In this document: piece by piece, positions 1-64,000 of the stretch
Numbering within the stretch: the first letter of the stretch is position 1
Layout: every line of letters begins with the position of its first letter
Assembly (NCBI RefSeq): GCF_007923295.1
Contig: NZ_VOIR01000017.1
Coordinates: forward strand, 62,001-126,000
Origin: Agrococcus sediminis
GTDB lineage: Bacteria; Actinomycetota; Actinomycetes; Actinomycetales; Microbacteriaceae
DNA: 64,000 nt
Direction: 5' to 3'
Position numbers and translations under genes: made by a program
The notes under the pieces: model-generated
Database searches by the model: none
Seen by the model: only the letters and a program-made list of their open reading frames with translations
What the model was told of the DNA's origin: nothing

Positions 1-19
1 CGCGTAGCCGGACGGCCCG

Positions 20-682
20 ATGGCGCCCGCCGCGGACGGCATCCTCGACTCCCCGAGTGAGGACGCGGCGCCGCGGCTCGCCGTCGTGGCCGGAGACCCC
101 GACCGGCGGCCGTGGCTGCTGCTGCACGGCACGGACGGCAGCGAGGCCGACCTCGTGCCGCTCGCGCACCGGCTCGCACCCGGAGCCGGCACCATCGCCG
201 TGCGCGGCGCGGTGCGCACGACCGGCGGCTTCGCCCACTTCCGCCGCCGACCCGATCGGACCATCGACGAGGACGACCTCCTCGCTCGCGCCGAGACCCT
301 GAGCGCGCTCGTCTCCGATGCGGTGACCGCGCACGGATTCCGGCGAGAGCCGATCGTGCTGGGCTACTCCAACGGGGCCATCATGGCGGCGGCGATCATC
401 GCGCTGCGGCCCGAGCTGCTCGGCGCCGCGATCCTGCTGCGTCCGCTCGCCCCGTTCGGAAGCGGCGAGCTGCCTCGCGTGCCGGGTCTGCCGGTGCTGC
501 TCGTGGAAGCCGCGGACGATGCGCGGCGGAGACCCGATGACGCCGAGCGCGTGTCGCGGCGGCTCGGCGACGCCGGTGCCGACGTCGTGCACCGTCGGCT
601 GCGGACCGGGCACGCGCTGGCCGAGGACGACCGGATCGCCATCGCGGCGTGGCTCCTCGCCCGCCCCTCCCTCGACCGCTGA
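20..682 (+). CDS. alpha/beta hydrolase (carboxylesterase/phospholipase-like)
   Basis: A 220-residue cytosolic serine hydrolase of the phospholipase/carboxylesterase type. The oxyanion-hole strand LLLHGTDG lies near residues 33-40 and the nucleophile elbow GYSNGA at about 115-120. A late Asp (EAADD, about 163-167) and His (TGHALAEDD, near 200) could complete the triad. No signal peptide or membrane helix is visible, and the length is normal for the family (200-230 residues). The substrate cannot be read from the sequence. The ATG at 20 is used because the fold begins soon after it, but the window edge is only 19 bases upstream, so an earlier start cannot be excluded. It converges on the yciI-like gene across a short hairpin. 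Confidence 0.8.
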   Translation: MAPAADGILDSPSEDAAPRLAVVAGDPDRRPWLLLHGTDGSEADLVPLAHRLAPGAGTIAVRGAVRTTGGFAHFRRRPDRTIDEDDLLARAETLSALVSDAVTAHGFRREPIVLGYSNGAIMAAAIIALRPELLGAAILLRPLAPFGSGELPRVPGLPVLLVEAADDARRRPDDAERVSRRLGDAGADVVHRRLRTGHALAEDDRIAIAAWLLARPSLDR

Positions 683-693
683 GGCACAGCAGC

Positions 694-721
694 GACGCCC
701 GCGGCGGCTCGTGCGGGCGTC
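694..721. terminator. hairpin terminator between convergent genes
   Basis: A perfect 9-bp stem, GACGCCCGC / GCGGGCGTC (694-702 and 713-721), encloses a 10-base loop and is followed by TCTC. It starts 12 bases after the esterase stop and lies before the stop of the opposing yciI-like gene, so it could serve both directions. Confidence 0.6.
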
Positions 722-752
722 TCTCAGCCCGTGCGGCCATCGCGGCGCTCGC

Positions 753-1133
753 TCACCCCATGGGGAAGACGCGCCGCCACTCGATGTGGCCGCCGGTTGG
801 CACGAGCGGCGCGAGCTGCCGCGCGATGTCCTCCGACTCGGCCTCGATCACGTAGTAGCCGCTGATCACCTCGTCGCCCTCGAGGCTCGCGCCGTCCGTC
901 CAGACCGCGCCCTCCACCTCGCGCCCCTCGGGCCCGGGCCGGACGACGCCGCCGTGGCGACGGTTGTGCAGCGCGTTGCCGGCGACGATGCGCGCGCCGA
1001 GCTCGGCCACGCGCCGCTCGAACGCCTCGAACCCGGGGAACTCGGCGGCGATCTGCTCGCCCGCGCCCTCGCCGACGTACGCGTCGGAGTCCCAGTCGGG
1101 CTCCACGATCAGGAACAGGTACTGGTCGGCCAT
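753..1133 (-). CDS. YciI/DGPF-domain family protein
   Basis: A 126-residue soluble protein of the YCII-related (DGPF) family, a dimeric alpha-beta ferredoxin-like fold whose biochemical role is mostly unknown. It opens with MADQYLFLIVEPDWD. Family-like features are the central variant EGAVWTDGASLEGDEVISGYYVIEA, read in two parts as a 'variant of DGPF' followed by 'GYYVIEAES', and the C-terminal GGHIEWRRVFP. It is the last gene of a leftward run behind yaeQ and lpdA, 27 bases after the lpdA stop, so it is probably co-transcribed with them. No catalytic assignment is possible. Confidence 0.75.
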   Translation of the reverse strand: MADQYLFLIVEPDWDSDAYVGEGAGEQIAAEFPGFEAFERRVAELGARIVAGNALHNRRHGGVVRPGPEGREVEGAVWTDGASLEGDEVISGYYVIEAESEDIARQLAPLVPTGGHIEWRRVFPMG

Positions 1134-1160
1134 CGGCGCATCCTCTCCTCGGAGCCGGCG

Positions 1161-2600
1161 TCAGTCCTCGACGCGGTGCATCGCCCGGGCGGCGTCCGAG
1201 ACGGAGCCGGTGAGCGAGGGGAAGACCGGGAAGACGCGGGCGACCTGGTCGACGGTGAGGCGGTGCTCCATCGCCATCGTCACGGGGAAGATGAGCTCGG
1301 ACGCCTTCGGCGCGACGATGACGCCACCGATGACCGTGCCGGAGCCGGTGCGCGCGAAGAGCTTCACGAAGCCGTCCTCGACGCCCATCATCTTCGCGCG
1401 GGCGTTCGTCGAGAGGTCGATCCGGTACACCTCGCCCTGCGCGATGCCGTCCTCGATCTCCTTCTGCGACCATCCGACCGTCGCGATCTCGGGCTGCGTG
1501 AAGATGTTCGAGGCGACCGTGAGCATCGAGATCGGGTCGACCGCGTCGCCGAGGGCGTGGAACATCGCCGTGCGGCCCTGCATGGAGGCGACGGACGCGA
1601 GGGGCAGGGCGTCGGCGCAGTCGCCGACCGCGTAGACGTTCGGCAGGTTCGTGCGGGCGACCCGGTTGACGAGGATGTTGCCGGACTCGGCGAGCTCGAT
1701 GCCCGCCTCCTCGAGGCCGATCCCTGCCGTGTTCGGGATGGAGCCGACGGCCATGAGGCAGTGCGAGCCCTCGACGGTGCGGCCGTCGGTGAGGGTGACG
1801 ACGACACCCGTCTCGGTGCGCTCGACCTTCTCGGCGCGCGACTTCGACAGCACGTGCATGCCCTGGCGGCGGAAGACGTCCTCGATGACGCGGGCGGCGT
1901 CGGAGTCCTCGCCGGGCAGCACCTGCTCGCGGCTCGAGATGAGCGTCACCTCGGCGCCGATGAGGCTGTAGGCGCTCGCGAACTCGGCGCCGGTGACGCC
2001 GGAGCCGACGACGATCAGGTGCTCGGGCACCTCCTCGAGGCCGTAGAGCTGGGTCCACGTGAGGATGCGCTCGCCGTCGGGCATCGCCGAGGGGAGCTGC
2101 CGGGGCGTCGCGCCGACCGAGACGACGATGGTGTCGGCCTCGAACTCGTCGAAGTCGGCGCCCTGCTTGCCGGTCGAGACCACCACGCGGCCGGGCCCCT
2201 CGAGGCGGCCCTCGCCCTGCACGATCGTGACGCCCGCGGCCTCGAGGTCGGCCTTCATGTCGAGCGACTGCTTCGCCGCGAGCGACAGCAGGCGACGGTT
2301 CACGGCGCGCAGGTTGACGGCGACCTCGGGCTTCTGCGGGCGGCCGCTGTCGCCGCGCACCGAGAACTGCACGCCCAGCTGGCTCGCGTCGCGGATGGCC
2401 GCTGCCGACTCGGCGGTCGCGATGAGCGACTTCGAGGGCACGACGTCGGTGAGGATCGCGCTGCCGCCGACGCCCGTGCGCTCGATGAGGGTCACGTCGG
2501 CGCCGAGCCGGGCGCCCGCGAGCGCGGCCTCGTACCCGCCGGGTCCGCCGCCGATGATGACCACGCGCTGCTTGCGCTCGAATGCACTCACGCGCTCCAT
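1161..2600 (-). CDS. lpdA: NAD(P)H-quinone dehydrogenase / flavoprotein disulfide reductase (LpdA type)
   Basis: A two-dinucleotide-binding-domain flavoprotein of about 479 residues, homologous to dihydrolipoamide dehydrogenase. The FAD motif GGGPGGYEAALAGARLGA is at the N-terminus. The redox-active CxxxxC is missing: the segment reads GVGGSAILTDVVPSKSLIA, as in M. tuberculosis LpdA (Rv3303c), a quinone reductase rather than a lipoamide dehydrogenase. A second Rossmann motif (VVGSGVTGAEFASAYSLIGA) binds NAD(P)H, and the C-terminal dimerisation domain ends near FPSLTGSVSDAARAMH. Starts are ambiguous: ATGs at 2612, 2603 and 2600 and a GTG at 2591 are all in frame, and 2600 is taken as a compromise. 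It sits between yaeQ and the YciI-like gene and diverges from punA, as lpdA does near deoD in Mycobacterium. Confidence 0.88.
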   Translation of the reverse strand: MERVSAFERKQRVVIIGGGPGGYEAALAGARLGADVTLIERTGVGGSAILTDVVPSKSLIATAESAAAIRDASQLGVQFSVRGDSGRPQKPEVAVNLRAVNRRLLSLAAKQSLDMKADLEAAGVTIVQGEGRLEGPGRVVVSTGKQGADFDEFEADTIVVSVGATPRQLPSAMPDGERILTWTQLYGLEEVPEHLIVVGSGVTGAEFASAYSLIGAEVTLISSREQVLPGEDSDAARVIEDVFRRQGMHVLSKSRAEKVERTETGVVVTLTDGRTVEGSHCLMAVGSIPNTAGIGLEEAGIELAESGNILVNRVARTNLPNVYAVGDCADALPLASVASMQGRTAMFHALGDAVDPISMLTVASNIFTQPEIATVGWSQKEIEDGIAQGEVYRIDLSTNARAKMMGVEDGFVKLFARTGSGTVIGGVIVAPKASELIFPVTMAMEHRLTVDQVARVFPVFPSLTGSVSDAARAMHRVED

Positions 2601-2636
2601 CATCCCGCACATCCAGGCGGCGACGATCCCCTGCCT

Positions 2637-3176
2637 TCAGCCGGCGGCGCGCTCGTGCACCGCCGAGGTCAGCGACGTGCCGTTCACCTCGACGTAGAGG
2701 GTGCCCTCGGTGCGGGAGACCGACATGGTCGTCCGCCGCGCGACGGCATCGGCGACCGCGTCGACGAAGCCGTCGTCGAACCACACGAGCCGCACGTCCT
2801 CGACGCGGTGGATGCGCTTGCCCGCCCACTTCGCGGCCACTCGCTCGGGGTCGCGGTGCGTGTAGACGGCGGTGCGCTCGGCAGCGCGGCTGCCGCGGTG
2901 CACCCGCTCCGCGTCGGGCGCGCCGATCTCGATCCAGGCCATGAGCGCCCCGGTCAGGTCGCGCGCGAGCACCGCCGGCTCGTCGCCGCCCGCGACGCCG
3001 TCGCCGAATGCGATGCCCTCCTCGTGCTCGAGGCACAGGGCGAGCACCCGGGTGACCATGAACGCCGTCGTCTCCGAGGGGTGCTGCGCGACCTTGAGCG
3101 ACAGCTCCTCGTAGACGCCGCGATCGACGTCCGAGAGCTGCACGTCGAACGTGTGGATCGTCGCGCCGATGGCCAT
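2637..3176 (-). CDS. yaeQ: YaeQ family protein
   Basis: A 179-residue protein of the YaeQ family, which adopts a PD-(D/E)XK nuclease-like fold and has no firmly established function. It begins MAIGATIHTFDVQLSDVDRG, typical of YaeQ. It retains ALCLEHEEGIAFGDGV, the conserved LMAWIEIGAPDAERVH block and the VNGTSLTSAV tail, and its length matches the family. The reading frame stays open far upstream across punA on the other strand, but homology starts only at the ATG at 3176, which is only 34 bases from the divergent punA start. It is the first gene of the leftward yaeQ-lpdA-yciI cluster. Confidence 0.85.
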   Translation of the reverse strand: MAIGATIHTFDVQLSDVDRGVYEELSLKVAQHPSETTAFMVTRVLALCLEHEEGIAFGDGVAGGDEPAVLARDLTGALMAWIEIGAPDAERVHRGSRAAERTAVYTHRDPERVAAKWAGKRIHRVEDVRLVWFDDGFVDAVADAVARRTTMSVSRTEGTLYVEVNGTSLTSAVHERAAG

Positions 3177-3196
3177 GATCGCCGAGCCTACGCGCT

Positions 3197-3202
3197 TAGA
3201 GT
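3197..3202 (+). promoter_or_regulatory. -10 element (TAGAGT) of a leaderless punA promoter
   Basis: TAGAGT ends 7 bases before the punA ATG at 3210, so transcription would start at or next to the start codon. No Shine-Dalgarno sequence precedes that ATG, which agrees with a leaderless mRNA. No good -35 is visible. Confidence 0.4.
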
Positions 3203-3209
3203 GGGCGCC

Positions 3210-4052
3210 ATGACGCACCAGCCAGGCCCCCACCCGCTCGACGACGGCGACCCGCGCGAGGTCGCCAGGCAGGCCGCCGAGGACATCCGCCGCATCACCG
3301 GCGTCGAGTCGCACGACATCGCGCTCACGCTCGGCTCCGGCTGGGCCAGGGCCGCAGACCTCATCGGCGAGACCACGCACACGATCCCCGCGACCGACGT
3401 CACCGGCTTCTCGAAGCCGGCGCTCGAGGGCCACGTCGGCACGCTCCGGTCGGTCCTCACCGACGACGGCCGCCGCGCCCTCGTCATCGGCGCGCGCACC
3501 CACTACTACGAGGGCCACGGCGTGCGCCGGGTCGTGCACTCGGTGCGCACCGCGGCCGCCGCCGGCGCATCCGTCATGGTGCTCACGAACGGCGCCGGCG
3601 GCATCAAGCCGCACTGGACGCCGGGGCAGCCCGTGCTCATCAGCGACCACATCAACCTCACCGCCGACTCGCCGCTCGAGGGCGCGACGTTCGTCGACCT
3701 CACCGACCTCTACGCGCCGCGGCTGCGCGACATCGCGCGGTCGGTGGATGCGTCGCTCGACGAGGGCGTCTACGTGCAGTTCCGCGGGCCCCACTACGAG
3801 ACGCCCGCCGAGGTGCAGATGGCGAAGGCGATCGGCGGCCACATCTGCGGCATGTCGACGGCGCTCGAGGCGATCGCCGCGCGCGAGGCGGGCATGGAGG
3901 TGCTGGGCCTGAGCCTCATCACCAACCTGGCCGCCGGCATCAAGACCACGCCGCTGTCGCACGCCGAGGTCATCGAGGCGGGCCGCGAGGCCGAGGCGCG
4001 CATCTCGCGGCTGCTCGCCGACGTGGTCGCCGCGATCGGGACGCAGGCGTGA
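3210..4052 (+). CDS. punA: purine-nucleoside phosphorylase (trimeric class)
   Basis: A 280-residue trimeric-class PNP that splits purine (deoxy)nucleosides with phosphate into base and (deoxy)ribose-1-phosphate. Visible motifs in order are the phosphate-binding LGSGW (about residues 38-42), the GARTHYYEGH block, TNGAGGI, the GPHYETPAE base and sugar site, GMSTALEAIAARE and NLAAGI. The phosphate His in the HYYEGH region is kept. Length fits the class. It overlaps the downstream phospho-sugar mutase by 4 bases (GTGA), which suggests translational coupling and a shared route for handling sugar-1-phosphates. It matches Rv3307 (deoD/punA) in gene order. A much longer upstream extension of the frame runs antisense through lpdA and was not used. 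Confidence 0.92.
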   Translation: MTHQPGPHPLDDGDPREVARQAAEDIRRITGVESHDIALTLGSGWARAADLIGETTHTIPATDVTGFSKPALEGHVGTLRSVLTDDGRRALVIGARTHYYEGHGVRRVVHSVRTAAAAGASVMVLTNGAGGIKPHWTPGQPVLISDHINLTADSPLEGATFVDLTDLYAPRLRDIARSVDASLDEGVYVQFRGPHYETPAEVQMAKAIGGHICGMSTALEAIAAREAGMEVLGLSLITNLAAGIKTTPLSHAEVIEAGREAEARISRLLADVVAAIGTQA

Positions 4053-5725
4053 GCGCCGCCCCCGAGACCGTCGCCGCGGCGCGCGCGTGGCTCGCCGGCG
4101 ACCCCGACGAGACCACCCGCGCCGAGCTCGAGGCGACGATCGCGGCCGCCGAGGCCGGCGACGGCGCGGCGATCGCCGAGCTCGCGGATGCGTTCCGCGG
4201 CCGCCTGCAGTTCGGCACGGCCGGGCTGCGCGGCCGCATCGCGCCGGGCCCCAACCGCATGAACCGCGTGGTCGTGCAGCAGGCCTCCGCCGGGCTCGCC
4301 GCGTTCCTGCTGAGCCGCGAGCCGCACCCGTCGGTCGTGGTCGGCTGGGACGGCCGCCGCGGCTCCGAGCGGTTCGCCCGCGACACCGCCGAGGTGCTCG
4401 CAGGCGCCGGCGTGCGCGCGATCCTGCTCCCCCGCCTCATGCCGACGCCCGTCACCGCGTTCGCGGTGCGCCACCTCGGCGCGAGCGCGGGCGTGATGGT
4501 GACGGCGAGCCACAACCCGCCGGCCGACAACGGCTACAAGGTCTACCTCGGCGGCGACGACGAGGGCAGCCAGATCGTGCCGCCCGTCGACGCCGAGATC
4601 GCCGCCCGCATCGCCGAGGCGGCCGAGACGCCGGTCGCCGACTACCCGCGCGGCGAGCCGGAGGTCACCGGCGAGGCCGTCTGGCACGCCTACGTCGCCG
4701 CGACCGCCGCGATCGGCCAGCCCGACCAGGGCGTCGCCGGCGCGACGAGCGGCCCCCGCGTCGTCTACACGCCGCTCCACGGCGTCGGCCTCGAGACGGT
4801 CGAGGCGGTGCTCGCCGAGGCGGGCTTCCCGCCCGTCATCCCCGTCCCCGAGCAGTCCGAGCCCGACGGCGCCTTCCCGACCGTCGACTTCCCGAACCCC
4901 GAGGAGCCCGGCGCCCTCGACCTCGCGATGGCGCTCGGCACGGCCGAGCAGGCCGACCTCATCATCGCGAACGACCCCGACGCCGACCGGCTCGCGGTCG
5001 CCGTGCCCGACGCATCCGCCCCCATGGGCTGGCGCATGCTCACGGGCAACGAGGTCGGGCTGCTGCTCGGCTGGGACGCCGCCCGCACCGCGCGCGGCCA
5101 GGGCGTGCTCGCGGCGTCGATCGTGTCCTCCCCCGGCCTCGGCGCGATCGCGCGGGCGCACGGGCTCGAGTTCGTGCAGACGCTCACGGGCTTCAAGTGG
5201 GTCTCGCGCGTGCCCGGCCTCGTCTACGGCTACGAGGAGGCGCTCGGCTACCTCGTCAACCCCGGCACCGTGCGCGACAAGGACGGCATCTCAGCGCTCG
5301 TGCGGCTGCTCACGCTCGCGAGCGACCTCCACGAGCGCGGCTCGTCGCTCGGCGAGGAGCTGCTCGCGCTCGCCGGCGAGTTCGGCGCCTTCGCGTCGGG
5401 GCAGGTGAGCGTGCGCGTCAGCGACCTCGCCCGCATCCCCGCGATCATGGCGGCGCTGCGCGCGGCGCCGCCGGCCGAGCTCGCGGGCTCGCGTGTGCTG
5501 GCCGCCGACGACCTCGCGCTGCCCGAGCACGGCTCGATCGGCGACATCCTGCGCTTCACGCTCGACGACGGCTCGCGCGTCATGGTGCGCCCGAGCGGCA
5601 CCGAGCCGAAGGTGAAGGTCTACATCGACACCTCCTCGACCGACGGCGCACCCGCGGCGCGCGTGCGCGCGGCGCGCGAGCGGGTCGCGGCGATCGCCGA
5701 GGCGGTGCGGCCGCTGCTGGCCTGA
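4049..5725 (+). CDS. pmmB: phospho-sugar mutase (phosphomannomutase/phosphoglucomutase family)
   Basis: A 558-residue alpha-D-phosphohexomutase that interconverts sugar-1- and sugar-6-phosphates. The FGTAGLRG motif starts domain 1. [18 protein letters not shown] carries the catalytic phosphoserine. NDPDADRLA is the Mg2+ loop, GYEEALGY lies in the sugar-binding region, and [14 protein letters not shown] is the phosphate-binding C-terminal motif. The length is typical of PgcA/PMM2-like enzymes. The GTG start at 4049 overlaps the punA stop. In Mycobacterium the equivalent gene is pmmB (Rv3308), also next to the PNP gene. The position suggests use of ribose- or deoxyribose-1-phosphate from nucleoside phosphorolysis, but the preferred substrate is not readable from the sequence. 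Confidence 0.88.
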
Positions 5726-5798
5726 GCCGGGGCCCGGCCTCGGCCGGATGCGGCACACTGGTGGGCGGATGCGCCGACCGGGCGCGGGAGGGACGCGC

Positions 5799-6218
5799 AT
5801 GCTGCGCACGATGCTGCAGGGCAAGATCCACCGGGCGACGGTCACGCAGGCCGAGCTGCACTACGTCGGCTCGCTCACGGTCGACGAGGACCTGCTCGAC
5901 GCGGCCGACATCCTCCCCGGCCAGCAGGTCGACGTCGTCGACGTCGACAACGGCGCGCGCATCACGACCTACGCGATCCCCGGCGAGCGCGGCAGCGGCA
6001 TCCTGTGCGTCAACGGCGCGGCCGCCCGGCTGGTGCACGTCGGCGACACCGTCATCGTCATCGCCTACGCCCAGCTCGACGACGCCGAGGCGCGCGCGTT
6101 CGAGCCGTCGGTGGTGTTCGTCGACGACGCGAACCGCATCGTCGAGACCGGCCACGACCCGGGGCACGCGCCCGAGGGCACCCACCTGCGCACGGCCGCG
6201 CGGCCGCTGACCGACTAG
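5799..6218 (+). CDS. panD: aspartate 1-decarboxylase precursor
   Basis: A 139-residue pyruvoyl enzyme that makes beta-alanine from L-aspartate for pantothenate and CoA synthesis. The N-terminus [20 protein letters not shown] is family-typical. The self-cleavage site is Gly24-Ser25 in HYVGSLTVD; Ser25 becomes the pyruvoyl group. [16 protein letters not shown] and the [10 protein letters not shown] strand follow. The ATG at 5799 is preceded by a good Shine-Dalgarno sequence (GGGAGGGA, about 6 bases away), which decides it over in-frame upstream ATGs. It lies 73 bases after the mutase gene, and no other pantothenate gene is nearby. Confidence 0.93.
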
Positions 6219-6249
6219 CGGCCTCGGATCGTCCCGCTCCGGGCCGGCG

Positions 6250-6687
6250 TCAGCCGCGCAGGGCCGCGATCGCCGCGTCGCGGTCGGCGGCAGCCGCGAG
6301 GCGGTGGATGACCCCGTCGCCGTCGAGCGCGTTGGCGAGCTCGGCGAGCATCTGCAGGTGGCGGCGCGGGCTCTGCGCGGCCATCGCGATGACGACGCGC
6401 ACCGGGTCGTGGTGCGGGTGCCCGAAGGCGACCGGCTCGTCGAGCACCACGATCGCGAGCGCATCGCGCCGCACGACGGCGCTCGCCCGGGCGTGGGGCA
6501 CGGCGACGCCGGGCGCGACGACGCAGTAGGGCCCGGCCTGCTCGATCTGCTGCACGAGCTCGTCGACGTAGGCGCGGCCCACCGCGCGCGCGGTCACGAG
6601 GTCGACGCCGCCGGCGCGCACGGCCGCGCGCCAGTCGGCGGCATGCACCCCTGGCGAGAACGTGGCCTCGTCGAGCGGGAGCGTCAT
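6250..6687 (-). CDS. PTS sugar transporter subunit IIA (mannitol/fructose/ascorbate type)
   Basis: A 145-residue stand-alone EIIA of the PTS_EIIA_2 family. It starts MTLPLDEATFSPGVHAADWR. The phosphorylated histidine is His65 in CVVAPGVAVPHARAS, and a second family-typical stretch is HHDPVRVVIAMAAQS. The ATG overlaps the add stop by 4 bases (ATGA), so it is translationally coupled to adenosine deaminase. No EIIB or EIIC is present in the window. The EI gene ptsI is about 21 kb away. Its partner permease, or a purely regulatory role, cannot be told from the sequence. Confidence 0.85.
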   Translation of the reverse strand: MTLPLDEATFSPGVHAADWRAAVRAGGVDLVTARAVGRAYVDELVQQIEQAGPYCVVAPGVAVPHARASAVVRRDALAIVVLDEPVAFGHPHHDPVRVVIAMAAQSPRRHLQMLAELANALDGDGVIHRLAAAADRDAAIAALRG

Positions 6688-7790
6688 CGAAGGTCGTCGA
6701 ACCCGTCGGCGATGAGGTCGGCGAGCTCCTCGCGCTCCTCGAAGGTGCAGAAGGCGCTCGCCGCCGCGTTCTGCGCGACCTGCTCGAGGTCGTCGAGCTC
6801 CCAGTCGAACGCCTCCACGAGCAGGCCCAGCTCGCGCGTGAGCGTCGTGCCCGACTGCAGGCGGTTGTCGGGGTTGACGGTGACGCAGAAGCCCAGCTGG
6901 TGCAGCAGGTCGATCGGGTGGTCGTCGAGCGCCTCGCCCCACTGCGCGATCGTGCCGGTCTGGAGGTTCGAGGACGGGCTCACCTCGAGCGCGATCTGGC
7001 GGTCCTTCACCCACTCGGCGAGCTCGCCCAGGCGCACGACGACGGCGTCGTCGGTCTCCTCCTCGACGACGATGTCCTCGGCGATGCGCGTGCCGTGGCC
7101 GAGCCGCAGCGCGCGGCCCGCGAAGAGCGCGTCGGCGATCGAGTCGAGCCCCGCACCCTCGCCCGCGTGCACCGTGGCCGGGAAGTGGGCGTGGGCGAGT
7201 CGGTCGAACGCCGACTGCAGGCGCGAGGCGGGGAAGCCTGCCTCGGGGCCGGCGATGTCGAAGCCGACGGCGCCGCGGTCGCGGTGCCGCAGCGCGAGCT
7301 CGGCGATCTCGTCGGCCCGGTCGAGGTGGCGCATGGCGCTGATGAGCTGGCCGGTGCGGATGCGGCCGCCGTGCGTGGCGACCAGGGCGGCGGCCTCGTC
7401 GATGCCGGCCTGCACCGCCTCCACCGCCTGGTCGAGGGTGAGGCCCCGCTGCAGATGCTGCTCGGGCGCCCAGCGGATCTCGCCGTAGACGACGCCGTCC
7501 TCGGCGAGGTCGAGCACGAACTCCTTCGCGACCCGGTGCAGCCCGTGCTCCGTCTGCATCACCGCGGTCGTGATGTCGAACGTCGTGAGGTACTCGGGCA
7601 GCGAGCCGGAGTTCGACTGCGCGGCGAACCACGCGCCGAGCTCCGCCGCGTCGGTCGCCGGCAGAGCGAAGCCGATCTCGTCGGCGAGCTCGATGATGGT
7701 CTGCGGCCGCAGGCCCCCGTCGAGGTGGTCGTGGAGGCTGACCTTGGGCAGGCCCTGGATGTCGACGCCGTCGACCTCGTAGCGGCTCAT
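6684..7790 (-). CDS. add: adenosine deaminase
   Basis: A 368-residue zinc amidohydrolase that turns adenosine and deoxyadenosine into inosine and deoxyinosine. The metal-binding SLHDHLDGG is near residue 20, the catalytic Glu/His block HAGEGAG is mid-protein, SPSSNLQTG follows, and the Asp-containing VTVNPDNRLQS lies in the C-terminal third. The usual HVHLDG is HDHLDG here, which still supplies both metal histidines. The start ATG has GGAGACGAG just upstream. A -10-like TAGCAT at 7823-7828 gives a leader of about 30 bases. Its product inosine would be a substrate for PunA. Same neighbourhood as Rv3313c. Confidence 0.93.
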   Translation of the reverse strand: MSRYEVDGVDIQGLPKVSLHDHLDGGLRPQTIIELADEIGFALPATDAAELGAWFAAQSNSGSLPEYLTTFDITTAVMQTEHGLHRVAKEFVLDLAEDGVVYGEIRWAPEQHLQRGLTLDQAVEAVQAGIDEAAALVATHGGRIRTGQLISAMRHLDRADEIAELALRHRDRGAVGFDIAGPEAGFPASRLQSAFDRLAHAHFPATVHAGEGAGLDSIADALFAGRALRLGHGTRIAEDIVVEEETDDAVVVRLGELAEWVKDRQIALEVSPSSNLQTGTIAQWGEALDDHPIDLLHQLGFCVTVNPDNRLQSGTTLTRELGLLVEAFDWELDDLEQVAQNAAASAFCTFEEREELADLIADGFDDLR

Positions 7791-7822
7791 CTCGTCTCCG
7801 TCGTCCGATGCGGTGGATCTCG

Positions 7823-7828
7823 ATGCTA
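7823..7828 (-). promoter_or_regulatory. -10 element (TAGCAT) for add
   Basis: On the minus strand TAGCAT lies about 33 bases upstream of the add ATG, in an AT-richer patch, with a Shine-Dalgarno sequence between it and the start. No clear -35 is seen. Confidence 0.35.
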
Positions 7829-7864
7829 TCCGCCGAACGTTGCCGTCGTGTTGCCGACGACGCG

Positions 7865-7884
7865 CGCCGGCGGCGCGGCCGGCG
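7865..7884 (-). terminator. hairpin after deoA
   Basis: A 7-bp perfect stem CGCCGGC / GCCGGCG with a 6-base loop directly follows the deoA stop. There is no T-tract, as is common in high-GC actinobacteria. Confidence 0.45.
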
Positions 7885-9174
7885 TCAGGCGATGCGCTCC
7901 CGCACGATGGGCGGCACCGGCACCGCGGTGCCGGGCGCCGCGAGCTCCCAGGCGCCCTCGAGCGCCTCGAGCGCGCGCGGGATGCGGGTGGCGTCGTCGG
8001 CGCTGATCGTCCAGAGCGGATCGCCCTTCCGCACCGCGTCGCCCGGCTTCACGTGCAGGTCGATGCCGGCGGCGTGCACGACCGGGTCGCTCGCGCGGGC
8101 ACGGCCGGCGCCCAGCCGCCAGGCGGCGATGCCGAACGGCAGCGCCTCCTGGCGCGCGAGCACGCCGTCGGCCTCGGCGACCACCGTGTGCGTCTCGCGC
8201 GCGACCGGCAGCGGCGCATCCGGGTCGCCGCCCTGCGCGACGACGAAGCGCCGCCAGACGTCCATCGCGCGGCCGTCGGCGAGCGCGGCCTCGACGTCGG
8301 CGTCGCCCTTGCCCACCGCGTCCAGCATCTCCCGGGCGAGCGCCACGGTGAGCTCGACGACATCGGCCGGGCCGCCGCCGGCGAGCACCTCGACCGACTC
8401 GCGCACCTCGTTGGCGTTGCCGATCGCGAGGCCGAGCGGCACGTCCATCGTCGTGAGCAGCGCGCGCGTCTCGACGCCCGCGTCGCGGCCGAGCTCGACC
8501 ATCGTCAGTGCGAGCTCGCGAGCGCGCTCGAACTCCTGCATGAACGCGCCGGAGCCGAACTTCACGTCGAGCACGAGCGCACCGGTGCCCTCGGCGATCT
8601 TCTTCGACATGATCGACGAGGCGATGAGCGGGATCGCCTCGACCGTGCCGGTGATGTCGCGGAGCGCGTAGAGCCGCTTGTCGGCCGGGGCGAGGCCCGT
8701 GCCGGCCGCGCACACGACGCCGCCCACGGTGCGCAGCTGCTCGAGCATCTCGTCGTTCGTCAGCTCGGCCCGCCAGCCGGGGATCGACTCGAGCTTGTCG
8801 AGCGTGCCGCCGGTGTGGCCGAGCCCGCGGCCCGACAGCTGCGGCACGGCGGCGCCGAAGGCGGCGACGAGCGGCATGAGCGGCAGCGTGATCTTGTCGC
8901 CGACGCCGCCGGTGGAGTGCTTGTCGACCGTGGGCGCGTCGAGCGACGAGAAGTCCATCCGCTCGCCGGAGGCGATCATCGCCATCGTGAGGTCGTGGAT
9001 CTCGCGGCGCTCCATGCCGTTCAGCAGGATCGCCATCGCGAGCGCCGCCATCTGCGGGTCCTCGACGTAGCCGCGCGTGTACGCATCGATGAGCCAGTCG
9101 ATCTGCTCGGTCGAGAGCGCACCGCGATCGCGCTTCGTGCGGATGATGTCGACGGCGTCGAAGGCCTCAGCCAC
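7885..9174 (-). CDS. deoA: thymidine phosphorylase
   Basis: A 429-residue pyrimidine-nucleoside phosphorylase of nucleoside phosphorylase family II. It converts thymidine or deoxyuridine and phosphate to base and deoxyribose-1-phosphate. Motifs are the signature KHSTGGVGDKITLPLMPLVA, the GRGLGHTGGTLDKLESI block, and a C-terminal domain with LHVKPGDAVRKGDPLWTI, the barrel-sandwich lobe. The GTG at 9174 overlaps the end of cdd by 8 bases and gives an N-terminus (VAEAFDAVDIIRTKRDRG) that fits the family better than a longer extension. It is the last gene of the operon that begins with the nucleoside ABC importer. Confidence 0.93.
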   Translation of the reverse strand: MAEAFDAVDIIRTKRDRGALSTEQIDWLIDAYTRGYVEDPQMAALAMAILLNGMERREIHDLTMAMIASGERMDFSSLDAPTVDKHSTGGVGDKITLPLMPLVAAFGAAVPQLSGRGLGHTGGTLDKLESIPGWRAELTNDEMLEQLRTVGGVVCAAGTGLAPADKRLYALRDITGTVEAIPLIASSIMSKKIAEGTGALVLDVKFGSGAFMQEFERARELALTMVELGRDAGVETRALLTTMDVPLGLAIGNANEVRESVEVLAGGGPADVVELTVALAREMLDAVGKGDADVEAALADGRAMDVWRRFVVAQGGDPDAPLPVARETHTVVAEADGVLARQEALPFGIAAWRLGAGRARASDPVVHAAGIDLHVKPGDAVRKGDPLWTISADDATRIPRALEALEGAWELAAPGTAVPVPPIVRERIA

Positions 9175-9601
9175 GATCTGCCCCTCCGGTCTCGGGATGC
9201 CCTGCGGCGTAGGCGTCGAGCGCGCCCGGGCCGAACGCATCCGGGAGCACCTCCGCCATGGTGCGGATGCCGCTCACGGTGTCGAGCAGCATGCCGGGGG
9301 CGGCGTGCTCGGAGAGCAGCTGGCGGCAGCGGCCGCACGGCATGAGCCGCTCGCCGTCGCCGTTGACGCACGCGAAGGCCACCAGCCGGCCGCCGCCGCC
9401 CATCACCATCGCGCTCACGAGCGAGCACTCGGCGCACAGCGTGACGCCGTAGGCCGCGTTCTCGATGTTCGCGCCCGTCACGACCCGGCCGTCGTCGACG
9501 AGCGCCGCCGCGCCCACCGGGAACCGCGAGTACGGCACGTACGCGTGCCGGGTCGCCCCGTGGGCCGCGTCGTGCAGCGCCTGCCAGTCGATGGTGCCCA
9601 T
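9167..9601 (-). CDS. cdd: cytidine deaminase
   Basis: A 144-residue homotetrameric-type zinc cytidine deaminase that turns (deoxy)cytidine into (deoxy)uridine, which DeoA can then cleave. The N-terminal AYVPYSRFPVGAA binds substrate. TGANIENAAYGVTLCAE carries the catalytic Glu and the first zinc Cys (the family's C/HAE is CAE here). PCGRCRQ gives the other two zinc cysteines. It lies 5 bases after the second permease gene and overlaps deoA by 8 bases, so it is clearly in the same transcript. Confidence 0.94.
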   Translation of the reverse strand: MGTIDWQALHDAAHGATRHAYVPYSRFPVGAAALVDDGRVVTGANIENAAYGVTLCAECSLVSAMVMGGGGRLVAFACVNGDGERLMPCGRCRQLLSEHAAPGMLLDTVSGIRTMAEVLPDAFGPGALDAYAAGHPETGGADRG

Positions 9602-9606
9602 CGCCG

Positions 9607-10899
9607 CTACTGCTTCACGTACGGCTTGCCGCTGGCGGCGGGCGGCCTCGACCGCCCGATGAAGCCGGCCACCGCGAGCAGCGTGATGACGTACGGGAGC
9701 ATGAGCATGAACTCGCTCGGCACGGGCGAGCCGATCGCGCCGAGCGTCTGCTGCAGCGCCGACGCGAAGCCGAACAGCAGCGCCGCGAGCGTCGCCTTGA
9801 TCGGGTGCCACTGGCCGAAGATGACCGCCGCGAGGGCGATGTAGCCGAGTCCGGCCGTCATCTCGCGCGTGAAGGAGCCGTTGGAGTCGAGGGTGAAGTA
9901 CGCGCCGCCGAGGCCGGCGACGGCGCCCGCGAGCGCGACGTTCCAGAAGCGCAGCCGGTTCACCTTGATGCCGACCGTGTCGGCGGCCATCGGGTGCTCG
10001 CCGATGGCGCGCAGCCGCAGGCCCCAGGTGGTCTTGAACAGGCCCCACGCGATGAGCGGCACGATGACGTACATCGCGTAGACGATGATCGTCTGCTTGA
10101 ACAGCGCCGGGCCGATGAGCGGGATGCTCTCGAGCAGCGGGATGGGGATCTTCGGCAGGCGCACGGGCGAGTTGAGCGCCGGGTTGTCGGTGAGCACCGA
10201 CGAGTAGAAGAAGTTCGTCAGGCCCGCGACGAGCACGTTGAGCACGACGCCGACGATGACCTGCTCGACGAAGTAGCGGATCGCGAAGACCGCGAGCACC
10301 ATCGACACCAGCACGCTCGCGAGCATCGCCGCGACGACGCCGACGAGCGTCGAGCCGGTGGCCGAGGCGACCACGGCGCCGGTGAACGCGCCGCCGAGCA
10401 GCTGCGCCTCGATGGCGATGTTCACGACGCCCGCGCGCTCCGAGAGCACGCCGCCCATCGCGCCGAGGATGAGCGGCACCGACAGGCCGACGGTCGCGAA
10501 CAGCAGGCCCGCGATCGGGATCATGGAGCCCGCGCCCGCCCAGGTGAGGAACGCGACGACGAAGAGCACGCCGAAGACGATCGGCAGCCAGACGCCGAGC
10601 CTCCGCGCGGTGGCCGCCGCCCAGAACGACAGCGCCGTGAGCGCCGCGAGCAGGATGACGATGACGATGCCCGTCGCGCGCGCCGGGAGCACCGCATCCG
10701 GCAGCTGGAACAGGTCGCCCGACGAGGCGAGGCGCAGCGTCGCGGAGCCGTCGCGGCCGAGCACGACCGTGAGCAGGAGCGCGACGAGCGTGAGCACCGC
10801 GTACGAGATCGGCGCCTTCCAGTGCTTGACGACGGCGCGCTCGAGCTCGACGGTCTCGGCCTGCGCCGGCGCCTGGGTGGTGGGCTGCTGCGCGGTCAC
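9607..10899 (-). CDS. nucleoside ABC transporter permease (BmpA-associated, second permease)
   Basis: A 430-residue integral membrane protein of the BPD_transp_2 family, like NupC/RnsD of the BmpA-type nucleoside importers. An N-terminal tail of about 30 residues rich in Q, A and T is followed by about 10 hydrophobic segments. The conserved core contains GAMGGVLSERAGVVNIAIE and GEHPMAADTVGIKVNRLRF, both typical of this permease type. The GTG start at 10899 overlaps the upstream permease stop by 4 bases. With the partner permease, the ATPase and a BMP lipoprotein it would form the importer. The N-terminal helices before the core are more numerous than in shorter homologues. Confidence 0.88.
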   Translation of the reverse strand: MTAQQPTTQAPAQAETVELERAVVKHWKAPISYAVLTLVALLLTVVLGRDGSATLRLASSGDLFQLPDAVLPARATGIVIVILLAALTALSFWAAATARRLGVWLPIVFGVLFVVAFLTWAGAGSMIPIAGLLFATVGLSVPLILGAMGGVLSERAGVVNIAIEAQLLGGAFTGAVVASATGSTLVGVVAAMLASVLVSMVLAVFAIRYFVEQVIVGVVLNVLVAGLTNFFYSSVLTDNPALNSPVRLPKIPIPLLESIPLIGPALFKQTIIVYAMYVIVPLIAWGLFKTTWGLRLRAIGEHPMAADTVGIKVNRLRFWNVALAGAVAGLGGAYFTLDSNGSFTREMTAGLGYIALAAVIFGQWHPIKATLAALLFGFASALQQTLGAIGSPVPSEFMLMLPYVITLLAVAGFIGRSRPPAASGKPYVKQ

Positions 10900-12302
10900 G
10901 ACTGCGCTCCCTTCGCCTTGGTCGCGTCCGCGATCGCGGCCTCGTCGCGCAGCTGCCTGCGCGACTTCCTGCCGGGCTGCGGCAGGCCGAACATCGCGCG
11001 CACGAGCGGCGGGGCCGCGATGAACAGCACGATGAACGACTGCACGACGAGGATGATGTCGATCGGCACGCCCTCGGCCGCCTGCATGCGGAAGCCGCCG
11101 GCCTTGAAGGCGCCGAACAGCAGCCCCGCGAAGAACGTGCCCCACGGCGTGGAGCCGCCGAGCAGCGCGACCGTGATGGCGTCGAAGCCGATGCCGGCGT
11201 CGATGCCCGAGGTGAAGCCGGTGGTGACGGCGCCCGTCACCTGCTGGGCGCCCGCGAGCCCCATGAAGCCGCCCGCGAAGAGCATCGCGTAGACGGTGAG
11301 GCGCTTGACGTCCATGCCGGCGTTGAGCGCGGCGTTGGCGTTGTAGCCGACGGCGCGGAACTGGAAGCCGATGTTCGAGCGGTTGATGAGCCACGAGCAG
11401 AAGATCACCGCGGCGACCGACAGCACGAAGCCCCAGTGCAGGATGAACGGCGGGCCGAAGATCGACGGCAGCACCGCGGTCTCGGCCATCGGCGGCGAGA
11501 TCGGGTTGTTGCTGCCCGGGTTCTGCAGCAGGCCCGGCGTGCGCAGCATCCAGGTGATGAACCACAGCGCGACGAAGTTCAGCATGATCGTGACGATCAC
11601 CTCGTGCGCGCCCGTGTACGCCTTGAACGCGCCGGCGATGCCGCCCCAGATGGCGCCCGCGGCGATGCCCGCCGCGATCGCGACGAGCACGTGCAGCACG
11701 GGCGGCAGGGCGAACGAGTAGCCGACCCAGCCGGCCGCCGCGGCAGCCCACAGCATCTGGCCGCGGCCGCCGATGTTGAACAGGCCGACGCGGAACGCGA
11801 TGGCGACGCCGAGGCCCGCGGCGATGAGCGGGGTGGCGAAGTTCAGCGTGTCGGTGAGCGGCTTGATGAGCTGCGCGAAGCCGGCGTCGGCCCGCGAGAC
11901 GTTGAGGATCGAGCCCTGGAAGAGCGCCCAGTAGGCGCCGCCGACGGCGTCCCAGGCCGCGGCGAGCGTGTCGCCCGGCCGGGCGAAGAAGTAGCCGCTC
12001 GTCTCCTGCACGCGCTCGTCGGTCGCGGCGATGAGGATGCCGCCGACGACGAGCGAGGTGATGATCGCGAGCACGGCCATGACGAGGTTGCCGCCCATGA
12101 TGCGGCGGAAGGCGCTGCCCCAGGGGTCCTCGTGCTCGACCCGGCGGTCGTCGGTGGGCACGACGACCGCCGGCGCGGCCACCTCCGCGGCCTCCGGCGC
12201 GTGCACGACCGCGGGGGCGACCCCGGAGTCGGGCGAGCCGCCCGGGCGCTGCTGCGCCGCGGGCTCCATCGGGTCGTCGGCGTCGCGCGGCCTGTCGTTC
12301 AC
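10896..12302 (-). CDS. nucleoside ABC transporter permease (BmpA-associated, first permease)
   Basis: A 468-residue BPD_transp_2 permease, equivalent to NupB/RnsC. A hydrophilic, Pro/Ala-rich N-terminus of about 65 residues precedes a first helix (ILIAATDE-flanked). Several further membrane segments carry the conserved FNIGGRGQMLWAAAAAGWVG and FRAVGYNANAALNAGMDVKR blocks, the cytoplasmic coupling region for the ATPase. The C-terminus is Lys/Arg/Asp-rich. It overlaps genes on both sides by 4 bases (ATPase upstream, second permease downstream), consistent with coupled synthesis of one complex. Confidence 0.88.
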   Translation of the reverse strand: MNDRPRDADDPMEPAAQQRPGGSPDSGVAPAVVHAPEAAEVAAPAVVVPTDDRRVEHEDPWGSAFRRIMGGNLVMAVLAIITSLVVGGILIAATDERVQETSGYFFARPGDTLAAAWDAVGGAYWALFQGSILNVSRADAGFAQLIKPLTDTLNFATPLIAAGLGVAIAFRVGLFNIGGRGQMLWAAAAAGWVGYSFALPPVLHVLVAIAAGIAAGAIWGGIAGAFKAYTGAHEVIVTIMLNFVALWFITWMLRTPGLLQNPGSNNPISPPMAETAVLPSIFGPPFILHWGFVLSVAAVIFCSWLINRSNIGFQFRAVGYNANAALNAGMDVKRLTVYAMLFAGGFMGLAGAQQVTGAVTTGFTSGIDAGIGFDAITVALLGGSTPWGTFFAGLLFGAFKAGGFRMQAAEGVPIDIILVVQSFIVLFIAAPPLVRAMFGLPQPGRKSRRQLRDEAAIADATKAKGAQS

Positions 12303-13843
12303 GCTGCGGCTCCCTTCGAGGGGGTCGGCGCCGGGATGCCGGCGGGGCGCTCCCCGGCCATCATGAGGCCGAGGATGTCGCGGCTGGTGTCGGCGGGGAC
12401 GATGCCGACCACGCCGCCGCGGTACATGACCGCGATGCGGTCGGCCAGCCCGACGACCTCGTCGAGCTCGGTGGAGACGACGATGACGGGGATGCCCGCG
12501 TCGCGAGTGGCGATGATCTGGCTGTGCACGAACTCGATCGAGCCGACGTCGAGGCCGCGGGTGGGCTGCGAGGCGACGAAGAGCGAGAGGGGGCGCCCGA
12601 GCTCGCGCGCGAGCACCACCTTCTGCTGGTTGCCGCCCGAGAGCGTGCCGACGTGCGTGTCGATGCCCTGGGCGCGGATGTCGAAGGCGCCCAGCTTCTC
12701 GGTCGCGAACTCGTCGCGGGCGCCGCGGTCGATGGTGCCGGCGCTCACGAAGGGCGCTCCGCGGTAGCGGTCGAGCATCAGGTTCTCGGCGATCGTGAAG
12801 TCGCCGACGAGGCCGTCGACCTTGCGGTCCTCCGGCACGAACCCGACGCCGGCGTCGAGCACCTCGCGCACGGAGTCGCCGAGCAGCTCGTTGCCGTTGA
12901 GGTCGATCGAGCCGGTGGCGCGGGGCTGGAGGCCCAGGATGGCCTCGGTGAGCTCCGTCTGGCCGTTGCCCTGGACGCCGGCGACGCAGAGCACCTCGCC
13001 GCCCTGCACCGTGAACGAGACGTCATTGACGACCTTCTGGCCGATCGCATCCAGCACCGTCAGGCCCGTGACCTCGAGCCGGTTGTCGGTGAGCACCGGC
13101 GGGCGCTTGTGCACGGTGAGCTCGACCGGGCGGCCGACCATCATCGACGCGAGCTCGGTGCTCGACGACTGCGGGCTCGCCTCGCCCACGACCTTGCCGA
13201 GGCGGATGACCGTGATGCGGTCGGCGATCGCGCGCACCTCGCGGAGCTTGTGGGTGATGAAGACGATCGCGGTGCCCTCGTCGCGGAGCTGCTGCATGAT
13301 CGCCATCAGCTCGTCGGTCTCCTGCGGCGTGAGCACGGCGGTGGGCTCGTCGAACACGAGCACCTTCGCGTCCTGCGAGAGGGCCTTGATGATCTCGACG
13401 CGCTGCTGGACGCCGACGGGCAGGTCCTCGATCCTGGCGTCGGGGTCGATGTGGAAGCCGAAGCGCTGCGAGATCTCGCGCACCTTCTGCTTCGCGCCCG
13501 CGAGGCCGCCGAGGGCGCGCTCGTGGCCGAGCAGCACGTTCTCGGCGACGGTGAAGACGGGGATGAGCATGAAGTGCTGGTGCACCATGCCGATGCCGGC
13601 GTGCATCGCGTCGCCGGGGCCCGCGAAGCGCTGGGGCGCGCCGTCGAGCAGGATCTCGCCCTCCTCGGCGTGGTACAGGCCGTAGAGCACGTTCATGAGC
13701 GTCGACTTGCCGGCGCCGTTCTCGCCGAGGAGGCAGTGGATCTCGCCGGCCCGGACCTCGAGGTCGATGTGGTCGTTCGCGACCAGCGCGCCGAAGCGCT
13801 TCGTGATCCCCCGGAGCTCGAGGGTGGGGTGCTCGACGGCCAT
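12299..13843 (-). CDS. nucleoside ABC transporter ATP-binding protein (double ABC domain)
   Basis: A 514-residue ATPase with two fused ABC domains, the arrangement of RnsB/NupA and of sugar ATPases such as RbsA. Domain 1 has Walker A GENGAGKST (about residues 40-48), a Q-loop and Walker B LVFDEPTAVLTP. Domain 2 has a degenerate Walker A (GVQGNGQTELTEA), a signature LSGGNQQKVVLAREL and a Walker B that reads LFVASQPTRGLDVGS. The usual LIAxxPTRGLD is kept, as is normal for the family. It is the first gene of an operon running to cdd-deoA. GAAGGAAGG precedes the ATG. Confidence 0.9.
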   Translation of the reverse strand: MAVEHPTLELRGITKRFGALVANDHIDLEVRAGEIHCLLGENGAGKSTLMNVLYGLYHAEEGEILLDGAPQRFAGPGDAMHAGIGMVHQHFMLIPVFTVAENVLLGHERALGGLAGAKQKVREISQRFGFHIDPDARIEDLPVGVQQRVEIIKALSQDAKVLVFDEPTAVLTPQETDELMAIMQQLRDEGTAIVFITHKLREVRAIADRITVIRLGKVVGEASPQSSSTELASMMVGRPVELTVHKRPPVLTDNRLEVTGLTVLDAIGQKVVNDVSFTVQGGEVLCVAGVQGNGQTELTEAILGLQPRATGSIDLNGNELLGDSVREVLDAGVGFVPEDRKVDGLVGDFTIAENLMLDRYRGAPFVSAGTIDRGARDEFATEKLGAFDIRAQGIDTHVGTLSGGNQQKVVLARELGRPLSLFVASQPTRGLDVGSIEFVHSQIIATRDAGIPVIVVSTELDEVVGLADRIAVMYRGGVVGIVPADTSRDILGLMMAGERPAGIPAPTPSKGAAA

Positions 13844-13874
13844 GTGCCTTCCTTCGACCTTGACGACGCCTGTG

Positions 13875-13880
13875 AATCTA
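13875..13880 (-). promoter_or_regulatory. -10 element (TAGATT) for the nucleoside ABC-cdd-deoA operon
   Basis: TAGATT on the minus strand lies about 31 bases upstream of the ATPase ATG and downstream of a strong hairpin that separates the operon from the upstream BMP gene. No strong -35 is visible. Confidence 0.4.
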
Positions 13881-13919
13881 GTCGGATTGCGCGGGAGCCG
13901 CAGGTGCCTCGGCTCCGCT

Positions 13920-13961
13920 CACGCGCGTGGGGGCCGACCGGAGCCGACCCCCACGCGCGTG
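13920..13961 (-). terminator. strong hairpin terminator after the first BMP lipoprotein gene
   Basis: A perfect 14-bp stem, CACGCGCGTGGGGG / CCCCCACGCGCGTG (13920-13933 and 13948-13961), with a 14-base loop, sits 8 bases beyond the BMP stop. It makes read-through from the lipoprotein gene into the importer operon partial at best, allowing separate dosage of the binding protein. Confidence 0.7.
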
Positions 13962-13969
13962 CCTGCGGA

Positions 13970-15076
13970 CTACTGCTGCGGGCTCGCCGGCGACTCGACC
14001 GTGATCTCGCCGGCGATGATGCCCGCGGTGATCTCGTCGAGCTGCGCCTGCAGCTCGGGGTCGACCTCGCCCTCGAAGTCGTGGAACGGCGCGATGCCGA
14101 CGCCCTCGTTCTCGAGCGTGCCGACGTACGGCTCGTTCGAGAACTCGCCCGCGGCGGCCTGCTCGACGACGGCCTGCGTGCCCTGCGCCATGCCCTTGAG
14201 CACCGACGTGAGGAAGAGGTCGGCGTTGTCGGGCGACGTCTCGTAGAGGTCGGCGTCGACGCCCACCATCGTGATGCCCGAGTCCTCGCCCGCGTCGCGG
14301 ATGGCCTCAGCGGCCGAGAGGAAGATCGGGCCGCCGACCGGCATCAGCACGTCGGCGTTCTGGCCGATGAAGGTCTCGGCCATGGCCTTCGCCTCCACGC
14401 CGGCCTCGAAGCCGCCCGTGAACGAGCCGTTCTGCGCCTCGGGGTCCCAGCCGAGCACCTGCACGTCCGTGCCGTTCTGCTCGTTGTAGTACATGGCGCC
14501 CTCGTAGAAGCCGTCCATGAAGATCGTCACCGGCGGGATCTGGATGCCGCCCCAGGTGGCGATGATGCCCGTCTCGGTGTGCGAGGCGGCGGCGTAGCCG
14601 GCGAGGAACGCGGCCTGCGCGGTGTCGAAGACGATCGGCTGCACGTTCGGCAGGTCGATCGAGCTGTCGTCGATGATCGCGAACTGGATGTCGGGGTTCG
14701 CCTCGGCGGCGGCCGCGGTGGCCTCGGCGAGGAGGAAGCCCACGGTCACGACCATGTTGCAGCCCTGGTCGATGACGCTCGAGATGTTGGGGGCGAAGTC
14801 GGCCTCCGACTGCGACTCGACCTCGATCGCCTCGACGCCCAGGCCCTCTGCCGCCGCGCGGACGCCCTCGGCGCCGAGCTGGTTGAAGGAGCGGTCGTCG
14901 AAGCCGCCCGAGTCGGAGACGATGCAGGGCTGGATGTCGACCGTGGCGGCCGGCTCCTCGGTGGCGGGCGACGAGCCGCTGGGCGCCTCAGGGGCGGCGG
15001 CGCAGCCGGCGAGCAGCAGCATCGCGCCGACGGCGATGGCGCCGCCGCGCGCGGCGGTACGGGTGAACTTCCTCAA
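13970..15076 (-). CDS. BMP-family nucleoside-binding lipoprotein 1
   Basis: A 368-residue extracellular solute-binding lipoprotein of the BmpA/Med family, which captures nucleosides for the ABC importer. A basic N-terminus and hydrophobic stretch end in the lipobox LLAGC (about residues 22-26), followed by a Pro/Ser/Glu linker. The mature domain has SDSGGFDDRSFNQLGAEGV, NMVVTVGFLLAEAT, DTAQAAFLAGYAAA and HDFEGEVDPELQAQLDEI, all BMP landmarks. The start is taken as TTG 15076, because GGAGG lies 6 bases upstream and it gives a standard signal peptide; in-frame codons further upstream would bury the signal. It is paralogous to the next gene. Confidence 0.88.
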   Translation of the reverse strand: MRKFTRTAARGGAIAVGAMLLLAGCAAAPEAPSGSSPATEEPAATVDIQPCIVSDSGGFDDRSFNQLGAEGVRAAAEGLGVEAIEVESQSEADFAPNISSVIDQGCNMVVTVGFLLAEATAAAAEANPDIQFAIIDDSSIDLPNVQPIVFDTAQAAFLAGYAAASHTETGIIATWGGIQIPPVTIFMDGFYEGAMYYNEQNGTDVQVLGWDPEAQNGSFTGGFEAGVEAKAMAETFIGQNADVLMPVGGPIFLSAAEAIRDAGEDSGITMVGVDADLYETSPDNADLFLTSVLKGMAQGTQAVVEQAAAGEFSNEPYVGTLENEGVGIAPFHDFEGEVDPELQAQLDEITAGIIAGEITVESPASPQQ

Positions 15077-15132
15077 GGGATCCTCCAGTGCAAAGGATGC
15101 TCGCCGCGACGCGGCTGAGCGCATGATGGTTG

Positions 15133-15138
15133 AGCATA
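15133..15138 (-). promoter_or_regulatory. -10 element (TATGCT) for BMP lipoprotein 1
   Basis: TATGCT on the minus strand lies 57 bases upstream of the TTG start. The leader would carry the GGAGG ribosome site. The -35 region (CTCGAA) is weak. Confidence 0.4.
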
Positions 15139-15177
15139 CGGCCGCGCGACGGCGGTTCGAGACGGTCTGAGGGCACC

Positions 15178-15193
15178 GCAACGCAATCGTTGC
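15178..15193. promoter_or_regulatory. 16-bp dyad GCAACG-N4-CGTTGC, candidate operator
   Basis: A perfect inverted repeat with 6-bp half sites and a CAAT spacer. It is about 40-55 bases upstream of the BMP-1 -10 element and just after the BMP-2 coding region. CG-centred dyads of this kind resemble LacI-family sites, and a nucleoside-responsive regulator would fit the context, but no regulator gene is in the window. Confidence 0.4.
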
Positions 15194-15209
15194 AATCCCG
15201 AAACCGCGG

Positions 15210-16310
15210 TCACGGGCTCGAGGGCGACTCCACCGTGATCTCGCCGGCGATGATCTGCTCGCGCAGCGCATCCAGCTCGGCCTTCGTCTCGTCGCTGACC
15301 CGGTCGTCGAGGTCGTGGAAGGGGGCGATGTCGACGCCGCCGTTCTCGAGCGTGCCGATGATGGGCTCGTCGGAGATCGTGCCGTCGGCGGCGTCGGCGA
15401 CCGCGCCCACCACCGCGTCCTCGGTGTTCTTCAGCACGCTCGTGAGCAGCAGCGGCCGGAACTCCTCCGGCAGGGTGTCGTAGCCGTCGTTGTCGACCCA
15501 GAGCACGAGCACCTCGCCGCCCGCGTCGAGCGAGGCGCGGAACGCGCCCTCCCCCACCTGGCCGGCGACCGGCAGGATCACGTCGGCGCCCTGCGCGATG
15601 AAGGCCTGCGTCTGCGACTGCCCGAGGCTGACGTTCTCGAAGTCGCCCGTGAAGGTGCCGTCCTGGGACTCCGGGTCCCAGCCGAGCAGCTGCACGTCGG
15701 CGCCCTTCGCCTCGTTGAACGCGTCGATGCCGGCGGCGAAGCCGTCCATGAAGAGGGTGACGGGCGGCTGGTTGCCGCCGCCGAAGGTGGCGACCGTGCC
15801 CGTCTCGCTCACGGATGCGGCGGCGTAGCCGGCGAGGAAGGCCGCCTGCGCGGTGTCGAACACGATCGAGCGCACGTTGGGCGCCTCGACGATCTCGTCG
15901 ACGATCGCGAACTGCACGTCGGGGTTCGCCTCCGCCTGCTCGGCGGTCGCGGCGGCCAGCTCGTAGCCGACGGTGAGCACGAAGCCGCACCCGGTGTCGA
16001 CGGCGGCCTGCACGTTGGGCGCGAGGTCGCTCTCGGTGGTGGAGACGAGCACGTTCGCCTCGACGCCGAGCTCCTCCTGCGCGCGCTCCATGCCCGCCCA
16101 GCTCGTCTCGTTGAAGGAGCGGTCGTTCAGTCCGCCGGAGTTCGTGACCATCTGCGCGCACTCGAGCGACTGCTCGGGGGCGTCGCTCGCACCGGGCGCA
16201 GCGGTCTCGGCGGGCGGCGGCGCCGAGCAGCCGGCGAGCAGCAGCAGGGCTGCCAGCGCCGGGGCGGCGAGGACGGTGGCGGCCCTGGCGGGCGAGAGCG
16301 TGCGGGACAC
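15210..16310 (-). CDS. BMP-family nucleoside-binding lipoprotein 2
   Basis: A 366-residue paralogue of the neighbouring BMP lipoprotein. The signal sequence ends in LLLLAGC (lipid-anchored Cys near residue 28). The mature part keeps TNSGGLNDRSFNETSWAGM, CGFVLTVGYELAAAT, FDTAQAAFLAGYAA and the closing HDLDDRVSDETKAELDALRE. The GTG start at 16310 has GAAGGAG upstream. A -10-like TACCAT lies at 16336-16341. Two diverged binding proteins feeding one importer would widen the nucleoside range; which nucleosides each binds is not readable. Its 5' side borders cassette A. Confidence 0.88.
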   Translation of the reverse strand: MSRTLSPARAATVLAAPALAALLLLAGCSAPPPAETAAPGASDAPEQSLECAQMVTNSGGLNDRSFNETSWAGMERAQEELGVEANVLVSTTESDLAPNVQAAVDTGCGFVLTVGYELAAATAEQAEANPDVQFAIVDEIVEAPNVRSIVFDTAQAAFLAGYAAASVSETGTVATFGGGNQPPVTLFMDGFAAGIDAFNEAKGADVQLLGWDPESQDGTFTGDFENVSLGQSQTQAFIAQGADVILPVAGQVGEGAFRASLDAGGEVLVLWVDNDGYDTLPEEFRPLLLTSVLKNTEDAVVGAVADAADGTISDEPIIGTLENGGVDIAPFHDLDDRVSDETKAELDALREQIIAGEITVESPSSP

Positions 16311-16335
16311 GGCGACTCCTTCGTGCGGTGGCGCA

Positions 16336-16341
16336 ATGGTA
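16336..16341 (-). promoter_or_regulatory. -10 element (TACCAT) for BMP lipoprotein 2
   Basis: TACCAT on the minus strand, 26 bases upstream of the GTG start, with GAAGGAG between. The -35 is not evident. Confidence 0.35.
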
Positions 16342-16384
16342 ACCGCCATGGCGCGTGCGGGCACCCCGCCATCGCTGCGCCCGC

Positions 16385-16457
16385 GCGCGCGATCGGGCAG
16401 AGCGACGCCGCGGACCCGCATGCAGCGCGACGGTGCGCTCAGGCCGATCGAGCGCAC
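16385..16457. repeat. palindromic repeat A1
   Basis: An imperfect palindrome. The left arm GCGCGCGATCGGGCAGAGCG (16385-16404) pairs with GTGCGCTCAGGCCGATCGAG (16434-16453), with about three mismatches. The 29-base centre contains GCATGC, present at the same offset in copy A2. The copy lies between the BMP-2 promoter and the nuclease gene. Confidence 0.7.
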
Positions 16458-16475
16458 CAGGATGCGCTGAGCGCG

Positions 16476-17186
16476 GTGGCCCGGAGCGGATGCGTCAGCT
16501 GCCTGACCGCGCTCGGGCACCACGGCGCGTGGCTGCCGCGGGGCAGCGCCCTGCGCTGCCGGCTGGCGGACGGCCAGCGCGACCGGGTCGCCGGCGCGCT
16601 GAAGGGCTGCCGCCCCTTCGGCGCGAACCCGGCCGTCGCGCGAGCGATCGACGACGTCGAGACGGCCTTCCGCTGCGCGCTCCGCTGCGCCGGCGCGGAG
16701 GACCTCGTGGCGGTCGCGGACTCGCTCGTGCACCGCCGGATCGCGACGCTCGAGCAGCTGCGCGCCTGGGCGACCGGAGCACCGGCGTCGCGTCGGCGGC
16801 TCCTGGACCTCGTGGGTGCGGCCGCCGAGTCGGGCACGGAGTCGATGGTGCGCGTGCGCCTCCGCGGACTGCGCATCCGCTGCCGCACACAGGTCGTGCT
16901 CTGGCGCGGCCGCCGCGTCGACCTGCTGGTGGGCGACCGCCTCATCATCGGGTGCGACTCCGTGGAGCACCACACCGACCGCGACGCCTACCAGCGCGAC
17001 CGGCGCCACGACCGCATCCACGTGTCGCAGGGCTACCTGGTCGTGCGGCTGACGTGGCAGCAGATCCACGACGAGTGGCCGGCCATCGAGCAGGACCTCC
17101 TCGCGATCGTCCGCCGAGGCGACCATCGGTGGCGTGGCGCGCGCTCGATCGGGCAGAGCGGCGCGTCGGCGCCGCATGCGGGGTGA
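16476..17186 (+). CDS. DUF559 (Vsr-like) domain protein, probably inactive
   Basis: A 236-residue protein homologous to the C-terminal three-quarters of the gene at 34936-35796. Shared landmarks are CVSCLTALGHHGAWLP, VAVADSLVHR, RVDLLVGDRL, DSVEHHTDRDAYQRDRRHD and GYLVVRLTW. The N-terminal winged-helix region of the longer paralogue is absent. In the DUF559 nuclease core the Asp (149) of RVDLL is kept, but the Glu expected in the E-x-D motif is Gly159 (IIGCD; codon GGG at 16950), one base from GAG. The GTG at 16476 is the only reasonable in-frame start; no Shine-Dalgarno sequence is seen. The final residues (RSIGQSGASAPHAG) are encoded by repeat A2. It is probably a decaying nuclease gene. 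Confidence 0.65.
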   Translation: MARSGCVSCLTALGHHGAWLPRGSALRCRLADGQRDRVAGALKGCRPFGANPAVARAIDDVETAFRCALRCAGAEDLVAVADSLVHRRIATLEQLRAWATGAPASRRRLLDLVGAAAESGTESMVRVRLRGLRIRCRTQVVLWRGRRVDLLVGDRLIIGCDSVEHHTDRDAYQRDRRHDRIHVSQGYLVVRLTWQQIHDEWPAIEQDLLAIVRRGDHRWRGARSIGQSGASAPHAG

Positions 17187-17213
17187 CGGCTCGCCCCGGC
17201 CGATCCAGCGCGC
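17141..17213. repeat. palindromic repeat A2
   Basis: The second copy of A1, 756 bases downstream in the same orientation. Left arm GCGCTCGATCGGGCAGAGCG; right arm GGCCGATCCAGCGCGC. GCATGC is again in the centre. It contains the nuclease stop codon (17184-17186) and ends 12 bases before the manC stop, so it may also act as a hairpin between convergent genes. Confidence 0.7.
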
Positions 17214-17224
17214 GGGGCGCGGCG

Positions 17225-18337
17225 TCAGAGGGCGTCGGCGTTCCCCGAGCGGCGCACCGCGTCGACGACCTGCTTCACGCGCTGCGCGTTGTCGGTCGTC
17301 GTCACGAGCAGGGCGTCGGGGGTGTCCACGATCACGACGTCCTGGATGCCGACCACCGAGATGATGCGCTTCGACTGCGAGACGACGATGCCGGAGGCGG
17401 AGTCGGCGAGCACGGTGCCCTCGCTGCCGAGGATCGCGAGGCGGCCGCGCCGGCCGCCGTTGTGCAGCTTCGCGACGGCCGAGAAGTCGCCCACGTCGTC
17501 CCAGTCGAAGTCGCCCGGCACCACGACGAGGCGCCCGCGCTCGGCCGCGGGCTCGGCGACCGCGTAGTCGATCGCGATCTTCTTCAGCTGCGGCCAGAGC
17601 CGGTCGACCGCCGGGCCGCGGCGGGCCGGCTCGTCCCAGGCCTCGGCGAGCTCCTCGATCTGCGCGGCGAGCTCGGGCTCGCCGATCGCGAGCTCGGCGA
17701 GCAGCACGTCGGCGCGCGCGATGAACATGCCGGCGTTCCAGAGGTGGTGGCCGCCGGCGAGGTACTGCCTCGCGACCTCGGCCGAGGGCTTCTCGACGAA
17801 CGCGCTCACGGCCGCCGCGTGCGGCGCATCCGCGATCCCCGTCGGCTCGCCGGCGCGGATGTAGCCGAAGCCGATCGCGGGCTCCGTGGGGGTGATGCCG
17901 ATCGTGGCGATGAAGCCGGCGCGCGCCGCCGCGGCCGCCTCCAGCACCGCGCGACGGAACGCGCGCTCGTCGTGGATCACGTGGTCGGCGGCGAACGAGC
18001 CGACGATCACGTCGGGCTCCCGCCGGCGGAGGATGGCCGCCGCGAGCGCGATCGCCACGGTGGAGTCGCGCGGATCGGCCTCGAGCACGATGCTCGCGTC
18101 GTCGAGCTCGGGGATCTGCGCCTCGACGGCGGAGCGGTGGGCGCGGCCGGTGACGACCATCGTGCGTCCCGGTCCCGACAGCGGCACGACCCGGTCGTAG
18201 GTGGCGCGCAGCAGCGTCTTGCCGCTGCCGGTGAGGTCGTGGAGGAACTTCGGCGCATCGGCGCGCGACAGCGGCCACAGCCGGGAGCCCGCGCCGCCGG
18301 CGGGGATGATGCTGAAGAAGTCGTCGATCGCCGTCAC
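17225..18337 (-). CDS. manC: mannose-1-phosphate guanylyltransferase (GDP-mannose pyrophosphorylase)
   Basis: A 370-residue cytosolic nucleotidyltransferase that makes GDP-mannose from mannose-1-phosphate and GTP. The N-terminal signature SIIPAGGAGSRLWPLSR (about residues 9-25) and PKFLHDLTGSGKTLL are family-typical. VEKPSAEVA and GDFDWDDVGDFSAV mark the active site and the C-terminal metal and sugar region. There is no fused phosphomannose isomerase domain. The GTG start has a leaderless-type promoter just upstream. It diverges from a mannosyltransferase gene that would use its product. Confidence 0.9.
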   Translation of the reverse strand: MTAIDDFFSIIPAGGAGSRLWPLSRADAPKFLHDLTGSGKTLLRATYDRVVPLSGPGRTMVVTGRAHRSAVEAQIPELDDASIVLEADPRDSTVAIALAAAILRRREPDVIVGSFAADHVIHDERAFRRAVLEAAAAARAGFIATIGITPTEPAIGFGYIRAGEPTGIADAPHAAAVSAFVEKPSAEVARQYLAGGHHLWNAGMFIARADVLLAELAIGEPELAAQIEELAEAWDEPARRGPAVDRLWPQLKKIAIDYAVAEPAAERGRLVVVPGDFDWDDVGDFSAVAKLHNGGRRGRLAILGSEGTVLADSASGIVVSQSKRIISVVGIQDVVIVDTPDALLVTTTDNAQRVKQVVDAVRRSGNADAL

Positions 18338-18343
18338 GGTGCG

Positions 18344-18349
18344 AGCCTA
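18344..18349 (-). promoter_or_regulatory. -10 element (TAGGCT) of a leaderless manC promoter
   Basis: TAGGCT on the minus strand ends 6 bases before the manC GTG, which places the transcription start at the start codon. Confidence 0.45.
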
Positions 18350-18432
18350 GCCAGCGGCGGGCGGCCGGCCGCCGCCCGGGGTGTTCACGCGCCGTTCACC
18401 GCGCGCTTCCAGCCTCGGCCGCGCCGCCGACG

Positions 18433-18438
18433 TACGGT
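18433..18438 (+). promoter_or_regulatory. -10 element (TACGGT) of a leaderless glycosyltransferase promoter
   Basis: TACGGT ends 6 bases before the GTG at 18445. No ribosome-binding site is seen between them. Confidence 0.4.
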
Positions 18439-18444
18439 TGCCCC

Positions 18445-19596
18445 GTGCGCATCGAGCGGGTGACCATCGTGACGGAGAGCTTCCTCCCCACCGTCAACGG
18501 CGTCACGACCTCCGTCTGCCGGGTGCTCGACCACCTGGTCGACACCGGCCGCGAGGCGATGGTCATCACCCCCCGGTGCGGCGCGCCGATGCACTACCGC
18601 GGCGTGCCGGTGCACGAGGTGCCCTCGTTCGCCTACCGCCAGTTCCCGGTCGGGCTGCCGAGCCCGCAGGTCGCGTCGCTCCTCGCGCGCTTCCAGCCCG
18701 ACGTGCTGCACGCCGCGAGCCCCTTCATGCTCGGCGGCCAGGCGATCGCCGAGGCAGCGCGCATCGGCCTGCCGAGCGTCGCGATCTACCAGACCGACGT
18801 CGCCGGCTTCGCCCGCCGCAACCGGCTGGGCGCCGGCGCGGCCTTCGCGTGGCAGATCATCCGCCGCATCCACAACGCCGCCGACCGCACGCTCGCTCCC
18901 TCGACCGCGGCGATCGCAGACCTCGAGGAGGCGGGCGTGAAGCGCGTGCACCCGTGGGTGCGCGGCGTCGACCTCGACGGCTTCCACCCCGACAATCGCC
19001 AGGGCCCGGCCGCCGCGGCGCTGCGCCGCCGCATCGCGCCCCACGGCGAGGCGATCGTCGGCTACGTCGGCCGCGTCGCGCCCGAGAAGGGCCTCGACCG
19101 GCTGCGGGCGCTCGAGGGCGTGCCGGGCATCCGCGTCGTGATCGTCGGCGACGGCCCCGGCATGGCCGAGACGCGCTCACGGCTCTCGCGGCTGCGGCCG
19201 CTCTTCCTCGGCCAGCTGCACGGCGACGCGCTCCGCGCGGCCTACGCCGCGATGGACGTCTTCGTGCACACCGGCGCCGAGGAGACGTTCGGCCAGACCC
19301 TGCAGGAGGCTGCCGCGAGCGGCCTGCCGGTCGTCGCGCCCCGCGCGGGCGGGCCGATCGACCTCGTGGACCACGGCACCACCGGCTTCCTCTTCGCACC
19401 CGACGACGCATCCGCCCTCCGCCGCGCGGTCGAGGCGCTCGCCGCCGACCCGGCGATGCGGGCGCGGATGGGCGAGGCCGGCCGCCGCCGCGTGCTCGGC
19501 CGGTCCTGGCCCGCGGTCGCCGACCAGCTGCTCGAGCACTACGAGGCGGCGGCGCGGCGCGCCCTCCGCGGCGCGGGCGGGCTCGTCGACGCCTAG
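18445..19596 (+). CDS. GT-B glycosyltransferase family 4, probably GDP-mannose-dependent alpha-mannosyltransferase (MgtA/PimB type)
   Basis: A 383-residue GT-B fold enzyme. The N-terminal domain opens with TIVTESFLPTVNGVTTSV, the acceptor loop found in MgtA/PimB-like mannosyltransferases. The C-terminal nucleotide-sugar domain has GYVGRVAPEKGLDRL, VIVGDGPGMAETRS and the E-x7-E region EETFGQTLQEAAASGLPVV. It has no membrane helices and would act on the inner face of the membrane on a lipid acceptor. The divergent manC gene supplies GDP-mannose, supporting a role in mannosylated glycolipids; the acceptor is inferred. Confidence 0.85.
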   Translation: MRIERVTIVTESFLPTVNGVTTSVCRVLDHLVDTGREAMVITPRCGAPMHYRGVPVHEVPSFAYRQFPVGLPSPQVASLLARFQPDVLHAASPFMLGGQAIAEAARIGLPSVAIYQTDVAGFARRNRLGAGAAFAWQIIRRIHNAADRTLAPSTAAIADLEEAGVKRVHPWVRGVDLDGFHPDNRQGPAAAALRRRIAPHGEAIVGYVGRVAPEKGLDRLRALEGVPGIRVVIVGDGPGMAETRSRLSRLRPLFLGQLHGDALRAAYAAMDVFVHTGAEETFGQTLQEAAASGLPVVAPRAGGPIDLVDHGTTGFLFAPDDASALRRAVEALAADPAMRARMGEAGRRRVLGRSWPAVADQLLEHYEAAARRALRGAGGLVDA

Positions 19597-19604
19597 CCCG
19601 ACGG

Positions 19605-19619
19605 GCCGACGGCGTCGGC
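19605..19619 (+). terminator. short hairpin after the glycosyltransferase gene
   Basis: GCCGAC-GGC-GTCGGC begins 9 bases after the stop. It is a small stem without a T-tract, so the call is weak. Confidence 0.3.
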
Positions 19620-19673
19620 GGGCGGGCATAGGATGGATGCACCTTGCCCGGTCGACCAACGGAGGGAACGCGC

Positions 19674-20111
19674 GTGTCTGAGACATCGAGCAGCCTCACC
19701 CTCCCCGACCCCAAGCCCCAGAGGACCAGGTTCAGCGGCACGCTGTATCGCGGCAACGAGGGCATGTGGTCGTGGGTGCTCCACCGCATCACCGGTGTGG
19801 CGATCTACTTCTTCCTGCTCGTGCACGTGCTCGACACGTCGCTGATCCGCGTGAGCCCGGAGGCGTACAACGCGGTGATGGAGTCGTACAAGAACCCGAT
19901 CATGGGCCTGGGCGAGGTGGCGCTCGTGGGCGCCGTCGTGCTCCACGCGATGAACGGGCTGCGCATCATCCTCGTCGACGTGTGGCCGTGGGCCACGCGC
20001 CACCAGCGCCTGCTGTTCTGGATCGTGATGGGCGTCGTCGTCGCGCTGATGCTCTACTTCACGCCCAACCACCTGGTGAACGTGTTCTCGCCGACCGAGG
20101 GGGGCGAGTGA
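19674..20111 (+). CDS. sdhC: succinate dehydrogenase cytochrome b556 subunit
   Basis: A 145-residue membrane anchor subunit of complex II. After a hydrophilic N-terminus come the conserved GTLYRGNEGMWSWVLHRITG motif (quinone site and start of helix 1), a second helix carrying VLHAMNGLRIIL with the haem-ligand His, and a third helix after HQRLLFWI. The GTG at 19674 has GGAGGGA upstream, which decides it over an in-frame ATG 30 bases earlier. The stop overlaps the sdhD ATG by 1 base. First gene of sdhCDAB. Confidence 0.93.
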   Translation: MSETSSSLTLPDPKPQRTRFSGTLYRGNEGMWSWVLHRITGVAIYFFLLVHVLDTSLIRVSPEAYNAVMESYKNPIMGLGEVALVGAVVLHAMNGLRIILVDVWPWATRHQRLLFWIVMGVVVALMLYFTPNHLVNVFSPTEGGE

Positions 20112-20569
20112 TGAGCACCACGATCGAGAGCCCCAACTACGCCTACCCGGCGCGCTCGAAGGGCCGTCGCGGCCCCAACCTCGAGAAGGCCGGCTGGATC
20201 TTCATGCGCGCCTCGGGCGTCGTGCTCGTGGTGCTGATCTTCGGCCACCTCGCCTACAACCTGCTCTGGACGCCGGGCGGCATCCGCGCCATCGACTTCG
20301 GCTTCGTGGGCGGCAAGCTCGCAGACCCGTTCTGGCAGTGGTGGGACGTCACGATGCTGTGGCTGGCGATCCTCCACGGCTCGAACGGCATGCGCACGAT
20401 CGTCAACGACTACGTGCACAAGCCCAAGATCCGCACCGTCGCGATCGGCGCGATCGGCGTCGCCGCCGCGGTGCTGATCATCCTCGGCACGCTCATCACC
20501 TTCACGTTCGACCCCTGCCCGACGGCCGCCGACCCCGCGCTGCTGCCGGAGTTCTGCGCGTCGCTCTAG
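20111..20569 (+). CDS. sdhD: succinate dehydrogenase hydrophobic membrane anchor subunit
   Basis: A 152-residue second anchor of complex II with three membrane helices. After the basic stretch [17 protein letters not shown] the first helix is [16 protein letters not shown] (candidate haem His). The second carries [19 protein letters not shown], the third [16 protein letters not shown], and the C-terminus is short and Cys-containing (FDPCPTAAD). It is coupled to sdhC by a 1-base overlap. sdhA follows after 28 bases. Confidence 0.92.
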
Positions 20570-20597
20570 TCGAGATCTACGGAGACCCCCACCTTCC

Positions 20598-22385
20598 ATG
20601 GCTGATCACAGTTCCGTCACCGACGGCATCCACTACCACCAGCACGATGTCGTCATCGTCGGGGCCGGCGGCGCCGGCATGCGCGCGGCGATCGAGGCGG
20701 CGCCCAAGGCGTCGACCGCGGTCATCACGAAGCTCTACCCGACGCGCTCCCACACGGGTGCGGCGCAGGGCGGCATGGCCGCGGCGCTCGCCAACGTGGA
20801 GGAGGACAGCAACGAGTGGCACACCTACGACACCGTCAAGGGCGGTGACTACCTCACCGACCAGGACTCCGCCGAGATCCTGACGCGCGAGGCGATCGAC
20901 GCGGTCTACGACCTCGAGAACATGGGCCTGCCGTTCAACCGCACGCCCGACGGCAAGATCGACCAGCGGCGCTTCGGCGGCCACACGCGCGACCACGGCA
21001 AGGCGCCCGTGCGCCGCGCCTGCTACGCGGCCGACCGCACCGGCCACATGATCCTGCAGACGCTCTACCAGAACTGCGTCAAGCACGGCGTCGAGTTCTT
21101 CAACGAGTTCTACGCGCTCGACCTCATCATGGCCGAGGTCGACGGCGTCAAGCGCGTCTCGGGCGTCGTCGCCTACGAGCTCGCGACCGGCGAGATCCAC
21201 GTCTTCCAGGGCAAGTCGGTCGTCTTCGCCACCGGCGGCTTCGGCAAGATCTACAAGACCACCTCCAACGCGCACACCCTCACGGGCGACGGCGTCGGCA
21301 TCGTGTGGCGCCAGGGCCTGCCGCTCGAGGACATGGAGTTCTACCAGTTCCACCCGACGGGCCTCGCGGGCCTCGGCATCCTCCTCACCGAGGGCGCCCG
21401 CGGCGAGGGCGCGATCCTGCGCAACGCCTCCGGCGAGCGCTTCATGGAGCGCTACGCCCCCACCATCAAGGACCTCGCGCCGCGCGACATCGTCGCCCGC
21501 TCGATGGTGCAGGAGGTGCTCGACGGCCGCGGCGCGGGCCCCAACAAGGACTACGTCTACCTCGACTGCACCCACCTCGGCGCCGAGGTGCTCGAGACGA
21601 AGCTGCCCGACATCACCGAGTTCGCCCGCACCTACCTCGGCGTCGACCCGGTGGTCGAGCGCGTGCCCGTCTACCCCACCGCGCACTACGCGATGGGCGG
21701 GATCCCCACCAACAACGACGCGCAGGTGCTGAGCGACAACGAGACCGTCATCCCGGGCCTCTACGCCGCCGGCGAGTGCGCGTGCGTGTCGGTGCACGGC
21801 GCCAACCGCCTCGGCACGAACTCGCTGCTCGACATCAACGTCTTCGGCAAGCGCGCCGGCAACAACGCGGTCGCGTACGCGCAGACGGCCGACTTCGTCG
21901 ACCTGCCCGCAGACGCCGCGGACGGCGTCGTGAAGATGCTCGCCCAGCTGCGCGAGGGCGAGGGCACCGAGTCGGTCGCCGAGATCCGCAAGGCGCTGCA
22001 GGAGACGATGGACCGGAACGCCCAGGTGTTCCGCACCGAGGAGACGCTGCAGACGGCGCTCGCCGACATCGCCGCCCTGCGGGAGCGCTACCCGAACGTG
22101 CGCATCCACGACCGCGGTCGGCGCTTCAACACCGACCTGCTCGAGGCCGTCGAGCTGGGCTTCCTGCTCGACCTCGCCGAGGTGGTCGTCGTCTCGGCGA
22201 TCAACCGCAAGGAGTCGCGCGGCGCCCACATGCGCGACGACTACCCGACGCGCGACGACGTGAACTACATGCAGCACACGATGGCGTACCGGACCGACGC
22301 CGAGACGGGGGCCAGCCAGGGCATCCGCCTCGACTGGAAGCCCGTGCGCGTCACCCACTACCAGCCGACGGAGCGGAAGTACTGA
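20598..22385 (+). CDS. sdhA: succinate dehydrogenase flavoprotein subunit
   Basis: A 595-residue catalytic subunit that oxidises succinate to fumarate at the inner face of the membrane. The FAD-binding [16 protein letters not shown] is at the N-terminus. The covalent-FAD histidine motif is [15 protein letters not shown]. The substrate-site blocks are [20 protein letters not shown] and the Arg-containing [29 protein letters not shown] and the C-terminal [12 protein letters not shown] are as expected. Length is standard. The stop overlaps the sdhB ATG by 1 base. Equivalent to Rv3318. Confidence 0.96.
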
Positions 22386-23308
22386 TGGCCGAGAGCGAGC
22401 AGAAGAACGAGAACAGCGCCGGCTTCGAGCGCGAGGCCGAGACCGGCGACCCCGCCGCGCAGGCCGACGCCGCCGTCGAGGCGACGACGGCCGACGCAGA
22501 GAGCGCGATGTCCTCGAGCGGCACGAGCGCCGCGCCGGTCGACTCCGCGGCCGAGGCCGCCGACCGCCCGGTCGAGGCCGCGCCGGTCGAGGTGCCCGAG
22601 AGCTTCACCGTCACGCTCATCGTGCGCCGGTACGACCCCGAGGTCGACGACGAGCCGCGCTGGGTCGACTACGACGTCCAGATGTACCAGACGGAGCGCA
22701 TCCTCGACGCCCTGCACCGCATCAAGTGGGAGCAGGACCCGTCGCTCGCCTTCCGCCGCTCGTGCGCGCACGGCGTGTGCGGCTCCGACGCGATGCGCAT
22801 CAACGGCAAGAACCGCCTCGCCTGCAAGGCGCTCGTGAAGGACTTCGACATCTCGAAGCCCATCTACGTCGAGGCGATCAAGGGCCTGCCGCTCGAGAAG
22901 GACCTCATCGTCGACATGGAGCCGTTCTTCGACTCCTTCCGCGAGATCCAGCCGTTCCTGCAGGCCTCGGGCAAGCCCGAGAAGGAGCGCCACCAGACGA
23001 TCGCGCAGCGCGAGCGCTTCGACGACACCACGAAGTGCATCCTCTGCGCCGCGTGCACGACCTCGTGCCCGGTGTTCTGGACCGACGGGCAGTACTTCGG
23101 CCCGGCGGCGATCGTGAACGCGCACCGCTTCATCTTCGACAGCCGCGACGAGGCGAGCCAGGTGCGCCTCGACATCCTCAACGACCGCGAGGGCGTGTGG
23201 CGCTGCCGCACCACCTTCAACTGCACGGATGCGTGCCCGCGCGGCATCCAGGTGACGAAGGCGATCGCCGAGGTCAAGCAGGCGATGCTGACGGGCGTCA
23301 AGCTCTAG
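22385..23308 (+). CDS. sdhB: succinate dehydrogenase iron-sulfur subunit with long N-terminal extension
   Basis: A 307-residue electron-transfer subunit; the family is usually about 250 residues. The core begins near residue 71. It has the [2Fe-2S] cysteines of RRSCAHGVCGSDAM and RLACK, the 4Fe-4S motif CILCAACTTSCPVF, and CRTTFNCTDACPRGI for the 3Fe-4S and remaining ligands. Residues 1-70 are a low-complexity Ala/Glu/Ser/Thr/Asp stretch with no homology that I recognise. The first ATG is tightly coupled to the sdhA stop. An internal ATG (M42) would remove part, not all, of the extension. Confidence 0.94.
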   Translation: MAESEQKNENSAGFEREAETGDPAAQADAAVEATTADAESAMSSSGTSAAPVDSAAEAADRPVEAAPVEVPESFTVTLIVRRYDPEVDDEPRWVDYDVQMYQTERILDALHRIKWEQDPSLAFRRSCAHGVCGSDAMRINGKNRLACKALVKDFDISKPIYVEAIKGLPLEKDLIVDMEPFFDSFREIQPFLQASGKPEKERHQTIAQRERFDDTTKCILCAACTTSCPVFWTDGQYFGPAAIVNAHRFIFDSRDEASQVRLDILNDREGVWRCRTTFNCTDACPRGIQVTKAIAEVKQAMLTGVKL

Positions 23309-23324
23309 GCGAGCGCCCGCCTCT

Positions 23325-23368
23325 CGAGGGCCCGCTCCCGACCACCATCGGTCGGAGGCGGGCCCTCG
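23325..23368 (+). terminator. strong hairpin terminator of sdhCDAB
   Basis: An 11-bp perfect stem CGAGGGCCCGC / GCGGGCCCTCG (23325-23335 and 23358-23368), extended inside by CCGACC/GGTCGG, starts 17 bases after the sdhB stop. Confidence 0.7.
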
Positions 23369-23412
23369 GCAGATCCACGGCGACCGCTCGTCGAATAGTT
23401 AGCCTGGCAATG

Positions 23413-23418
23413 TAGTCT
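23413..23418 (+). promoter_or_regulatory. -10 element (TAGTCT) of a leaderless promoter
   Basis: TAGTCT ends 6 bases before the ATG at 23425, inside an AT-rich patch (23395-23418) that stands out from the 72% GC background. No ribosome-binding site is seen. Confidence 0.4.
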
Positions 23419-23424
23419 GCGTGC

Positions 23425-24216
23425 ATGGACCGCACCTCGACGCTCGACCGCATCCGTCCCTGGGCCGTGCTCATCGCGCTGCCGGTGACGCTCGCGATGG
23501 CCGCGCTCGGCTCGGGCGCGTTCGGCGGCGCCGAGGTGCAGGCCTCCTCGAGCGGCGCGCTCGCGGCGGACGCGACGCCGCTCGCGCCCGCGAGCCCGGC
23601 CTTCTCGATCTGGTCGGTCATCTACCTCGGGCTCGCCGTCTACGCGGTCTGGCAGGTGCTGCCCGCCCAGCGCCACGACCGCCGGCAGCGCGCGATCGGC
23701 TGGCTCGCGGTGGCCTCGCTCGTGCTGAACGCGGCGTGGATCCTGTGCGCGCAGGCGGGGCTGCTGCCGGTGACGGTCGTCGTGATCGTCGTGCTGCTGG
23801 CGGTGCTGGCCGCGATCTTCGAGCTGCTGTGCCGCATCCGGCCCGCCTCGCGCCTCGAGGCGGTCGTCGTCGACGGCACCTTCGGCCTCTACCTGGGCTG
23901 GGTGTCGGTCGCGACGGTCGCGAACATCGCGGCCTGGCTCGCGGATGCGGGGGTGCGGCCGGAGCCGTTCGAGCCGCTCGCGATCGTGGTGCTGGCGGTC
24001 GTCGCGCTCGTCGGCGCGCTGATCGCCGCCCGCGGCGGCGGCCGCATCGCCCCGGCGCTCGCCATGCTCTGGGGGCTGTCGTGGATCGGGATCGGGCGCG
24101 CGCTCGACGAGCCGGCGTCGTTCCCCGTCGCGGTCGCCGCCGCGGCGGTGTGCGTGGCGATCGGCGCCGCAACGGTCATCGCGCGGCTGCGGCGGGTGCC
24201 GGCGCCGATCAGGTAG
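23425..24216 (+). CDS. TspO/MBR-related (tryptophan-rich sensory) membrane protein
   Basis: A 263-residue polytopic membrane protein of about seven hydrophobic segments. The motif PAFSIWSVIYLGLAVYAVWQ near residue 55 and the segment NAAWILCAQAGLL resemble TspO/MBR-type tryptophan-rich sensory proteins. It is longer than classical TspO (about 160 residues) and has extra C-terminal helices. Ligand and function are unknown; porphyrin binding is known for TspO itself but cannot be assumed here. It stands alone between the sdh terminator and the GTPase pair. Confidence 0.65.
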   Translation: MDRTSTLDRIRPWAVLIALPVTLAMAALGSGAFGGAEVQASSSGALAADATPLAPASPAFSIWSVIYLGLAVYAVWQVLPAQRHDRRQRAIGWLAVASLVLNAAWILCAQAGLLPVTVVVIVVLLAVLAAIFELLCRIRPASRLEAVVVDGTFGLYLGWVSVATVANIAAWLADAGVRPEPFEPLAIVVLAVVALVGALIAARGGGRIAPALAMLWGLSWIGIGRALDEPASFPVAVAAAAVCVAIGAATVIARLRRVPAPIR

Positions 24217-24254
24217 CCCGGGCGACGCTCGGGCTCGTGGGGCAGACTGGCCGT

Positions 24255-26183
24255 GTGACCGACGCCACCATCGCCGCCCTCGACCGGCTCGACGCCCTGC
24301 GCGACGCCCTCGACGGCGTCGCCCTGCCGCTGTCGGTGGCGGGCGCCGACGCCGCGCGCGACGCGCGGAGGGCGGCCGTGCGGCAGATCGACGACTACAT
24401 CCAGCCGCGCCTCAGCCACCTCGACGCACCGCTGCTCGCAGTCGTCGGCGGCTCGACCGGCGCCGGCAAGTCGACGCTCGTGAACGCGCTCGTGGGCCAT
24501 CCCGTCACCCGCACCGGGGTCATCCGCCCCACCACCCGGCAGCCGATCCTGCTGCACTCCCCCGCCGACGCCGGCTGGTTCGGCTCGACGCGCATCCTGC
24601 CCGGCCTCGCGCGGGTGCGCGGCGTCGTGCGCGAGGCGCCCGCGAGCGAGGCGGGCGACGAGCCCGACGCCGCGCTCATCGGCTCGGTCGTGCTCGTCGC
24701 CGACGAGCGCGTGCCGCGCGACCTCGCGATCCTCGACGCGCCCGACGTCGACTCGATCGCCGACGAGAACCGCGCGCTCGCCGCGCAGCTGCTCGCCGCC
24801 GCCGACCTGTGGCTCTTCTCGACCACCGCCAACCGCTACGCCGACGCCGTGCCGTGGAAGCTGCTCGACGACGCCGCCGCCCGCGACATCACCGTCGGCG
24901 TCGTGCTGAACCGGGTGCCGCCGGGCGCCGAGGCCGAGGTGGAGGCCGACCTGCGCCAGATGCTCGCCGTGCGGGGGCTCGCCGACGCGCCGGTCTTCGT
25001 GATCGCGGAGTCGCCGCTCGACGGTCGCGGCATGCTCCCCGATGCCGCGACCGAGGCGATCCGCGGCTGGCTGACCGGCATCGCCGGCGACCGCGCCGAG
25101 CGGGCCCGCATCGCCGGCCGCACGCTCGCGGGCACGGTCGAGCGGCTCGGCGTCACGGCGCGCGCCGTCGCCGACGCGCGCGACGAGCAGCTGGTGGTCG
25201 CGCAGGACCTCCGCGACACGGTGCGCACCGCGCACGCCGACGCCGCCGAGCGCGTCACCGACGCGACGCGCGACGGCGTGCTGCTGCGCGGCGAGGTGCT
25301 CGCCCGCTGGCAGGACTTCGTCGGCACCTCCGACGTGTTCCGCACCGTCGAGTCCTGGTACTCCCGCACCCGCGACCAGGTCGTCGCGTGGTTCCAGGGC
25401 AAGCCCCCGCCCGCGGTCGAGGTCGAGCACGAGATCGAGAGCGGCCTGCACGCGGTCATGGTCGACGAGGCCGGCCGCGCCGCCTCCGACGCGTGGCAGC
25501 GCGTGCGGCACAGCGCCGTCGGCCGGCAGCTCACGAGCGGCGCCGACCTCGCGCATCCGTCGCCCGACCTCTCGGAGCGCGCCGCGACGCTCGTGCGCGA
25601 CTGGCAGCAGGCGCTCATGGCGCTCATCACCGAGCAGGCCGCAGGCAAGCGCACCAAGGCGCGGGTCATGTCGCTCGGGCTCAACGTGATCACGGTGGCG
25701 CTCATGGTCGTGGTGTTCGCGTCGACCGGCGGGCTCACCGGTGGCGAGCTCGCGATCGCCGGCGGCTCGGCGGTGGTCGGGCAGAAGCTGCTCGAGACGA
25801 TCTTCGGCGAGGACGCCGTGCGGCGCCTCGCCGCGCAGGCGCGCGACGACCTCGAGACCCGGGTGCGCGCGCTGCTCGAGCGGGAGGCGTCGCGCTGGGA
25901 TGCGCTGCTCGCGCCCGTGGAGGCGGGCACGGCGGCGGATGCGCTGCGGGACGCGGCGACGGAGCTCGAGACCGCGATGGCGGCCGTCGGGCGCGCCGAC
26001 GGACGCACCGACGAGCGGCCCTCGCGCGCGCTGCAGCGGAGCGACCTCGTCGAGGGCGAGGCGCTCGACGACGACGCCGAGCCGCCGGTCGACGGGGAGG
26101 CCGACGACGTGCGCGCGCTCGAGCCGGGCCCGCACGCCGCCGACGAGCGCGAGCGCGACGACCGCCCCGGGGCGCCGCGATGA
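24255..26183 (+). CDS. dynamin-like GTPase 1
   Basis: A 642-residue P-loop GTPase. The G1 motif GGSTGAGKST lies at about residues 65-74, a G2-like TRTGVIRPTT follows, and G3 is DAPD (161-164). G4 is atypical (LNRVPP where NKxD is expected). The middle is helical and rich in Ala/Arg/Asp. One hydrophobic segment (VITVALMVVVFASTGG, near residue 480) could insert in the membrane. The acidic C-terminal 90 residues look disordered. It is translationally coupled (ATGA) to a second GTPase, an arrangement reminiscent of paired bacterial dynamins such as Streptomyces DynA/DynB, although orthology is not proven. GTG start at 24255; another GTG lies two bases earlier out of frame. Confidence 0.75.
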   Translation: MTDATIAALDRLDALRDALDGVALPLSVAGADAARDARRAAVRQIDDYIQPRLSHLDAPLLAVVGGSTGAGKSTLVNALVGHPVTRTGVIRPTTRQPILLHSPADAGWFGSTRILPGLARVRGVVREAPASEAGDEPDAALIGSVVLVADERVPRDLAILDAPDVDSIADENRALAAQLLAAADLWLFSTTANRYADAVPWKLLDDAAARDITVGVVLNRVPPGAEAEVEADLRQMLAVRGLADAPVFVIAESPLDGRGMLPDAATEAIRGWLTGIAGDRAERARIAGRTLAGTVERLGVTARAVADARDEQLVVAQDLRDTVRTAHADAAERVTDATRDGVLLRGEVLARWQDFVGTSDVFRTVESWYSRTRDQVVAWFQGKPPPAVEVEHEIESGLHAVMVDEAGRAASDAWQRVRHSAVGRQLTSGADLAHPSPDLSERAATLVRDWQQALMALITEQAAGKRTKARVMSLGLNVITVALMVVVFASTGGLTGGELAIAGGSAVVGQKLLETIFGEDAVRRLAAQARDDLETRVRALLEREASRWDALLAPVEAGTAADALRDAATELETAMAAVGRADGRTDERPSRALQRSDLVEGEALDDDAEPPVDGEADDVRALEPGPHAADERERDDRPGAPR

Positions 26184-27799
26184 GCGAGCCGACCGTCGAC
26201 GCGCTGCTCGGCGCGCTCTCGGAGGCGGCCGAGCTCGGCGCAGGCCGCGTGCCGGAGGCCGAGCTCGAGGCGGTGCGCCGCATCGCCGCGAGCGCCGGCG
26301 AGCGCCGCGCGCTGTCCTCCGAGCACACCGTCGTCGGCCTGTTCGGCGCGACCGGATCCGGCAAGTCGTCGCTCATGAACGCGCTGGCGGGCGAGGCGCT
26401 CGCGCGCACCCACGTGCGGCGGCCGACCACCTCGGAGCCGCTCGCGGCCGTCTGGAACCCCCGCGGCGCATCCGCCCTGCTCGACTGGCTGCAGGTGCGC
26501 GACCGGCGCATCATGGAGCGGCCCTTCGCCGCCGGCCAGGAGCTGTCGCTCATCGTGCTCGACCTGCCCGACTTCGACTCGGTCGCGCTCGAGCACCGCG
26601 CGATCGCCGAGCGGCTCGCCGGCCAGGTCGACGTGCTCGTCTGGGTCGTCGACCCGCAGAAGTACGCCGACGCCGTCATCCACCGCGACTTCATCGCGCC
26701 GCTCGCGACGCACGCGGCCGTCACGGCGGCGGTGCTCAACCAGGTCGACCGGCTGCCGGCCGACGAGGTGCAGCACGTCGTCGGCTCGCTGCGCGGGCTG
26801 CTGCGGCGCGACGGGCTCGAGGGCGTGCGGGTGCTGCCGGTCTCGGCCGTCACCGGCGAGGGCATCGACGACCTGCGGGCGCTCATCGCGCGCTTCGCCG
26901 CCGATCGGAAGGCGGCCTCGCAGCGCCTCGCCGCCGACATCCGCGGCATCGCCGGCAGGCTCGAGCAGTCGGGCGTGCCGGGCAAGCTGCGCTCGGCCGA
27001 CGTGCAGCAGCTCGAGCGGGGCCTCGGCGCCGCCGCGAACGTCGAGGCGGTCGCGCAGGCGGTCGCCGGCAGCTACCGCAAGCGCGCCGGCCAGGTGACC
27101 GGCTGGCCGCTCACGGCGTGGATGCTGCGGCTCGCGCCCGACCCGCTGCGACGGCTGCACCTCGCGCTCGGCCGCGAGCGCGGCCGCGACGCCGAGGTGC
27201 ACCGCACCGGCATGCCGCCCATGAGCGCCGCGCAGCGCGCCCAGGCGGGCACCGCGGTGCGCGCCTACGCCGACGCGGCCGCCGCGGGGCTCGGCGAGGG
27301 CTGGTCGGCGGCGATCCACGAGCACGCGGCGGATGCGCTCGAGCGGCTCCCGGCGGAGCTCGACCGGGCGGTCGCGCGCACCGACCTCGGCGCGCGCGGC
27401 TCCTGGTGGTGGCCGCTCCTCGCCGCGATCCAGTGGATCGCGCTGCTCGCGGCGGTCGTGAGCGGCATCTGGCTGCTGCTGCCCGTGCTGCTGCCGCTCT
27501 GGGGCATGGTCGCGCCGACGATCCCGCAGGTCGAGGGCACGGCGACGTGGCTCGACGGCTGGCCGGTGCCGCTCGTGGGGCTCATCGGCGGGGTGCTCCT
27601 CGGTATCGTGCTCGGCCTCGTGGGCGCGCTCATCGGCGGCGCGGTCGGCGCGTCCCGGCGCGCGCGGGCGCGGCGCCGGCTGCGCAAGCAGGTGCACGCC
27701 GTCGCCCACGAGGTCGTGGTGCTGCCGATCGAGGGCGAGCGGGAGCGCGCCCGGGAGTTCGCCGTCGCGGTCGCCCGCGCGGCCGGGCGGAAGCGCTAG
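26180..27799 (+). CDS. dynamin-like GTPase 2 (membrane-associated)
   Basis: A 539-residue GTPase paired with the previous gene. G1 is GATGSGKSS (about residues 56-64), G3 is DLPDFDS and G4 is NQVD in AVLNQVDRLP, so the nucleotide site looks more complete than in its partner. Two strong hydrophobic hairpins near the C-terminus (WWPLLAAIQWIALLAAVV with WLLLPVLLPLWG, and VPLVGLIGGVLLGIVLGLVG) anchor it in the membrane, followed by a basic tail. Probable role: membrane remodelling or stress-related scission with GTPase 1, by analogy only. Its TAG stop shares bases with the stop of the converging ptsI. Confidence 0.75.
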   Translation: MSEPTVDALLGALSEAAELGAGRVPEAELEAVRRIAASAGERRALSSEHTVVGLFGATGSGKSSLMNALAGEALARTHVRRPTTSEPLAAVWNPRGASALLDWLQVRDRRIMERPFAAGQELSLIVLDLPDFDSVALEHRAIAERLAGQVDVLVWVVDPQKYADAVIHRDFIAPLATHAAVTAAVLNQVDRLPADEVQHVVGSLRGLLRRDGLEGVRVLPVSAVTGEGIDDLRALIARFAADRKAASQRLAADIRGIAGRLEQSGVPGKLRSADVQQLERGLGAAANVEAVAQAVAGSYRKRAGQVTGWPLTAWMLRLAPDPLRRLHLALGRERGRDAEVHRTGMPPMSAAQRAQAGTAVRAYADAAAAGLGEGWSAAIHEHAADALERLPAELDRAVARTDLGARGSWWWPLLAAIQWIALLAAVVSGIWLLLPVLLPLWGMVAPTIPQVEGTATWLDGWPVPLVGLIGGVLLGIVLGLVGALIGGAVGASRRARARRRLRKQVHAVAHEVVVLPIEGERERAREFAVAVARAAGRKR

Positions 27800-29442
27800 G
27801 CGGCAGCCGCCGCCCTCGCGCCGGCCGCCGATCGGGCAGCGACGGCCCGCGCGGCGCGCTCGCGCGCCTCGTCGAGCGTCACCGTCAGCAGCTCGGCGCG
27901 CACGTCGGCGAGCGCCGAGGCGCTCATCGACAGCGACGTCACGCCGAGGCCGACGAGCACGACCGCGAGCGCCGGATCCGCCGCGGCCTCGCCGCACACC
28001 CCCACGGGCTTGCCGGCCTTCGCCCCGGCCTCGCCGAGCATCCCCACCAGCCGCAGCACCGCCGGGTGCCACGGGTCCTGGAAGGCGGCGACGGAGCCGA
28101 GCTGCCGGTCGGCGGCGAGCGTGTACTGCGTCAGGTCGTTCGTGCCGATCGAGACGAAGTCGGCCACCTCGAGCACCTGGTCGGCGACCACCGCGATCGA
28201 CGGCACCTCAGCCATTGCGCCGACCGTGCGGAGGCCCAGCTCCCGCCCGAGCCCGACGAAGTACTCGGTCTCCTCGACGTCGGCGATCATCGGCGCCATC
28301 ACCCACAGCTCCGCCTCGGTCGCCGCCTGCGCGTTCGCGAGCGCCGTGAGCTGGTCGCGCAGGATCTGCTCGGTCGCGCGCAGCGCCCGGATCCCGCGCA
28401 GGCCCAGCGCCGGGTTCTCCTCGTGGGCGTCGTTCAGGAACGGCAGCGGCTTGTCGGCGCCGGCGTCGAGCACGCGCGCGACGACCTTCTTGCCGGGGAA
28501 CGCCTGCAGCAGCTCGGTGTAGGCGACGGTCTGCGCCTCGACGCTCGGCGCGCTCGACGAGTCGAGGAAGAGGAACTCCGTGCGGAAGAGCCCTACGCCC
28601 TCCGCGCCCAGCGCGACAGCCGCGGGCGCGTCCTTCGGCGAGCCGACGTTCGCGAGCAGCGGCACCTTCGTGCCGTCGGCGAGGGCGCCCTCGGTGATGG
28701 GCGCGCTCGAGGCGGCCGCCCGCGACTCGCGCTCGACGAGGGCGGCGGCGACGGATGCGTCGTCCGGGTCGAGCACGACGGTGCCGGCCCGCGCGTCGAC
28801 GATCATGCGCTGGCCGTCGGCGACCGCCGACAGCAGCCCCACGACCCCGACGACCGCCGGCAGCGACTTGGAGCGGGCGAGGATCGCCGTGTGCGACGTG
28901 GGGCCGCCCTCCTCGGTCACGAGGGCGAGCGTGCGCTCGAGGTCGAGGGTCGCCGTGTCGGCGGGCGCGAGGTCGCGCGCGACCAGGATGAACGGCTCGT
29001 CGGACTGCGGCACGCCCGGCGCCGCGACGCCGCGGAGGCGCGCGACGACGCGCTGGGCGACGTCGTCGAGGTCGGTCGCGCGCTCGGCCATGTAGCCGCC
29101 CATCGCCGTGAGCATGTCGCGGAACGCGCCGTACGCATCCCACGTCGCGCGCTCGGCGTTCGCGCCGCCGTCGAGGCGCGCGCGCACGTCGTCGAGGATC
29201 GCCGGGTCCTGCGCCATGAGCGCGGCGGCCTCGAGCACCTGCTGCGCGTCGCCGCCCGCGGCGGCCGCGCGCGCCTGCAGCTCGTGCGCGACGCCCTCGA
29301 GCGCCTGCCGCACGCGCTCGTGCTCGGCACCGGCGTCGGCGGCGAGCGGCTCGTCGCTCGGCGGGGCGAGTGGCTCCGGCATCCGCAGCACCTTCGCGAC
29401 AGCGATGCCCCGACCGACCCCGACCCCTGAGAGCGCACCCAT
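27796..29442 (-). CDS. ptsI: phosphoenolpyruvate-protein phosphotransferase (PTS enzyme I)
   Basis: A 548-residue EI that transfers phosphate from PEP to HPr. The N-terminus MGALSGVGVGRGIAVAKV is typical. The phospho-His motif is EEGGPTSHTAILARS (near residue 185). The PEP-binding barrel has FRTEFLFLD, the Arg-containing ARVLDAGADKPLPF, the metal site SIGTNDLTQYTLAADR and the catalytic Cys in VGVCGEAAADP. Length is slightly short of the enterobacterial 575. No ptsH is adjacent. It converges on GTPase 2 with overlapping stops at a CTAG. The promoter is leaderless-type and overlaps that of the divergent membrane-protein gene. Confidence 0.93.
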   Translation of the reverse strand: MGALSGVGVGRGIAVAKVLRMPEPLAPPSDEPLAADAGAEHERVRQALEGVAHELQARAAAAGGDAQQVLEAAALMAQDPAILDDVRARLDGGANAERATWDAYGAFRDMLTAMGGYMAERATDLDDVAQRVVARLRGVAAPGVPQSDEPFILVARDLAPADTATLDLERTLALVTEEGGPTSHTAILARSKSLPAVVGVVGLLSAVADGQRMIVDARAGTVVLDPDDASVAAALVERESRAAASSAPITEGALADGTKVPLLANVGSPKDAPAAVALGAEGVGLFRTEFLFLDSSSAPSVEAQTVAYTELLQAFPGKKVVARVLDAGADKPLPFLNDAHEENPALGLRGIRALRATEQILRDQLTALANAQAATEAELWVMAPMIADVEETEYFVGLGRELGLRTVGAMAEVPSIAVVADQVLEVADFVSIGTNDLTQYTLAADRQLGSVAAFQDPWHPAVLRLVGMLGEAGAKAGKPVGVCGEAAADPALAVVLVGLGVTSLSMSASALADVRAELLTVTLDEARERAARAVAARSAAGARAAAAA

Positions 29443-29448
29443 CCCGCC

Positions 29449-29454
29449 ACACTA
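29449..29454 (-). promoter_or_regulatory. -10 element (TAGTGT) of a leaderless ptsI promoter
   Basis: TAGTGT on the minus strand ends 6 bases before the ptsI ATG. It overlaps by 2 bases the plus-strand -10 at 29453-29458. Confidence 0.45.
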
Positions 29455-29458
29455 CGCT
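29453..29458 (+). promoter_or_regulatory. -10 element (TACGCT) for the YihY-like gene
   Basis: TACGCT lies 37 bases upstream of the ATG at 29496, with GGAGG in the leader. It is back to back with the ptsI -10. Confidence 0.4.
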
Positions 29459-29495
29459 GGGCCCCCTGCCCGCCACGACCCCGACCGGAGGCACC

Positions 29496-30461
29496 ATGAA
29501 ACCGCTGCTGGAGCGCGTGATGCGGTCGTGGCCGGTGCGGGCGTGGCAGCGCTACAGCGAGCAGCGCGGCCCCGTGCTCGCGCAGGGCATGACCCTCCAG
29601 GCGTTCCTGTCGCTGTTCGCCGCGCTGTTCGTCGCGTTCGCGATCTTCATGGCGGTGCTGGGCGGCAACGTGGCGCTCCGCGAGGCCGTGATCGACTCGA
29701 TCTCGTCGTCGATCCCCGGGCTCATCGGCGAGGGCGGCGCGCTCGACGTCGAGCAGCTCACCGGCTCGACGATCGTCGGCTGGGCGGGCGCCATCGCCGC
29801 CGCCTCGATCCTGATCACCGCGATCGCCTGGATCGGCGTGAGCCGCGAGGGCTTCCGCGCGATGTTCGACCTCGGCGCCCCGCCGTCGAACGTCATCCTG
29901 CTGAAGCTCGGCGACCTCGGCGTCGCGCTCGGCATCGGCCTGCTCGTCGTCGTCTCCTCGGGCCTGCTCGTCGTCACGCAGACGCTCGCCGATGCGCTCG
30001 GCCTCGGCTGGGCGGGCCGGGTGCTCGGCTTCGCCATCCAGCTGCTGCTCGACACCGGCATCGTGCTGCTGCTGTTCCGCTTCGGCGGCCGGCTGCGGCT
30101 GCCCGCCAAGCAGGTCGTGCTCGCCGCCCTCGCCTGCGCGGTGGCCTTCCAGGTGCTCAAGCTGCTCGCGTCGCTGCTGTTCGGCGCCGTCGAGAACAAC
30201 CCGCTGCTCGCCGGCGTCGCCGCGGTCGTGATCATCCTCATCTGGCTCGGCTTCATCATGCAGATCCTGCTCGTGGCGCTCGCGTTCGTCGCGGTCACGC
30301 CCACCGGCCGCGCCTACACGCGGCTCGTCGAGGCGGGCGGCATCGATGCGCGCCTGAGCCCCGCGCAGGCGAAGGAGCTCCTCGTCGAGGTGCAGGCCAA
30401 CCGGCGCGAGGGCGGCGACCACGCCCGGCTCCACAAGCGGCTCGCGCGGCGCATCCGCTGA
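29496..30461 (+). CDS. YihY/YhjD/BrkB family inner membrane protein
   Basis: A 321-residue membrane protein with six predicted helices, matching the YihY/BrkB family once misnamed ribonuclease BN. The family-like opening RAWQRYSEQRGPVLAQGMT precedes the first helix (FLSLFAALFVAFAIFMAVLG). VGWAGAIAAASILITAIAWI, the SREGFRAMFDLGAP loop, LGVALGIGLLVVVSSG and a final IILIWLGFIMQILLVALAF follow. The C-terminal tail of about 50 residues is charged and cytoplasmic. Function is uncertain; lipid-related or envelope-integrity roles have been proposed for relatives. The ATG has GGAGGCACC upstream. Confidence 0.8.
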   Translation: MKPLLERVMRSWPVRAWQRYSEQRGPVLAQGMTLQAFLSLFAALFVAFAIFMAVLGGNVALREAVIDSISSSIPGLIGEGGALDVEQLTGSTIVGWAGAIAAASILITAIAWIGVSREGFRAMFDLGAPPSNVILLKLGDLGVALGIGLLVVVSSGLLVVTQTLADALGLGWAGRVLGFAIQLLLDTGIVLLLFRFGGRLRLPAKQVVLAALACAVAFQVLKLLASLLFGAVENNPLLAGVAAVVIILIWLGFIMQILLVALAFVAVTPTGRAYTRLVEAGGIDARLSPAQAKELLVEVQANRREGGDHARLHKRLARRIR

Positions 30462-30479
30462 CCTCCTCCCGCCACTTCG

Positions 30480-30505
30480 GGGGGCCCCGGCCGTCCGGGA
30501 CCCCC
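30480..30505 (+). terminator. hairpin between the YihY-like gene and xth
   Basis: An 11-bp stem GGGGGCCCCGG / CCGGGACCCCC with one mismatch and a CCGT loop, 18 bases after the stop and just before the xth promoter. Confidence 0.55.
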
Positions 30506-30517
30506 GTGCCCGCTCGG

Positions 30518-30523
30518 TAGGCT
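30518..30523 (+). promoter_or_regulatory. -10 element (TAGGCT) of a leaderless xth promoter
   Basis: TAGGCT ends 7 bases before the xth ATG at 30531. Confidence 0.45.
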
Positions 30524-30530
30524 CGAGGGC

Positions 30531-31361
30531 ATGGTCCGCATCGCCTCCGTCAATGTCAACGGCGTGCGCGCCGCGTTCCGCAAGGGCATGGGCGAGTGGC
30601 TCGAGGCCGGCGGCTTCGACATCGTGGCGCTCCAGGAGGTGCGCGCGCTCGACGAGGACCTCCTGCCGCTCGTGCCCGGCTGGCACGTGCTGCACGACCC
30701 GGCCACCGCGAAGGGCCGCGCCGGCGTCGCTGTGCTCTCGCGCGAGCCGTCGATCGAGCACCGCACCGACATCGGGCTGAAGACCTTCGACACGAAGGGG
30801 CGCTGGCTCGAGGCCGACTTCCTCCTCGGCGAGACGCTGCTGACGGTCGTCTCCGCCTACGTGCACTCGGGCGGCGAGGTCGGCAGCGAGAAGCAGGACG
30901 CGAAGTTCCGCTTCCTCGAGTCGATGGCGAAGCGCCTGCCGCAGCTGCGCTCGCACGCCGAGCACGCCGTGGTCATGGGCGACTTCAACGTCGGCCACAC
31001 GCCGCTCGACATCAAGAACTGGCGCGGCAACCAGAAGAACGCGGGATTCCTGCCCGAGGAGCGCAGCCACCTCGACCGCTTCTTCGGCACCGGCATGGTC
31101 ACCGGCGTCGACGGCCGGCGCGGCCGCGGCCACGGATGGGTCGACGTGGGCCGAGCCGCGCATCCGGGCGTCGACGGGCCCTACACGTGGTGGTCGCAGC
31201 GCGGCAAGGCGTTCGACACCGACACGGGCTGGCGCATCGACTACCACATGGCCTCGCCCGCCCTCGCGGCGGTCGCCCGCGACTACCGCATCGATCGCGC
31301 GAGCGCGTGGGACACCCGATGGTCCGACCACGCCCCCGTCATCGTCGACTACGACCTGTGA
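30531..31361 (+). CDS. xth: exodeoxyribonuclease III (AP endonuclease)
   Basis: A 276-residue Exo III-type nuclease (endonuclease/exonuclease/phosphatase fold) that cuts at abasic sites and trims 3' ends in base excision repair. Motifs in order are the N-terminal [14 protein letters not shown], the metal-ligand [26 protein letters not shown], the catalytic [26 protein letters not shown] and the closing [13 protein letters not shown] with the Asp-His pair. Length is standard. trpS follows after 20 bases, so both may be co-transcribed. Confidence 0.93.
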
Positions 31362-31381
31362 TCACTCAGACTGGAACCGCC

Positions 31382-32377
31382 ATGCCCAAGCCCCGCCTCT
31401 ACTCGGGGATGCAGCCCTCCTCGGGCTCGCTCCACCTCGGCAACTACATCGGCGCGCTGCAGCAGTGGCGCGGCATGCAGGACGAGTACGACGCCTTCTT
31501 CTCGATCGTCGACCTGCACGCGATCACGGTCGCGCAGGACCCGAAGGTGCTGCGCGAGCAGGTGCGCACCCTCGCCGCGCAGTACATCGCGGGCGGCATC
31601 GACCCCGACCGCTCCTGCCTGTACGTGCAGTCGCACGTCGCCGCGCACGCGCAGCTGCAGTGGCTGCTCTCGACCATCACCGGCTTCGGCGAGGCGAGCC
31701 GGATGACGCAGTTCAAGGACAAGACCGCCAAGGGCGGGCAGGAGACGGCCTCCGTGGGCCTGTTCACCTACCCGATCCTGATGGCCGCCGACATCCTGCT
31801 CTACGACACCGAGGTCGTGCCGGTCGGCGACGACCAGAAGCAGCACGTCGAGCTCACGCGCGACCTCGCCGAGCGCTTCAACAAGCGCTTCGGGAGCACC
31901 TTCACGGTGCCGAAGCCGGTGATCCTCGCCAACGGCGCCCGCATCTACGACCTGCAGTCGCCGGCGTCGAAGATGTCGAAGTCGGCCGACAACGACAAGG
32001 GCGTGGTGTGGCTGCTCGACGAGCCCGCCCGCACCGCGAAGAAGATCCGCTCGGCCGTCACCGACACCGAGGGCTCGATCCGCGCCGACCGCGCCGAGAA
32101 GCCGGGCGTCACGAACCTGCTCGACATCCTCTCCGCGATGACGGGCACGCCGGTGCCCGGCCTCGAGGCGGAGTTCGCCGGGCAGGGCTACGGCGTCTTC
32201 AAGACGGCCGTCGCCGACGCGGTCGTCGCCGAGCTGGCGCCGGTGCGCGAGCGCACGCTCGAGCTGCTCGCCGACCCCGCAGAGCTCGACCGCCTGCTGG
32301 CGGCGAACGCCGAGCGCGCGGCGGCGGTGGCGGATGCGACGCTCGGCCGCGCGCTGGAGGCGATGGGGCTGCGATGA
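31382..32377 (+). CDS. trpS: tryptophanyl-tRNA synthetase
   Basis: A 331-residue class Ic synthetase that charges tRNA-Trp. HIGH-like [15 protein letters not shown] is near residue 16. [20 protein letters not shown] and the conserved [20 protein letters not shown] lie in the tryptophan pocket and dimer region, and the KMSKS loop is KMSKSADND. Length matches the bacterial enzyme. It overlaps the downstream acetyltransferase by 4 bases (ATGA). Confidence 0.95.
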
Positions 32378-32949
32378 CCGGCGGGTCGCTCGCGGGGCCG
32401 TCGCTGCCCGTCGTCGGCGGGAAGGTGCTGCTCACGGCGCTCCGCGAGGCCGACGTCGACCGGGTCGTCGAGGCGTGCACGACGCCCGAGGCGGAGCGAT
32501 GGCTCGAGACGCCCGTGCCGTACCGCCGCGCGGACGCCGAGTCGTTCGTGCGGGAGTTCGCGCCCGCCGGCTGGCGCGGCGAGCACGACGAGCGCGTGTG
32601 GGCGATCCGCGAGTCGCTCGGCGGGCCGCTCGCGGGCGTCATCGGGCTGCGGGAAGGCAGCCGCGAGGTGGGCTTCTGGCTGCACCCCGCGGCGCAGGGC
32701 CGGGGCCTGATGGCCGACGCCGTGCGCACCGCGGTCGGCCACGCAGACGGCTGCCTGACGTGGCCCGAGGTGCGCTGGGCCTGCTACGACGGCAACGTCG
32801 CGTCGATGCGCGTCGCCCGCGCGGCCGGCTTCCACTACCTCGGCACGCGCGAGGGCCTGCACCGCGGCGTGCCCGAGCTGCAGCACCACGCGGTGCGGCC
32901 GGCCCACGGCGAGCCGGCCGACGCCCTCCCCTGGCCCGACCTCGGCTGA
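32374..32949 (+). CDS. GNAT family N-acetyltransferase
   Basis: A 191-residue acetyl-CoA-dependent transferase of the RimJ/RimL-like GNAT group. The N-terminal strand [19 protein letters not shown] is typical. The acetyl-CoA pyrophosphate loop is [13 protein letters not shown] (R-x-x-G-x-G/A type), and the C-terminal block is [20 protein letters not shown]. The acceptor (protein N-terminus or small molecule) cannot be told. It is translationally coupled to trpS and converges on lipA. Confidence 0.82.
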
Positions 32950-32975
32950 CCGGCCCGGCGCATCCGCACGCCCGC

Positions 32976-34031
32976 TCAGCGTGCGTTGTTCGTGATGCCC
33001 GCCGCCGCCGGAGCCGCGGCACCCATGCCGGTGATGATCGGCGCCGGCGCCGCACCGCCGCGCACCTCGAGCGCCCGCCGGTAGAGCGTGCCCGCGCGGT
33101 ACGACGAGCGCACGAGCGGCCCCGACATGACGCCCGAGAAGCCGATGCGGGTCGCAATCTCGCCGAGCTCGGCGAAGCGCTCGGGCTCCACCCAGCGGTC
33201 GACCGGGTGGTGGCGCGGCGAGGGCCGCAGGTACTGCGTGATGGTGATGAGCTCGGTGCCCGCCTCGTGCAGCGCCTCGAGCGTCTCGACGACCTCGTCG
33301 TCGGTCTCGCCCATGCCGAGGATGAGGTTCGACTTCGTCACGAGCTCCTCCTCGCGGCTCCAGCGCAGCACGTCGAGGCTGCGCTCGAAGCGGAAGCCGG
33401 GGCGGATGCGCTTGAAGATGCGCGGGACGGTCTCGACGTTGTGGGCGAAGACCTCGGGCCGCGTCTCGAACAGCTGCTGCAGGAGGTGCCGGCGGCCGGT
33501 GAAGTCGGGCGCGAGCATCTCGACGCCGACGCCGGGGTTGGCCTCGTGGATGCGCCGCACCGTCTCGGCGTAGAGCCAGATGCCCTCGTCCTCGAGGTCG
33601 TCGCGGCAGACGCCCGTGACGGTCGCGTAGCGCAGCCCCATCGTGCGCACCGACTCGGCGACCCGCACCGGCTCCATGAGGTCGAGCAGCGCCGGCTTGC
33701 CGGTGTCGATCTGGCAGAAGTCGCAGCGGCGCGTGCACTGGTCGCCGCCGATGAGGAACGTCGCCTCCCGGTCCTCCCAGCACTCGTAGATGTTGGGGCA
33801 GCCCGCCGACTGGCAGACGGTGTGGAGGTCCTGCGCCTGCACGAGCTCCTGCAGCTCGCGGAACTGCGGGCCCATGCGGGCGCGCGTCTTGATCCAGGCG
33901 GGCTTGCGCTCGATGGGCGTCTCGGCATTCCGCGCCTCGATGCGCAGCATGCGCCGGCCCTGCGGCTCGGGGCGGGCGGCGTCGGCCTGCGCCGGCGCCT
34001 GCGCCTGCGCCGGCTGGCTGCACGCGCTCAC
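32976..34031 (-). CDS. lipA: lipoyl synthase
   Basis: A 351-residue radical-SAM enzyme that inserts two sulfurs into the octanoyl chain on E2 and GcvH proteins. The auxiliary cluster cysteines are in [12 protein letters not shown], and the SAM cluster motif is CTRRCDFC (CxxxCxxC). Further landmarks are [22 protein letters not shown] and [14 protein letters not shown], and the closing [10 protein letters not shown] carries the conserved Ser. The GTG at 34031 overlaps the lipB stop by 4 bases; the first 27 residues are an Ala/Gln/Pro-rich extension before [17 protein letters not shown], where an alternative start exists. Confidence 0.94.
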
Positions 34032-34690
34032 GCGTGCACCGCCGCGCGGTCGTCGAGCGCCACCGAGGTGAACGGCGCGAAGTCGAGCAGCGGCTCGAGC
34101 TCGGCCGCGAAGCGGCGCCCGATCGCCATCGGGTCGTGCGTGCTGCCGGTCTCGAGCTCGACGGTCGTCACCCCGGCGTCGGCGATGCCGCAGGGGACGA
34201 TCGTCGTGAAGGGCGCGAGCGAGTTGGCGACGTTGATCGCGATGCCGTGCATCGAGGCGCGCGAGGCGACCCGCACGCCGACCTGCGCGACCTTGCGCTC
34301 GCCCGACGCATCCGCCACCCAGACGCCCGCGCGGCCGCGGATGCGCCGGGTCGCGAGCCCGCTCGCCGCGAGCGCGCGGATGATGGCCTCCTCGAGCCGG
34401 CGCACCCAGTCGACGACCTGCACCGCGTCGGGCAGCGCGACGATCGGGTAGGCCACGAGCTGGCCCGGGCCGTGCCACGTGATGCGGCCGCCGCGGTCGA
34501 CCTCGATCGCCTCGCTGCCGTCGGTCGGGAGGTCGCCGGGCTGCGTCGAGGTGCCCGCCGTGTAGACGCTCGCGTGCTCGAGCAGCAGCAGTGTGGGCCG
34601 CGCGCCGTCGACCACCTGCGCGTGGAGCGCGCGCTGCAGGGCCCAGGTCTCGCGGTAGTCGGCGCCCGCGCCCAGCTCGACCACGTCCAT
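34028..34690 (-). CDS. lipB: octanoyl-[ACP]:protein N-octanoyltransferase
   Basis: A 220-residue LipB that moves octanoate from ACP to lipoyl domains, the step before LipA. Motifs are [15 protein letters not shown], the [18 protein letters not shown] core, the catalytic Lys in [11 protein letters not shown] and the catalytic Cys in IVPCGIAD. The start is taken at ATG 34690 ([16 protein letters not shown]). A GTG at 34708 is in frame and also possible, and the Shine-Dalgarno evidence is weak for both. It is coupled to lipA. An AT-rich patch at 34731-34757 probably holds the promoter; cassette B begins about 40 bases beyond it. Confidence 0.92.
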
Positions 34691-34794
34691 CCGTCGCTCG
34701 ATCTCCACGTCGCCGTGCCCCCATCCGGGATTGCTATACCCAGTACGACAATACCCGACAGCGCGCTTGCAGCCATCGTTCGTCCGACCCCCCT

Positions 34795-34886
34795 GCACAA
34801 CGCAAGCCCAACGGCCCCAATCAGCGGCAGATCGACCGTCCCCGCCTCCGGCGCCGCAAGAAGCTCCGAAGCGGCTTGCGTTGTGC
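34795..34886. repeat. palindromic module B2
   Basis: Perfect 14-bp arms at 34795-34808 and 34873-34886 around a 64-base centre with its own weaker inner pairing (GCGGC ... GCCGC). It lies 50 bases beyond the nuclease stop and about 105 bases upstream of lipB. Confidence 0.85.
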
Positions 34887-34935
34887 GCGGGGGCCGACGC
34901 GGACCCGGTGCGGCACCCGCCGGAGAGGCTGGGAC

Positions 34936-35796
34936 TCAGCCGCGCGGGTGGAGCTCGAGCGCCGCGCGCACCAGCGCGATGAAGCGGTGCGCGTTGTCGT
35001 CGAGCCAGCGCGCCGAGAGGCGCACGGTGACGTAGCCCTGCAGGAGCGCCTCGGCGTCGCGCCGGCGGTCCTCCTCGAAGCTGCCCTCGTGGTGCTCGCG
35101 GCCGTCGATCTCGACGATGACGCAGCCGCACACGACGAAGTCGACCCTGCCGACACGCGGGATCCGCACCTGCTGCTCGTAGTGGAGTCCCGCGGCGAGC
35201 AGCAGCAGCTTCGCGTCGGTCTCGTAGCCCGAGCCGCACTTCCCGTCGACGGCCGCGGCAGCAGGCATCCCGTCCCAGTCGAGCCCCTCGAGCGCCCGCT
35301 CGATGTCGGCGGGGCTCGCCAGCCCGCGGTCGAGCGCCGAGTCGGCGACCCGGATCGCCTCGTGCACGCCGAAGCAGCGCGCGATGCACGCGACCGCGGC
35401 AGCCGCCGACGTTGCGCACCGGTCGCCGTCGTCCGGGTCGAGGTCCTCCCAGTGGAGCACGAGCCCCTCCCGCCGCTCGAGGCGCCGGTGCCGGTCGCGC
35501 GGATCGCGCAGCCGCGTCGATCCGTCCCACAGGTGCACGTGGAGCCGGTCGTCGCTCGGCACCCAGAGCCCGAGGTGCGCGGCGGCAGACGCGCACGCGA
35601 GCCGTCCGCCGATCCGCAGCGCCGAGACGAGCGCGTCGGATGCTGGCTGCCAGACGTAGACGTCGCGGCGGGCCCGCACGAGCAGCCCGAGCCGCAGGCC
35701 CTCCTCGATCGCCGCGCGGCTGCTGCCCTCCTCGCGCAGCTCGCGGTACTCATCCACCCGGACGGCGCCCTGCGAGAGCGGCCTCAGCGTCGACAT
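34936..35796 (-). CDS. DUF559 (Vsr-like) endonuclease-domain protein with N-terminal winged-helix region
   Basis: A 286-residue protein. Residues 1-55 look like the winged-helix region found before DUF559 domains (EYRELREEGSSRAAIEEGL, then GLLVRARRDVYVW). A middle region with AAAHLGLWVP and the conserved VADSALDRG follows. The C-terminal Vsr/DUF559 nuclease core has EQQVRIPRVGRVDFVV, the catalytic-type VEIDGREHH (D219, E229, D231, H235/H236) and GYVTVRLSARWL. All expected acidic residues are present, so it may be active, unlike the paralogue at 16476. The substrate is unknown. The ATG at 35796 is chosen; an ATG at 35835 is in frame. No Shine-Dalgarno sequence is seen. Confidence 0.75.
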   Translation of the reverse strand: MSTLRPLSQGAVRVDEYRELREEGSSRAAIEEGLRLGLLVRARRDVYVWQPASDALVSALRIGGRLACASAAAHLGLWVPSDDRLHVHLWDGSTRLRDPRDRHRRLERREGLVLHWEDLDPDDGDRCATSAAAAVACIARCFGVHEAIRVADSALDRGLASPADIERALEGLDWDGMPAAAAVDGKCGSGYETDAKLLLLAAGLHYEQQVRIPRVGRVDFVVCGCVIVEIDGREHHEGSFEEDRRRDAEALLQGYVTVRLSARWLDDNAHRFIALVRAALELHPRG

Positions 35797-35866
35797 GCGC
35801 GGCAGGATGGATCGTCCGCCCGCCGCTGCGCGCATCAGCTGCACCGACCTGTGCAGAAGCGGCCGC

Positions 35867-35958
35867 GCACAACGCAAGCCGCCCAACCGAGATCTGCGAC
35901 GGCTGCGGCGCCGGCCCCGCGCCGCCCGCTGGTCGGGCGCCGCGGGCTTGCGTTGTGC
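35867..35958. repeat. palindromic module B1
   Basis: Perfect 14-bp arms identical to those of B2 (15 bp if one flanking C-G pair is counted) at 35867-35880 and 35945-35958, with a 64-base GC-rich centre. By hand the centre resembles that of B2 only loosely, slightly better in inverted orientation. It lies between the nuclease start and the rib operon promoter. Confidence 0.85.
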
Positions 35959-36019
35959 GGCGGCGGGCGGCGGGGCCGCCGCCGCGGCGCCGCCGGGCAG
36001 GGATGCGCGGGCACGGGAA

Positions 36020-36048
36020 TGGGCACGGCCGGAGTCGAGTTGTAGGCT
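36020..36048 (+). promoter_or_regulatory. promoter of the rib operon
   Basis: TGGGCA (36020-36025), a 17-base spacer and TAGGCT (36043-36048). Transcription would start a few bases before the riboswitch. Confidence 0.5.
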
Positions 36049-36057
36049 GGCAGTGCA

Positions 36058-36196
36058 ACGTGCCCGGGGTCAGTGCAAGTCTGAACCGGCGGTGATAGTC
36101 CGCGACCCGAGCGGCGCTCTCCAGCAGGAGGTGCTGCTCGGCTGAGCTGGTGGAACTCCAGCACCGACGGTGAGAGTCCGGAGGGGAGGCGCACGT
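36058..36196 (+). promoter_or_regulatory. FMN riboswitch (RFN element)
   Basis: A riboflavin-sensing leader upstream of ribD. Closing stem P1 is ACGTGC (36058-36063) with GCACGT (36191-36196). Conserved RFN segments are visible: CCGGCGGTGATAGTCCGCGA near 36093, then a variable arm (GCAGGAGGTGCTGC), then the second signature GACGGTGAGAGTCCGGAGGG near 36168. It lies 52 bases before the ribD ATG. FMN binding should lower expression of the four rib genes. Whether it acts on transcription or on translation cannot be decided by eye; the ribD Shine-Dalgarno sequence is close enough for either. Confidence 0.92.
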
Positions 36197-36248
36197 GGGG
36201 TCGCGACGCGACCCCTCGGATCCCCGCGCGCGTTCTGGAGAGGACGGC

Positions 36249-37265
36249 ATGGCAGGGATCAGCGGCGCTGAGCAGGGCGCCACGGCGCGCGCCCGCGAGC
36301 TCGCGCTGCGCGGCCCCCGCGGCGTCAACCCGCAGGTCGGGGCCGTCGTGCTCTCCCCCGACGGCCGGGTGCTCGCCGAGGGCTGGCACCGCGGCGCCGG
36401 CACGCCGCACGCCGAGGTCGACGCGCTCTCGCGGCTCACGCCCGCTGAGGCCCGCGGCGCGACCGCCGTCGTCACCCTCGAGCCCTGCAACCACACCGGG
36501 CGCACCGGCCCGTGCGCCGTCGCGCTGCTCGACGCGGGCGTCGCGCGCGTCGTCTACGCCGCGGCCGACCCCGGCGACGCGTCGAGCGGCGGCGCGCAGC
36601 GCCTCGCAGCGGCAGGTGTCGAGGTCGTGCGCGCCGACGAGGCCGAGGGCGCGGCGCTCATCGCCGACTGGCTCTTCGTGCAGCGCACCGGCCGGCCGCG
36701 CGTGACGGTGAAGTGGGCGCAGTCGCTCGACGGCCGCGCCGCCGCCGCCGACGGCAGCAGCCGGTGGATCACGGGGCCCGAGGCCCGCGCGCACGTGCAC
36801 CGCGAGCGCAGCGCCCACGACGCGATCGCCGTCGGCACCGGCACCGTGCTCGCCGACGACCCGCAGCTCACCGCCCGCATCGAGGGCGAGCCGGATGCGC
36901 CGCAGCCGATCCCGGTCGTCTTCGGCGAGCGCGGCGTGCCCGGCTCCGCCGCCCTGCACCGGCACCCCCGGGGCTTCCGCACGGCCGGCCACGAGCTCGA
37001 GCGCGAGCTCTTCGCCCTCGCCGCCGCAGGCATCCAGACCCTCTACGTGGAGGGCGGGCCGACGCTCGCGAGCGCGTTCATCCGCGCGGGGCTCGCCGAC
37101 CGGCTCACCGTCTACCTCGCGCCGACCCTCCTCGGGGGCCCGCGCACAGCCCTCGACGACCTCGGCGTCGGGACGATCGACGAGCAGCGCCGCCTCACGG
37201 TGACGCGGCTCGAGCAGCTCGGCCGCGACCTCCTGGTCGAGGCCACGACAGAGAGCGAGCAGTGA
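36249..37265 (+). CDS. ribD: bifunctional diaminohydroxyphosphoribosylaminopyrimidine deaminase / reductase
   Basis: A 338-residue two-domain enzyme for steps 2 and 3 of riboflavin synthesis. The N-terminal deaminase domain has the zinc motifs TPHAEVDAL and PCNHTGRTGPC. The C-terminal reductase domain has VTVKWAQSLDGRAA, SRWITGPEAR and the NADPH-binding LYVEGGPTLASAF. The ATG has GGAGAGGA upstream. Its stop overlaps the ribE ATG by 1 base. It is the first gene under the FMN riboswitch. Confidence 0.95.
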   Translation: MAGISGAEQGATARARELALRGPRGVNPQVGAVVLSPDGRVLAEGWHRGAGTPHAEVDALSRLTPAEARGATAVVTLEPCNHTGRTGPCAVALLDAGVARVVYAAADPGDASSGGAQRLAAAGVEVVRADEAEGAALIADWLFVQRTGRPRVTVKWAQSLDGRAAAADGSSRWITGPEARAHVHRERSAHDAIAVGTGTVLADDPQLTARIEGEPDAPQPIPVVFGERGVPGSAALHRHPRGFRTAGHELERELFALAAAGIQTLYVEGGPTLASAFIRAGLADRLTVYLAPTLLGGPRTALDDLGVGTIDEQRRLTVTRLEQLGRDLLVEATTESEQ

Positions 37266-37894
37266 TGTTCACCGGCATCATCGAGGAGCTCGGCGAGGTC
37301 GTCTCGTTCGAGCCCCACGGCACCGGGCAGGGCGAGGCCTGGCGCCTCACCGTGCGCGGCCCCCTGGCCGTCAGCGACGCGTCCCACGGCGACTCCATCG
37401 CCGTCAACGGCCTCTGCCTGACCGTGGTCGAGCGGACGGCGGATGCGTTCACGGCCGACGTCATGCAGATCTCGGTCGACATGTCGACGCTCGCCGACCG
37501 CCGCCCGGGCGACCGCGTGAACCTCGAGCGCGCCGCCGCCGTCGGCGACCGCCTGGGCGGACACATCGTGCAGGGCCACATCGACGGCACCGCGCGGGTG
37601 CTCTCGGTCGTCGACGCCGAGGGGCAGCGCACCGTGCGCTTCGCGCTCGACCCGGCGCTCGCGCACCTCGTCGCGCGGAAGGGCTCGGTGGCCGTCGACG
37701 GCATCAGCCTGACCGTGTCGGCCGTGAGCGAGCCGGTCGAGGCCGAGCAGTGGTTCGAGGTGTCGCTCATCCCTGAGACGCTCGAGTCGACGACGCTCGG
37801 CTTCCGCGCCGCCGGCGACCGGGTCAACATCGAGACCGACATCGTCGCTCGCCACGTCGAGCGCATGCTGCAGCTGCAGCGGGAGGCATCATGA
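37265..37894 (+). CDS. ribE: riboflavin synthase alpha chain
   Basis: A 209-residue trimeric synthase that dismutates two 6,7-dimethyl-8-ribityllumazines into riboflavin. It has two homologous barrels: barrel 1 starts MFTGIIEELGEV with NGLCLTVVE, and barrel 2 has GHIVQGHIDGTA with VAVDGISLTVS. IPETLESTTLG precedes the C-terminal helix. Single-base overlap with ribD and 4-base overlap with ribBA. Confidence 0.95.
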   Translation: MFTGIIEELGEVVSFEPHGTGQGEAWRLTVRGPLAVSDASHGDSIAVNGLCLTVVERTADAFTADVMQISVDMSTLADRRPGDRVNLERAAAVGDRLGGHIVQGHIDGTARVLSVVDAEGQRTVRFALDPALAHLVARKGSVAVDGISLTVSAVSEPVEAEQWFEVSLIPETLESTTLGFRAAGDRVNIETDIVARHVERMLQLQREAS

Positions 37895-39159
37895 GCATCA
37901 CCACCATCGACGCCGCGCTCAAGGCGCTGCGCGAGCGCAAGCCCGTCATCGTCGTCGACGACGAGGGGCGCGAGAACGAGGGCGACCTGATCATGTCGGC
38001 GCAGCTCGCGACGACCGAGTGGATCGCCTTCATGGTGCGCCACACCTCGGGCTACCTGTGCGCGCCGCTCACCGGCGAGCGCGCCGACGAGCTGGGGCTG
38101 CCGCTCATGGTGCTCGAGAACGAGGACGCGCGGCAGACGGCGTACACGATCACCGTCGACGCCGCCGACCGCGACTCCACCGGCATCTCGGCCGACGACC
38201 GCGCCCACACGCTGCGCGTGCTCGCCGACCCCGCGACCACCCCGCAGGACCTGCGCCGCCCCGGCCACATCGTGCCGCTGCGCGCGGTCGAGGGGGGCGT
38301 GCGCGAGCGCAAGGGCCACACCGAGGCAGGCGTCGAGCTCATGAAGCTCGCGGGCCTCGAGCCGGTCGCCGTGATCGGCGAGCTCGTCGAGGACGGCGGC
38401 GAGATGCGCCGGCTGCCCTCGCTCATCGCCTTCGGCGAGGAGCACGACCTGCCGGTCATCACCATCGAGGACCTCATCGACTACCTCGACGCGGGCGGGC
38501 TGCCGACGGCGTGCAAGGGCGCGAACGACGAGTCGGCGCGCGTCTCCTTCGAGGTCGAGACCAAGGTGCCCACGCGCTTCGGCACGTTCCGCGTCGCCGC
38601 CTACCGCGACCGCCAGACCGGCGCCGACCACGTGGCGATCATCGCCGGCGACGAGCTCGCCGACGGCGCGCTCGTGCGCGTGCACTCCGAGTGCCTCACC
38701 GGCGAGGCGCTGCACTCGCTCAAGTGCGAGTGCGGCCCGCAGCTCGACGCGGCGATCCAGGCCATCCAGGAGGCCGGCAACGGCATGGTGGTCTACCTCC
38801 GCGGCCACGAGGGGCGCGGCATCGGCCTCATCAACAAGCTGAAGGCGTACCGCCTCCAGGAGGACGGGCTCGACACGCTCGACGCCAACCTCGCGCTCGG
38901 CCTCCCCGCCGACGCGCGCGAGTACGGCGCCGCCGCCAGCATCATCCGGCAGCAGGGCGTGCAGTCCATCCGGCTGCTCTCCAACAACCCGCTGAAGCAG
39001 GAGGCGCTCGAGCGCCACGGCATCGAGGTCTCCGAGCTCGTGCCGCTCCTCGTGGGCGTCGGCGAGCACAACGAGCAGTACCTCTCGGCCAAGCGCGACC
39101 GCATGGGTCACCAGCTGCCGGCCGTGATCGCAGCCACCGACGAGCAGGGAGAAGACTGA
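37891..39159 (+). CDS. ribBA: bifunctional 3,4-dihydroxy-2-butanone-4-phosphate synthase / GTP cyclohydrolase II
   Basis: A 422-residue fusion supplying both precursors of lumazine. The N-terminal DHBP synthase domain has DDEGRENEGDLIMSAQ and GHTEAGVELMKLAGL. The C-terminal GTP cyclohydrolase II domain (from about residue 210) has the zinc and catalytic segment HSECLTGEALHSLKCECGPQ and the Arg/Tyr region LRGHEGRGIGLINKL, with SNNPLKQEAL near the end. Both active sites look intact. The stop overlaps the ribH ATG by 1 base. Confidence 0.95.
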   Translation: MSITTIDAALKALRERKPVIVVDDEGRENEGDLIMSAQLATTEWIAFMVRHTSGYLCAPLTGERADELGLPLMVLENEDARQTAYTITVDAADRDSTGISADDRAHTLRVLADPATTPQDLRRPGHIVPLRAVEGGVRERKGHTEAGVELMKLAGLEPVAVIGELVEDGGEMRRLPSLIAFGEEHDLPVITIEDLIDYLDAGGLPTACKGANDESARVSFEVETKVPTRFGTFRVAAYRDRQTGADHVAIIAGDELADGALVRVHSECLTGEALHSLKCECGPQLDAAIQAIQEAGNGMVVYLRGHEGRGIGLINKLKAYRLQEDGLDTLDANLALGLPADAREYGAAASIIRQQGVQSIRLLSNNPLKQEALERHGIEVSELVPLLVGVGEHNEQYLSAKRDRMGHQLPAVIAATDEQGED

Positions 39160-39632
39160 TGGCCGGAGCAGGAGCACCGCGGACGAGCGGGCTGGACGCG
39201 AGCGGGATGCGCATCGCGATCGTGCACGGACGGTGGCACGAGCAGATCGCAACCGGTCTGCTCGAGGGCGCCCGACGCGCGCTCGCCGAGATGGGCGCCG
39301 ACGTGGTCGAGCTGCCCGTGCCCGGCTCGTTCGAGCTGCCCGTCGTCGCGCAGGCGGCGCTCGAGGCCGGATGCGACGGCGCGGTGGCGCTCGCCGTCAT
39401 CATCCGCGGCGGCACGCCGCACTTCGACTACGTCGCGCAGGCGGCGACGGTCGGCCTCACCGACGTCGCCATCCGCACCGGCAAGCCGGTCGGCTTCGGC
39501 GTGCTGACCCTCGACGACGAGCAGCAGGGCATCGACCGGGCCGGCATGCCCGGCTCGAAGGAGGACAAGGGCCGCGAGGCCGCCGAGGCGGTCGTCGAGG
39601 CCGCGCTCGCGCTCCGCTCCCTGCAGGGCTGA
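39159..39632 (+). CDS. ribH: 6,7-dimethyl-8-ribityllumazine synthase
   Basis: A 157-residue lumazine synthase that condenses the pyrimidine and butanone phosphate precursors. MRIAIVHGRWHEQIATGLLEGA starts the fold (in two pieces: MRIAIVHGRWHEQ and ATGLLEGA). VPGSFELPVVAQAA binds the ribityl chain. The catalytic His is in IRGGTPHFDYVAQAA; the Gly in place of the more common Glu (GETxHF) is usual in actinobacteria. FGVLTLDDEQQ precedes the phosphate site. Last gene of the operon. Confidence 0.94.
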   Translation: MAGAGAPRTSGLDASGMRIAIVHGRWHEQIATGLLEGARRALAEMGADVVELPVPGSFELPVVAQAALEAGCDGAVALAVIIRGGTPHFDYVAQAATVGLTDVAIRTGKPVGFGVLTLDDEQQGIDRAGMPGSKEDKGREAAEAVVEAALALRSLQG

Positions 39633-39636
39633 GCCC

Positions 39637-39671
39637 GGCGCATCCGCCCTCCCACGACGGGCGGATGCGCC
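39637..39671 (+). terminator. strong hairpin terminator of the rib operon
   Basis: A perfect 13-bp stem GGCGCATCCGCCC / GGGCGGATGCGCC with a 9-base loop, starting 5 bases after the ribH stop. The arms carry the CGCATCC/GGATGCG word that is frequent in this genome. Confidence 0.75.
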
Positions 39672-39724
39672 GCGGCGGCGGGCGGACAACGGTCGTCGAG
39701 GCCATGGCCGGTTACCCGGCTCGG

Positions 39725-39730
39725 TACACT
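39725..39730 (+). promoter_or_regulatory. -10 element (TACACT) for the MFS transporter gene
   Basis: TACACT lies 125 bases upstream of the MFS ATG, which would leave a long leader. The -35 at 17 bases (CCATGG) is poor, so the call is tentative. Confidence 0.3.
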
Positions 39731-39855
39731 GGGCTGTCGTCGTCCCGGGGCCGCAGCCGTCCCCCAGACGGCCGGCCCGTCACGAGCGGACCGCACCGTT
39801 CGCGCGCGCCGCACCACCCCGCATCCAGCGCGCGCCACCGCATCCAGGAAGCAGC

Positions 39856-41211
39856 ATGTCCATCTCCGCAACCCAGACGACCGCCGCGTCGTCGCAGCCG
39901 GCCAACTCCCGCGGCCGCGTCATCTTCGCCAGCCTCATCGGCACGACGATCGAGTTCTACGACTTCTACGTCTACGCGACCGCCGCCGTGCTGGTGTTCC
40001 CGCACCTCTTCTTCCCCACCGGCGACGACACGACGGCCCTCCTCGCCTCGTTCGCCGCGTTCGGCGCCGCGATGGTCGCGCGCCCCATCGGCTCGGTCGT
40101 CTTCGGTCACCTCGGCGACAAGTTCGGCCGCAAGGCGACGCTCGTCGGCGCGCTGCTGACGATGGGCATCGCCACGTTCCTCATCGGCGTGCTGCCCACC
40201 TACGCGCAGGTCGGCTGGTTCGCCGCCGCGCTGCTCGTGCTCATGCGTCTCGCGCAGGGCTTCGCGCTCGGCGGCGAGTGGTCGGGCGCGGCGCTCGTCG
40301 CGACCGAGAACGCCCCCGCCGGCAAGCGCGCCTGGTACGGCACCTTCCCGCAGCTCGGCGCGCCGATCGGCTTCATCATCGCCAACGGCCTCTTCCTCAT
40401 CATCGCCGCGCTGCTGCCGAGCGACGACCCCTCGCGGCCCTCGCAGGCGTTCCTCGACTGGGGCTGGCGCATCCCGTTCCTCTTCTCGGCCGTGATGGTC
40501 GTCGTCGGCCTGTGGGTGCGGCTGCGGCTCGTCGAGTCGACGTCGTTCGAGAAGGCGAAGCAGTCGGGCACCATCCAGCGGCTGCCGCTCGGCACCGTCG
40601 TGCGCCACCACTGGCGCGAGCTGCTGCTCGGCACCTTCTTCATGCTCGCGACGTACGTGCTCTTCTACCTGATGACCACGTTCTCGCTCACGTACGGCCG
40701 CACCCCCACCGACGCGGCGATCCCCGGGCTCGGCTACTCGTACAACGCGTTCGTCATCATGCTCATCGTCGGCGTGGTGTTCTTCGGCATCTTCACGCTC
40801 GTCTCGGGGCCGCTCGCCGACCGCTTCGGCCGCCGCGCGACGCTCATCGTCGTGACGCTCGGCATCATCGCCTTCGGCCTGCTGTGGGTGCCGCTCACGA
40901 GCCTCGGCTTCGTCGGCGTGATGGCGTGGCTCATCATCGGCATGTCGCTCATGGGCTTCACCTTCGGCCCGATGGGCGCGCTGCTGCCCGAGCTGTTCCC
41001 GACCAACGTGCGGTACACGGGCTCGGGTGTCTCGTACAACGTCTCGTCGATCCTGGGCGCCGCGGTCGCGCCGTTCATCGCGGTGGCGCTGTGGACGGCG
41101 GGCGGCGGCAGCATCTTCTGGGTCGGCGTCTACCTCGCGGGCGCCGCGATGCTGACGCTCATCGCGCTGCTGCTGTCGAAGGAGACGAAGGACGTCGACA
41201 TGGAGCGCTGA
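39856..41211 (+). CDS. MFS transporter, metabolite:H+ symporter (MHS) family
   Basis: A 451-residue, 12-helix secondary transporter. The opening FASLIGTTIEFYDFYVYATA is the hallmark of the MHS group (ProP, ShiA, KgtP). The loop 2-3 motif GHLGDKFGRKATL and its repeat in the second half (GPLADRFGRRATL) are present, and LRLAQGFALGGEWSGA is conserved. Substrates in the group include osmolytes, shikimate, alpha-ketoglutarate and dicarboxylates; this one cannot be assigned. AGGAAG precedes the ATG. Confidence 0.88.
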   Translation: MSISATQTTAASSQPANSRGRVIFASLIGTTIEFYDFYVYATAAVLVFPHLFFPTGDDTTALLASFAAFGAAMVARPIGSVVFGHLGDKFGRKATLVGALLTMGIATFLIGVLPTYAQVGWFAAALLVLMRLAQGFALGGEWSGAALVATENAPAGKRAWYGTFPQLGAPIGFIIANGLFLIIAALLPSDDPSRPSQAFLDWGWRIPFLFSAVMVVVGLWVRLRLVESTSFEKAKQSGTIQRLPLGTVVRHHWRELLLGTFFMLATYVLFYLMTTFSLTYGRTPTDAAIPGLGYSYNAFVIMLIVGVVFFGIFTLVSGPLADRFGRRATLIVVTLGIIAFGLLWVPLTSLGFVGVMAWLIIGMSLMGFTFGPMGALLPELFPTNVRYTGSGVSYNVSSILGAAVAPFIAVALWTAGGGSIFWVGVYLAGAAMLTLIALLLSKETKDVDMER

Positions 41212-41226
41212 CGCGCCCCATCGACC

Positions 41227-41258
41227 GCGGCCCGCCGCCCCTCGGGGTCGCGGGCCGC
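41227..41258. terminator. bidirectional hairpin between the MFS gene and surE
   Basis: A perfect 9-bp stem GCGGCCCGC / GCGGGCCGC (41227-41235 and 41250-41258) lies between the two convergent stops. Confidence 0.6.
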
Positions 41259-41271
41259 TCGTCGTCGCGCG

Positions 41272-42030
41272 TCAGGCGCCGCGGTCGGCGATCGTGCGCA
41301 CGACCGTCACGGTCGCGTTGCCGGCGGCGAGCCGCTCCATGTCGCTGCCGGGCGCGTCGGCTGCGCGGTGCTCGCGGATCGACAGCCGCACCTCGTCGCC
41401 GTCGAGCTCGGTCATCGTGGTCTGGACGATGCCGAACGGCGCGAGCGGCGCCTCGACGAGCTCGAGCGCCGCGGGGTCGGGCACATCGGGCACGTTGACG
41501 TTGAGGATGGTGCCCGCCGGCGCGCCGACGAGCGTCGCGAGCGCGCGGCCGGCGACCGCCGCCGCGGTCTCCCAGTGCTCGTCGCCGCCGTCGCGCAGCC
41601 CCACGTCGAGCGAGACGGCGAGCGCGCGCACGCCGCCCTGCGCCGCCGTGAGCGCGGCGCCGACAGTGCCGGAGTGCATGATCGCGCCGCCCACGTTCGC
41701 TCCGCGGTTGATGCCGCTCAGCACGACGTCGGGCACGCCGCCGAACGATCCGTGCAGCGCGAGCAGCACGATGAGCGCGGGCGCCGCGTGCACCGCGTAG
41801 GCCTCGCCGTCGACACCCGGCACCGTGCGGCGCTCGGAGCGCACCGTGCCCTTGCCGCCCGCGGCGGTCACCGCCGTGCCCTGCGTGGCGATGATGGATG
41901 CGCTGGCGCCGGAGTGCTCGTGGGCGGGGGCCGCGACCACGACCTCCATGCCCGCGTCGGCGGCGGCGCGCGCGAGGGCGGCGAGCCCCGGCGAGTCGAT
42001 GCCGTCGTCGTTCGTGATGAGTGCGCGCAT
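41272..42030 (-). CDS. surE: 5'/3'-nucleotidase SurE
   Basis: A 252-residue metal-dependent nucleotidase that dephosphorylates nucleoside monophosphates. The N-terminal metal motif ITNDDGIDSPGL, the SGASASI phosphate loop and VVLSGINRGANVGGAIMHSGT are all SurE signatures. Length is typical. The ATG shares a base with the stop of the upstream kinase gene, so the two form a leftward operon. Its nucleoside products connect with the salvage genes elsewhere in the window. Confidence 0.9.
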   Translation of the reverse strand: MRALITNDDGIDSPGLAALARAAADAGMEVVVAAPAHEHSGASASIIATQGTAVTAAGGKGTVRSERRTVPGVDGEAYAVHAAPALIVLLALHGSFGGVPDVVLSGINRGANVGGAIMHSGTVGAALTAAQGGVRALAVSLDVGLRDGGDEHWETAAAVAGRALATLVGAPAGTILNVNVPDVPDPAALELVEAPLAPFGIVQTTMTELDGDEVRLSIREHRAADAPGSDMERLAAGNATVTVVRTIADRGA

Positions 42031-42959
42031 CAGCGCTCCTTCCCGATCGGCTCGAGCTCCACCCGCTCGGCGATGGCGCGGATGGCCTCGGCGTCGCCCG
42101 TGCCGAGCCCGCGCCGCGTGGCGTTGACGGCGCCGGCCGCGGCGCCGAGGCGCACCGCGTCGGCGTGGCTGCCGCCGGCCGCGAGCGCCGCGGCGAGGCC
42201 CGCCGTGTACGAGTCGCCGGCGCCTCGCGTGTCCACCGGCTCGAGCTGGGGCGCGACCACGCGCCACGCGCCCTCCTCGCCGACGACGACCGAGCCGGCG
42301 TCCGCGCGGGTGACCGCGACGAGCGCGATGCCGTCGTCGGCGAGCTGCTGCGCGGCCGCGACGAGCTGACCCTCGTCGTCGCCGTCGTCGACCCGGCCGT
42401 CGTCGACCAGCTCCTCGTGGCTGACCTTCAGCACGTCGACGCCGCCCTCGAGCGCGGCAGCGAGGCGCTCGCCGGCGAGGTCGACGAGCACGGTGCGCCC
42501 GAGCTCGCGCATGTCGCTCGCGAGCCTGCGGTAGACATCCGCCTCGAGCATCTCGTCGCCGTCGGGCCCCGAGAGGATGACGAGCTCAGCGTCCATCGCC
42601 GCGCGCAGCGTCGCCGAGTAGAGCGCGTCGAGGTCGTGCCGGGTCAGCGGCTCGCCGTGCGCCTCCACGACCTCCCGCCGGTCGCCGCTGCGCCGGTCGT
42701 GCACGTAGGCCGGGCCGTTCCCGTCGCGGTCGATCGCGACGACCTCGAAGCCCTCGCGGTCGAGCAGCTGCCGCGCCACCGCGCCCGTCTCCCCCGCCAC
42801 CGTGCACACGACCGTCACGTCGGCGCCGAGCGCCGCGAGCATCCGCGCCTGCCACACGCCCTGCCCGCCGACGTGCAGGTGCACGTCGGGTGCGCCCTCG
42901 TGCTCCTCGACCGTGATCGTGAGCGTCGGAGCGGGGGCGAAGACGAGCACGCGTGCCAT
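42030..42959 (-). CDS. PfkB family carbohydrate kinase
   Basis: A 309-residue ribokinase-fold kinase. It starts MARVLVFAPAPTLTITVEE. The first glycine motif is HVGGQGVWQARMLAALGADV (two Gly present). The catalytic signature VDTRGAGDSYTAGLAAAL is near residue 240, with the conserved Asp base. The N-terminal PxPT and QG-rich region looks most like the phosphofructokinase/tagatose-kinase branch, but the usual N-G of GGKGxN is Q-W here, so the sugar is uncertain. It is upstream of and coupled to surE. Confidence 0.82.
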   Translation of the reverse strand: MARVLVFAPAPTLTITVEEHEGAPDVHLHVGGQGVWQARMLAALGADVTVVCTVAGETGAVARQLLDREGFEVVAIDRDGNGPAYVHDRRSGDRREVVEAHGEPLTRHDLDALYSATLRAAMDAELVILSGPDGDEMLEADVYRRLASDMRELGRTVLVDLAGERLAAALEGGVDVLKVSHEELVDDGRVDDGDDEGQLVAAAQQLADDGIALVAVTRADAGSVVVGEEGAWRVVAPQLEPVDTRGAGDSYTAGLAAALAAGGSHADAVRLGAAAGAVNATRRGLGTGDAEAIRAIAERVELEPIGKER

Positions 42960-42965
42960 GCGCCC

Positions 42966-42971
42966 ACCCTA
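42966..42971 (-). promoter_or_regulatory. -10 element (TAGGGT) of a leaderless pfkB-surE promoter
   Basis: TAGGGT on the minus strand ends 6 bases before the kinase ATG at 42959. Confidence 0.4.
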
Positions 42972-42988
42972 GGCACGCCGCCTGGGCG

Positions 42989-43813
42989 TCAGCGCAGGAA
43001 GAGGGCCCGCAGGCGCGAGGTCGTGAACCACAGGCCCACGACGATCATCACCGCGAAGTACAGCAGGTGCAGCAGGATCGACGGCTGGATGAGCCCGGTC
43101 GTCAGCTGCCGGATCATGTCGACGCCGTGCCACAGCGGCATCGCCTGGATCACCCACTGCAGGCCCTGCGGGTACACCTCGATGGGGAAGAACGTCGCCG
43201 ACAGCAGGAACATCGGCATCATGACGAAGTAGACGTAGTCGAGGTGCTGGAAGGTCTTCATGTAGCTCGTGATGGCCATGCCGAACGAGGCGAAGCCGAA
43301 CGCGACGACGAGCGCCGCGGGGATCGCGAGGATCGCCGTCCACGAGAGGTTGAGCCCCATGAGGGTCGTCACGAGCATGAAGCCCGACGCGTACAGCAGG
43401 CCGCGGAACAGCGCCAGCAGGATCTCGCCGAGCGCGACGTCGAGCGGGCCGAGCGAGGTCGACAGCATCTGCTGGTAGAGCTTCGCGTAGTTCATCTTGA
43501 AGAAGACGTTCATCGTCGAGTCGTACACGGCGCCGTTCATCGCGCTCACCGCCATGAGCGCCGGCGCGATGTAGGCCGCGTACGGCACCTCGGCGCCGTA
43601 GAACTCGACGGTGCCGATGAGGGCGCCGAGGCCGATGCCCATCGAGAGCAGGTAGAAGACCGGCTCGAAGAAGCCGGTGACAACGATGAGCCAGTTGTTG
43701 CGGGCGATCACCTGCAGGCCGCGGGCCACGACCGAGCGCGTGTTGCCGGCGTAGATGCCGCGGAGCGGTCCGCGGACGGTCGGCGCGGGCGCCTCGAGCA
43801 GCTGCTCGTTCAT
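42989..43813 (-). CDS. ABC-2 type exporter permease (second)
   Basis: A 274-residue permease with six helices of the ABC-2 (DrrB/NodJ-like) family. A cytoplasmic start of about 35 residues precedes RNNWLIVVTGFFEPVFYLLS. The conserved YVYFVMMPMFLLSATFFPIE and an LPLWHG-like MPLWHGVDMIRQLTTG identify the family. It overlaps the upstream permease by 4 bases and would pair with it and the ATPase at 44664. Substrates of such exporters include drugs, polysaccharides and lipids; this one is unknown. Confidence 0.87.
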   Translation of the reverse strand: MNEQLLEAPAPTVRGPLRGIYAGNTRSVVARGLQVIARNNWLIVVTGFFEPVFYLLSMGIGLGALIGTVEFYGAEVPYAAYIAPALMAVSAMNGAVYDSTMNVFFKMNYAKLYQQMLSTSLGPLDVALGEILLALFRGLLYASGFMLVTTLMGLNLSWTAILAIPAALVVAFGFASFGMAITSYMKTFQHLDYVYFVMMPMFLLSATFFPIEVYPQGLQWVIQAMPLWHGVDMIRQLTTGLIQPSILLHLLYFAVMIVVGLWFTTSRLRALFLR

Positions 43814-44667
43814 CGGTCGAGCCTCCGTCGGAAGGTGCGGATCGAGAGCAGGCAGGTGGCGGCGGCCAGCAGCACGAGGTAGCCGACGTGCACGAGCGCC
43901 ATGCCAGGGGCGAGCGCGGCGCCGTACAGCGCCGCTCGGCCGAGCTCGGCCGCGTGCCAGAGGGGCGAGATCCAGCCGATCCAGTGCAGGAACCAGGGCA
44001 GCGTCTCGAGCGGGAAGTAGGTGCCCGAGAAGAGCGTCAGCGGCACGACCACGAAGCGCTCGATGAAGGAGAGCTGGCCGCGGTCCTCGGTCTGCGTCGC
44101 GACCCACGACATCACCGCGAAGCCGACCGCGGCGCCGAGCAGCAGCCCGATGGGCACGAGCAGGATCGCCCCGGCCGCGGAGCCGATGCCGAAGAGCACC
44201 ATCACGAGCACGAAGGCGACGAGCGGCAGCAGCACCCGCACGAGCACCGACACCTGGAAGCCGATCACGATGTGCGCGGGCCCGATCGGGGTGCCGTTCA
44301 TGGCGAAGAACATCGGGAACCACTTGAAGCCGCCGAAGACGCCGTAGGTGTTCTCCTGCGACGCGGTCTGCATCACCGTCGCCATCGCGAGCGCCGGCGC
44401 GAGGAAGGTCAGGTACGGCACGCCGTCGACGCCCGCGGCGCCCTGGTTGGCGTCGACGAGCAGCCCGAGGCCCACGCCGAGCCCCAGCAGGAACAGGAAC
44501 GGCGAGCCGACGCCTATCGCGACCCACGACGCGACGTACGAGCGCATCGACCGGATGCGGTGCTCGGCGACGAACCACCAGCCCCACGACCGCGAGGAGC
44601 GCGCGACGGCGGCGTGGTCGACGCCGCCCACGTCGACGAGCCCGCGGCGCTGCACGGTGCCGCTCAT
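43810..44667 (-). CDS. ABC-2 type exporter permease (first)
   Basis: A 285-residue six-helix permease, paralogous to the next gene. A charged N-terminus of about 45 residues (RSSRSWGWWFVAEHRI) precedes SWVAIGVGSPFLFLLGLGVG. The conserved FVVVPLTLFSGTYFPLETLP and a WISPLWHAAELGRAALYG block are the ABC-2 signatures. It overlaps the ATPase gene upstream and the second permease downstream by 4 bases each, so all three are one translational unit. Confidence 0.87.
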   Translation of the reverse strand: MSGTVQRRGLVDVGGVDHAAVARSSRSWGWWFVAEHRIRSMRSYVASWVAIGVGSPFLFLLGLGVGLGLLVDANQGAAGVDGVPYLTFLAPALAMATVMQTASQENTYGVFGGFKWFPMFFAMNGTPIGPAHIVIGFQVSVLVRVLLPLVAFVLVMVLFGIGSAAGAILLVPIGLLLGAAVGFAVMSWVATQTEDRGQLSFIERFVVVPLTLFSGTYFPLETLPWFLHWIGWISPLWHAAELGRAALYGAALAPGMALVHVGYLVLLAAATCLLSIRTFRRRLDR

Positions 44668-45590
44668 TCGATCAGCGACCTTCCCGTCAGCCGCAGGAAG
44701 ACGTCCTCCAGGCTCGAGCGCCGCACGAGGCTCGTGATCGGCTGCAGGCCGCGCTCGTGCACCGCCGACATCGCCGCCTCGCCGTCGTCGTCGTAGACGA
44801 GCACGCGGTCGGGCAGCACCTCGATGCGCGAGCCGATGCCCTCGATGACGGTCGCGGCCTCGGCGTTGCGGCTCGAGCCGAACCGCACCTCGAGCACCTC
44901 GCGGGTGGAGTACTGCCGGATGAGCGCGGCGGGACTCCCCTCGGCGACGATGGTGCCCTTGTCGACCACCACGAGCCGGTCGCAGAGCTGCTCGGCCTCA
45001 TCCATGTAGTGCGTGGTGAGCACGAGCGTCGTGCCCTCCTCCTTCAGCCGGAAGAGGCGGTCCCACAGCACGTGCCGCGCCTGCGGGTCGAGGCCCGTGG
45101 TCGGCTCGTCGAGCAGCATCGCCTTGGGGCTGTTGATGAGGCCGCGCGCGATCGTGAGCCGGCGTTTCATGCCGCCCGAGAGCCCGTCGACGCGGGCCTT
45201 GCGCTTCTCGGTGAGCTGCGCGAACTCGAGCAGCTCCTCGGCCCGGCGCTTCACGTACGGCAGCGGCAGGCCGAAGTAGCGGCCGTAGACGATGAGGTTG
45301 TCGATGACCCGCAGCTCCTCGTCGAGCTGGTCGGCTTGCGGCACGATGCCGAGCTGGGCGCGGATCTCGGGCCCGTGGCTCTCGGGGTCGAAGCCGAGCA
45401 CGCGGAGCTCGCCCGACGTGCGCGTCGACGTCGCCGCGATCATGCGCATCGTGGTCGACTTGCCCGCGCCGTTGGGGCCGAGGAACCCGAACGCCTCCCC
45501 CGGCTCGATCGCGAAGTCGATCCCGTCGACCGCCGTGAAGTCGCCGTACTGCTTCGTCAGGCCCTTGGCCTCGATCACCGGTGCTGGCAC
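44664..45590 (-). CDS. ABC-2 exporter ATP-binding protein (DrrA type)
   Basis: A 308-residue ATPase. Walker A is GPNGAGKST (about residues 39-47), with a Q-loop in IVPQADQLDEELRV. The signature is LSGGMKRRLTIARGLI, and Walker B is MLLDEPTTGLDPQARHVLWD with the switch His in TTHYMDEAEQL. The C-terminal regulatory region (SREVLEVRF-like, then ITSLVRRSSLEDVFLRLTG) is typical of DrrA/NodI ATPases. GTG start at 45590, with a -10-like TAGCAT at 45599-45604 placing the transcript start about 2 bases upstream. Confidence 0.9.
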   Translation of the reverse strand: MPAPVIEAKGLTKQYGDFTAVDGIDFAIEPGEAFGFLGPNGAGKSTTMRMIAATSTRTSGELRVLGFDPESHGPEIRAQLGIVPQADQLDEELRVIDNLIVYGRYFGLPLPYVKRRAEELLEFAQLTEKRKARVDGLSGGMKRRLTIARGLINSPKAMLLDEPTTGLDPQARHVLWDRLFRLKEEGTTLVLTTHYMDEAEQLCDRLVVVDKGTIVAEGSPAALIRQYSTREVLEVRFGSSRNAEAATVIEGIGSRIEVLPDRVLVYDDDGEAAMSAVHERGLQPITSLVRRSSLEDVFLRLTGRSLIE

Positions 45591-45598
45591 GGTTCCCG

Positions 45599-45604
45599 AT
45601 GCTA
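45599..45604 (-). promoter_or_regulatory. -10 element (TAGCAT) for the ABC-2 exporter operon
   Basis: TAGCAT on the minus strand ends 8 bases before the GTG start, so the leader would be 0-2 bases. Confidence 0.4.
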
Positions 45605-45653
45605 GGCCCTGCCGCCGACATCGGCGCCCCCGGGAAGCGGGAGAATGGATGCG

Positions 45654-47435
45654 ATGAGCGAGCGACGAGGGATCTTCGGCCGGCGGCGGGGCGACGACGG
45701 GCCGCGGGCGAGCCTCCGCGAGCTGCTGCCCTACCTCTTCCCCAAGAAGGGGCTGCTCGCCGGCGCGATCGTGCTGTCGGTGCTGGGCGCCGCCTTCTCG
45801 CTCGCCCAGCCCGCCCTCGCGCAGGAGCTCATCGCCCGCGTCGAGCGGTCGGAGCCGCTCGCGTGGCTGCCGCTCCTGCTGCTCGTGATCGTCGTGGTGG
45901 GCGCGGTGCTCGACGGCTTCCAGCACTTCCTGCTGCAGGTGCTCGGCGAGCACGTCGTGCTGCGCACGCGCCGCACGCTCGTCGGCTCGCTCCTGCGGCT
46001 GCCGATCGCCGAGTTCGACGCCCGCCGCGTCGGCGACCTCGTCAGCCGGGTGGGCAGCGACACGACGCTGCTGCGCGCCGTGCTCACCCAGGGGCTCGTC
46101 GAGTCGATCGGCGGCCTGCTGACGCTCGTGGGCGCGGTGATCGCGATGCTCGTCATCGATCCGCTGCTGCTGGGCCTGACCGTGCTCGTGCTGGGCGTCG
46201 CGATCGCCGGGATGCTCGCGGTGATGCCGCTGCTCACGCGCGCCTCCGGCCGCGCGCAGGAGCAGGTCGGGCACCTCACGAGCGCGCTCGAGCGCGCCAT
46301 CTCGGCCGTGCGCACGGTGCGCGCCGCGGGCGCGACCGAGCGCGAGGCACGGGCGATCGGCGACCGCGCCGGCGACGCGTTCGCGGCCGGTGTCGGCGTC
46401 GCGCGCATCTCGGCGCTCGTCGTGCCGATCTTCGGCGTCGCGATGCAGCTCGCGTTCCTGGTGGTGCTCGGCGTCGGCGGCCTGCGGGTCGCCACGGGCG
46501 AGATCGGCATCGCGCAGCTGGTCGGCTTCCTGCTGTTCCTGTTCCTCATGATCATGCCGCTCGGCCAGCTCGCCGGGGCGATCTCGGCGGTGAGCGTCGC
46601 GCTCGGCGCGCTGGGGCGCATCCAGGAGATCGTGCGCCTCCCCTCGGAGACGGATGCGGATGCGCGCGTCGCGCTCGAGCCGCGGCCGGGAGCGCCGATG
46701 GTCGCCTTCGAGGACGTCGCCTTCGCGTACCCGTCCTCCCCCGACCGGCCGGTGCTCGAGGGGGTGTCGTTCGCCGTGCCGGCGGGCACCCGCACGGCGA
46801 TCGTCGGCCCGTCGGGCGCGGGCAAGTCGACGGCGTTCGCGCTCGTCGAGCGCTTCTACGACGCGGACGCGGGCCGCGTGCTCGTCGGCGGCGAGGACGT
46901 CCGCGACGTGGACCGCGCATCCCTGCGCTCCCGCATCGGCTACGTCGAGCAGGACGCGCCCGTGCTCGCCGGGTCGCTGCGCGACAACCTGCTGCTCGGC
47001 GCGCCCGACGCCACCGACGAGCAGCTGCTCGCCGCGCTCGAGTCGGTGAACCTGGGCGAGCTCGTGCGCCGCGCCGAGGACGGGCTGGGCGCCGAGGTCG
47101 GCGAGGGCGGCGTGCTGCTCTCGGGCGGCGAGCGGCAGCGGCTCGCGATCGCGCGGGCGCTGCTCGCCGCGACGCCGATCCTGCTGCTCGACGAGTCGAC
47201 CGCCAACCTCGACGCGCGCAACGAGGCCTCGCTCAAGCTCGCGCTCGACGTCGCGAGCGAGGGCCGCACCACGCTCGTGATCGCACATCGGCTCGCGACC
47301 GTCGTCGACGCAGACCAGATCGTCGTCCTCGAGGCCGGCCGCGTGCTCGCGACGGGCACGCACGCCGAGCTGCTCGAGACCTCGCCGCTCTACCGCGAGC
47401 TCGCGGCCCACCAGCTGCTCGCCCCGGCGGCGTGA
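45654..47435 (+). CDS. ABC exporter, fused membrane and ATPase domains (multidrug/lipid type)
   Basis: A 593-residue half-transporter. An N-terminal six-helix exporter domain opens with LLPYLFPKKGLLAGAIVLSV. The coupling-helix region is RAAGATEREARAIGDRAGDA. The ATPase domain from about residue 340 has Walker A GPSGAGKST, Q-loop IGYVEQDAPVLAGSLRDNLL, signature LSGGERQRLAIARALL, Walker B ILLLDESTANLD and the H-loop IAHRLAT. It resembles MsbA/BmrA-type homodimeric exporters. ATG 45654 is preferred (GGGAG 10 bases upstream) over an in-frame ATG at 45645. It diverges from the ABC-2 exporter. Confidence 0.9.
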   Translation: MSERRGIFGRRRGDDGPRASLRELLPYLFPKKGLLAGAIVLSVLGAAFSLAQPALAQELIARVERSEPLAWLPLLLLVIVVVGAVLDGFQHFLLQVLGEHVVLRTRRTLVGSLLRLPIAEFDARRVGDLVSRVGSDTTLLRAVLTQGLVESIGGLLTLVGAVIAMLVIDPLLLGLTVLVLGVAIAGMLAVMPLLTRASGRAQEQVGHLTSALERAISAVRTVRAAGATEREARAIGDRAGDAFAAGVGVARISALVVPIFGVAMQLAFLVVLGVGGLRVATGEIGIAQLVGFLLFLFLMIMPLGQLAGAISAVSVALGALGRIQEIVRLPSETDADARVALEPRPGAPMVAFEDVAFAYPSSPDRPVLEGVSFAVPAGTRTAIVGPSGAGKSTAFALVERFYDADAGRVLVGGEDVRDVDRASLRSRIGYVEQDAPVLAGSLRDNLLLGAPDATDEQLLAALESVNLGELVRRAEDGLGAEVGEGGVLLSGGERQRLAIARALLAATPILLLDESTANLDARNEASLKLALDVASEGRTTLVIAHRLATVVDADQIVVLEAGRVLATGTHAELLETSPLYRELAAHQLLAPAA

Positions 47436-47445
47436 CGGAGGCACC

Positions 47446-48474
47446 ATGACCGCCAGGAGCTCCCTGCTCTCGACCGACCTGCCGCTGGCCGCCGCACCCA
47501 TGGCGGGCGGCCCGACCTCGGTGGCGCTCGCCACCGCCGCGGCGGCGGCCGGCGCCTTCCCGTTCCTCGCCGCCGGCTACAAGGCGCCGGAGGCGATGGC
47601 GGGCGAGATCGAGCAGCTCCGCGCGCTCGACGCGCCGTTCGGGGTCAACCTCTTCGTGCCCGCGAGCGCCGCGGTGGACCGCGCGGCGTTCGCGGCGTAC
47701 GCCGAGCGCCTGCAGCCGGAGGCGGACGCCTACGGCCTGCGACTCGACCCCGAGCCCGTCGAGGACGACGACGCCTGGGAGGCCAAGCTCGACCACCTGC
47801 TCGCGCACCCCGTGCCGGTCGTCTCGCTCACGTTCGGCCTGCCGCCGCGGTCCGAGATCGCGGCCCTGCAGCAGCGCGGCACGCGCGTGCTCGCCAGCGT
47901 CACGACGCCGGAGGAGGCCGGCCGCGCCGCCGCAGCAGGCGTCGACGGACTCGTGGTGCAGGGCCCCGACGCCGGCGGGCACTCCGCGACCCACGACCCG
48001 CTCCGCGCGATCGAGCCGGCCTCGACGGCATCGGTCGTGCGCGGGGTGCTGCGCTCGGTCGACCTGCCGGTGATCGCCGCGGGCGGCGTCGACGGGCCGG
48101 CCGCGGTGCGCGCGCTGCTCGACGCCGGCGCGGAGGCGGTCGCCGTGGGGACGCTCCTGCTGTGCACCGACGAGGCCGGCACCTCGCCGACGCACCGCGC
48201 CGCGCTGCGGGATCCGCGCTTGAGCGAGACCGTGCTGACCCGGGCGTTCACCGGTCGACCGGCGCGGGCGCTGCGCAACGGCTTCATCGACCGGCACGAC
48301 GCCGCGGCGCCGGCGGCCTACCCCGCCGTGCACCACCTCACCCGCGAGCTCCGCCAGGCGGCGGGCCGAGCGGGCGATGCCGACCGGCTGCACCTGTGGG
48401 CCGGCACCGGCTGGCGCAGCGCGACCGAGGGCCCCGCAGGCGAGGTGCTCGCGCAGCTCGCCTCGCAGGTGTGA
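47446..48474 (+). CDS. nitronate monooxygenase / FMN-dependent 2-nitropropane dioxygenase family
   Basis: A 342-residue FMN-binding TIM-barrel oxidase that detoxifies alkyl nitronates such as propionate-3-nitronate. The opening LPLAAAPMAGGPTSVALATA is typical. VSLTFGLPPRSEI, GVDGLVVQGPDAGGHSATHD (catalytic His and flavin contacts), VIAAGGVDGPAAVRALLDAG and EAVAVGTLLLCTDEA make the phosphate-binding sites. It follows the ABC exporter by 10 bases and may be co-transcribed. Confidence 0.88.
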   Translation: MTARSSLLSTDLPLAAAPMAGGPTSVALATAAAAAGAFPFLAAGYKAPEAMAGEIEQLRALDAPFGVNLFVPASAAVDRAAFAAYAERLQPEADAYGLRLDPEPVEDDDAWEAKLDHLLAHPVPVVSLTFGLPPRSEIAALQQRGTRVLASVTTPEEAGRAAAAGVDGLVVQGPDAGGHSATHDPLRAIEPASTASVVRGVLRSVDLPVIAAGGVDGPAAVRALLDAGAEAVAVGTLLLCTDEAGTSPTHRAALRDPRLSETVLTRAFTGRPARALRNGFIDRHDAAAPAAYPAVHHLTRELRQAAGRAGDADRLHLWAGTGWRSATEGPAGEVLAQLASQV

Positions 48475-48493
48475 GGCGGCGCGGCCGGACCGA

Positions 48494-49963
48494 TCAGGCG
48501 AAGGGGTTGGGCATGAGCGTGTACTTCGTCTCGAGGTACTCGTGGATGCCCTCGGCGCCGCCCTCGCGGCCGAGGCCCGACTGCTTCACGCCGCCGAACG
48601 GGCCCGCCGCGTTGGAGACGACGCCGACGTTCAGGCCCATCATGCCCGTGTCGATGCGGTCGATCATGCGCTGGCCGCGATTGGTGTCCTCGGTGAAGAC
48701 ATAGCCCACGAGGCCGTACTCGGTGGCGTTCGCGAGCCGCACCGCGTCGTCCTCTGTCGCGAAGCGCTGGATCGCCACCACCGGCCCGAAGATCTCCTCG
48801 ATCGACACCGCCATCGACGCATCCACGCCGTCGAGCACGGTCGGCTCGAAGAACGAGCCGGGCCCGTCGATCGCCTTGCCGCCGGTGACGAGCGTCGCGC
48901 CGTCGGCCACCGCCGACTCGACGAGCCGCACGGCGTTGTCGACCGCCTTGTCCTCGACGAGCGGGCCGATCTGCACGCCCTCCTCGGTGCCGCGGCCGAT
49001 CTTCATCGCCTTCACCGCGTCGCCGACGCGACGTGCGAACTCGTCGGCGATCGACTCGTGCACGATGAAGCGGTTCGCGGCCGTGCAGGCCTGCCCGATG
49101 TTGCGGAACTTCGCCAGCAGCGCGCCCTCGACCGCCTTGTCGAGGTCGGCGTCGTCGAACACCACGAACGGCGCGTTGCCGCCGAGCTCCATGGATGCCT
49201 TCAGGACGTTGTCGGCCGCCTGCTTCAGCAGCTGCACTCCCACGGGCGTCGAGCCCGTGAACGACACCTTCCGCAGCCGCGGGTCGGCCAGCAGCCGCTC
49301 CGAGAGCGCGCCGGTCGACTTCGTCGTGATGACGTTCACGACGCCCTTCGGCAGGCCGGCCTCCTCGAGCAGCCCCACGAGCGCCAGCGTCGTCAGCGGC
49401 GTCAGCGTCGCCGGCTTCACGACCGCGGTGCAGCCCGCGGCGAGCGCGGGAGCGATCTTGCGGGTCGCCATCGCGAGCGGGAAGTTCCAGGGCGTGATCA
49501 GGAAGCACGGGCCGACCGGCCGGTGGGTCACGATCATCTGGCCCGTGCCCTCGGGCGTCATCATGTAGCGGCCGTCGATGCGCACCGCCTCCTCCGAGAA
49601 CCAGCGCAGGAACTCGCCGCCGTAGGCGACCTCGCCGCGGGCCTCGGCCAGCGGCTTGCCCATCTCGAGCGTCATGAGCAGCGCGAACTCCTCCTTGCGC
49701 TCCTGGAGCAGGTCGAACGCCTTCCGCAGGATCTCGCCGCGCACGCGAGCGGGCGTGCGCGCCCACTCCTCCTGCGCCGCGACCGCCGCGTCGAGCGCTC
49801 GCACGCCGTCCTCGACCGAGCCGTTCGCGATCTGCTTGATGACCTCGCCGGTCGCCGGGTCGCGCACGTCGATCGTGCCCTGCTCGCCGTCGATCCACTC
49901 GCCGCCGATGAACAGCCGGCCGTGGACGGCCTCGAGGACCTGGCTCTCGGTGGTCGCGCTCAT
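48494..49963 (-). CDS. gabD: NAD(P)-dependent succinate-semialdehyde dehydrogenase family
   Basis: A 489-residue aldehyde dehydrogenase. The cofactor segment has PWNFPLAMATRKIAPALAAG and KPATLTPLTTLALVGLLEEA. The catalytic Glu is in MELGGNAPFVVFDDADLD and the catalytic Cys in NIGQACTAANRF, near residue 290. EEIFGPVVAIQRF and the C-terminal GVKQSGLGREGG favour GabD-type succinate-semialdehyde dehydrogenase (GABA or 4-hydroxybutyrate use). AAGGAG precedes the ATG. A GntR-type palindrome lies 30 bases upstream, so it is probably substrate-induced. Confidence 0.88.
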   Translation of the reverse strand: MSATTESQVLEAVHGRLFIGGEWIDGEQGTIDVRDPATGEVIKQIANGSVEDGVRALDAAVAAQEEWARTPARVRGEILRKAFDLLQERKEEFALLMTLEMGKPLAEARGEVAYGGEFLRWFSEEAVRIDGRYMMTPEGTGQMIVTHRPVGPCFLITPWNFPLAMATRKIAPALAAGCTAVVKPATLTPLTTLALVGLLEEAGLPKGVVNVITTKSTGALSERLLADPRLRKVSFTGSTPVGVQLLKQAADNVLKASMELGGNAPFVVFDDADLDKAVEGALLAKFRNIGQACTAANRFIVHESIADEFARRVGDAVKAMKIGRGTEEGVQIGPLVEDKAVDNAVRLVESAVADGATLVTGGKAIDGPGSFFEPTVLDGVDASMAVSIEEIFGPVVAIQRFATEDDAVRLANATEYGLVGYVFTEDTNRGQRMIDRIDTGMMGLNVGVVSNAAGPFGGVKQSGLGREGGAEGIHEYLETKYTLMPNPFA

Positions 49964-49992
49964 GAGGACTCCTTCGCGGGATGATTGCGGTT

Positions 49993-50006
49993 GATCGTAT
50001 ACGATC
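49993..50006. promoter_or_regulatory. GATCGTATACGATC palindrome, candidate GntR-family operator
   Basis: A perfect 14-bp dyad centred on GTATAC, 30 bases upstream of the gabD ATG. Dyads centred on GTATAC or TATA are typical for FadR/FCD-type GntR repressors. No GntR gene is in the window. Confidence 0.55.
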
Positions 50007-50045
50007 GTCGCCCGGTCGCGCGAGCGGCGACGAGCTCCTCCAAGC

Positions 50046-52205
50046 CTACGACTCGGCGCCCTTCCGCCCCAGCCTCGACGGCCACCACGTCCTCGGGCCG
50101 ATCTCGAGCGCGAGCGCCGGCACCAGCAGCGAGCGCACGATGGTCGTGTCGATCAGCACGCCGAGCGCGACGATGATGGCGAGCTGCAGCAGGAACAGCA
50201 CCGGGATCACGCCGAGCGCCGCGAAGGTCGCCGCGAGCACCACGCCGGCGGAGGTGATGACGCCGCCGGTGACGCGCAGACCGCGCAGCACGCCCTCCCG
50301 GTGCCCGAGCCTGCCGACCTCCTCGCGCACGCGGGTCATGAGGAAGATGTTGTAGTCGACACCCAGCGCGACGAGGAACACGAAGGCGAACAGCGGCACC
50401 GAGGGGTCCATCGCGGGCACGCCGAGCGCGGTGAGGATGACGGCGCCGACGCCGAGCGCCGTCCCGTACGACAGCACCGTGGTGGCGATGAGCAGCACCG
50501 CCGACACGATCGAGCGCAGCAGCGCCATCAGGATCAGCAGGATCACCGCGAGCACGACCGGGATGATGAGCGCGCGGTCGCGCTGGGATGCGTCGTTCGT
50601 GTCGATCGCGGTCGCGGTCGGCCCCCCGACGATCGCGTCGGGCGTCACGGCGGCCACGCGCTCGCGCAGCTCCCGCACGGTCTCCTGCGCGGCGTCGGAG
50701 TCGGGCGCATCGACGAGCGTCGCCTGGATGAGCACCTGCCCCTCGACGACCGTCGGGGTGGCCGCGGCGAACGGCGAGGCCGGGTCCACGGGCAGCGGGA
50801 TCGAGCCGGCGGGCGAGTCCTCGCTCGCGACCGCGACCCCGTCGACGCCGTCGACCTCCGCCGCGGCCTCGGCCACCGCATCCAGCTCGCCCTCCGGGGC
50901 GAGGATCTGCGTGGGCGAGCCCGAGCCGCCCGGGTAGTGCGCCGAGAGCAGCTCCTGCCCGTCGCGCGCCTGCGACTCCCCCACCACGAACTCGCTCGAG
51001 GGCACGCCGTTCGCCTGCAGCTGCACGAGCCCCACCGCGCCGACGCCGAGCACGAGCGCCGAGGCGATCCACACGGCGCGGGCGCGACGGTCGACGAGCT
51101 GCGCGACCGCGTTCCACAGGCCCTTGCCCTCGGGCTTCGTGCGCGGCCGCTCGGGCGTCGGCGCGAACGGCCAGAAGGCGACCCGCCCGAACGCCAGCAG
51201 CAGGGCGGGCAGCAGCGTGAGGCCGGCGAGGATCGCCGCCGCGATGCCGATGGCGGCGACCGGACCGAGCTGCTGGTTGGAGACGAGGTCGCTCAGCAGC
51301 AGGCACAGCAGGCCCGCGATCACTGTGCCGCCCGAGGCGATGATGGGCTCGAACGAGCCGCGGAGCGCCTGCAGCGTCGCGCGCCAGCGCGAGCGCTCCT
51401 GCCCGAGCGCCTCGCGGTAGCGCGCGGTGTAGAGCAGGCCGTAGTCGGTCGCCGCGCCGACGACGAGGATGAAGAGGATGCCCTGGGTCTGGCCGCTGAG
51501 CGTCAGGACGCCGGCCTGCGCCAGCAGGAACACCACGAGGATCGCGAGGCACAGCGCGGCGACCGAGGTCAGCAGCACCAGGATCGGCAGCAGCGGCGAC
51601 CGGTAGACCACGATGAGGATGACGAGGACGGCGCCGAGCGCGACGAGCAGCAGGATGCCGTCGATGCCGGCGAAGGCTGCCGAGATGTCGGCGCTGAAGC
51701 CCGCGGGGCCGGTCACCGCGGCGGTGGCGCCGGCGGGCAGCTCGGCCTCCTCGAGCGCCAGACGCACGGCCTCGACCGTCTCGGTGAGCTCCTCGGTCGA
51801 GCCGGAGCCGTCGAGCAGCGCCACGACCTGCGCGGCCTGGCCGTCGTCGCTCGGGATGACCGGCGACACCTCGACCACGCCCTCGAGGTCGGCGATCTCC
51901 TGCTGCAGCTGCTCGACCTGCGCGAGGTCGCCCTCGTCGAGCTCGCCCTCGGTCGCGAGCACCACGATCGCGGGCACCTCGTCGGCGCCGAGGAACTCCG
52001 GCAGCAGCGACTGCACCTCGGTCGAGTCGGCGCTGGCCGGCAGGAAGCTCGTCTGGTCGTTCGACACGACCGACGAGAGCCGCCCGAAGGTCGGGCCGCC
52101 GAGCCCGAGCGCGGCGAGCCAGCCGAGGATCAGGACGGCGGGGATGAGCACCCGCAGCCAGGTGGGCACGCGGCGGGTGGACGAGGTGCGGGCGGAGGTA
52201 GCCAC
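50046..52205 (-). CDS. MMPL/RND-type membrane transporter
   Basis: A 719-residue exporter of the MMPL family with two repeats, each a single helix, a large extracytoplasmic domain and a five-helix bundle. The first repeat begins RVLIPAVLILGWLAALGLGG with the FGRLSSVVSNDQTSFLPASA motif, and ends in the bundle carrying VVGAATDYGLLYTARYRE. The second repeat carries FLVALGVDYNIFLMTRVREE, where the Asp-Tyr pair is the proton relay. Substrates in relatives are lipids or drugs. The GTG at 52205 follows a good promoter with a TSS at the start codon. The promoter spacer contains a likely repressor site. Confidence 0.9.
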   Translation of the reverse strand: MATSARTSSTRRVPTWLRVLIPAVLILGWLAALGLGGPTFGRLSSVVSNDQTSFLPASADSTEVQSLLPEFLGADEVPAIVVLATEGELDEGDLAQVEQLQQEIADLEGVVEVSPVIPSDDGQAAQVVALLDGSGSTEELTETVEAVRLALEEAELPAGATAAVTGPAGFSADISAAFAGIDGILLLVALGAVLVILIVVYRSPLLPILVLLTSVAALCLAILVVFLLAQAGVLTLSGQTQGILFILVVGAATDYGLLYTARYREALGQERSRWRATLQALRGSFEPIIASGGTVIAGLLCLLLSDLVSNQQLGPVAAIGIAAAILAGLTLLPALLLAFGRVAFWPFAPTPERPRTKPEGKGLWNAVAQLVDRRARAVWIASALVLGVGAVGLVQLQANGVPSSEFVVGESQARDGQELLSAHYPGGSGSPTQILAPEGELDAVAEAAAEVDGVDGVAVASEDSPAGSIPLPVDPASPFAAATPTVVEGQVLIQATLVDAPDSDAAQETVRELRERVAAVTPDAIVGGPTATAIDTNDASQRDRALIIPVVLAVILLILMALLRSIVSAVLLIATTVLSYGTALGVGAVILTALGVPAMDPSVPLFAFVFLVALGVDYNIFLMTRVREEVGRLGHREGVLRGLRVTGGVITSAGVVLAATFAALGVIPVLFLLQLAIIVALGVLIDTTIVRSLLVPALALEIGPRTWWPSRLGRKGAES

Positions 52206-52211
52206 TTAGCC

Positions 52212-52239
52212 AGCCTATCTGTTAGTTCGGCTATGTAAA
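52212..52239 (-). promoter_or_regulatory. promoter of the MMPL gene (leaderless)
   Basis: On the minus strand: TTTACA (52239-52234), a 16-base spacer and TAGGCT (52217-52212), then 6 bases to the GTG start. This is among the best -35/-10 pairs in the window. Confidence 0.6.
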
Positions 52240-52291
52240 CAGCGCATCCTCGCGGAAGCGCAATGCAGACAGGCTACATGTAGTTCCGCTA
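52223..52291. promoter_or_regulatory. two copies of TAGTTCSGCTA, candidate repressor sites
   Basis: TAGTTCGGCTA (52223-52233), lying between the -35 and -10 of the MMPL promoter, and TAGTTCCGCTA (52281-52291), 58 bases away, differ at one base. The second overlaps a CTACATGTAG palindrome (52274-52283). Placement suggests repression by a TetR- or MarR-type protein encoded elsewhere. Confidence 0.5.
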
Positions 52292-52299
52292 CATCTCCG

Positions 52300-52872
52300 T
52301 CAGGGCAGCCCGACGACCTCCACGCCCGCGTCCCGCAGCTCGTCGAGCGCCGCCGCGCGCGTCACGGGCGACACCGCGGAGGTCAGGCCGTCGATGACCC
52401 GCACGGAGAACCCGGCGAGCGCCGCGTCGAGCGCCGAGGCCTTCACGCAGTAGTCGGTCGCGATGCCGACGACGTCGAGCCGATCGACGCCCTGCTCCTC
52501 CAGCACCTCGCCGAGCGTCTCGCCGTCGTCGGTCGTGCCCTCGAACGCGGAGTACGCGGGCTCGCCCTGCCCCTTCTTGATGTGCACGTCGATCGCGAGC
52601 GCGTCGAGCGCGGGGTGGTACTCGGCACCCTCGGTGCCGGCGACGCAGTGCACCGGCCAGGAGTCGACGAAGTCGGGCTCCCCTGCCGCGAAGTGCCCGC
52701 CGTTGTCGCTGTCGGGGTCGTGCCAGTCGCGGCTCGCGGCCACGAGCGCGTACTCGTGGGTGCGCAGGTGCTCGGTGATCGCGGCGGCGACCGCCGCCCC
52801 GCCCGTCGTGCCGAGCGCGCCGCCCTCGGTGAAGTCGTTCTGCACGTCGACGATCAGGAGTGCTGTGGTCAT
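52300..52872 (-). CDS. pncA: nicotinamidase / isochorismatase-like cysteine hydrolase
   Basis: A 190-residue cysteine hydrolase. ALLIVDVQNDFTEGGALG carries the catalytic Asp. RDWHDPDSDNGGHFA has the metal ligands Asp-x-His-like plus His. HIKKGQGEPAYSAFEG has the catalytic Lys. VVGIATDYCVKASALDA contains the catalytic Cys with its cis-peptide neighbours. This pattern fits PncA (nicotinamide to nicotinate in NAD salvage) better than isochorismatase. The start is ATG 52872. Its 5' side shares the region with two CsoR/CstR-type operators that face the divergent small gene. Confidence 0.86.
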   Translation of the reverse strand: MTTALLIVDVQNDFTEGGALGTTGGAAVAAAITEHLRTHEYALVAASRDWHDPDSDNGGHFAAGEPDFVDSWPVHCVAGTEGAEYHPALDALAIDVHIKKGQGEPAYSAFEGTTDDGETLGEVLEEQGVDRLDVVGIATDYCVKASALDAALAGFSVRVIDGLTSAVSPVTRAAALDELRDAGVEVVGLP

Positions 52873-52917
52873 GGGCCCAGCGTAGGACTCGGATGCGTCG
52901 GCCGAGTTGCGGAGACG

Positions 52918-52933
52918 ATACCCCGGTGGGTAT
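52918..52933. promoter_or_regulatory. CsoR/CstR-type operator 1 (ATACCC-N4-GGGTAT)
   Basis: A perfect dyad ATACCC-CGGT-GGGTAT between the pncA start and the small Cys-rich gene. ATACCC(N4)GGGTAT is the known recognition pattern of CsoR/CstR/RcnR-family repressors, which sense Cu(I) or persulfide. Confidence 0.65.
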
Positions 52934-52949
52934 TGTGGGTCGCGACTAG

Positions 52950-52965
52950 ATACCCCCAGGGGTAT
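52950..52965. promoter_or_regulatory. CsoR/CstR-type operator 2 (ATACCC-N4-GGGTAT)
   Basis: A second perfect dyad, ATACCC-CCAG-GGGTAT, whose centre is 32 bp (about three helical turns) from operator 1 and 32 bases before the small ORF. TAGATA at 52947-52952 could be a -10 buried in it. Confidence 0.7.
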
Positions 52966-52989
52966 TGCCGATCGCCTCGAGGAGACATC

Positions 52990-53151
52990 ATGTGCCGTTC
53001 CGTCCGCTGCCGAACCTGCGGCAAGACCACCTGGGCAGGCTGTGGCCAGCACGTCGCCGAGGTGCGCCGCGGCGTGCCCGCCTCGCAGTGGTGCGGAGGC
53101 CACCAGGACGAGCCGAAGCGCGGCTTCTTCGCGTCGCTGTTCGGCCGCTGA
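52990..53151 (+). CDS. small Cys-rich zinc-ribbon-like protein (53 residues)
   Basis: MCRSVRCRTCGKTTWAGCGQ begins a 53-residue protein with Cys at 2, 7, 10, 18 and 35 and His at 21 and 38. The Cys-x2-Cys-Gly-Lys-Thr-Thr-Trp-x-Gly-Cys-Gly-x-His-Val core is a widespread but uncharacterised small-protein motif. The tail (FFASLFGR) is short and hydrophobic. GAGGAGAC lies 5-8 bases upstream of the ATG. Two perfect CsoR/CstR-type operators precede it, so it is expected to respond to copper or reactive sulfur. Function is unknown; metal or persulfide binding is an inference from Cys content and operator type. Confidence 0.7.
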   Translation: MCRSVRCRTCGKTTWAGCGQHVAEVRRGVPASQWCGGHQDEPKRGFFASLFGR

Positions 53152-53258
53152 CCGACAGGGCATAGCGGGCGCCGAGGGCGCGGCCGTATCGTGAGGCGCC
53201 AGAGCGTCGTGCGGTGCGGCCGCACCGGTCGGCGCAGGATCGGCGAGCAGGTGCACGC

Positions 53259-54302
53259 ATGACGACGGGACCGGGGCTGACCCGCCTCTGGCGAGCCCTC
53301 CGCCGGGCGTGGCCCGCGCGCGGCGTGCCGGTCTGGGCGTGGCGCGCCATGATGCGCGCGGTCGCGGGCCGCGAGCTGCGCACGTTCAACGCAGACCCGA
53401 TCGCCGACGTCCGCTACGACCTCGACATCGACTACGTCGGGGACGGCGACGCCGCGCACCGCCTCGACGTGCTGTCGCCCGCGGGGCACGCCGATCGAGC
53501 GGGCGCCGGGGCGGCGCCGCTGCCGGTCTACGTCTACTTCCACGGCGGCGGGTGGACCTCCGGCGACAAGGCCGCGCTCACGAAGTACTGCGCGAGCCAG
53601 AGCGTCGGCGGGATGGTGGTCGTCAACGCCAACTACCGCCGCGCGACGCGCGCCCACATGGGGCACATCCTGCAGGACGCGGCAGCCGTGATGGCGTGGG
53701 TCACCGAGCACATCGCCTCCTACGGGGGCGACCCCGAGTCGGTGGTGCTCGGCGGCGACTCCGCGGGCGGGCAGATCGCCGCGCTGCTCACCGCCGCCTC
53801 CTTCCACCCCGAGCTGCAGCACCACCACGCGCTGGCCTCCGTCCCCGACCGGCGCATCGTGAAGGGGCTCGTGCAGCACTGCAGCGTGGTCGACTTCTCC
53901 GTCGTCTTCGAGCGGGGCTCCGCGCTCAGCCTCGACTTCATCCGCATGCTCGTGCCCCGCCACCGGCACGTCCGGGGCGCGACGGCGTCGGCCGCGATGC
54001 GCTGGCTGCGCGGCGAGGCCCGGTTCCTCTCGCCGATCGAGTGGCTCGCGCCGGAGTTCCCGCCCGTGCTCGTGACCACCTCCGAGCGCGACTACTTCTA
54101 CCGCGCCAACATGAACTTCCTCCAGCGGCTCCGCGCGCACCGCATCCCGGTCGAGGCGCTCGTGTACGACCGGTCGGCGCGCAGGGCGGTGCACACGTGG
54201 CAGCAGAACGCCGCGCACGCCGAGTCGCAGGAGGTGTACCGCCGGCTGCACCGGTTCGTGCAGAGGGTGACGGGCGCAGCCCCGGAGGGCCTCCGCGCAT
54301 GA
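53259..54302 (+). CDS. alpha/beta hydrolase (hormone-sensitive-lipase-like esterase)
   Basis: A 347-residue esterase of the HSL/acetyl-hydrolase type. The oxyanion motif HGGGWTSGDKAAL lies near residue 100, the nucleophile GGDSAGGQ near 170, and a late TSERDYF has the Asp. The expected catalytic His is probably in RRAVHTWQQN near residue 310. The N-terminal 40 residues are basic and Trp-rich (RLWRALRRAWPARGVPVWAW), possibly membrane-associated, with no signal cleavage site. It overlaps the next hydrolase gene by 4 bases. An in-frame ATG at 53214 is also possible; 53259 is preferred. Confidence 0.82.
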   Translation: MTTGPGLTRLWRALRRAWPARGVPVWAWRAMMRAVAGRELRTFNADPIADVRYDLDIDYVGDGDAAHRLDVLSPAGHADRAGAGAAPLPVYVYFHGGGWTSGDKAALTKYCASQSVGGMVVVNANYRRATRAHMGHILQDAAAVMAWVTEHIASYGGDPESVVLGGDSAGGQIAALLTAASFHPELQHHHALASVPDRRIVKGLVQHCSVVDFSVVFERGSALSLDFIRMLVPRHRHVRGATASAAMRWLRGEARFLSPIEWLAPEFPPVLVTTSERDYFYRANMNFLQRLRAHRIPVEALVYDRSARRAVHTWQQNAAHAESQEVYRRLHRFVQRVTGAAPEGLRA

Positions 54303-55231
54303 CCGCGACGCGCGGCGGCCCGGGTCCCGCTCCGGAGGGCGGCGGGCCGCTGGAGCGCTGGCACACCGGCGCCGGCGCCCGCGTCGTCGACGTCGTCGAC
54401 TGGACCGCGACTCCCCGCGGCGCGTCCCGCTCGTGGTTCGACGCCCCGAGCGGACGGCTGGCGACCCTCAGCATGGGGCCCGAGGAGGGCGAGTCGGTGC
54501 TGCTCGTGCCCGGCCTGACCGGATCGAAGGAGGACTTCTCGCTCGTCCTGCCGGGCCTCGCGCATGCCGGGCTGCGCGCGCTCAGCTACGACCTCGCGGG
54601 CCAGTACGAGTCGGCCGCGGCGGGCCCGGAGCACCTCGTGCCGCCGCGCGCCCGCTACGACTACGACCTGTTCGTCGACGACCTCATCGCGCTGCTCGAG
54701 TCCCGCGGCGGCCCGTCGCACGTGCTCGGGTACTCGTTCGCCGGCATCGTCGCGCAGCTCGCGCTCGTGCGACGGCCCGAGCTGTTCTCGAGCCTGACGC
54801 TCATGAGCTGCCCGCCCCGGCCCGGCCCGGGCTTCCGCGACGTCCCCGTGGTGGGGCGGTTCAGCGTCGTCGCGAGCAGCCGCGTCAACGCGGCGATCGT
54901 GGTGTGGGCGCTGCGCCGCAACGTCGCCCGCGTCCCGCGCTCGCGCATCCGCTTCGTGCGGCAGCGCTTCGGCCTGACCCGGCGCCGATCGGTCACCGAC
55001 GCCTTCGAGCTCATGCAGCACACGCCCGACGTGCGCGGGATCCTCGCCACCGCGCGCCTGCCGAAGCTCGTCGCGGTGGGCGAGCACGACATCTGGCCGC
55101 TCGAGCTGCATCGCCGCTTCGCCGCCGAGATCGGCGCGCGCCTCTCGGTGTACCCGGGCGGGCACAGCCCGTGCGAGACCTCGCCGCTCGAGCTGACCGA
55201 GGATCTCCTGCAGCTCATCCGCGGAGCCTGA
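54299..55231 (+). CDS. alpha/beta hydrolase
   Basis: A 310-residue serine hydrolase of the general alpha/beta fold. The GLTGSKEDFSLVLPGLA segment supplies the oxyanion region. GYSFAG is the nucleophile elbow near residue 142. VAVGEHDIWPLE has the acid residue and YPGGHSPCETSP the His. It differs from the upstream esterase in fold branch, so the pair is not a simple duplication. The start overlaps the upstream stop (ATGA), and a GT2 gene begins 1 base after its stop. This suggests a three-gene unit possibly acting on a glycolipid or polyketide-type product, which is speculative. Confidence 0.8.
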   Translation: MTATRGGPGPAPEGGGPLERWHTGAGARVVDVVDWTATPRGASRSWFDAPSGRLATLSMGPEEGESVLLVPGLTGSKEDFSLVLPGLAHAGLRALSYDLAGQYESAAAGPEHLVPPRARYDYDLFVDDLIALLESRGGPSHVLGYSFAGIVAQLALVRRPELFSSLTLMSCPPRPGPGFRDVPVVGRFSVVASSRVNAAIVVWALRRNVARVPRSRIRFVRQRFGLTRRRSVTDAFELMQHTPDVRGILATARLPKLVAVGEHDIWPLELHRRFAAEIGARLSVYPGGHSPCETSPLELTEDLLQLIRGA

Positions 55232-55232
55232 C

Positions 55233-56066
55233 GTGCGCATCTCCGTCGTGATCCCCGTGCGCGACGACGCGATCGCGCTCGAGGGCTGCCTCGCCGCGCT
55301 CGCGCGCCAGTCGCGCGCGCCCGACGAGATCCTGGTCGTCGACAGCGGCAGCAGCGACGGCAGCGCCGAGGTCGCCGCGCGCCACGGCGCGCGCGTGCTC
55401 GCGGTGCACGCGCCCGGCATCCCCGGGGCGACCGCCGCCGCGCTCGACGCGGCCGTCGGCGACGTGCTCGCGCGGCTCGACGCCGACACCGTGCCGCCGC
55501 CGCAGTGGGTCGGGCGCATCGAGGCGGCGTTCGCCGCCGACCCGCAGCTCGACGCGATCAGCGGGGCCGCGACCTTCTACGGCGGCACGTGGCTCGTGCG
55601 GTACCTCGGCCGCAAGAGCCTCACGGTGGGCGACTTCCGGCTGATCGCCGCGCTGCTCGGGCACGCGCCGCTGTACGGCTCGAACTTCGCGATGCGCGCC
55701 GACCTCTGGAGGCGGATGCGACTGGCCGTGCACCGCGACCGCGCCGACGTGCACGACGACGTCGACCTGTCGCTGCACCTGCCGCCCGGCAGCGCGGTGC
55801 GCTCCGACCCGCAGCTCACCGTCGGCGTCTCGGCCCGATCGTTCACCCGGCCCCGCGGCACGCGCGGCCAGATCGGGATGACGGCTCGCACGCTGCTGGT
55901 CACGAGCCGCGAGACGGGCCTCATGCGCCTGCGCCTCGCGTGGTTCCTCGCGGCGCTGCCCACGGGCGCTGCCGCGCGCGGCCCGCTCGGGCGGCTGGAG
56001 CGGCGGACGGCGGCGGCGTCGAGACGCGGCTGGCTGCGGCTGCTGCGCCGGTTCCCCCGCCGCTGA
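55233..56066 (+). CDS. glycosyltransferase family 2
   Basis: A 277-residue GT-A enzyme. The nucleotide-binding strand ISVVIPVRDDAIALEGCLAA opens the protein, with DEILVVDSGSSDGSAEVAARHGARV (read as DEILVVDSGSSDGS then AEVAARHGARV). The metal-binding DxD is LDADT near residue 85. HAPLYGSNFAMRADLWRR and HDDVDLSLHL form the acceptor site. No membrane helix is present. GTG start at 55233, directly after the hydrolase stop. The donor sugar is not assignable. Confidence 0.83.
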   Translation: MRISVVIPVRDDAIALEGCLAALARQSRAPDEILVVDSGSSDGSAEVAARHGARVLAVHAPGIPGATAAALDAAVGDVLARLDADTVPPPQWVGRIEAAFAADPQLDAISGAATFYGGTWLVRYLGRKSLTVGDFRLIAALLGHAPLYGSNFAMRADLWRRMRLAVHRDRADVHDDVDLSLHLPPGSAVRSDPQLTVGVSARSFTRPRGTRGQIGMTARTLLVTSRETGLMRLRLAWFLAALPTGAAARGPLGRLERRTAAASRRGWLRLLRRFPRR

Positions 56067-56105
56067 TGGACCGCGGGGCCCGGGACGATGCCGGGGAGGA
56101 AGTGC

Positions 56106-56181
56106 TGGTGCCGCCTGGGAGAATCGAACTCCCGACCTATTCATTACGAGTGAATCGCTCTGCCGACTGAGCTAAGGCGGC
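56106..56181 (-). tRNA. tRNA-Thr (anticodon CGT)
   Basis: A 76-base cloverleaf with a perfect 7-bp acceptor stem (GCCGCCT / AGGCGGC), discriminator A and an encoded CCA. The D arm is GCTCAGTCGGCAGAGC. The anticodon stem ATTCA/TGAAT holds the loop CTCGTAA, so the anticodon is CGT and reads ACG (Thr). The T arm GGGAGTTCGATTCTCCC is canonical. It stands alone between the GT2 and phosphoketolase genes, pointing left. Confidence 0.95.
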
Positions 56182-56288
56182 GTGCCGAGGCACGATCATC
56201 GAGCATAGCGCATGGCCGGCCTGCGCCACGACCGGCGGGACGGCATCCGCCCTTGACGACCGAGGGCGCCGCGCACCAGGCTCGAGCC

Positions 56289-58706
56289 ATGACGGCGACC
56301 GCCTGGCAGCGACGGAGCGGCGAGCCCTCCCCCGACGACCTCGACCGCGTCGACGCGTGGTGGCGCGCGGCGAACTACCTGAGCATCGGGCAGATCTACC
56401 TGCTCGAGAACCCGCTCCTGCGGCAGCAGCTCGCGCGCGAGCACATCAAGCCGCAGCTGCTCGGCCACTGGGGCACGACCCCGGGACTCACGTTCCTGCA
56501 GGCGCACCTGAACCGCGCCATCCGCGAGCGCCGGCAGCGCACCCTCTTCGTCACCGGGCCCGGCCACGGCGGGCCCGCGGTCGTCGCGGGCGCCTGGCTC
56601 GACGGCGTCTACGCCGAGCGCTACCCCGAGGTCGGGGTCGACGAGCGCGGCATGCAGCGGCTCTTCCGGCAGTTCTCGTTCCCCGGCGGCATCCCGAGCC
56701 ACGCCGCACCCGAGACGCCCGGCTCCATCAACGAGGGCGGCGAGCTCGGCTACTCCCTCGCGCACGCCTACGGCGCCGCGTTCGACGACCCCGACCTGCT
56801 GGTCGCGTGCGTCATCGGCGACGGCGAGGCCGAGACCGGTCCGCTCGCGACCGCCTGGCACGGCAACAAGCTGCTCAACCCCGCAGCCGACGGCGCCGTG
56901 CTGCCGATCCTGCACCTGAACGGGTGGAAGATCGCGGGCCCGACCCTCCTCGCGCGCATCCCCGAGCACGAGCTCGTCTCGCTCATGCGCGGCTACGGCC
57001 ACGAGCCGCTCGTCGTCACCGTCGGCTTCGACGACGAGCCGACGCGGGAGGTGCACGCGCGCTTCGCCGCGGTGCTCGACGACGCCCTCGACCGCATCGC
57101 GGCGATCAAGGCCGACGCCGCCGCGGGCACGCTCGCCGAGCGGCCCGCGTGGCCGATGATCGTGCTGCGCAGCCCCAAGGGCGGGACCTGCCCCGACGAG
57201 GTCGACGGCGAGCGCATCGAGGGCACCTGGCGCGCCCACCAGGTGCCGCTGTCGGGCGTGCGCGACGACGACGGCCACCGCCGCATCCTCGAGGAGTGGA
57301 TGCGCTCGTACCGACCCGAGGAGCTCTTCGACGAGCGCGGCGCGCCCGCCGCCGCCGTGCGGGCCAACGTGCCGAAGGGCGACCTGCGGATGGCCGCGGA
57401 GCCGGCCTCGAACGGCGGCGTGCGGCGCGAGCCGCTGCGCCTCACGGCGATCGGCGGGCACGCGATCGACGTCGCACCCGACGCGCGCGGCGCCGTCGAG
57501 GCGCAGGCGACGGCGGTGCTCGGCGAGTGGCTCGCCGAGGTCATCCGCGACAACCCCCGCACGTTCCGCATCTTCGGGCCCGACGAGACCGCATCCAACC
57601 GCCTCGCCCCCGCCGTCTACGCCGCCACCGAGCGCCAGTGGAACGCGCGCATCGAGCCCGGCGACGAGCACCTCGCCCTCACCGGTCGCGTGATCGAGGT
57701 GCTCAGCGAGCACCAGTGCCAGGGCTGGCTCGAGGGCTACCTGCTCACCGGCCGGCACGGGCTGTTCAACACCTACGAGGCGTTCGCGCACATCGTCGAC
57801 TCGATGCTCGGCCAGCACGCGAAGTGGCTCGAGTCGGCGATGCACGTGCCGTGGCGCGAGCCGATCGCGAGCCTCAACTACCTGCTCTCGAGCCACGTCT
57901 GGCGGCAGGACCACAACGGCTTCAGCCACCAGGACCCGGGCTTCATCGACGTCGCGCTCAACAAGAGTCCCGAGGTCGTGCGCGTGCACCTGCCGTTCGA
58001 CGCCAACACGCTGCTCGTGACCGCCGACCACTGCCTGCGCTCGACGGGCCGCATCAACCTCGTCGTTGCCGGCAAGCAGCCGGCGCCGCAGTGGCTGAGC
58101 ATGGCCGAGGCCGAGGAGCACTGCCGTCGCGGGCTCGGCGTGCTGCCGTGGGCGGGCACCGAGCGGGAGGGGTCGGGCCCGGATGCGGTGCTGGCGGCGG
58201 CCGGGGACGTCCCGACGCTCGAGGCGCTCGCCGCGGCCGCCATCCTCCGCGAGCGCGCGCCGGCGCTGTCGCTGCGCGTCGTGAACGTCGTCGACCTCGG
58301 AAGGCTGCAGCCGCCGGACGTGCACCCGCACGGGCTGCCGGACGACGAGTACGACCGCATCTTCCCGCCCGAGGCGCCGACCGTCTTCGCCTACCACGGC
58401 TATCCGTGGCTCATCCACCGCCTCGCGTACCGCCGGGGCCACCACCCGCACCTGCACGTGCACGGCTTCCTCGAGCGCGGCACGACGACGACGCCGTTCG
58501 ACATGGTGATGATGAACGAGCTCGACCGCTACCGGCTGGCGATCGATGTGCTGCAGCGCGTGCCGGGGCTCGCCGAGGCGCACGCCGGGCTGCTCGACGA
58601 GCTCGCCGATGCGCGCGCGAGGGCCCGCGCCCACACGCGCGAGCACGGGGTCGACGTGCCGGAGGTCGCCGACTGGCGCTGGCCGGCGTCGTCGCTCGGC
58701 AGCTGA
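56289..58706 (+). CDS. xfp: xylulose-5-phosphate/fructose-6-phosphate phosphoketolase
   Basis: An 805-residue thiamine-diphosphate enzyme that splits xylulose-5-P (and/or fructose-6-P) with phosphate into acetyl phosphate and glyceraldehyde-3-P or erythrose-4-P. N-terminal WWRAANYLSIGQIYL and HWGTTPGLTF are phosphoketolase signatures. The TPP/Mg motif is IGDGEAETGPLATAWHGNK. The middle domain has FGPDETASNRL and QGWLEGYLLTGRHGLFNTYE. SHVWRQDHNGFSHQDPGF and the C-terminal HGYPWLIHRLAYRR complete it. Length is standard. The ATG at 56289 is used; an in-frame TTG at 56253 has no support. Confidence 0.94.
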   Translation: MTATAWQRRSGEPSPDDLDRVDAWWRAANYLSIGQIYLLENPLLRQQLAREHIKPQLLGHWGTTPGLTFLQAHLNRAIRERRQRTLFVTGPGHGGPAVVAGAWLDGVYAERYPEVGVDERGMQRLFRQFSFPGGIPSHAAPETPGSINEGGELGYSLAHAYGAAFDDPDLLVACVIGDGEAETGPLATAWHGNKLLNPAADGAVLPILHLNGWKIAGPTLLARIPEHELVSLMRGYGHEPLVVTVGFDDEPTREVHARFAAVLDDALDRIAAIKADAAAGTLAERPAWPMIVLRSPKGGTCPDEVDGERIEGTWRAHQVPLSGVRDDDGHRRILEEWMRSYRPEELFDERGAPAAAVRANVPKGDLRMAAEPASNGGVRREPLRLTAIGGHAIDVAPDARGAVEAQATAVLGEWLAEVIRDNPRTFRIFGPDETASNRLAPAVYAATERQWNARIEPGDEHLALTGRVIEVLSEHQCQGWLEGYLLTGRHGLFNTYEAFAHIVDSMLGQHAKWLESAMHVPWREPIASLNYLLSSHVWRQDHNGFSHQDPGFIDVALNKSPEVVRVHLPFDANTLLVTADHCLRSTGRINLVVAGKQPAPQWLSMAEAEEHCRRGLGVLPWAGTEREGSGPDAVLAAAGDVPTLEALAAAAILRERAPALSLRVVNVVDLGRLQPPDVHPHGLPDDEYDRIFPPEAPTVFAYHGYPWLIHRLAYRRGHHPHLHVHGFLERGTTTTPFDMVMMNELDRYRLAIDVLQRVPGLAEAHAGLLDELADARARARAHTREHGVDVPEVADWRWPASSLGS

Positions 58707-58708
58707 GC

Positions 58709-58731
58709 GCCGGACCGCCTCAGGGTCCGGC
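58709..58731. terminator. bidirectional hairpin between xfp and the TAP-like hydrolase gene
   Basis: An 8-bp perfect stem GCCGGACC / GGTCCGGC with a 7-base loop, 2 bases after the xfp stop and 5 before the opposing stop. Confidence 0.55.
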
Positions 58732-58736
58732 CCGCC

Positions 58737-60323
58737 TCAGCAGTCGATCTGTCCGGCCGGCGCGACGCCGTCGAGGAAGTACTCGTTCACCGGCCGGTCG
58801 ACGCAGTCGTTGCCGCCGAAGTACTGCCCGTGGCCCTCCGCGTCGACCGAGATGAGCACGCCCGACTCGAGCATCGCCGCGAGGTCGACCGACTGCTGGT
58901 ACGGCGTCGCCGGGTCGTTGATGCCGCCGATCACGATGATCGGCTCGGCGCCCGGCGCGGTGATCTCGTGCGGCTCGCGCGTCGCCTCGAAGGGCCACGC
59001 GGCGCAGCTGCCGAGCCCCACGAAGTCGGGCCCGAGCGTCGGCGCCGCGGCCATGATCTGCTCGGCGTTCGCGCGCACCTCGTCGAAGTCGGTGACCGGC
59101 GGGTAGTCGAGGCAGTTGACCGCGATGAGCGTCTCGAGCGAGTTGTCCTCGAAGGAGCCGTCCGGGCGCACGCCGTAGTACGCGTCGGCCTGCGCGAACG
59201 CGGTCTCGCCGCGGCCCGCCGCGACGTCGGCGATCACCTGGCGCAGCGTCTCCCACTGCGCGTCGCTGTAGAGGTTGGCGGCGATCGCGGTGAAGAACGC
59301 GCCGGAGCCGAGCTGGCGGCCGTCGGCGACCTCGATCGGGTCGGCGTCGATCGCGTCGAGCAGGGCGCGCGTCTGCTGCAGCGCATCCTCCTTCGACCCC
59401 TGGAAGGGGCAGTCGCGCTGCTGCAGGCAGTCGGTGACGAAGTTGCCGTACGCGAGCTCGAAGCCGGCCGCCTGGTAGAGCGTGCCCTCGAAGTCGGTCG
59501 AGTCGGGCGCGACCGCCGCGTCGAGCACCATGCGGCCGACGTTCTCGGGGAACAGGTCGGCGTAGGTCGAGCCGATGAGCGTGCCGTACGAGACGCCGAG
59601 GTAGTTGAGGCGCTCCTCGCCCAGCAGCGCCCGCAGCAGGTCGAGGTCGCTCGCGACCTGCTCGGTGCCGATGTGCTGCAGGTAGTCGCCGGTGTGCTCG
59701 AGGCATGCGTCGCCCAGCCACTGCGCCGACTCGAGCTGCTGCTCGAGGTCCTCGTCGCTGAGCGGCTCGGGTGCGGGGCCCGGCGGGATCTCCCACAGCC
59801 AGTCGTAGAGCTCCTGCGGGTCGTCGTAGCAGGAGATGGGCGTCGAGCCGCCGACCCCGCGGGGGTCGAAGCCGACGAGGTCGTAGTGTTCGCGCACATC
59901 CGGGTGCAGCAGGTAGTCGGCGTAGCTCTGCACGTACTCCACGCCGGATGCGCCGGGGCCGCCGGGGTTGTAGAGGATCGCGCCGCGGCGCTCGCCGGTC
60001 GCGGGCGCCACGGTGACGGCGAGCTCGATCGACTCCTCGCCCGCGCTGAACCAGTCCATCGGCGCGGTGACGGTGCCGCACCAGTTGGCGCCGCAGTCCT
60101 GCCAGTCGACGTCCTGACCGAAGTAGGGCTCGAGCTCGGGCGCGACGGCCTCGCCGGTGGGGCTCCACAGCGGCTCGTCGCTCGCGCCGGGCGTGCCGGA
60201 GGTGCCGGGCGTGCTCGGGCTGCCGGGCAGCGGCGGCGGCAGGATGACGCAGCCCGTGAGGGCGAGCCCGGTGGCGGCGACGACGGCCAGTGCGGTGAGG
60301 CCGCGGCGGCGGAGGCGATGCAT
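58737..60323 (-). CDS. secreted alpha/beta hydrolase, tripeptidyl-aminopeptidase (TAP/SlpD) type lipoprotein
   Basis: A 528-residue exported serine peptidase-like hydrolase. The signal has a basic start (MHRLRRRG), a hydrophobic core and lipobox ALTGC near residue 24, then a Pro/Ser/Gly/Thr linker. In the fold, GGPGASGVEYV gives the oxyanion loop, LGVSYGTLIGSTYADLFP the nucleophile (GVSYGT), VIGGINDPATPYQQ the Asp and EGHGQYFGGNDC the His. Four further Cys pairs may form disulfides. ATG 60323 is preferred over GTG 60329 because a TACGGT -10 ends 6 bases before it, giving a leaderless mRNA. Confidence 0.87.
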   Translation of the reverse strand: MHRLRRRGLTALAVVAATGLALTGCVILPPPLPGSPSTPGTSGTPGASDEPLWSPTGEAVAPELEPYFGQDVDWQDCGANWCGTVTAPMDWFSAGEESIELAVTVAPATGERRGAILYNPGGPGASGVEYVQSYADYLLHPDVREHYDLVGFDPRGVGGSTPISCYDDPQELYDWLWEIPPGPAPEPLSDEDLEQQLESAQWLGDACLEHTGDYLQHIGTEQVASDLDLLRALLGEERLNYLGVSYGTLIGSTYADLFPENVGRMVLDAAVAPDSTDFEGTLYQAAGFELAYGNFVTDCLQQRDCPFQGSKEDALQQTRALLDAIDADPIEVADGRQLGSGAFFTAIAANLYSDAQWETLRQVIADVAAGRGETAFAQADAYYGVRPDGSFEDNSLETLIAVNCLDYPPVTDFDEVRANAEQIMAAAPTLGPDFVGLGSCAAWPFEATREPHEITAPGAEPIIVIGGINDPATPYQQSVDLAAMLESGVLISVDAEGHGQYFGGNDCVDRPVNEYFLDGVAPAGQIDC

Positions 60324-60329
60324 GCTCAC

Positions 60330-60335
60330 ACCGTA
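60330..60335 (-). promoter_or_regulatory. -10 element (TACGGT) of a leaderless TAP-like hydrolase promoter
   Basis: TACGGT on the minus strand ends 6 bases before the ATG at 60323, which supports that start codon. Confidence 0.4.
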
Positions 60336-60361
60336 TTGCCCGAGCCTGTGGCCGGGGCCTG

Positions 60362-61522
60362 TCAGCGGCGCTGCGCCGCCCGCGCGGCGCGCACGAGCAT
60401 CGCCTCGAGCGCCAGCAGCGGCGGCACGTTGGCCTCGATGCGCTCGCGGGCGATGCGGATCTGGTCGAGCACGTCGATCACGGCTGCGCGCTCGAGGTAG
60501 TCGGCCGCGGCCTGCACCGTCGGGCGCATCGCCTCGTTGACGAGCTCGCGCCCGACGCCGAGCTGCGTCATGAGGATGTCGCGGTAGAGCGACAGCAGGT
60601 CGACGAGGATGCGGTCGACGCCGTCGCGCATGCCGCGCTTCGCGCGCTGCTTCTGGGCGTCGTCGAGCTCCTTCAGCTGGCGGCGCAGCTGCGGCGGCAC
60701 GGTGCCGCCCGGCTCGATGCCGAGCTGGCGCAGCGCCTGCGCGCGCTCGGCCTCGTCGCGCTCGGCCGAGAGCGCGTCGGCGTCGGCCGTCGCGATCTCG
60801 ACGTATCGGGCCGCGGCGAGCACGGCCGAGGCCGCCGTCGACACCCGCATCGCGATCTGCAGCGTCTCGGCCCGGCGGGCCCGCGCCTCGTCGCTCGTCG
60901 CGAGCCGCCGCGCCATGCCGATGTGGCTCTGCGCCTCGCGCGCCGCGCGCTCGGCGACCGCGGGGTCGACCCCGTCGCGCTCGACGAGCAGGCGGGCGAC
61001 GTCGGCCGGGTCGGGCACCTGCAGCGTGAGGGTGCGCACGCGCGAGCGGATCGTCGGCAGCAGGTCTGCCTCGCTGGGCGCGCAGAGGATCCAGACGGTC
61101 TCGGGCGGCGGCTCCTCCAGTGCCTTGAGCAGCGCGTTGGAGGTGCGCTCGGCCATCCGGTCGGCGTCCTCGACCACCACCACGCGGTAGCGCGCGGTCG
61201 AGGGTGCGAGCGATGCGCGCTGCACCACGGCGCGGGCCTGCGCGATGGTGATGAGCACGCCCTCGGTCGAGAGCGTCACGAGGTCGGGATGGGTGCGCGC
61301 CTCGACGAGGGTCGCCACCTCCGGCTCGATGCCGGTCGGCGCAGACAGCAGCGCCGCGGCGAAGGCGTAGGCGAGGTTGGAGCGGCCCGATCCGGGCGGG
61401 CCCGTGAGCAGCCAGGCGTGGGTCATCGCGCCGTGGGCGTCGCCCGGCTGCTCGGCCGCGGCGCGACGCAGCTGCTCGACCGCATCCGCCTGGCCGACGA
61501 TCTCGCTCCAGCCGCCCGTCAT
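60362..61522 (-). CDS. holB: DNA polymerase III subunit delta'
   Basis: A 386-residue clamp-loader subunit. The P-loop is GPPGSGRSNL (about residues 41-50), where the usual Lys of GxxGxGK is Arg, in line with delta' being a non-hydrolysing subunit. The Walker-B-like VVVVEDADRMAERTSNALLK and the SRC-like region VRTLTLQVPDPADVARLL (Ser-Arg present as IRSRVRTLT) are typical. The cysteines of the zinc module are not evident. GGGGGAG precedes the ATG at 61522, which is 10 bases after tmk. The holB-tmk-topA order is common in actinobacteria. Confidence 0.88.
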   Translation of the reverse strand: MTGGWSEIVGQADAVEQLRRAAAEQPGDAHGAMTHAWLLTGPPGSGRSNLAYAFAAALLSAPTGIEPEVATLVEARTHPDLVTLSTEGVLITIAQARAVVQRASLAPSTARYRVVVVEDADRMAERTSNALLKALEEPPPETVWILCAPSEADLLPTIRSRVRTLTLQVPDPADVARLLVERDGVDPAVAERAAREAQSHIGMARRLATSDEARARRAETLQIAMRVSTAASAVLAAARYVEIATADADALSAERDEAERAQALRQLGIEPGGTVPPQLRRQLKELDDAQKQRAKRGMRDGVDRILVDLLSLYRDILMTQLGVGRELVNEAMRPTVQAAADYLERAAVIDVLDQIRIARERIEANVPPLLALEAMLVRAARAAQRR

Positions 61523-61532
61523 CCGCTCCCCC

Positions 61533-62165
61533 TCAGTGGTGCGCGTCGAGCATCGCACGCACGAGCGACACGACGCTCGCGTGCACCTCGTCGGGGGTGC
61601 CGGATGCGTCGACGACGGCGAAGCGGTCGGGCTCGGCCGCGGCGAGCCCCAGGTAGGCCTCGCGCACGCGCCGCGCGAAGTCGAGCCCCGTCTCCTCGAG
61701 CCGGTCGTACGGCGCGTGCTCGCGCGCGGCCATCCGCTCGCGCCCCGCCTCGGGCTCGATGTCGAGCAGGATCGTGAGATCCGGAAGCAGCCCGTCGACG
61801 GCCCACAGCGACAGGTCGCGCACCTGCTGGCCGTCGAGCTCGCGGCCGGCGCCCTGGTAGGCGACCGAGGAGTCGAGGTAGCGGTCCTGCACGACGACGC
61901 CGCCGCGCTCGAGCGCGGGCCGCACGAGCGTCGCGACGTGCTGCGCGCGGTCTGCGGCGTACAGCAGCGCCTCGGCGCGCGGCGCGACGTGCCCCTCGGT
62001 GTGCTGCACGAGCCGGCGGATCTCGACGCCGAGCTCGGTGCCGCCGGGCTCGCGCGTGCGCACGACCGTGCGGCCGCGCTCCTCGAGCCACGCCTGCAGC
62101 ATCGCCGCCTGCGTCGACTTGCCGGAGCCGTCGCCGCCCTCGAGCGTGATGAAGGCGCCGGTCAC
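61533..62165 (-). CDS. tmk: thymidylate kinase
   Basis: A 210-residue kinase that makes dTDP from dTMP. The P-loop is EGGDGSGKST (about residues 9-18). TREPGGTELGVEIRRLV binds dTMP, and QDRYLDSSVAYQGAGRELD is the DR(Y/F) motif region. The lid is in EPEAGRERMAAREHAPYDRLE (in two parts, EPEAGRERM and REHAPYDRLE). The GTG start overlaps the topA stop by 4 bases (GTGA), so it is coupled to topA. Confidence 0.93.
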   Translation of the reverse strand: MTGAFITLEGGDGSGKSTQAAMLQAWLEERGRTVVRTREPGGTELGVEIRRLVQHTEGHVAPRAEALLYAADRAQHVATLVRPALERGGVVVQDRYLDSSVAYQGAGRELDGQQVRDLSLWAVDGLLPDLTILLDIEPEAGRERMAAREHAPYDRLEETGLDFARRVREAYLGLAAAEPDRFAVVDASGTPDEVHASVVSLVRAMLDAHH

Positions 62166-64000
62166 TGCTCCGCCGCGGGCTTCTTCGCCGCCGGCTTCTT
62201 CGCGGCCGGCTTCTTGGCAGCCGGCTTCTTGGCGGCGGGCTTCTTGGCGGCCGTCTTCCGCACCGGCTTCTTGGTCGGGCCCTTCTCGCGCTTCAGCTGC
62301 AGCAGCTCGATCGCGCGCTCGAAGGTGATCGCCTCGACGTCCTCGCCGCGCGGGATGGTCGCGTTCGTCTCGCCGTCGGTCACGTAGGGGCCGAAGCGGC
62401 CGTCGCGCACCTTTACCGGCTTGCCCGAGACCGGGTCGGCGTCGAACTCCTTGAGCGCCGACGCGGCGCGCCGGGCGCCGTACTTCGGCTGCGCGAAGCG
62501 CTCGACCGCCTGCTCGAGCGTGATCGAGAAGATCTGGTCCTCCTCGTCGAGCGAGCGGGTGTCCTCGCCCTTCGACAGGAACGGCCCGTAGCGGCCCGGC
62601 CGCGCGGTGATCCCGACGCCCGACTCCGGGTCGACGCCGACGACCCGCGGCAGCGAGAGCAGCTTGAGCGCGGTCTCGAGGTCGACCGACTCCGGCTCCA
62701 TCGCCTTGAAGAGGGATGCGCGGCGCGGCTTGGGCGCGGCCTTCCCCTTCTTCGGGGCGACGGGCTTGCCCTCGTCGTCGAGCTCGACCGGCAGCGCCTC
62801 CTCGATGTAGGGCCCGAAGCGGCCGTTCTTCACGACCACGTCGAGGCCCGTCTCCGGGTGCTGCCCGAGCACGCGGTCCTGCACGGGCTCGGCGGCGAAG
62901 AGCTCCTCCGCCTTCTCGGGCGTGAGCTGGTCGGGCGTGAGGTCCTCGGGCAGGTTGGCGCGCTTCGTCTCGCCGTCGGGGCCGGTGCCCTCGAGGTAGG
63001 GGCCGTACTGGCCCACGCGCAGCGTGACGCCCTCGGCCACCGGGATCGAGTTGACGGCGCGCGCGTCGATGTCGCCGAGGTTCTCGACGGTCGACTTCAG
63101 GCCGGGCCGCTCGTCGCTGCCGAAGTAGAAGCGCTGCAGCCACTCCTGCCGGTCGAGCTCGCCGTCGGCGATGCGGTCGAGGTCGGCGAGCATCTCGGCG
63201 GTGAAGTCGTAGTCGACGTAGTCGCCGAGGTTGTCCTCGAGCAGCTTGATGGTCGAGAACGCGATCCAGTTCGGCACGAGCGCGCCGCCGCGCTGCGTGA
63301 CGAAGCCGCGGCGCACGATCGTGTCGATGATCGAGGCGTAGGTGGAGGGCCGGCCGATCTCGAGCTCCTCGAGCGCCTTCACGAGGCTCGCCTCGGTGTA
63401 GCGCGGCGGAGGCGTGGTCACGTGCTCCTTGCGCTCGAGCTCCGCGAGGTCGACGCGGTCGCCGCCCTTGACGTCGGGCAGCGTGCCCTCGGCCTCGGCG
63501 TCATCGGCGTAGCGCGAGGCGTCCTTGCCCTCCTCGTACGCCTGCAGGAAGCCCGGCTCGGTGATGACGGTGCCGGATGCGGTGAACTCGGCGACGCCGC
63601 GGGCCGTCTTCTCGGACGCGATGGTGATGGTCGCGGTCTGCCCGGTCGCGTCGATCATCTGGCTCGCGACGGTGCGCTTCCAGATGAGCTCGTACAGCCG
63701 GTGCTCGTTGGGCGTCATCGACGCCTTGACCTCGCTCGGGGTGCGGAACGCCTCGCCGGAGGGGCGGATTGCCTCGTGCGCCTCCTGCGCCGACTTCGAC
63801 TTGCCGGCGTAGTGGCGCGCGGCCTGCGGCACCGAGCCGGGGCCGTAGAGGCTGGTGGCCTGCGCGCGCGCTGCGGCGATCGCCTGCGACGACAGCGAGG
63901 GCGAGTCGGTGCGCATGTAGGTGATGTAGCCCTGCTCGTAGAGCGACTGCGCCACCGACATGGTCTGCTTCGCCGAGAGCTTGAGCTTGCGGCCCGCCTC
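62162..64000 (-). CDS. topA: DNA topoisomerase I, C-terminal 613 residues (5' end outside the window)
   Basis: A partial type IA topoisomerase that relaxes negative supercoils. The visible part starts inside the catalytic core, with LKLSAKQTMSVAQSLYEQGY, then the active-site Tyr in YITYMRTDSPSLS. The core has HEAIRPSGE and GRPSTYASIIDTIVRRGF. Then come four GxYGP(Y/F)-type C-terminal repeats (VGQYGPYLEG, NGRFGPYIEE, PGRYGPFLSK, DGRFGPYVTD) in place of zinc fingers. The end is a Lys/Ala/Pro-rich tail (repeats of PAAKK). All of this is typical of actinobacterial TopA. The gene continues leftward in transcription from beyond 64000; the ATG at 63961 is internal. Confidence 0.95.
   Translation of the reverse strand, partial: EAGRKLKLSAKQTMSVAQSLYEQGYITYMRTDSPSLSSQAIAAARAQATSLYGPGSVPQAARHYAGKSKSAQEAHEAIRPSGEAFRTPSEVKASMTPNEHRLYELIWKRTVASQMIDATGQTATITIASEKTARGVAEFTASGTVITEPGFLQAYEEGKDASRYADDAEAEGTLPDVKGGDRVDLAELERKEHVTTPPPRYTEASLVKALEELEIGRPSTYASIIDTIVRRGFVTQRGGALVPNWIAFSTIKLLEDNLGDYVDYDFTAEMLADLDRIADGELDRQEWLQRFYFGSDERPGLKSTVENLGDIDARAVNSIPVAEGVTLRVGQYGPYLEGTGPDGETKRANLPEDLTPDQLTPEKAEELFAAEPVQDRVLGQHPETGLDVVVKNGRFGPYIEEALPVELDDEGKPVAPKKGKAAPKPRRASLFKAMEPESVDLETALKLLSLPRVVGVDPESGVGITARPGRYGPFLSKGEDTRSLDEEDQIFSITLEQAVERFAQPKYGARRAASALKEFDADPVSGKPVKVRDGRFGPYVTDGETNATIPRGEDVEAITFERAIELLQLKREKGPTKKPVRKTAAKKPAAKKPAAKKPAAKKPAAKKPAAEQ
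62178..62252 (-). repeat. five 15-bp tandem repeats in the topA tail
   Basis: Five near-identical 15-bp units (GGCTTCTTSGCRGCC on the plus strand), encoding repeated Ala/Pro-Ala-Ala-Lys-Lys. The basic tail is known in actinobacterial TopA to help DNA binding and processivity. Unit number may vary between strains. Confidence 0.8.

Follow-up and report, generated by a model that had tools for sequence, protein, structure and literature searches.

Why is a gene for a predicted nuclease bracketed by two palindromes with the same arms, and what ties the palindromes to the enzyme? The window analyzed here, a 64-kb stretch of Agrococcus DNA, contains a gene for a 286-amino-acid DUF559 protein (34936..35796, minus strand; hereafter the focal DUF559 gene), which is the only predicted gene between a palindromic module at 34795..34886 and a second at 35867..35958. 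The initial annotation described two 92-bp modules with identical arms and 64-bp centres around this gene, and the description proved exact. Each module, for which no strand is assigned, consists of two 14-bp arms and a 64-bp centre; the arms of module 1 lie at 34795-34808 (+) and 34873-34886 (-), those of module 2 at 35867-35880 (+) and 35945-35958 (-), and all four copies of the arm, GCACAACGCAAGCC, have 0 mismatches. Shuffled sequences are expected to yield 0.52 matches at ≤2 mismatches, and four were reached in 0 of 100 shuffles. Module 1 also contains an inner dyad, with half-sites GCGGC at 34824-34828 and GCCGC at 34853-34857. The stop codon of the gene is 49 bp from module 1 and its start is 70 bp from module 2. 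Modules with arm GCACAACGCAAGCC, such as those bracketing the focal gene, are called the 92-bp family below.

The focal protein matches Pfam family PF04480 (DUF559, E 7e-5), to which Pfam assigns no function, and 28 of 29 homologues contain the domain. The protein is predicted to comprise an N-terminal AbiEi-like winged helix and a Vsr/EDxHD-like nuclease domain at about residues 189-286. The AbiEi signals are weak (PADLOC; E 0.017 and 0.04); the predicted nuclease fold matches that of I-Bth0305I and has invariant acidic and histidine residues. No transposase family is among the Pfam matches of the protein, no match was found in 50,697 phage records, and the one plasmid match was weak. A role is described for Caulobacter VsrA: the DNA damage response that follows deletion of the methyltransferase ScmA depends on this DUF559 protein (PMC12907096).

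Distribution and internal constraint of the 92-bp family

The source genome (G000, 2.74 Mb, with the window on contig C17) contains 36 matches to the arm at ≤1 mismatch (reversed control, 0), which resolve into 17 complete modules, every one of 92 bp, and two solitary arms. All 17 modules are intergenic according to the gene models of a simple gene finder, a placement that is not random, since the same finder assigns about 95% of the window to coding sequence. Classed by eye, the neighboring genes are in tandem at eight sites, convergent at five and divergent at four; a terminator or promoter role was considered and set aside, as these 17 sites, so classed, have no orientation bias. Nine of the modules are clustered in ~217 kb (C1:301098-518577). 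Fifteen of the 17 lie away from the cassette, which does not support the idea that the modules are just the two ends of one element. Moreover, G000 has seven DUF559 matches, including two others on contig C1, and the DUF559 matches other than the focal gene are at least 9 kb from any module of the 92-bp family. The initial annotation held that its reading would be undermined by palindromes that are common without DUF559 neighbors, and locally this is what we find.

Within the family, exact 12-bp arm pairs were found in 5 of 398 genomes, each of them from this genus, and an exact 14-bp arm scan of a genome collection that may leave out the source genome's own records returned 22 stretches, all Agrococcus. 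Modules of the 92-bp family are present in 10 of 24 genomes of the genus, with a total of 93 exact-arm modules, and in none of the 388 other-genus genomes of the family sample. Full-length orthologues of the focal protein (70-78% identity) are encoded in six of the 24 genomes, which together hold 82 of the 93 modules (G000, 17; G384, 22; G404, 16; G405, 4; G408, 16; G409, 7). The association with the DUF559 gene that the initial annotation proposed thus stands at the level of the genome, where sequence comparison supports it well. It does not extend to 11 modules in four of the 18 genomes that lack the orthologue (G223, 5; G401, 4; G332, 1; G049, 1; the others, 0), which show that a module can persist after its gene is gone or be kept by something else. 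For G223, a search of 380 kb found two perfect modules and nothing with 1-7 mismatches, so the arms persist there without the focal gene, and decaying ghosts of the family were not seen in this range.

All six orthologues lie ≤1.5 kb upstream of ribD, and with ≤3 mismatches allowed per arm, modules flank five of them on both sides and the sixth (G409) on one. The carriers are scattered on a tree of the ribD region, which was built on DNA beside the cassette and is to be read with that caution; the distribution needs five changes, at least three of them forced, and the link between modules and gene is therefore not the accident of one clade.

What is conserved within a module? Among 89 different modules of the 92-bp family collected from the loci examined, 77 are 92 bp long, 10 are 91 bp and two are 93 bp. 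The inner half-site GCGGC occupies module positions 30-34 and is mirrored at 59-63 (40 modules), while mirror pairing in the rest of the centre equals the expectation for independent columns (77 modules). G000 and G384 were compared at seven sites judged orthologous by their neighboring genes, with one G000 module entering two of the comparisons; identity is 93-100% in the arms and 36-67% in the centres, against a mean of 43% (sd 7%) for modules paired at random. These values bear out the earlier proposal that the ends, not the middle, are constrained. Centres have a lower folding energy than shuffled centres (mean z -0.98), but without covariation in the centre we do not favor a hairpin as the conserved feature of the family. 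Instead, fixed length and dyad symmetry without covariation point to a site bound by protein as double-stranded DNA. Beyond the arms, the 40-bp flanks read toward the module are rich in C on either side (C 0.48, G 0.31; 178 flanks of the 92-bp family), a symmetric strand bias that at the cassette includes 34755-34794 and 35959-35998.

Other DUF559 families and their palindromes

Other DUF559 genes of Agrococcus adjoin different inverted repeats. We tested dispersal for seven DUF559 families, including the 92-bp family, each with arms and a length particular to it. In all seven, modules matching the flanks of the gene are dispersed in the carrier genome and are rare or absent elsewhere where tested. 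For arm GCGTTTYGCAGGCGAT, there are 101, 56 and 69 matches in the three genomes whose DUF559 gene carries the arm and ≤3 in each of the other 21. Arm ACACTTCTCGGTCTATG has 41 matches in G410, 33 in G403 and none in 22 genomes (reversed control, 0 to 2 per genome); its cognate gene was not found in the G403 assembly, which is 78% complete. Modules with arm TCAACCGGATRGCCGG, all 61 bp, number eight in G402, nine in G265 and two in G223, a genome that lacks the cassette. G223 keeps two modules of the TCAACCGG family, one with altered arms, without the gene of that family. Outside the taxonomic family, G561 contains 12 modules of 70 bp with arm CACAGATGTGACGCTGAGAG, which has 0 matches in 12 relatives. 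Two predictions were made blind from gene flanks: in G078, 400 kb yielded four further modules, all 94 bp as at the gene, and in G049, 400 kb yielded two, both 65 bp. Reversed and swapped controls gave 0 for both predictions, the swap being their sole comparison with other genomes.

Of 198 genomes sampled across the order, 164 have matches to proteins of the focal type. Of the 29 loci retrieved outside the genus, 17 have at least 14 bp in common between their left and right flanks (300 bp each) and 12 do not; at three shifted positions, the count was 0 of 29 each time. At several of these loci, the inverted repeats to the left and right have the same spacing. Within the genus, flanks are shared at 16 of 28 loci versus 2 of 28, 2 of 28 and 1 of 26 at shifted positions.

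Movement, loss and possible copying of modules

Within-genome centre identity averages 78-87% in G410, G403, G561, G265 and G359 (7, 8, 12, 9 and 4 modules, respectively, from the loci examined), versus 0.27-0.31 for shuffled centres, which looks like copying rather than convergence. In hairpin-like families, a pairing constraint may add to this likeness. The G561 family has a slight excess of pairing at three columns, and ACACTTC centres are not palindromic. Centres of the 92-bp family are near random and too diverged to show copying, and this family is older than those with alike centres. At L328 and L338 of Agrococcus RM44_bin.009, neighboring 92-bp-family modules have centres 83-94% identical, a sign of recent local duplication.

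Comparison of the close relatives G402, G265 and G223 (about 90-99% identical at the DNA level over the compared pieces) indicates that movement is slow, since every one of the eight G402 modules has a counterpart in G265. One G265 module has no counterpart in G402 or G223, which have a different short spacer in common. A second site, occupied in G402 and G265, is lacking in G223; at a third, G223 has an unrelated spacer; and at a fourth, a module is found in all three genomes, with altered arms in G223. Where modules differ in presence, spacers are replaced or missing, and clean insertions are not seen. Where G265 and G402 carry their cassette, G223 and G000 have unrelated spacers (126 bp and 60 bp, respectively), and homology ends within ~10 bases of the module ends; G411, G405 and G406 hold cassettes with other arms at this position.

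For the lipB-ribD cassette of the window, the empty site that the initial annotation suggested looking for does exist: homologues of lipB and ribD adjoin without this cassette in G411, G406 and G399. The target duplication that it also raised was not found; 0 of 89 modules have a direct match of ≥3 bp, and 2-bp matches occur at 0.079 versus 0.085 expected. An insertion sequence or MITE with terminal inverted repeats would call for such a duplication. We likewise do not favor a classical transposon, given the missing duplication and the DUF559 gene as the sole gene between the modules. In G384 (L085:3985-6916), two modules bracket ~2.7 kb of other genes, and a single module occupies the matching place in G000 (L074:12898-12989), an arrangement that suggests recombination between modules or a composite unit. 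Just upstream of ribD in L123 and L124, from G265 and G223, which lack the 92-bp cassette, is a repeated near-palindrome, GCAGAGTGCCGACACTCTGC or similar.

A predicted nuclease and its private palindrome

Which known system does this arrangement resemble? REPIN-RAYT systems (REPtrons) are described as having one copy of the enzyme gene in the chromosome, adjacent to inverted doublets whose spacer is diverse, with more doublets in extragenic space and a repeat type of its own for each enzyme (PMC3116915, PMC8049555). The DUF559 system shares one chromosomal enzyme gene beside doublets, further doublets in other intergenic regions and a separate repeat per enzyme (PMC3116915, PMC8049555, PMC3733652): inverted doublets with a variable spacer are dispersed in extragenic space (17 of 17 intergenic; 10 of 24 genomes), and the repeats adjoin the cognate gene on both sides of five of six orthologues and on one side of the sixth. 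However, RAYTs are described as tyrosine transposases with an HUH motif (PMC3733652), and the enzyme here, by prediction, joins a winged helix to a Vsr/EDxHD-like nuclease domain. REPIN hairpins are reported to show frequent compensatory changes (PMC3116915); none are seen in the centre of the 92-bp family. Because its enzyme is not an HUH tyrosine transposase and its spacer lacks compensatory pairing, the DUF559 system is not a member of the REPIN-RAYT group. TIRtrons, which are RAYT-like genes with long terminal inverted repeats, are similar in that the gene is bracketed by repeats that may belong to a dispersed family, but their gene, too, encodes a tyrosine transposase carrying the HUH motif (PMC3733652). 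The EDxHD enzyme I-Bth0305I is described as a phage homing endonuclease, whereas the gene here is chromosomal and has many short palindromes. Caulobacter VsrA has a DUF559 domain and a Vsr-like predicted fold in common with the focal protein, but the passages cited tie it to mismatch repair at methylated cytosines and mention no flanking or dispersed palindromes (PMC12907096). In AbiE toxin-antitoxin systems, an AbiEi antitoxin gene lies beside an AbiEii toxin gene; here there is one predicted gene between the modules, and the AbiEi matches are weak.

On balance, we think it probable that the locus is part of a REPIN-RAYT-like system built on an unrelated nuclease. Each DUF559 protein, probably as a dimer, would recognize its own fixed-length, dyad-symmetric module, copies of which flank its gene and occupy other intergenic sites around the chromosome. 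The gene itself is chromosomal and, it seems, for the most part inherited in place, and the modules would be non-autonomous copies, spread by the nuclease, maintained by it, or both. The most likely step would be a cut or nick at a module, after which repair copies the module. We infer arm binding, dimerization, cleavage and the copying step, and with them the spread or maintenance of modules, as activities of the nuclease. Counting against this reading are modules in genomes where the cognate gene is absent or was not found, the lack of target duplications, replaced or missing spacers in place of clean insertions, slow movement, 92-bp-family centres that have diverged too far to show copying, and the 12 out-of-genus loci whose flanks do not share 14 bp.

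An unlikely alternative is that the modules are host sites, regulatory or chromosome-organizing, for a DNA-binding DUF559 protein and are kept by selection, with nothing copied or mobilized. Fixed length without centre covariation in 77 modules would suit such a double-stranded site, as would the sites common to G402 and G265 and arms that stay near-perfect while centres diverge. Convergent sites, however, would not readily be alike over whole modules, centres included, as they are within genomes in other families; the ACACTTC centres are not palindromic. Nor does this alternative sit well with the mix of gene orientations, classed by eye, at the 17 sites or with modules bracketing the nuclease gene itself in five of six orthologues. 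It is quite improbable that the modules are ordinary dispersed repeats spread by another agent, with DUF559 genes merely among them or inserting there. Such an agent would account for the 15 G000 modules away from the gene and the 11 in genomes without an orthologue, but each of the seven palindrome families checked was first identified beside a DUF559 gene and later proved dispersed; five were rare or absent in the other genomes searched, two were blind predictions, and the shifted-position control was 0 of 29. Least probable of all is a defence or addiction device in which the nuclease would do harm unless kept on its own modules, which would serve as a sink or self-marker: the predicted AbiEi-like N-terminal part, the few or no modules in genomes without the gene and the VsrA role after ScmA deletion (PMC12907096) would fit, but the PADLOC matches are weak, one gene stands alone between the modules, and phage records gave no match and plasmids a single weak one.

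The recurrence in relatives of an enzyme with a private palindrome points to a repeat system of an undescribed kind in bacteria. No report linking DUF559 to such repeats was found in the open-access papers searched. We are evenly divided on a broader proposal, that DUF559/MTES_1575 proteins with an AbiEi-like head form, across the order as sampled, a large undescribed class of selfish or domesticated elements. Each would co-evolve with a private fixed-length palindrome, recognized as a dimer and spread or conserved, as a convergent counterpart of REPIN-RAYT that acts by break-and-copy repair and not by single-strand transposition. If so, a common family of unknown function would gain a concrete DNA target, a set of dispersed palindromes would be explained, and there would be a second, independently evolved case in which to ask why bacteria keep small palindromes tied to one enzyme. 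Since the flanks of each enzyme name its own predicted site, the claim is directly testable.

Elsewhere in the window, Rfam identifies an FMN riboswitch and a tRNA and nothing else, and an NCBIfam search found nothing. The riboswitch (RF00050, 36056-36198) lies upstream of ribD and is ordinary. A second DUF559 gene at ~16431-17135 (+) has the repeat CGATCGGGCAGAGCG on either side, at 16390 and 17146; this repeat-bracketed gene (16389-17210) is possibly the other cassette of the initial annotation.
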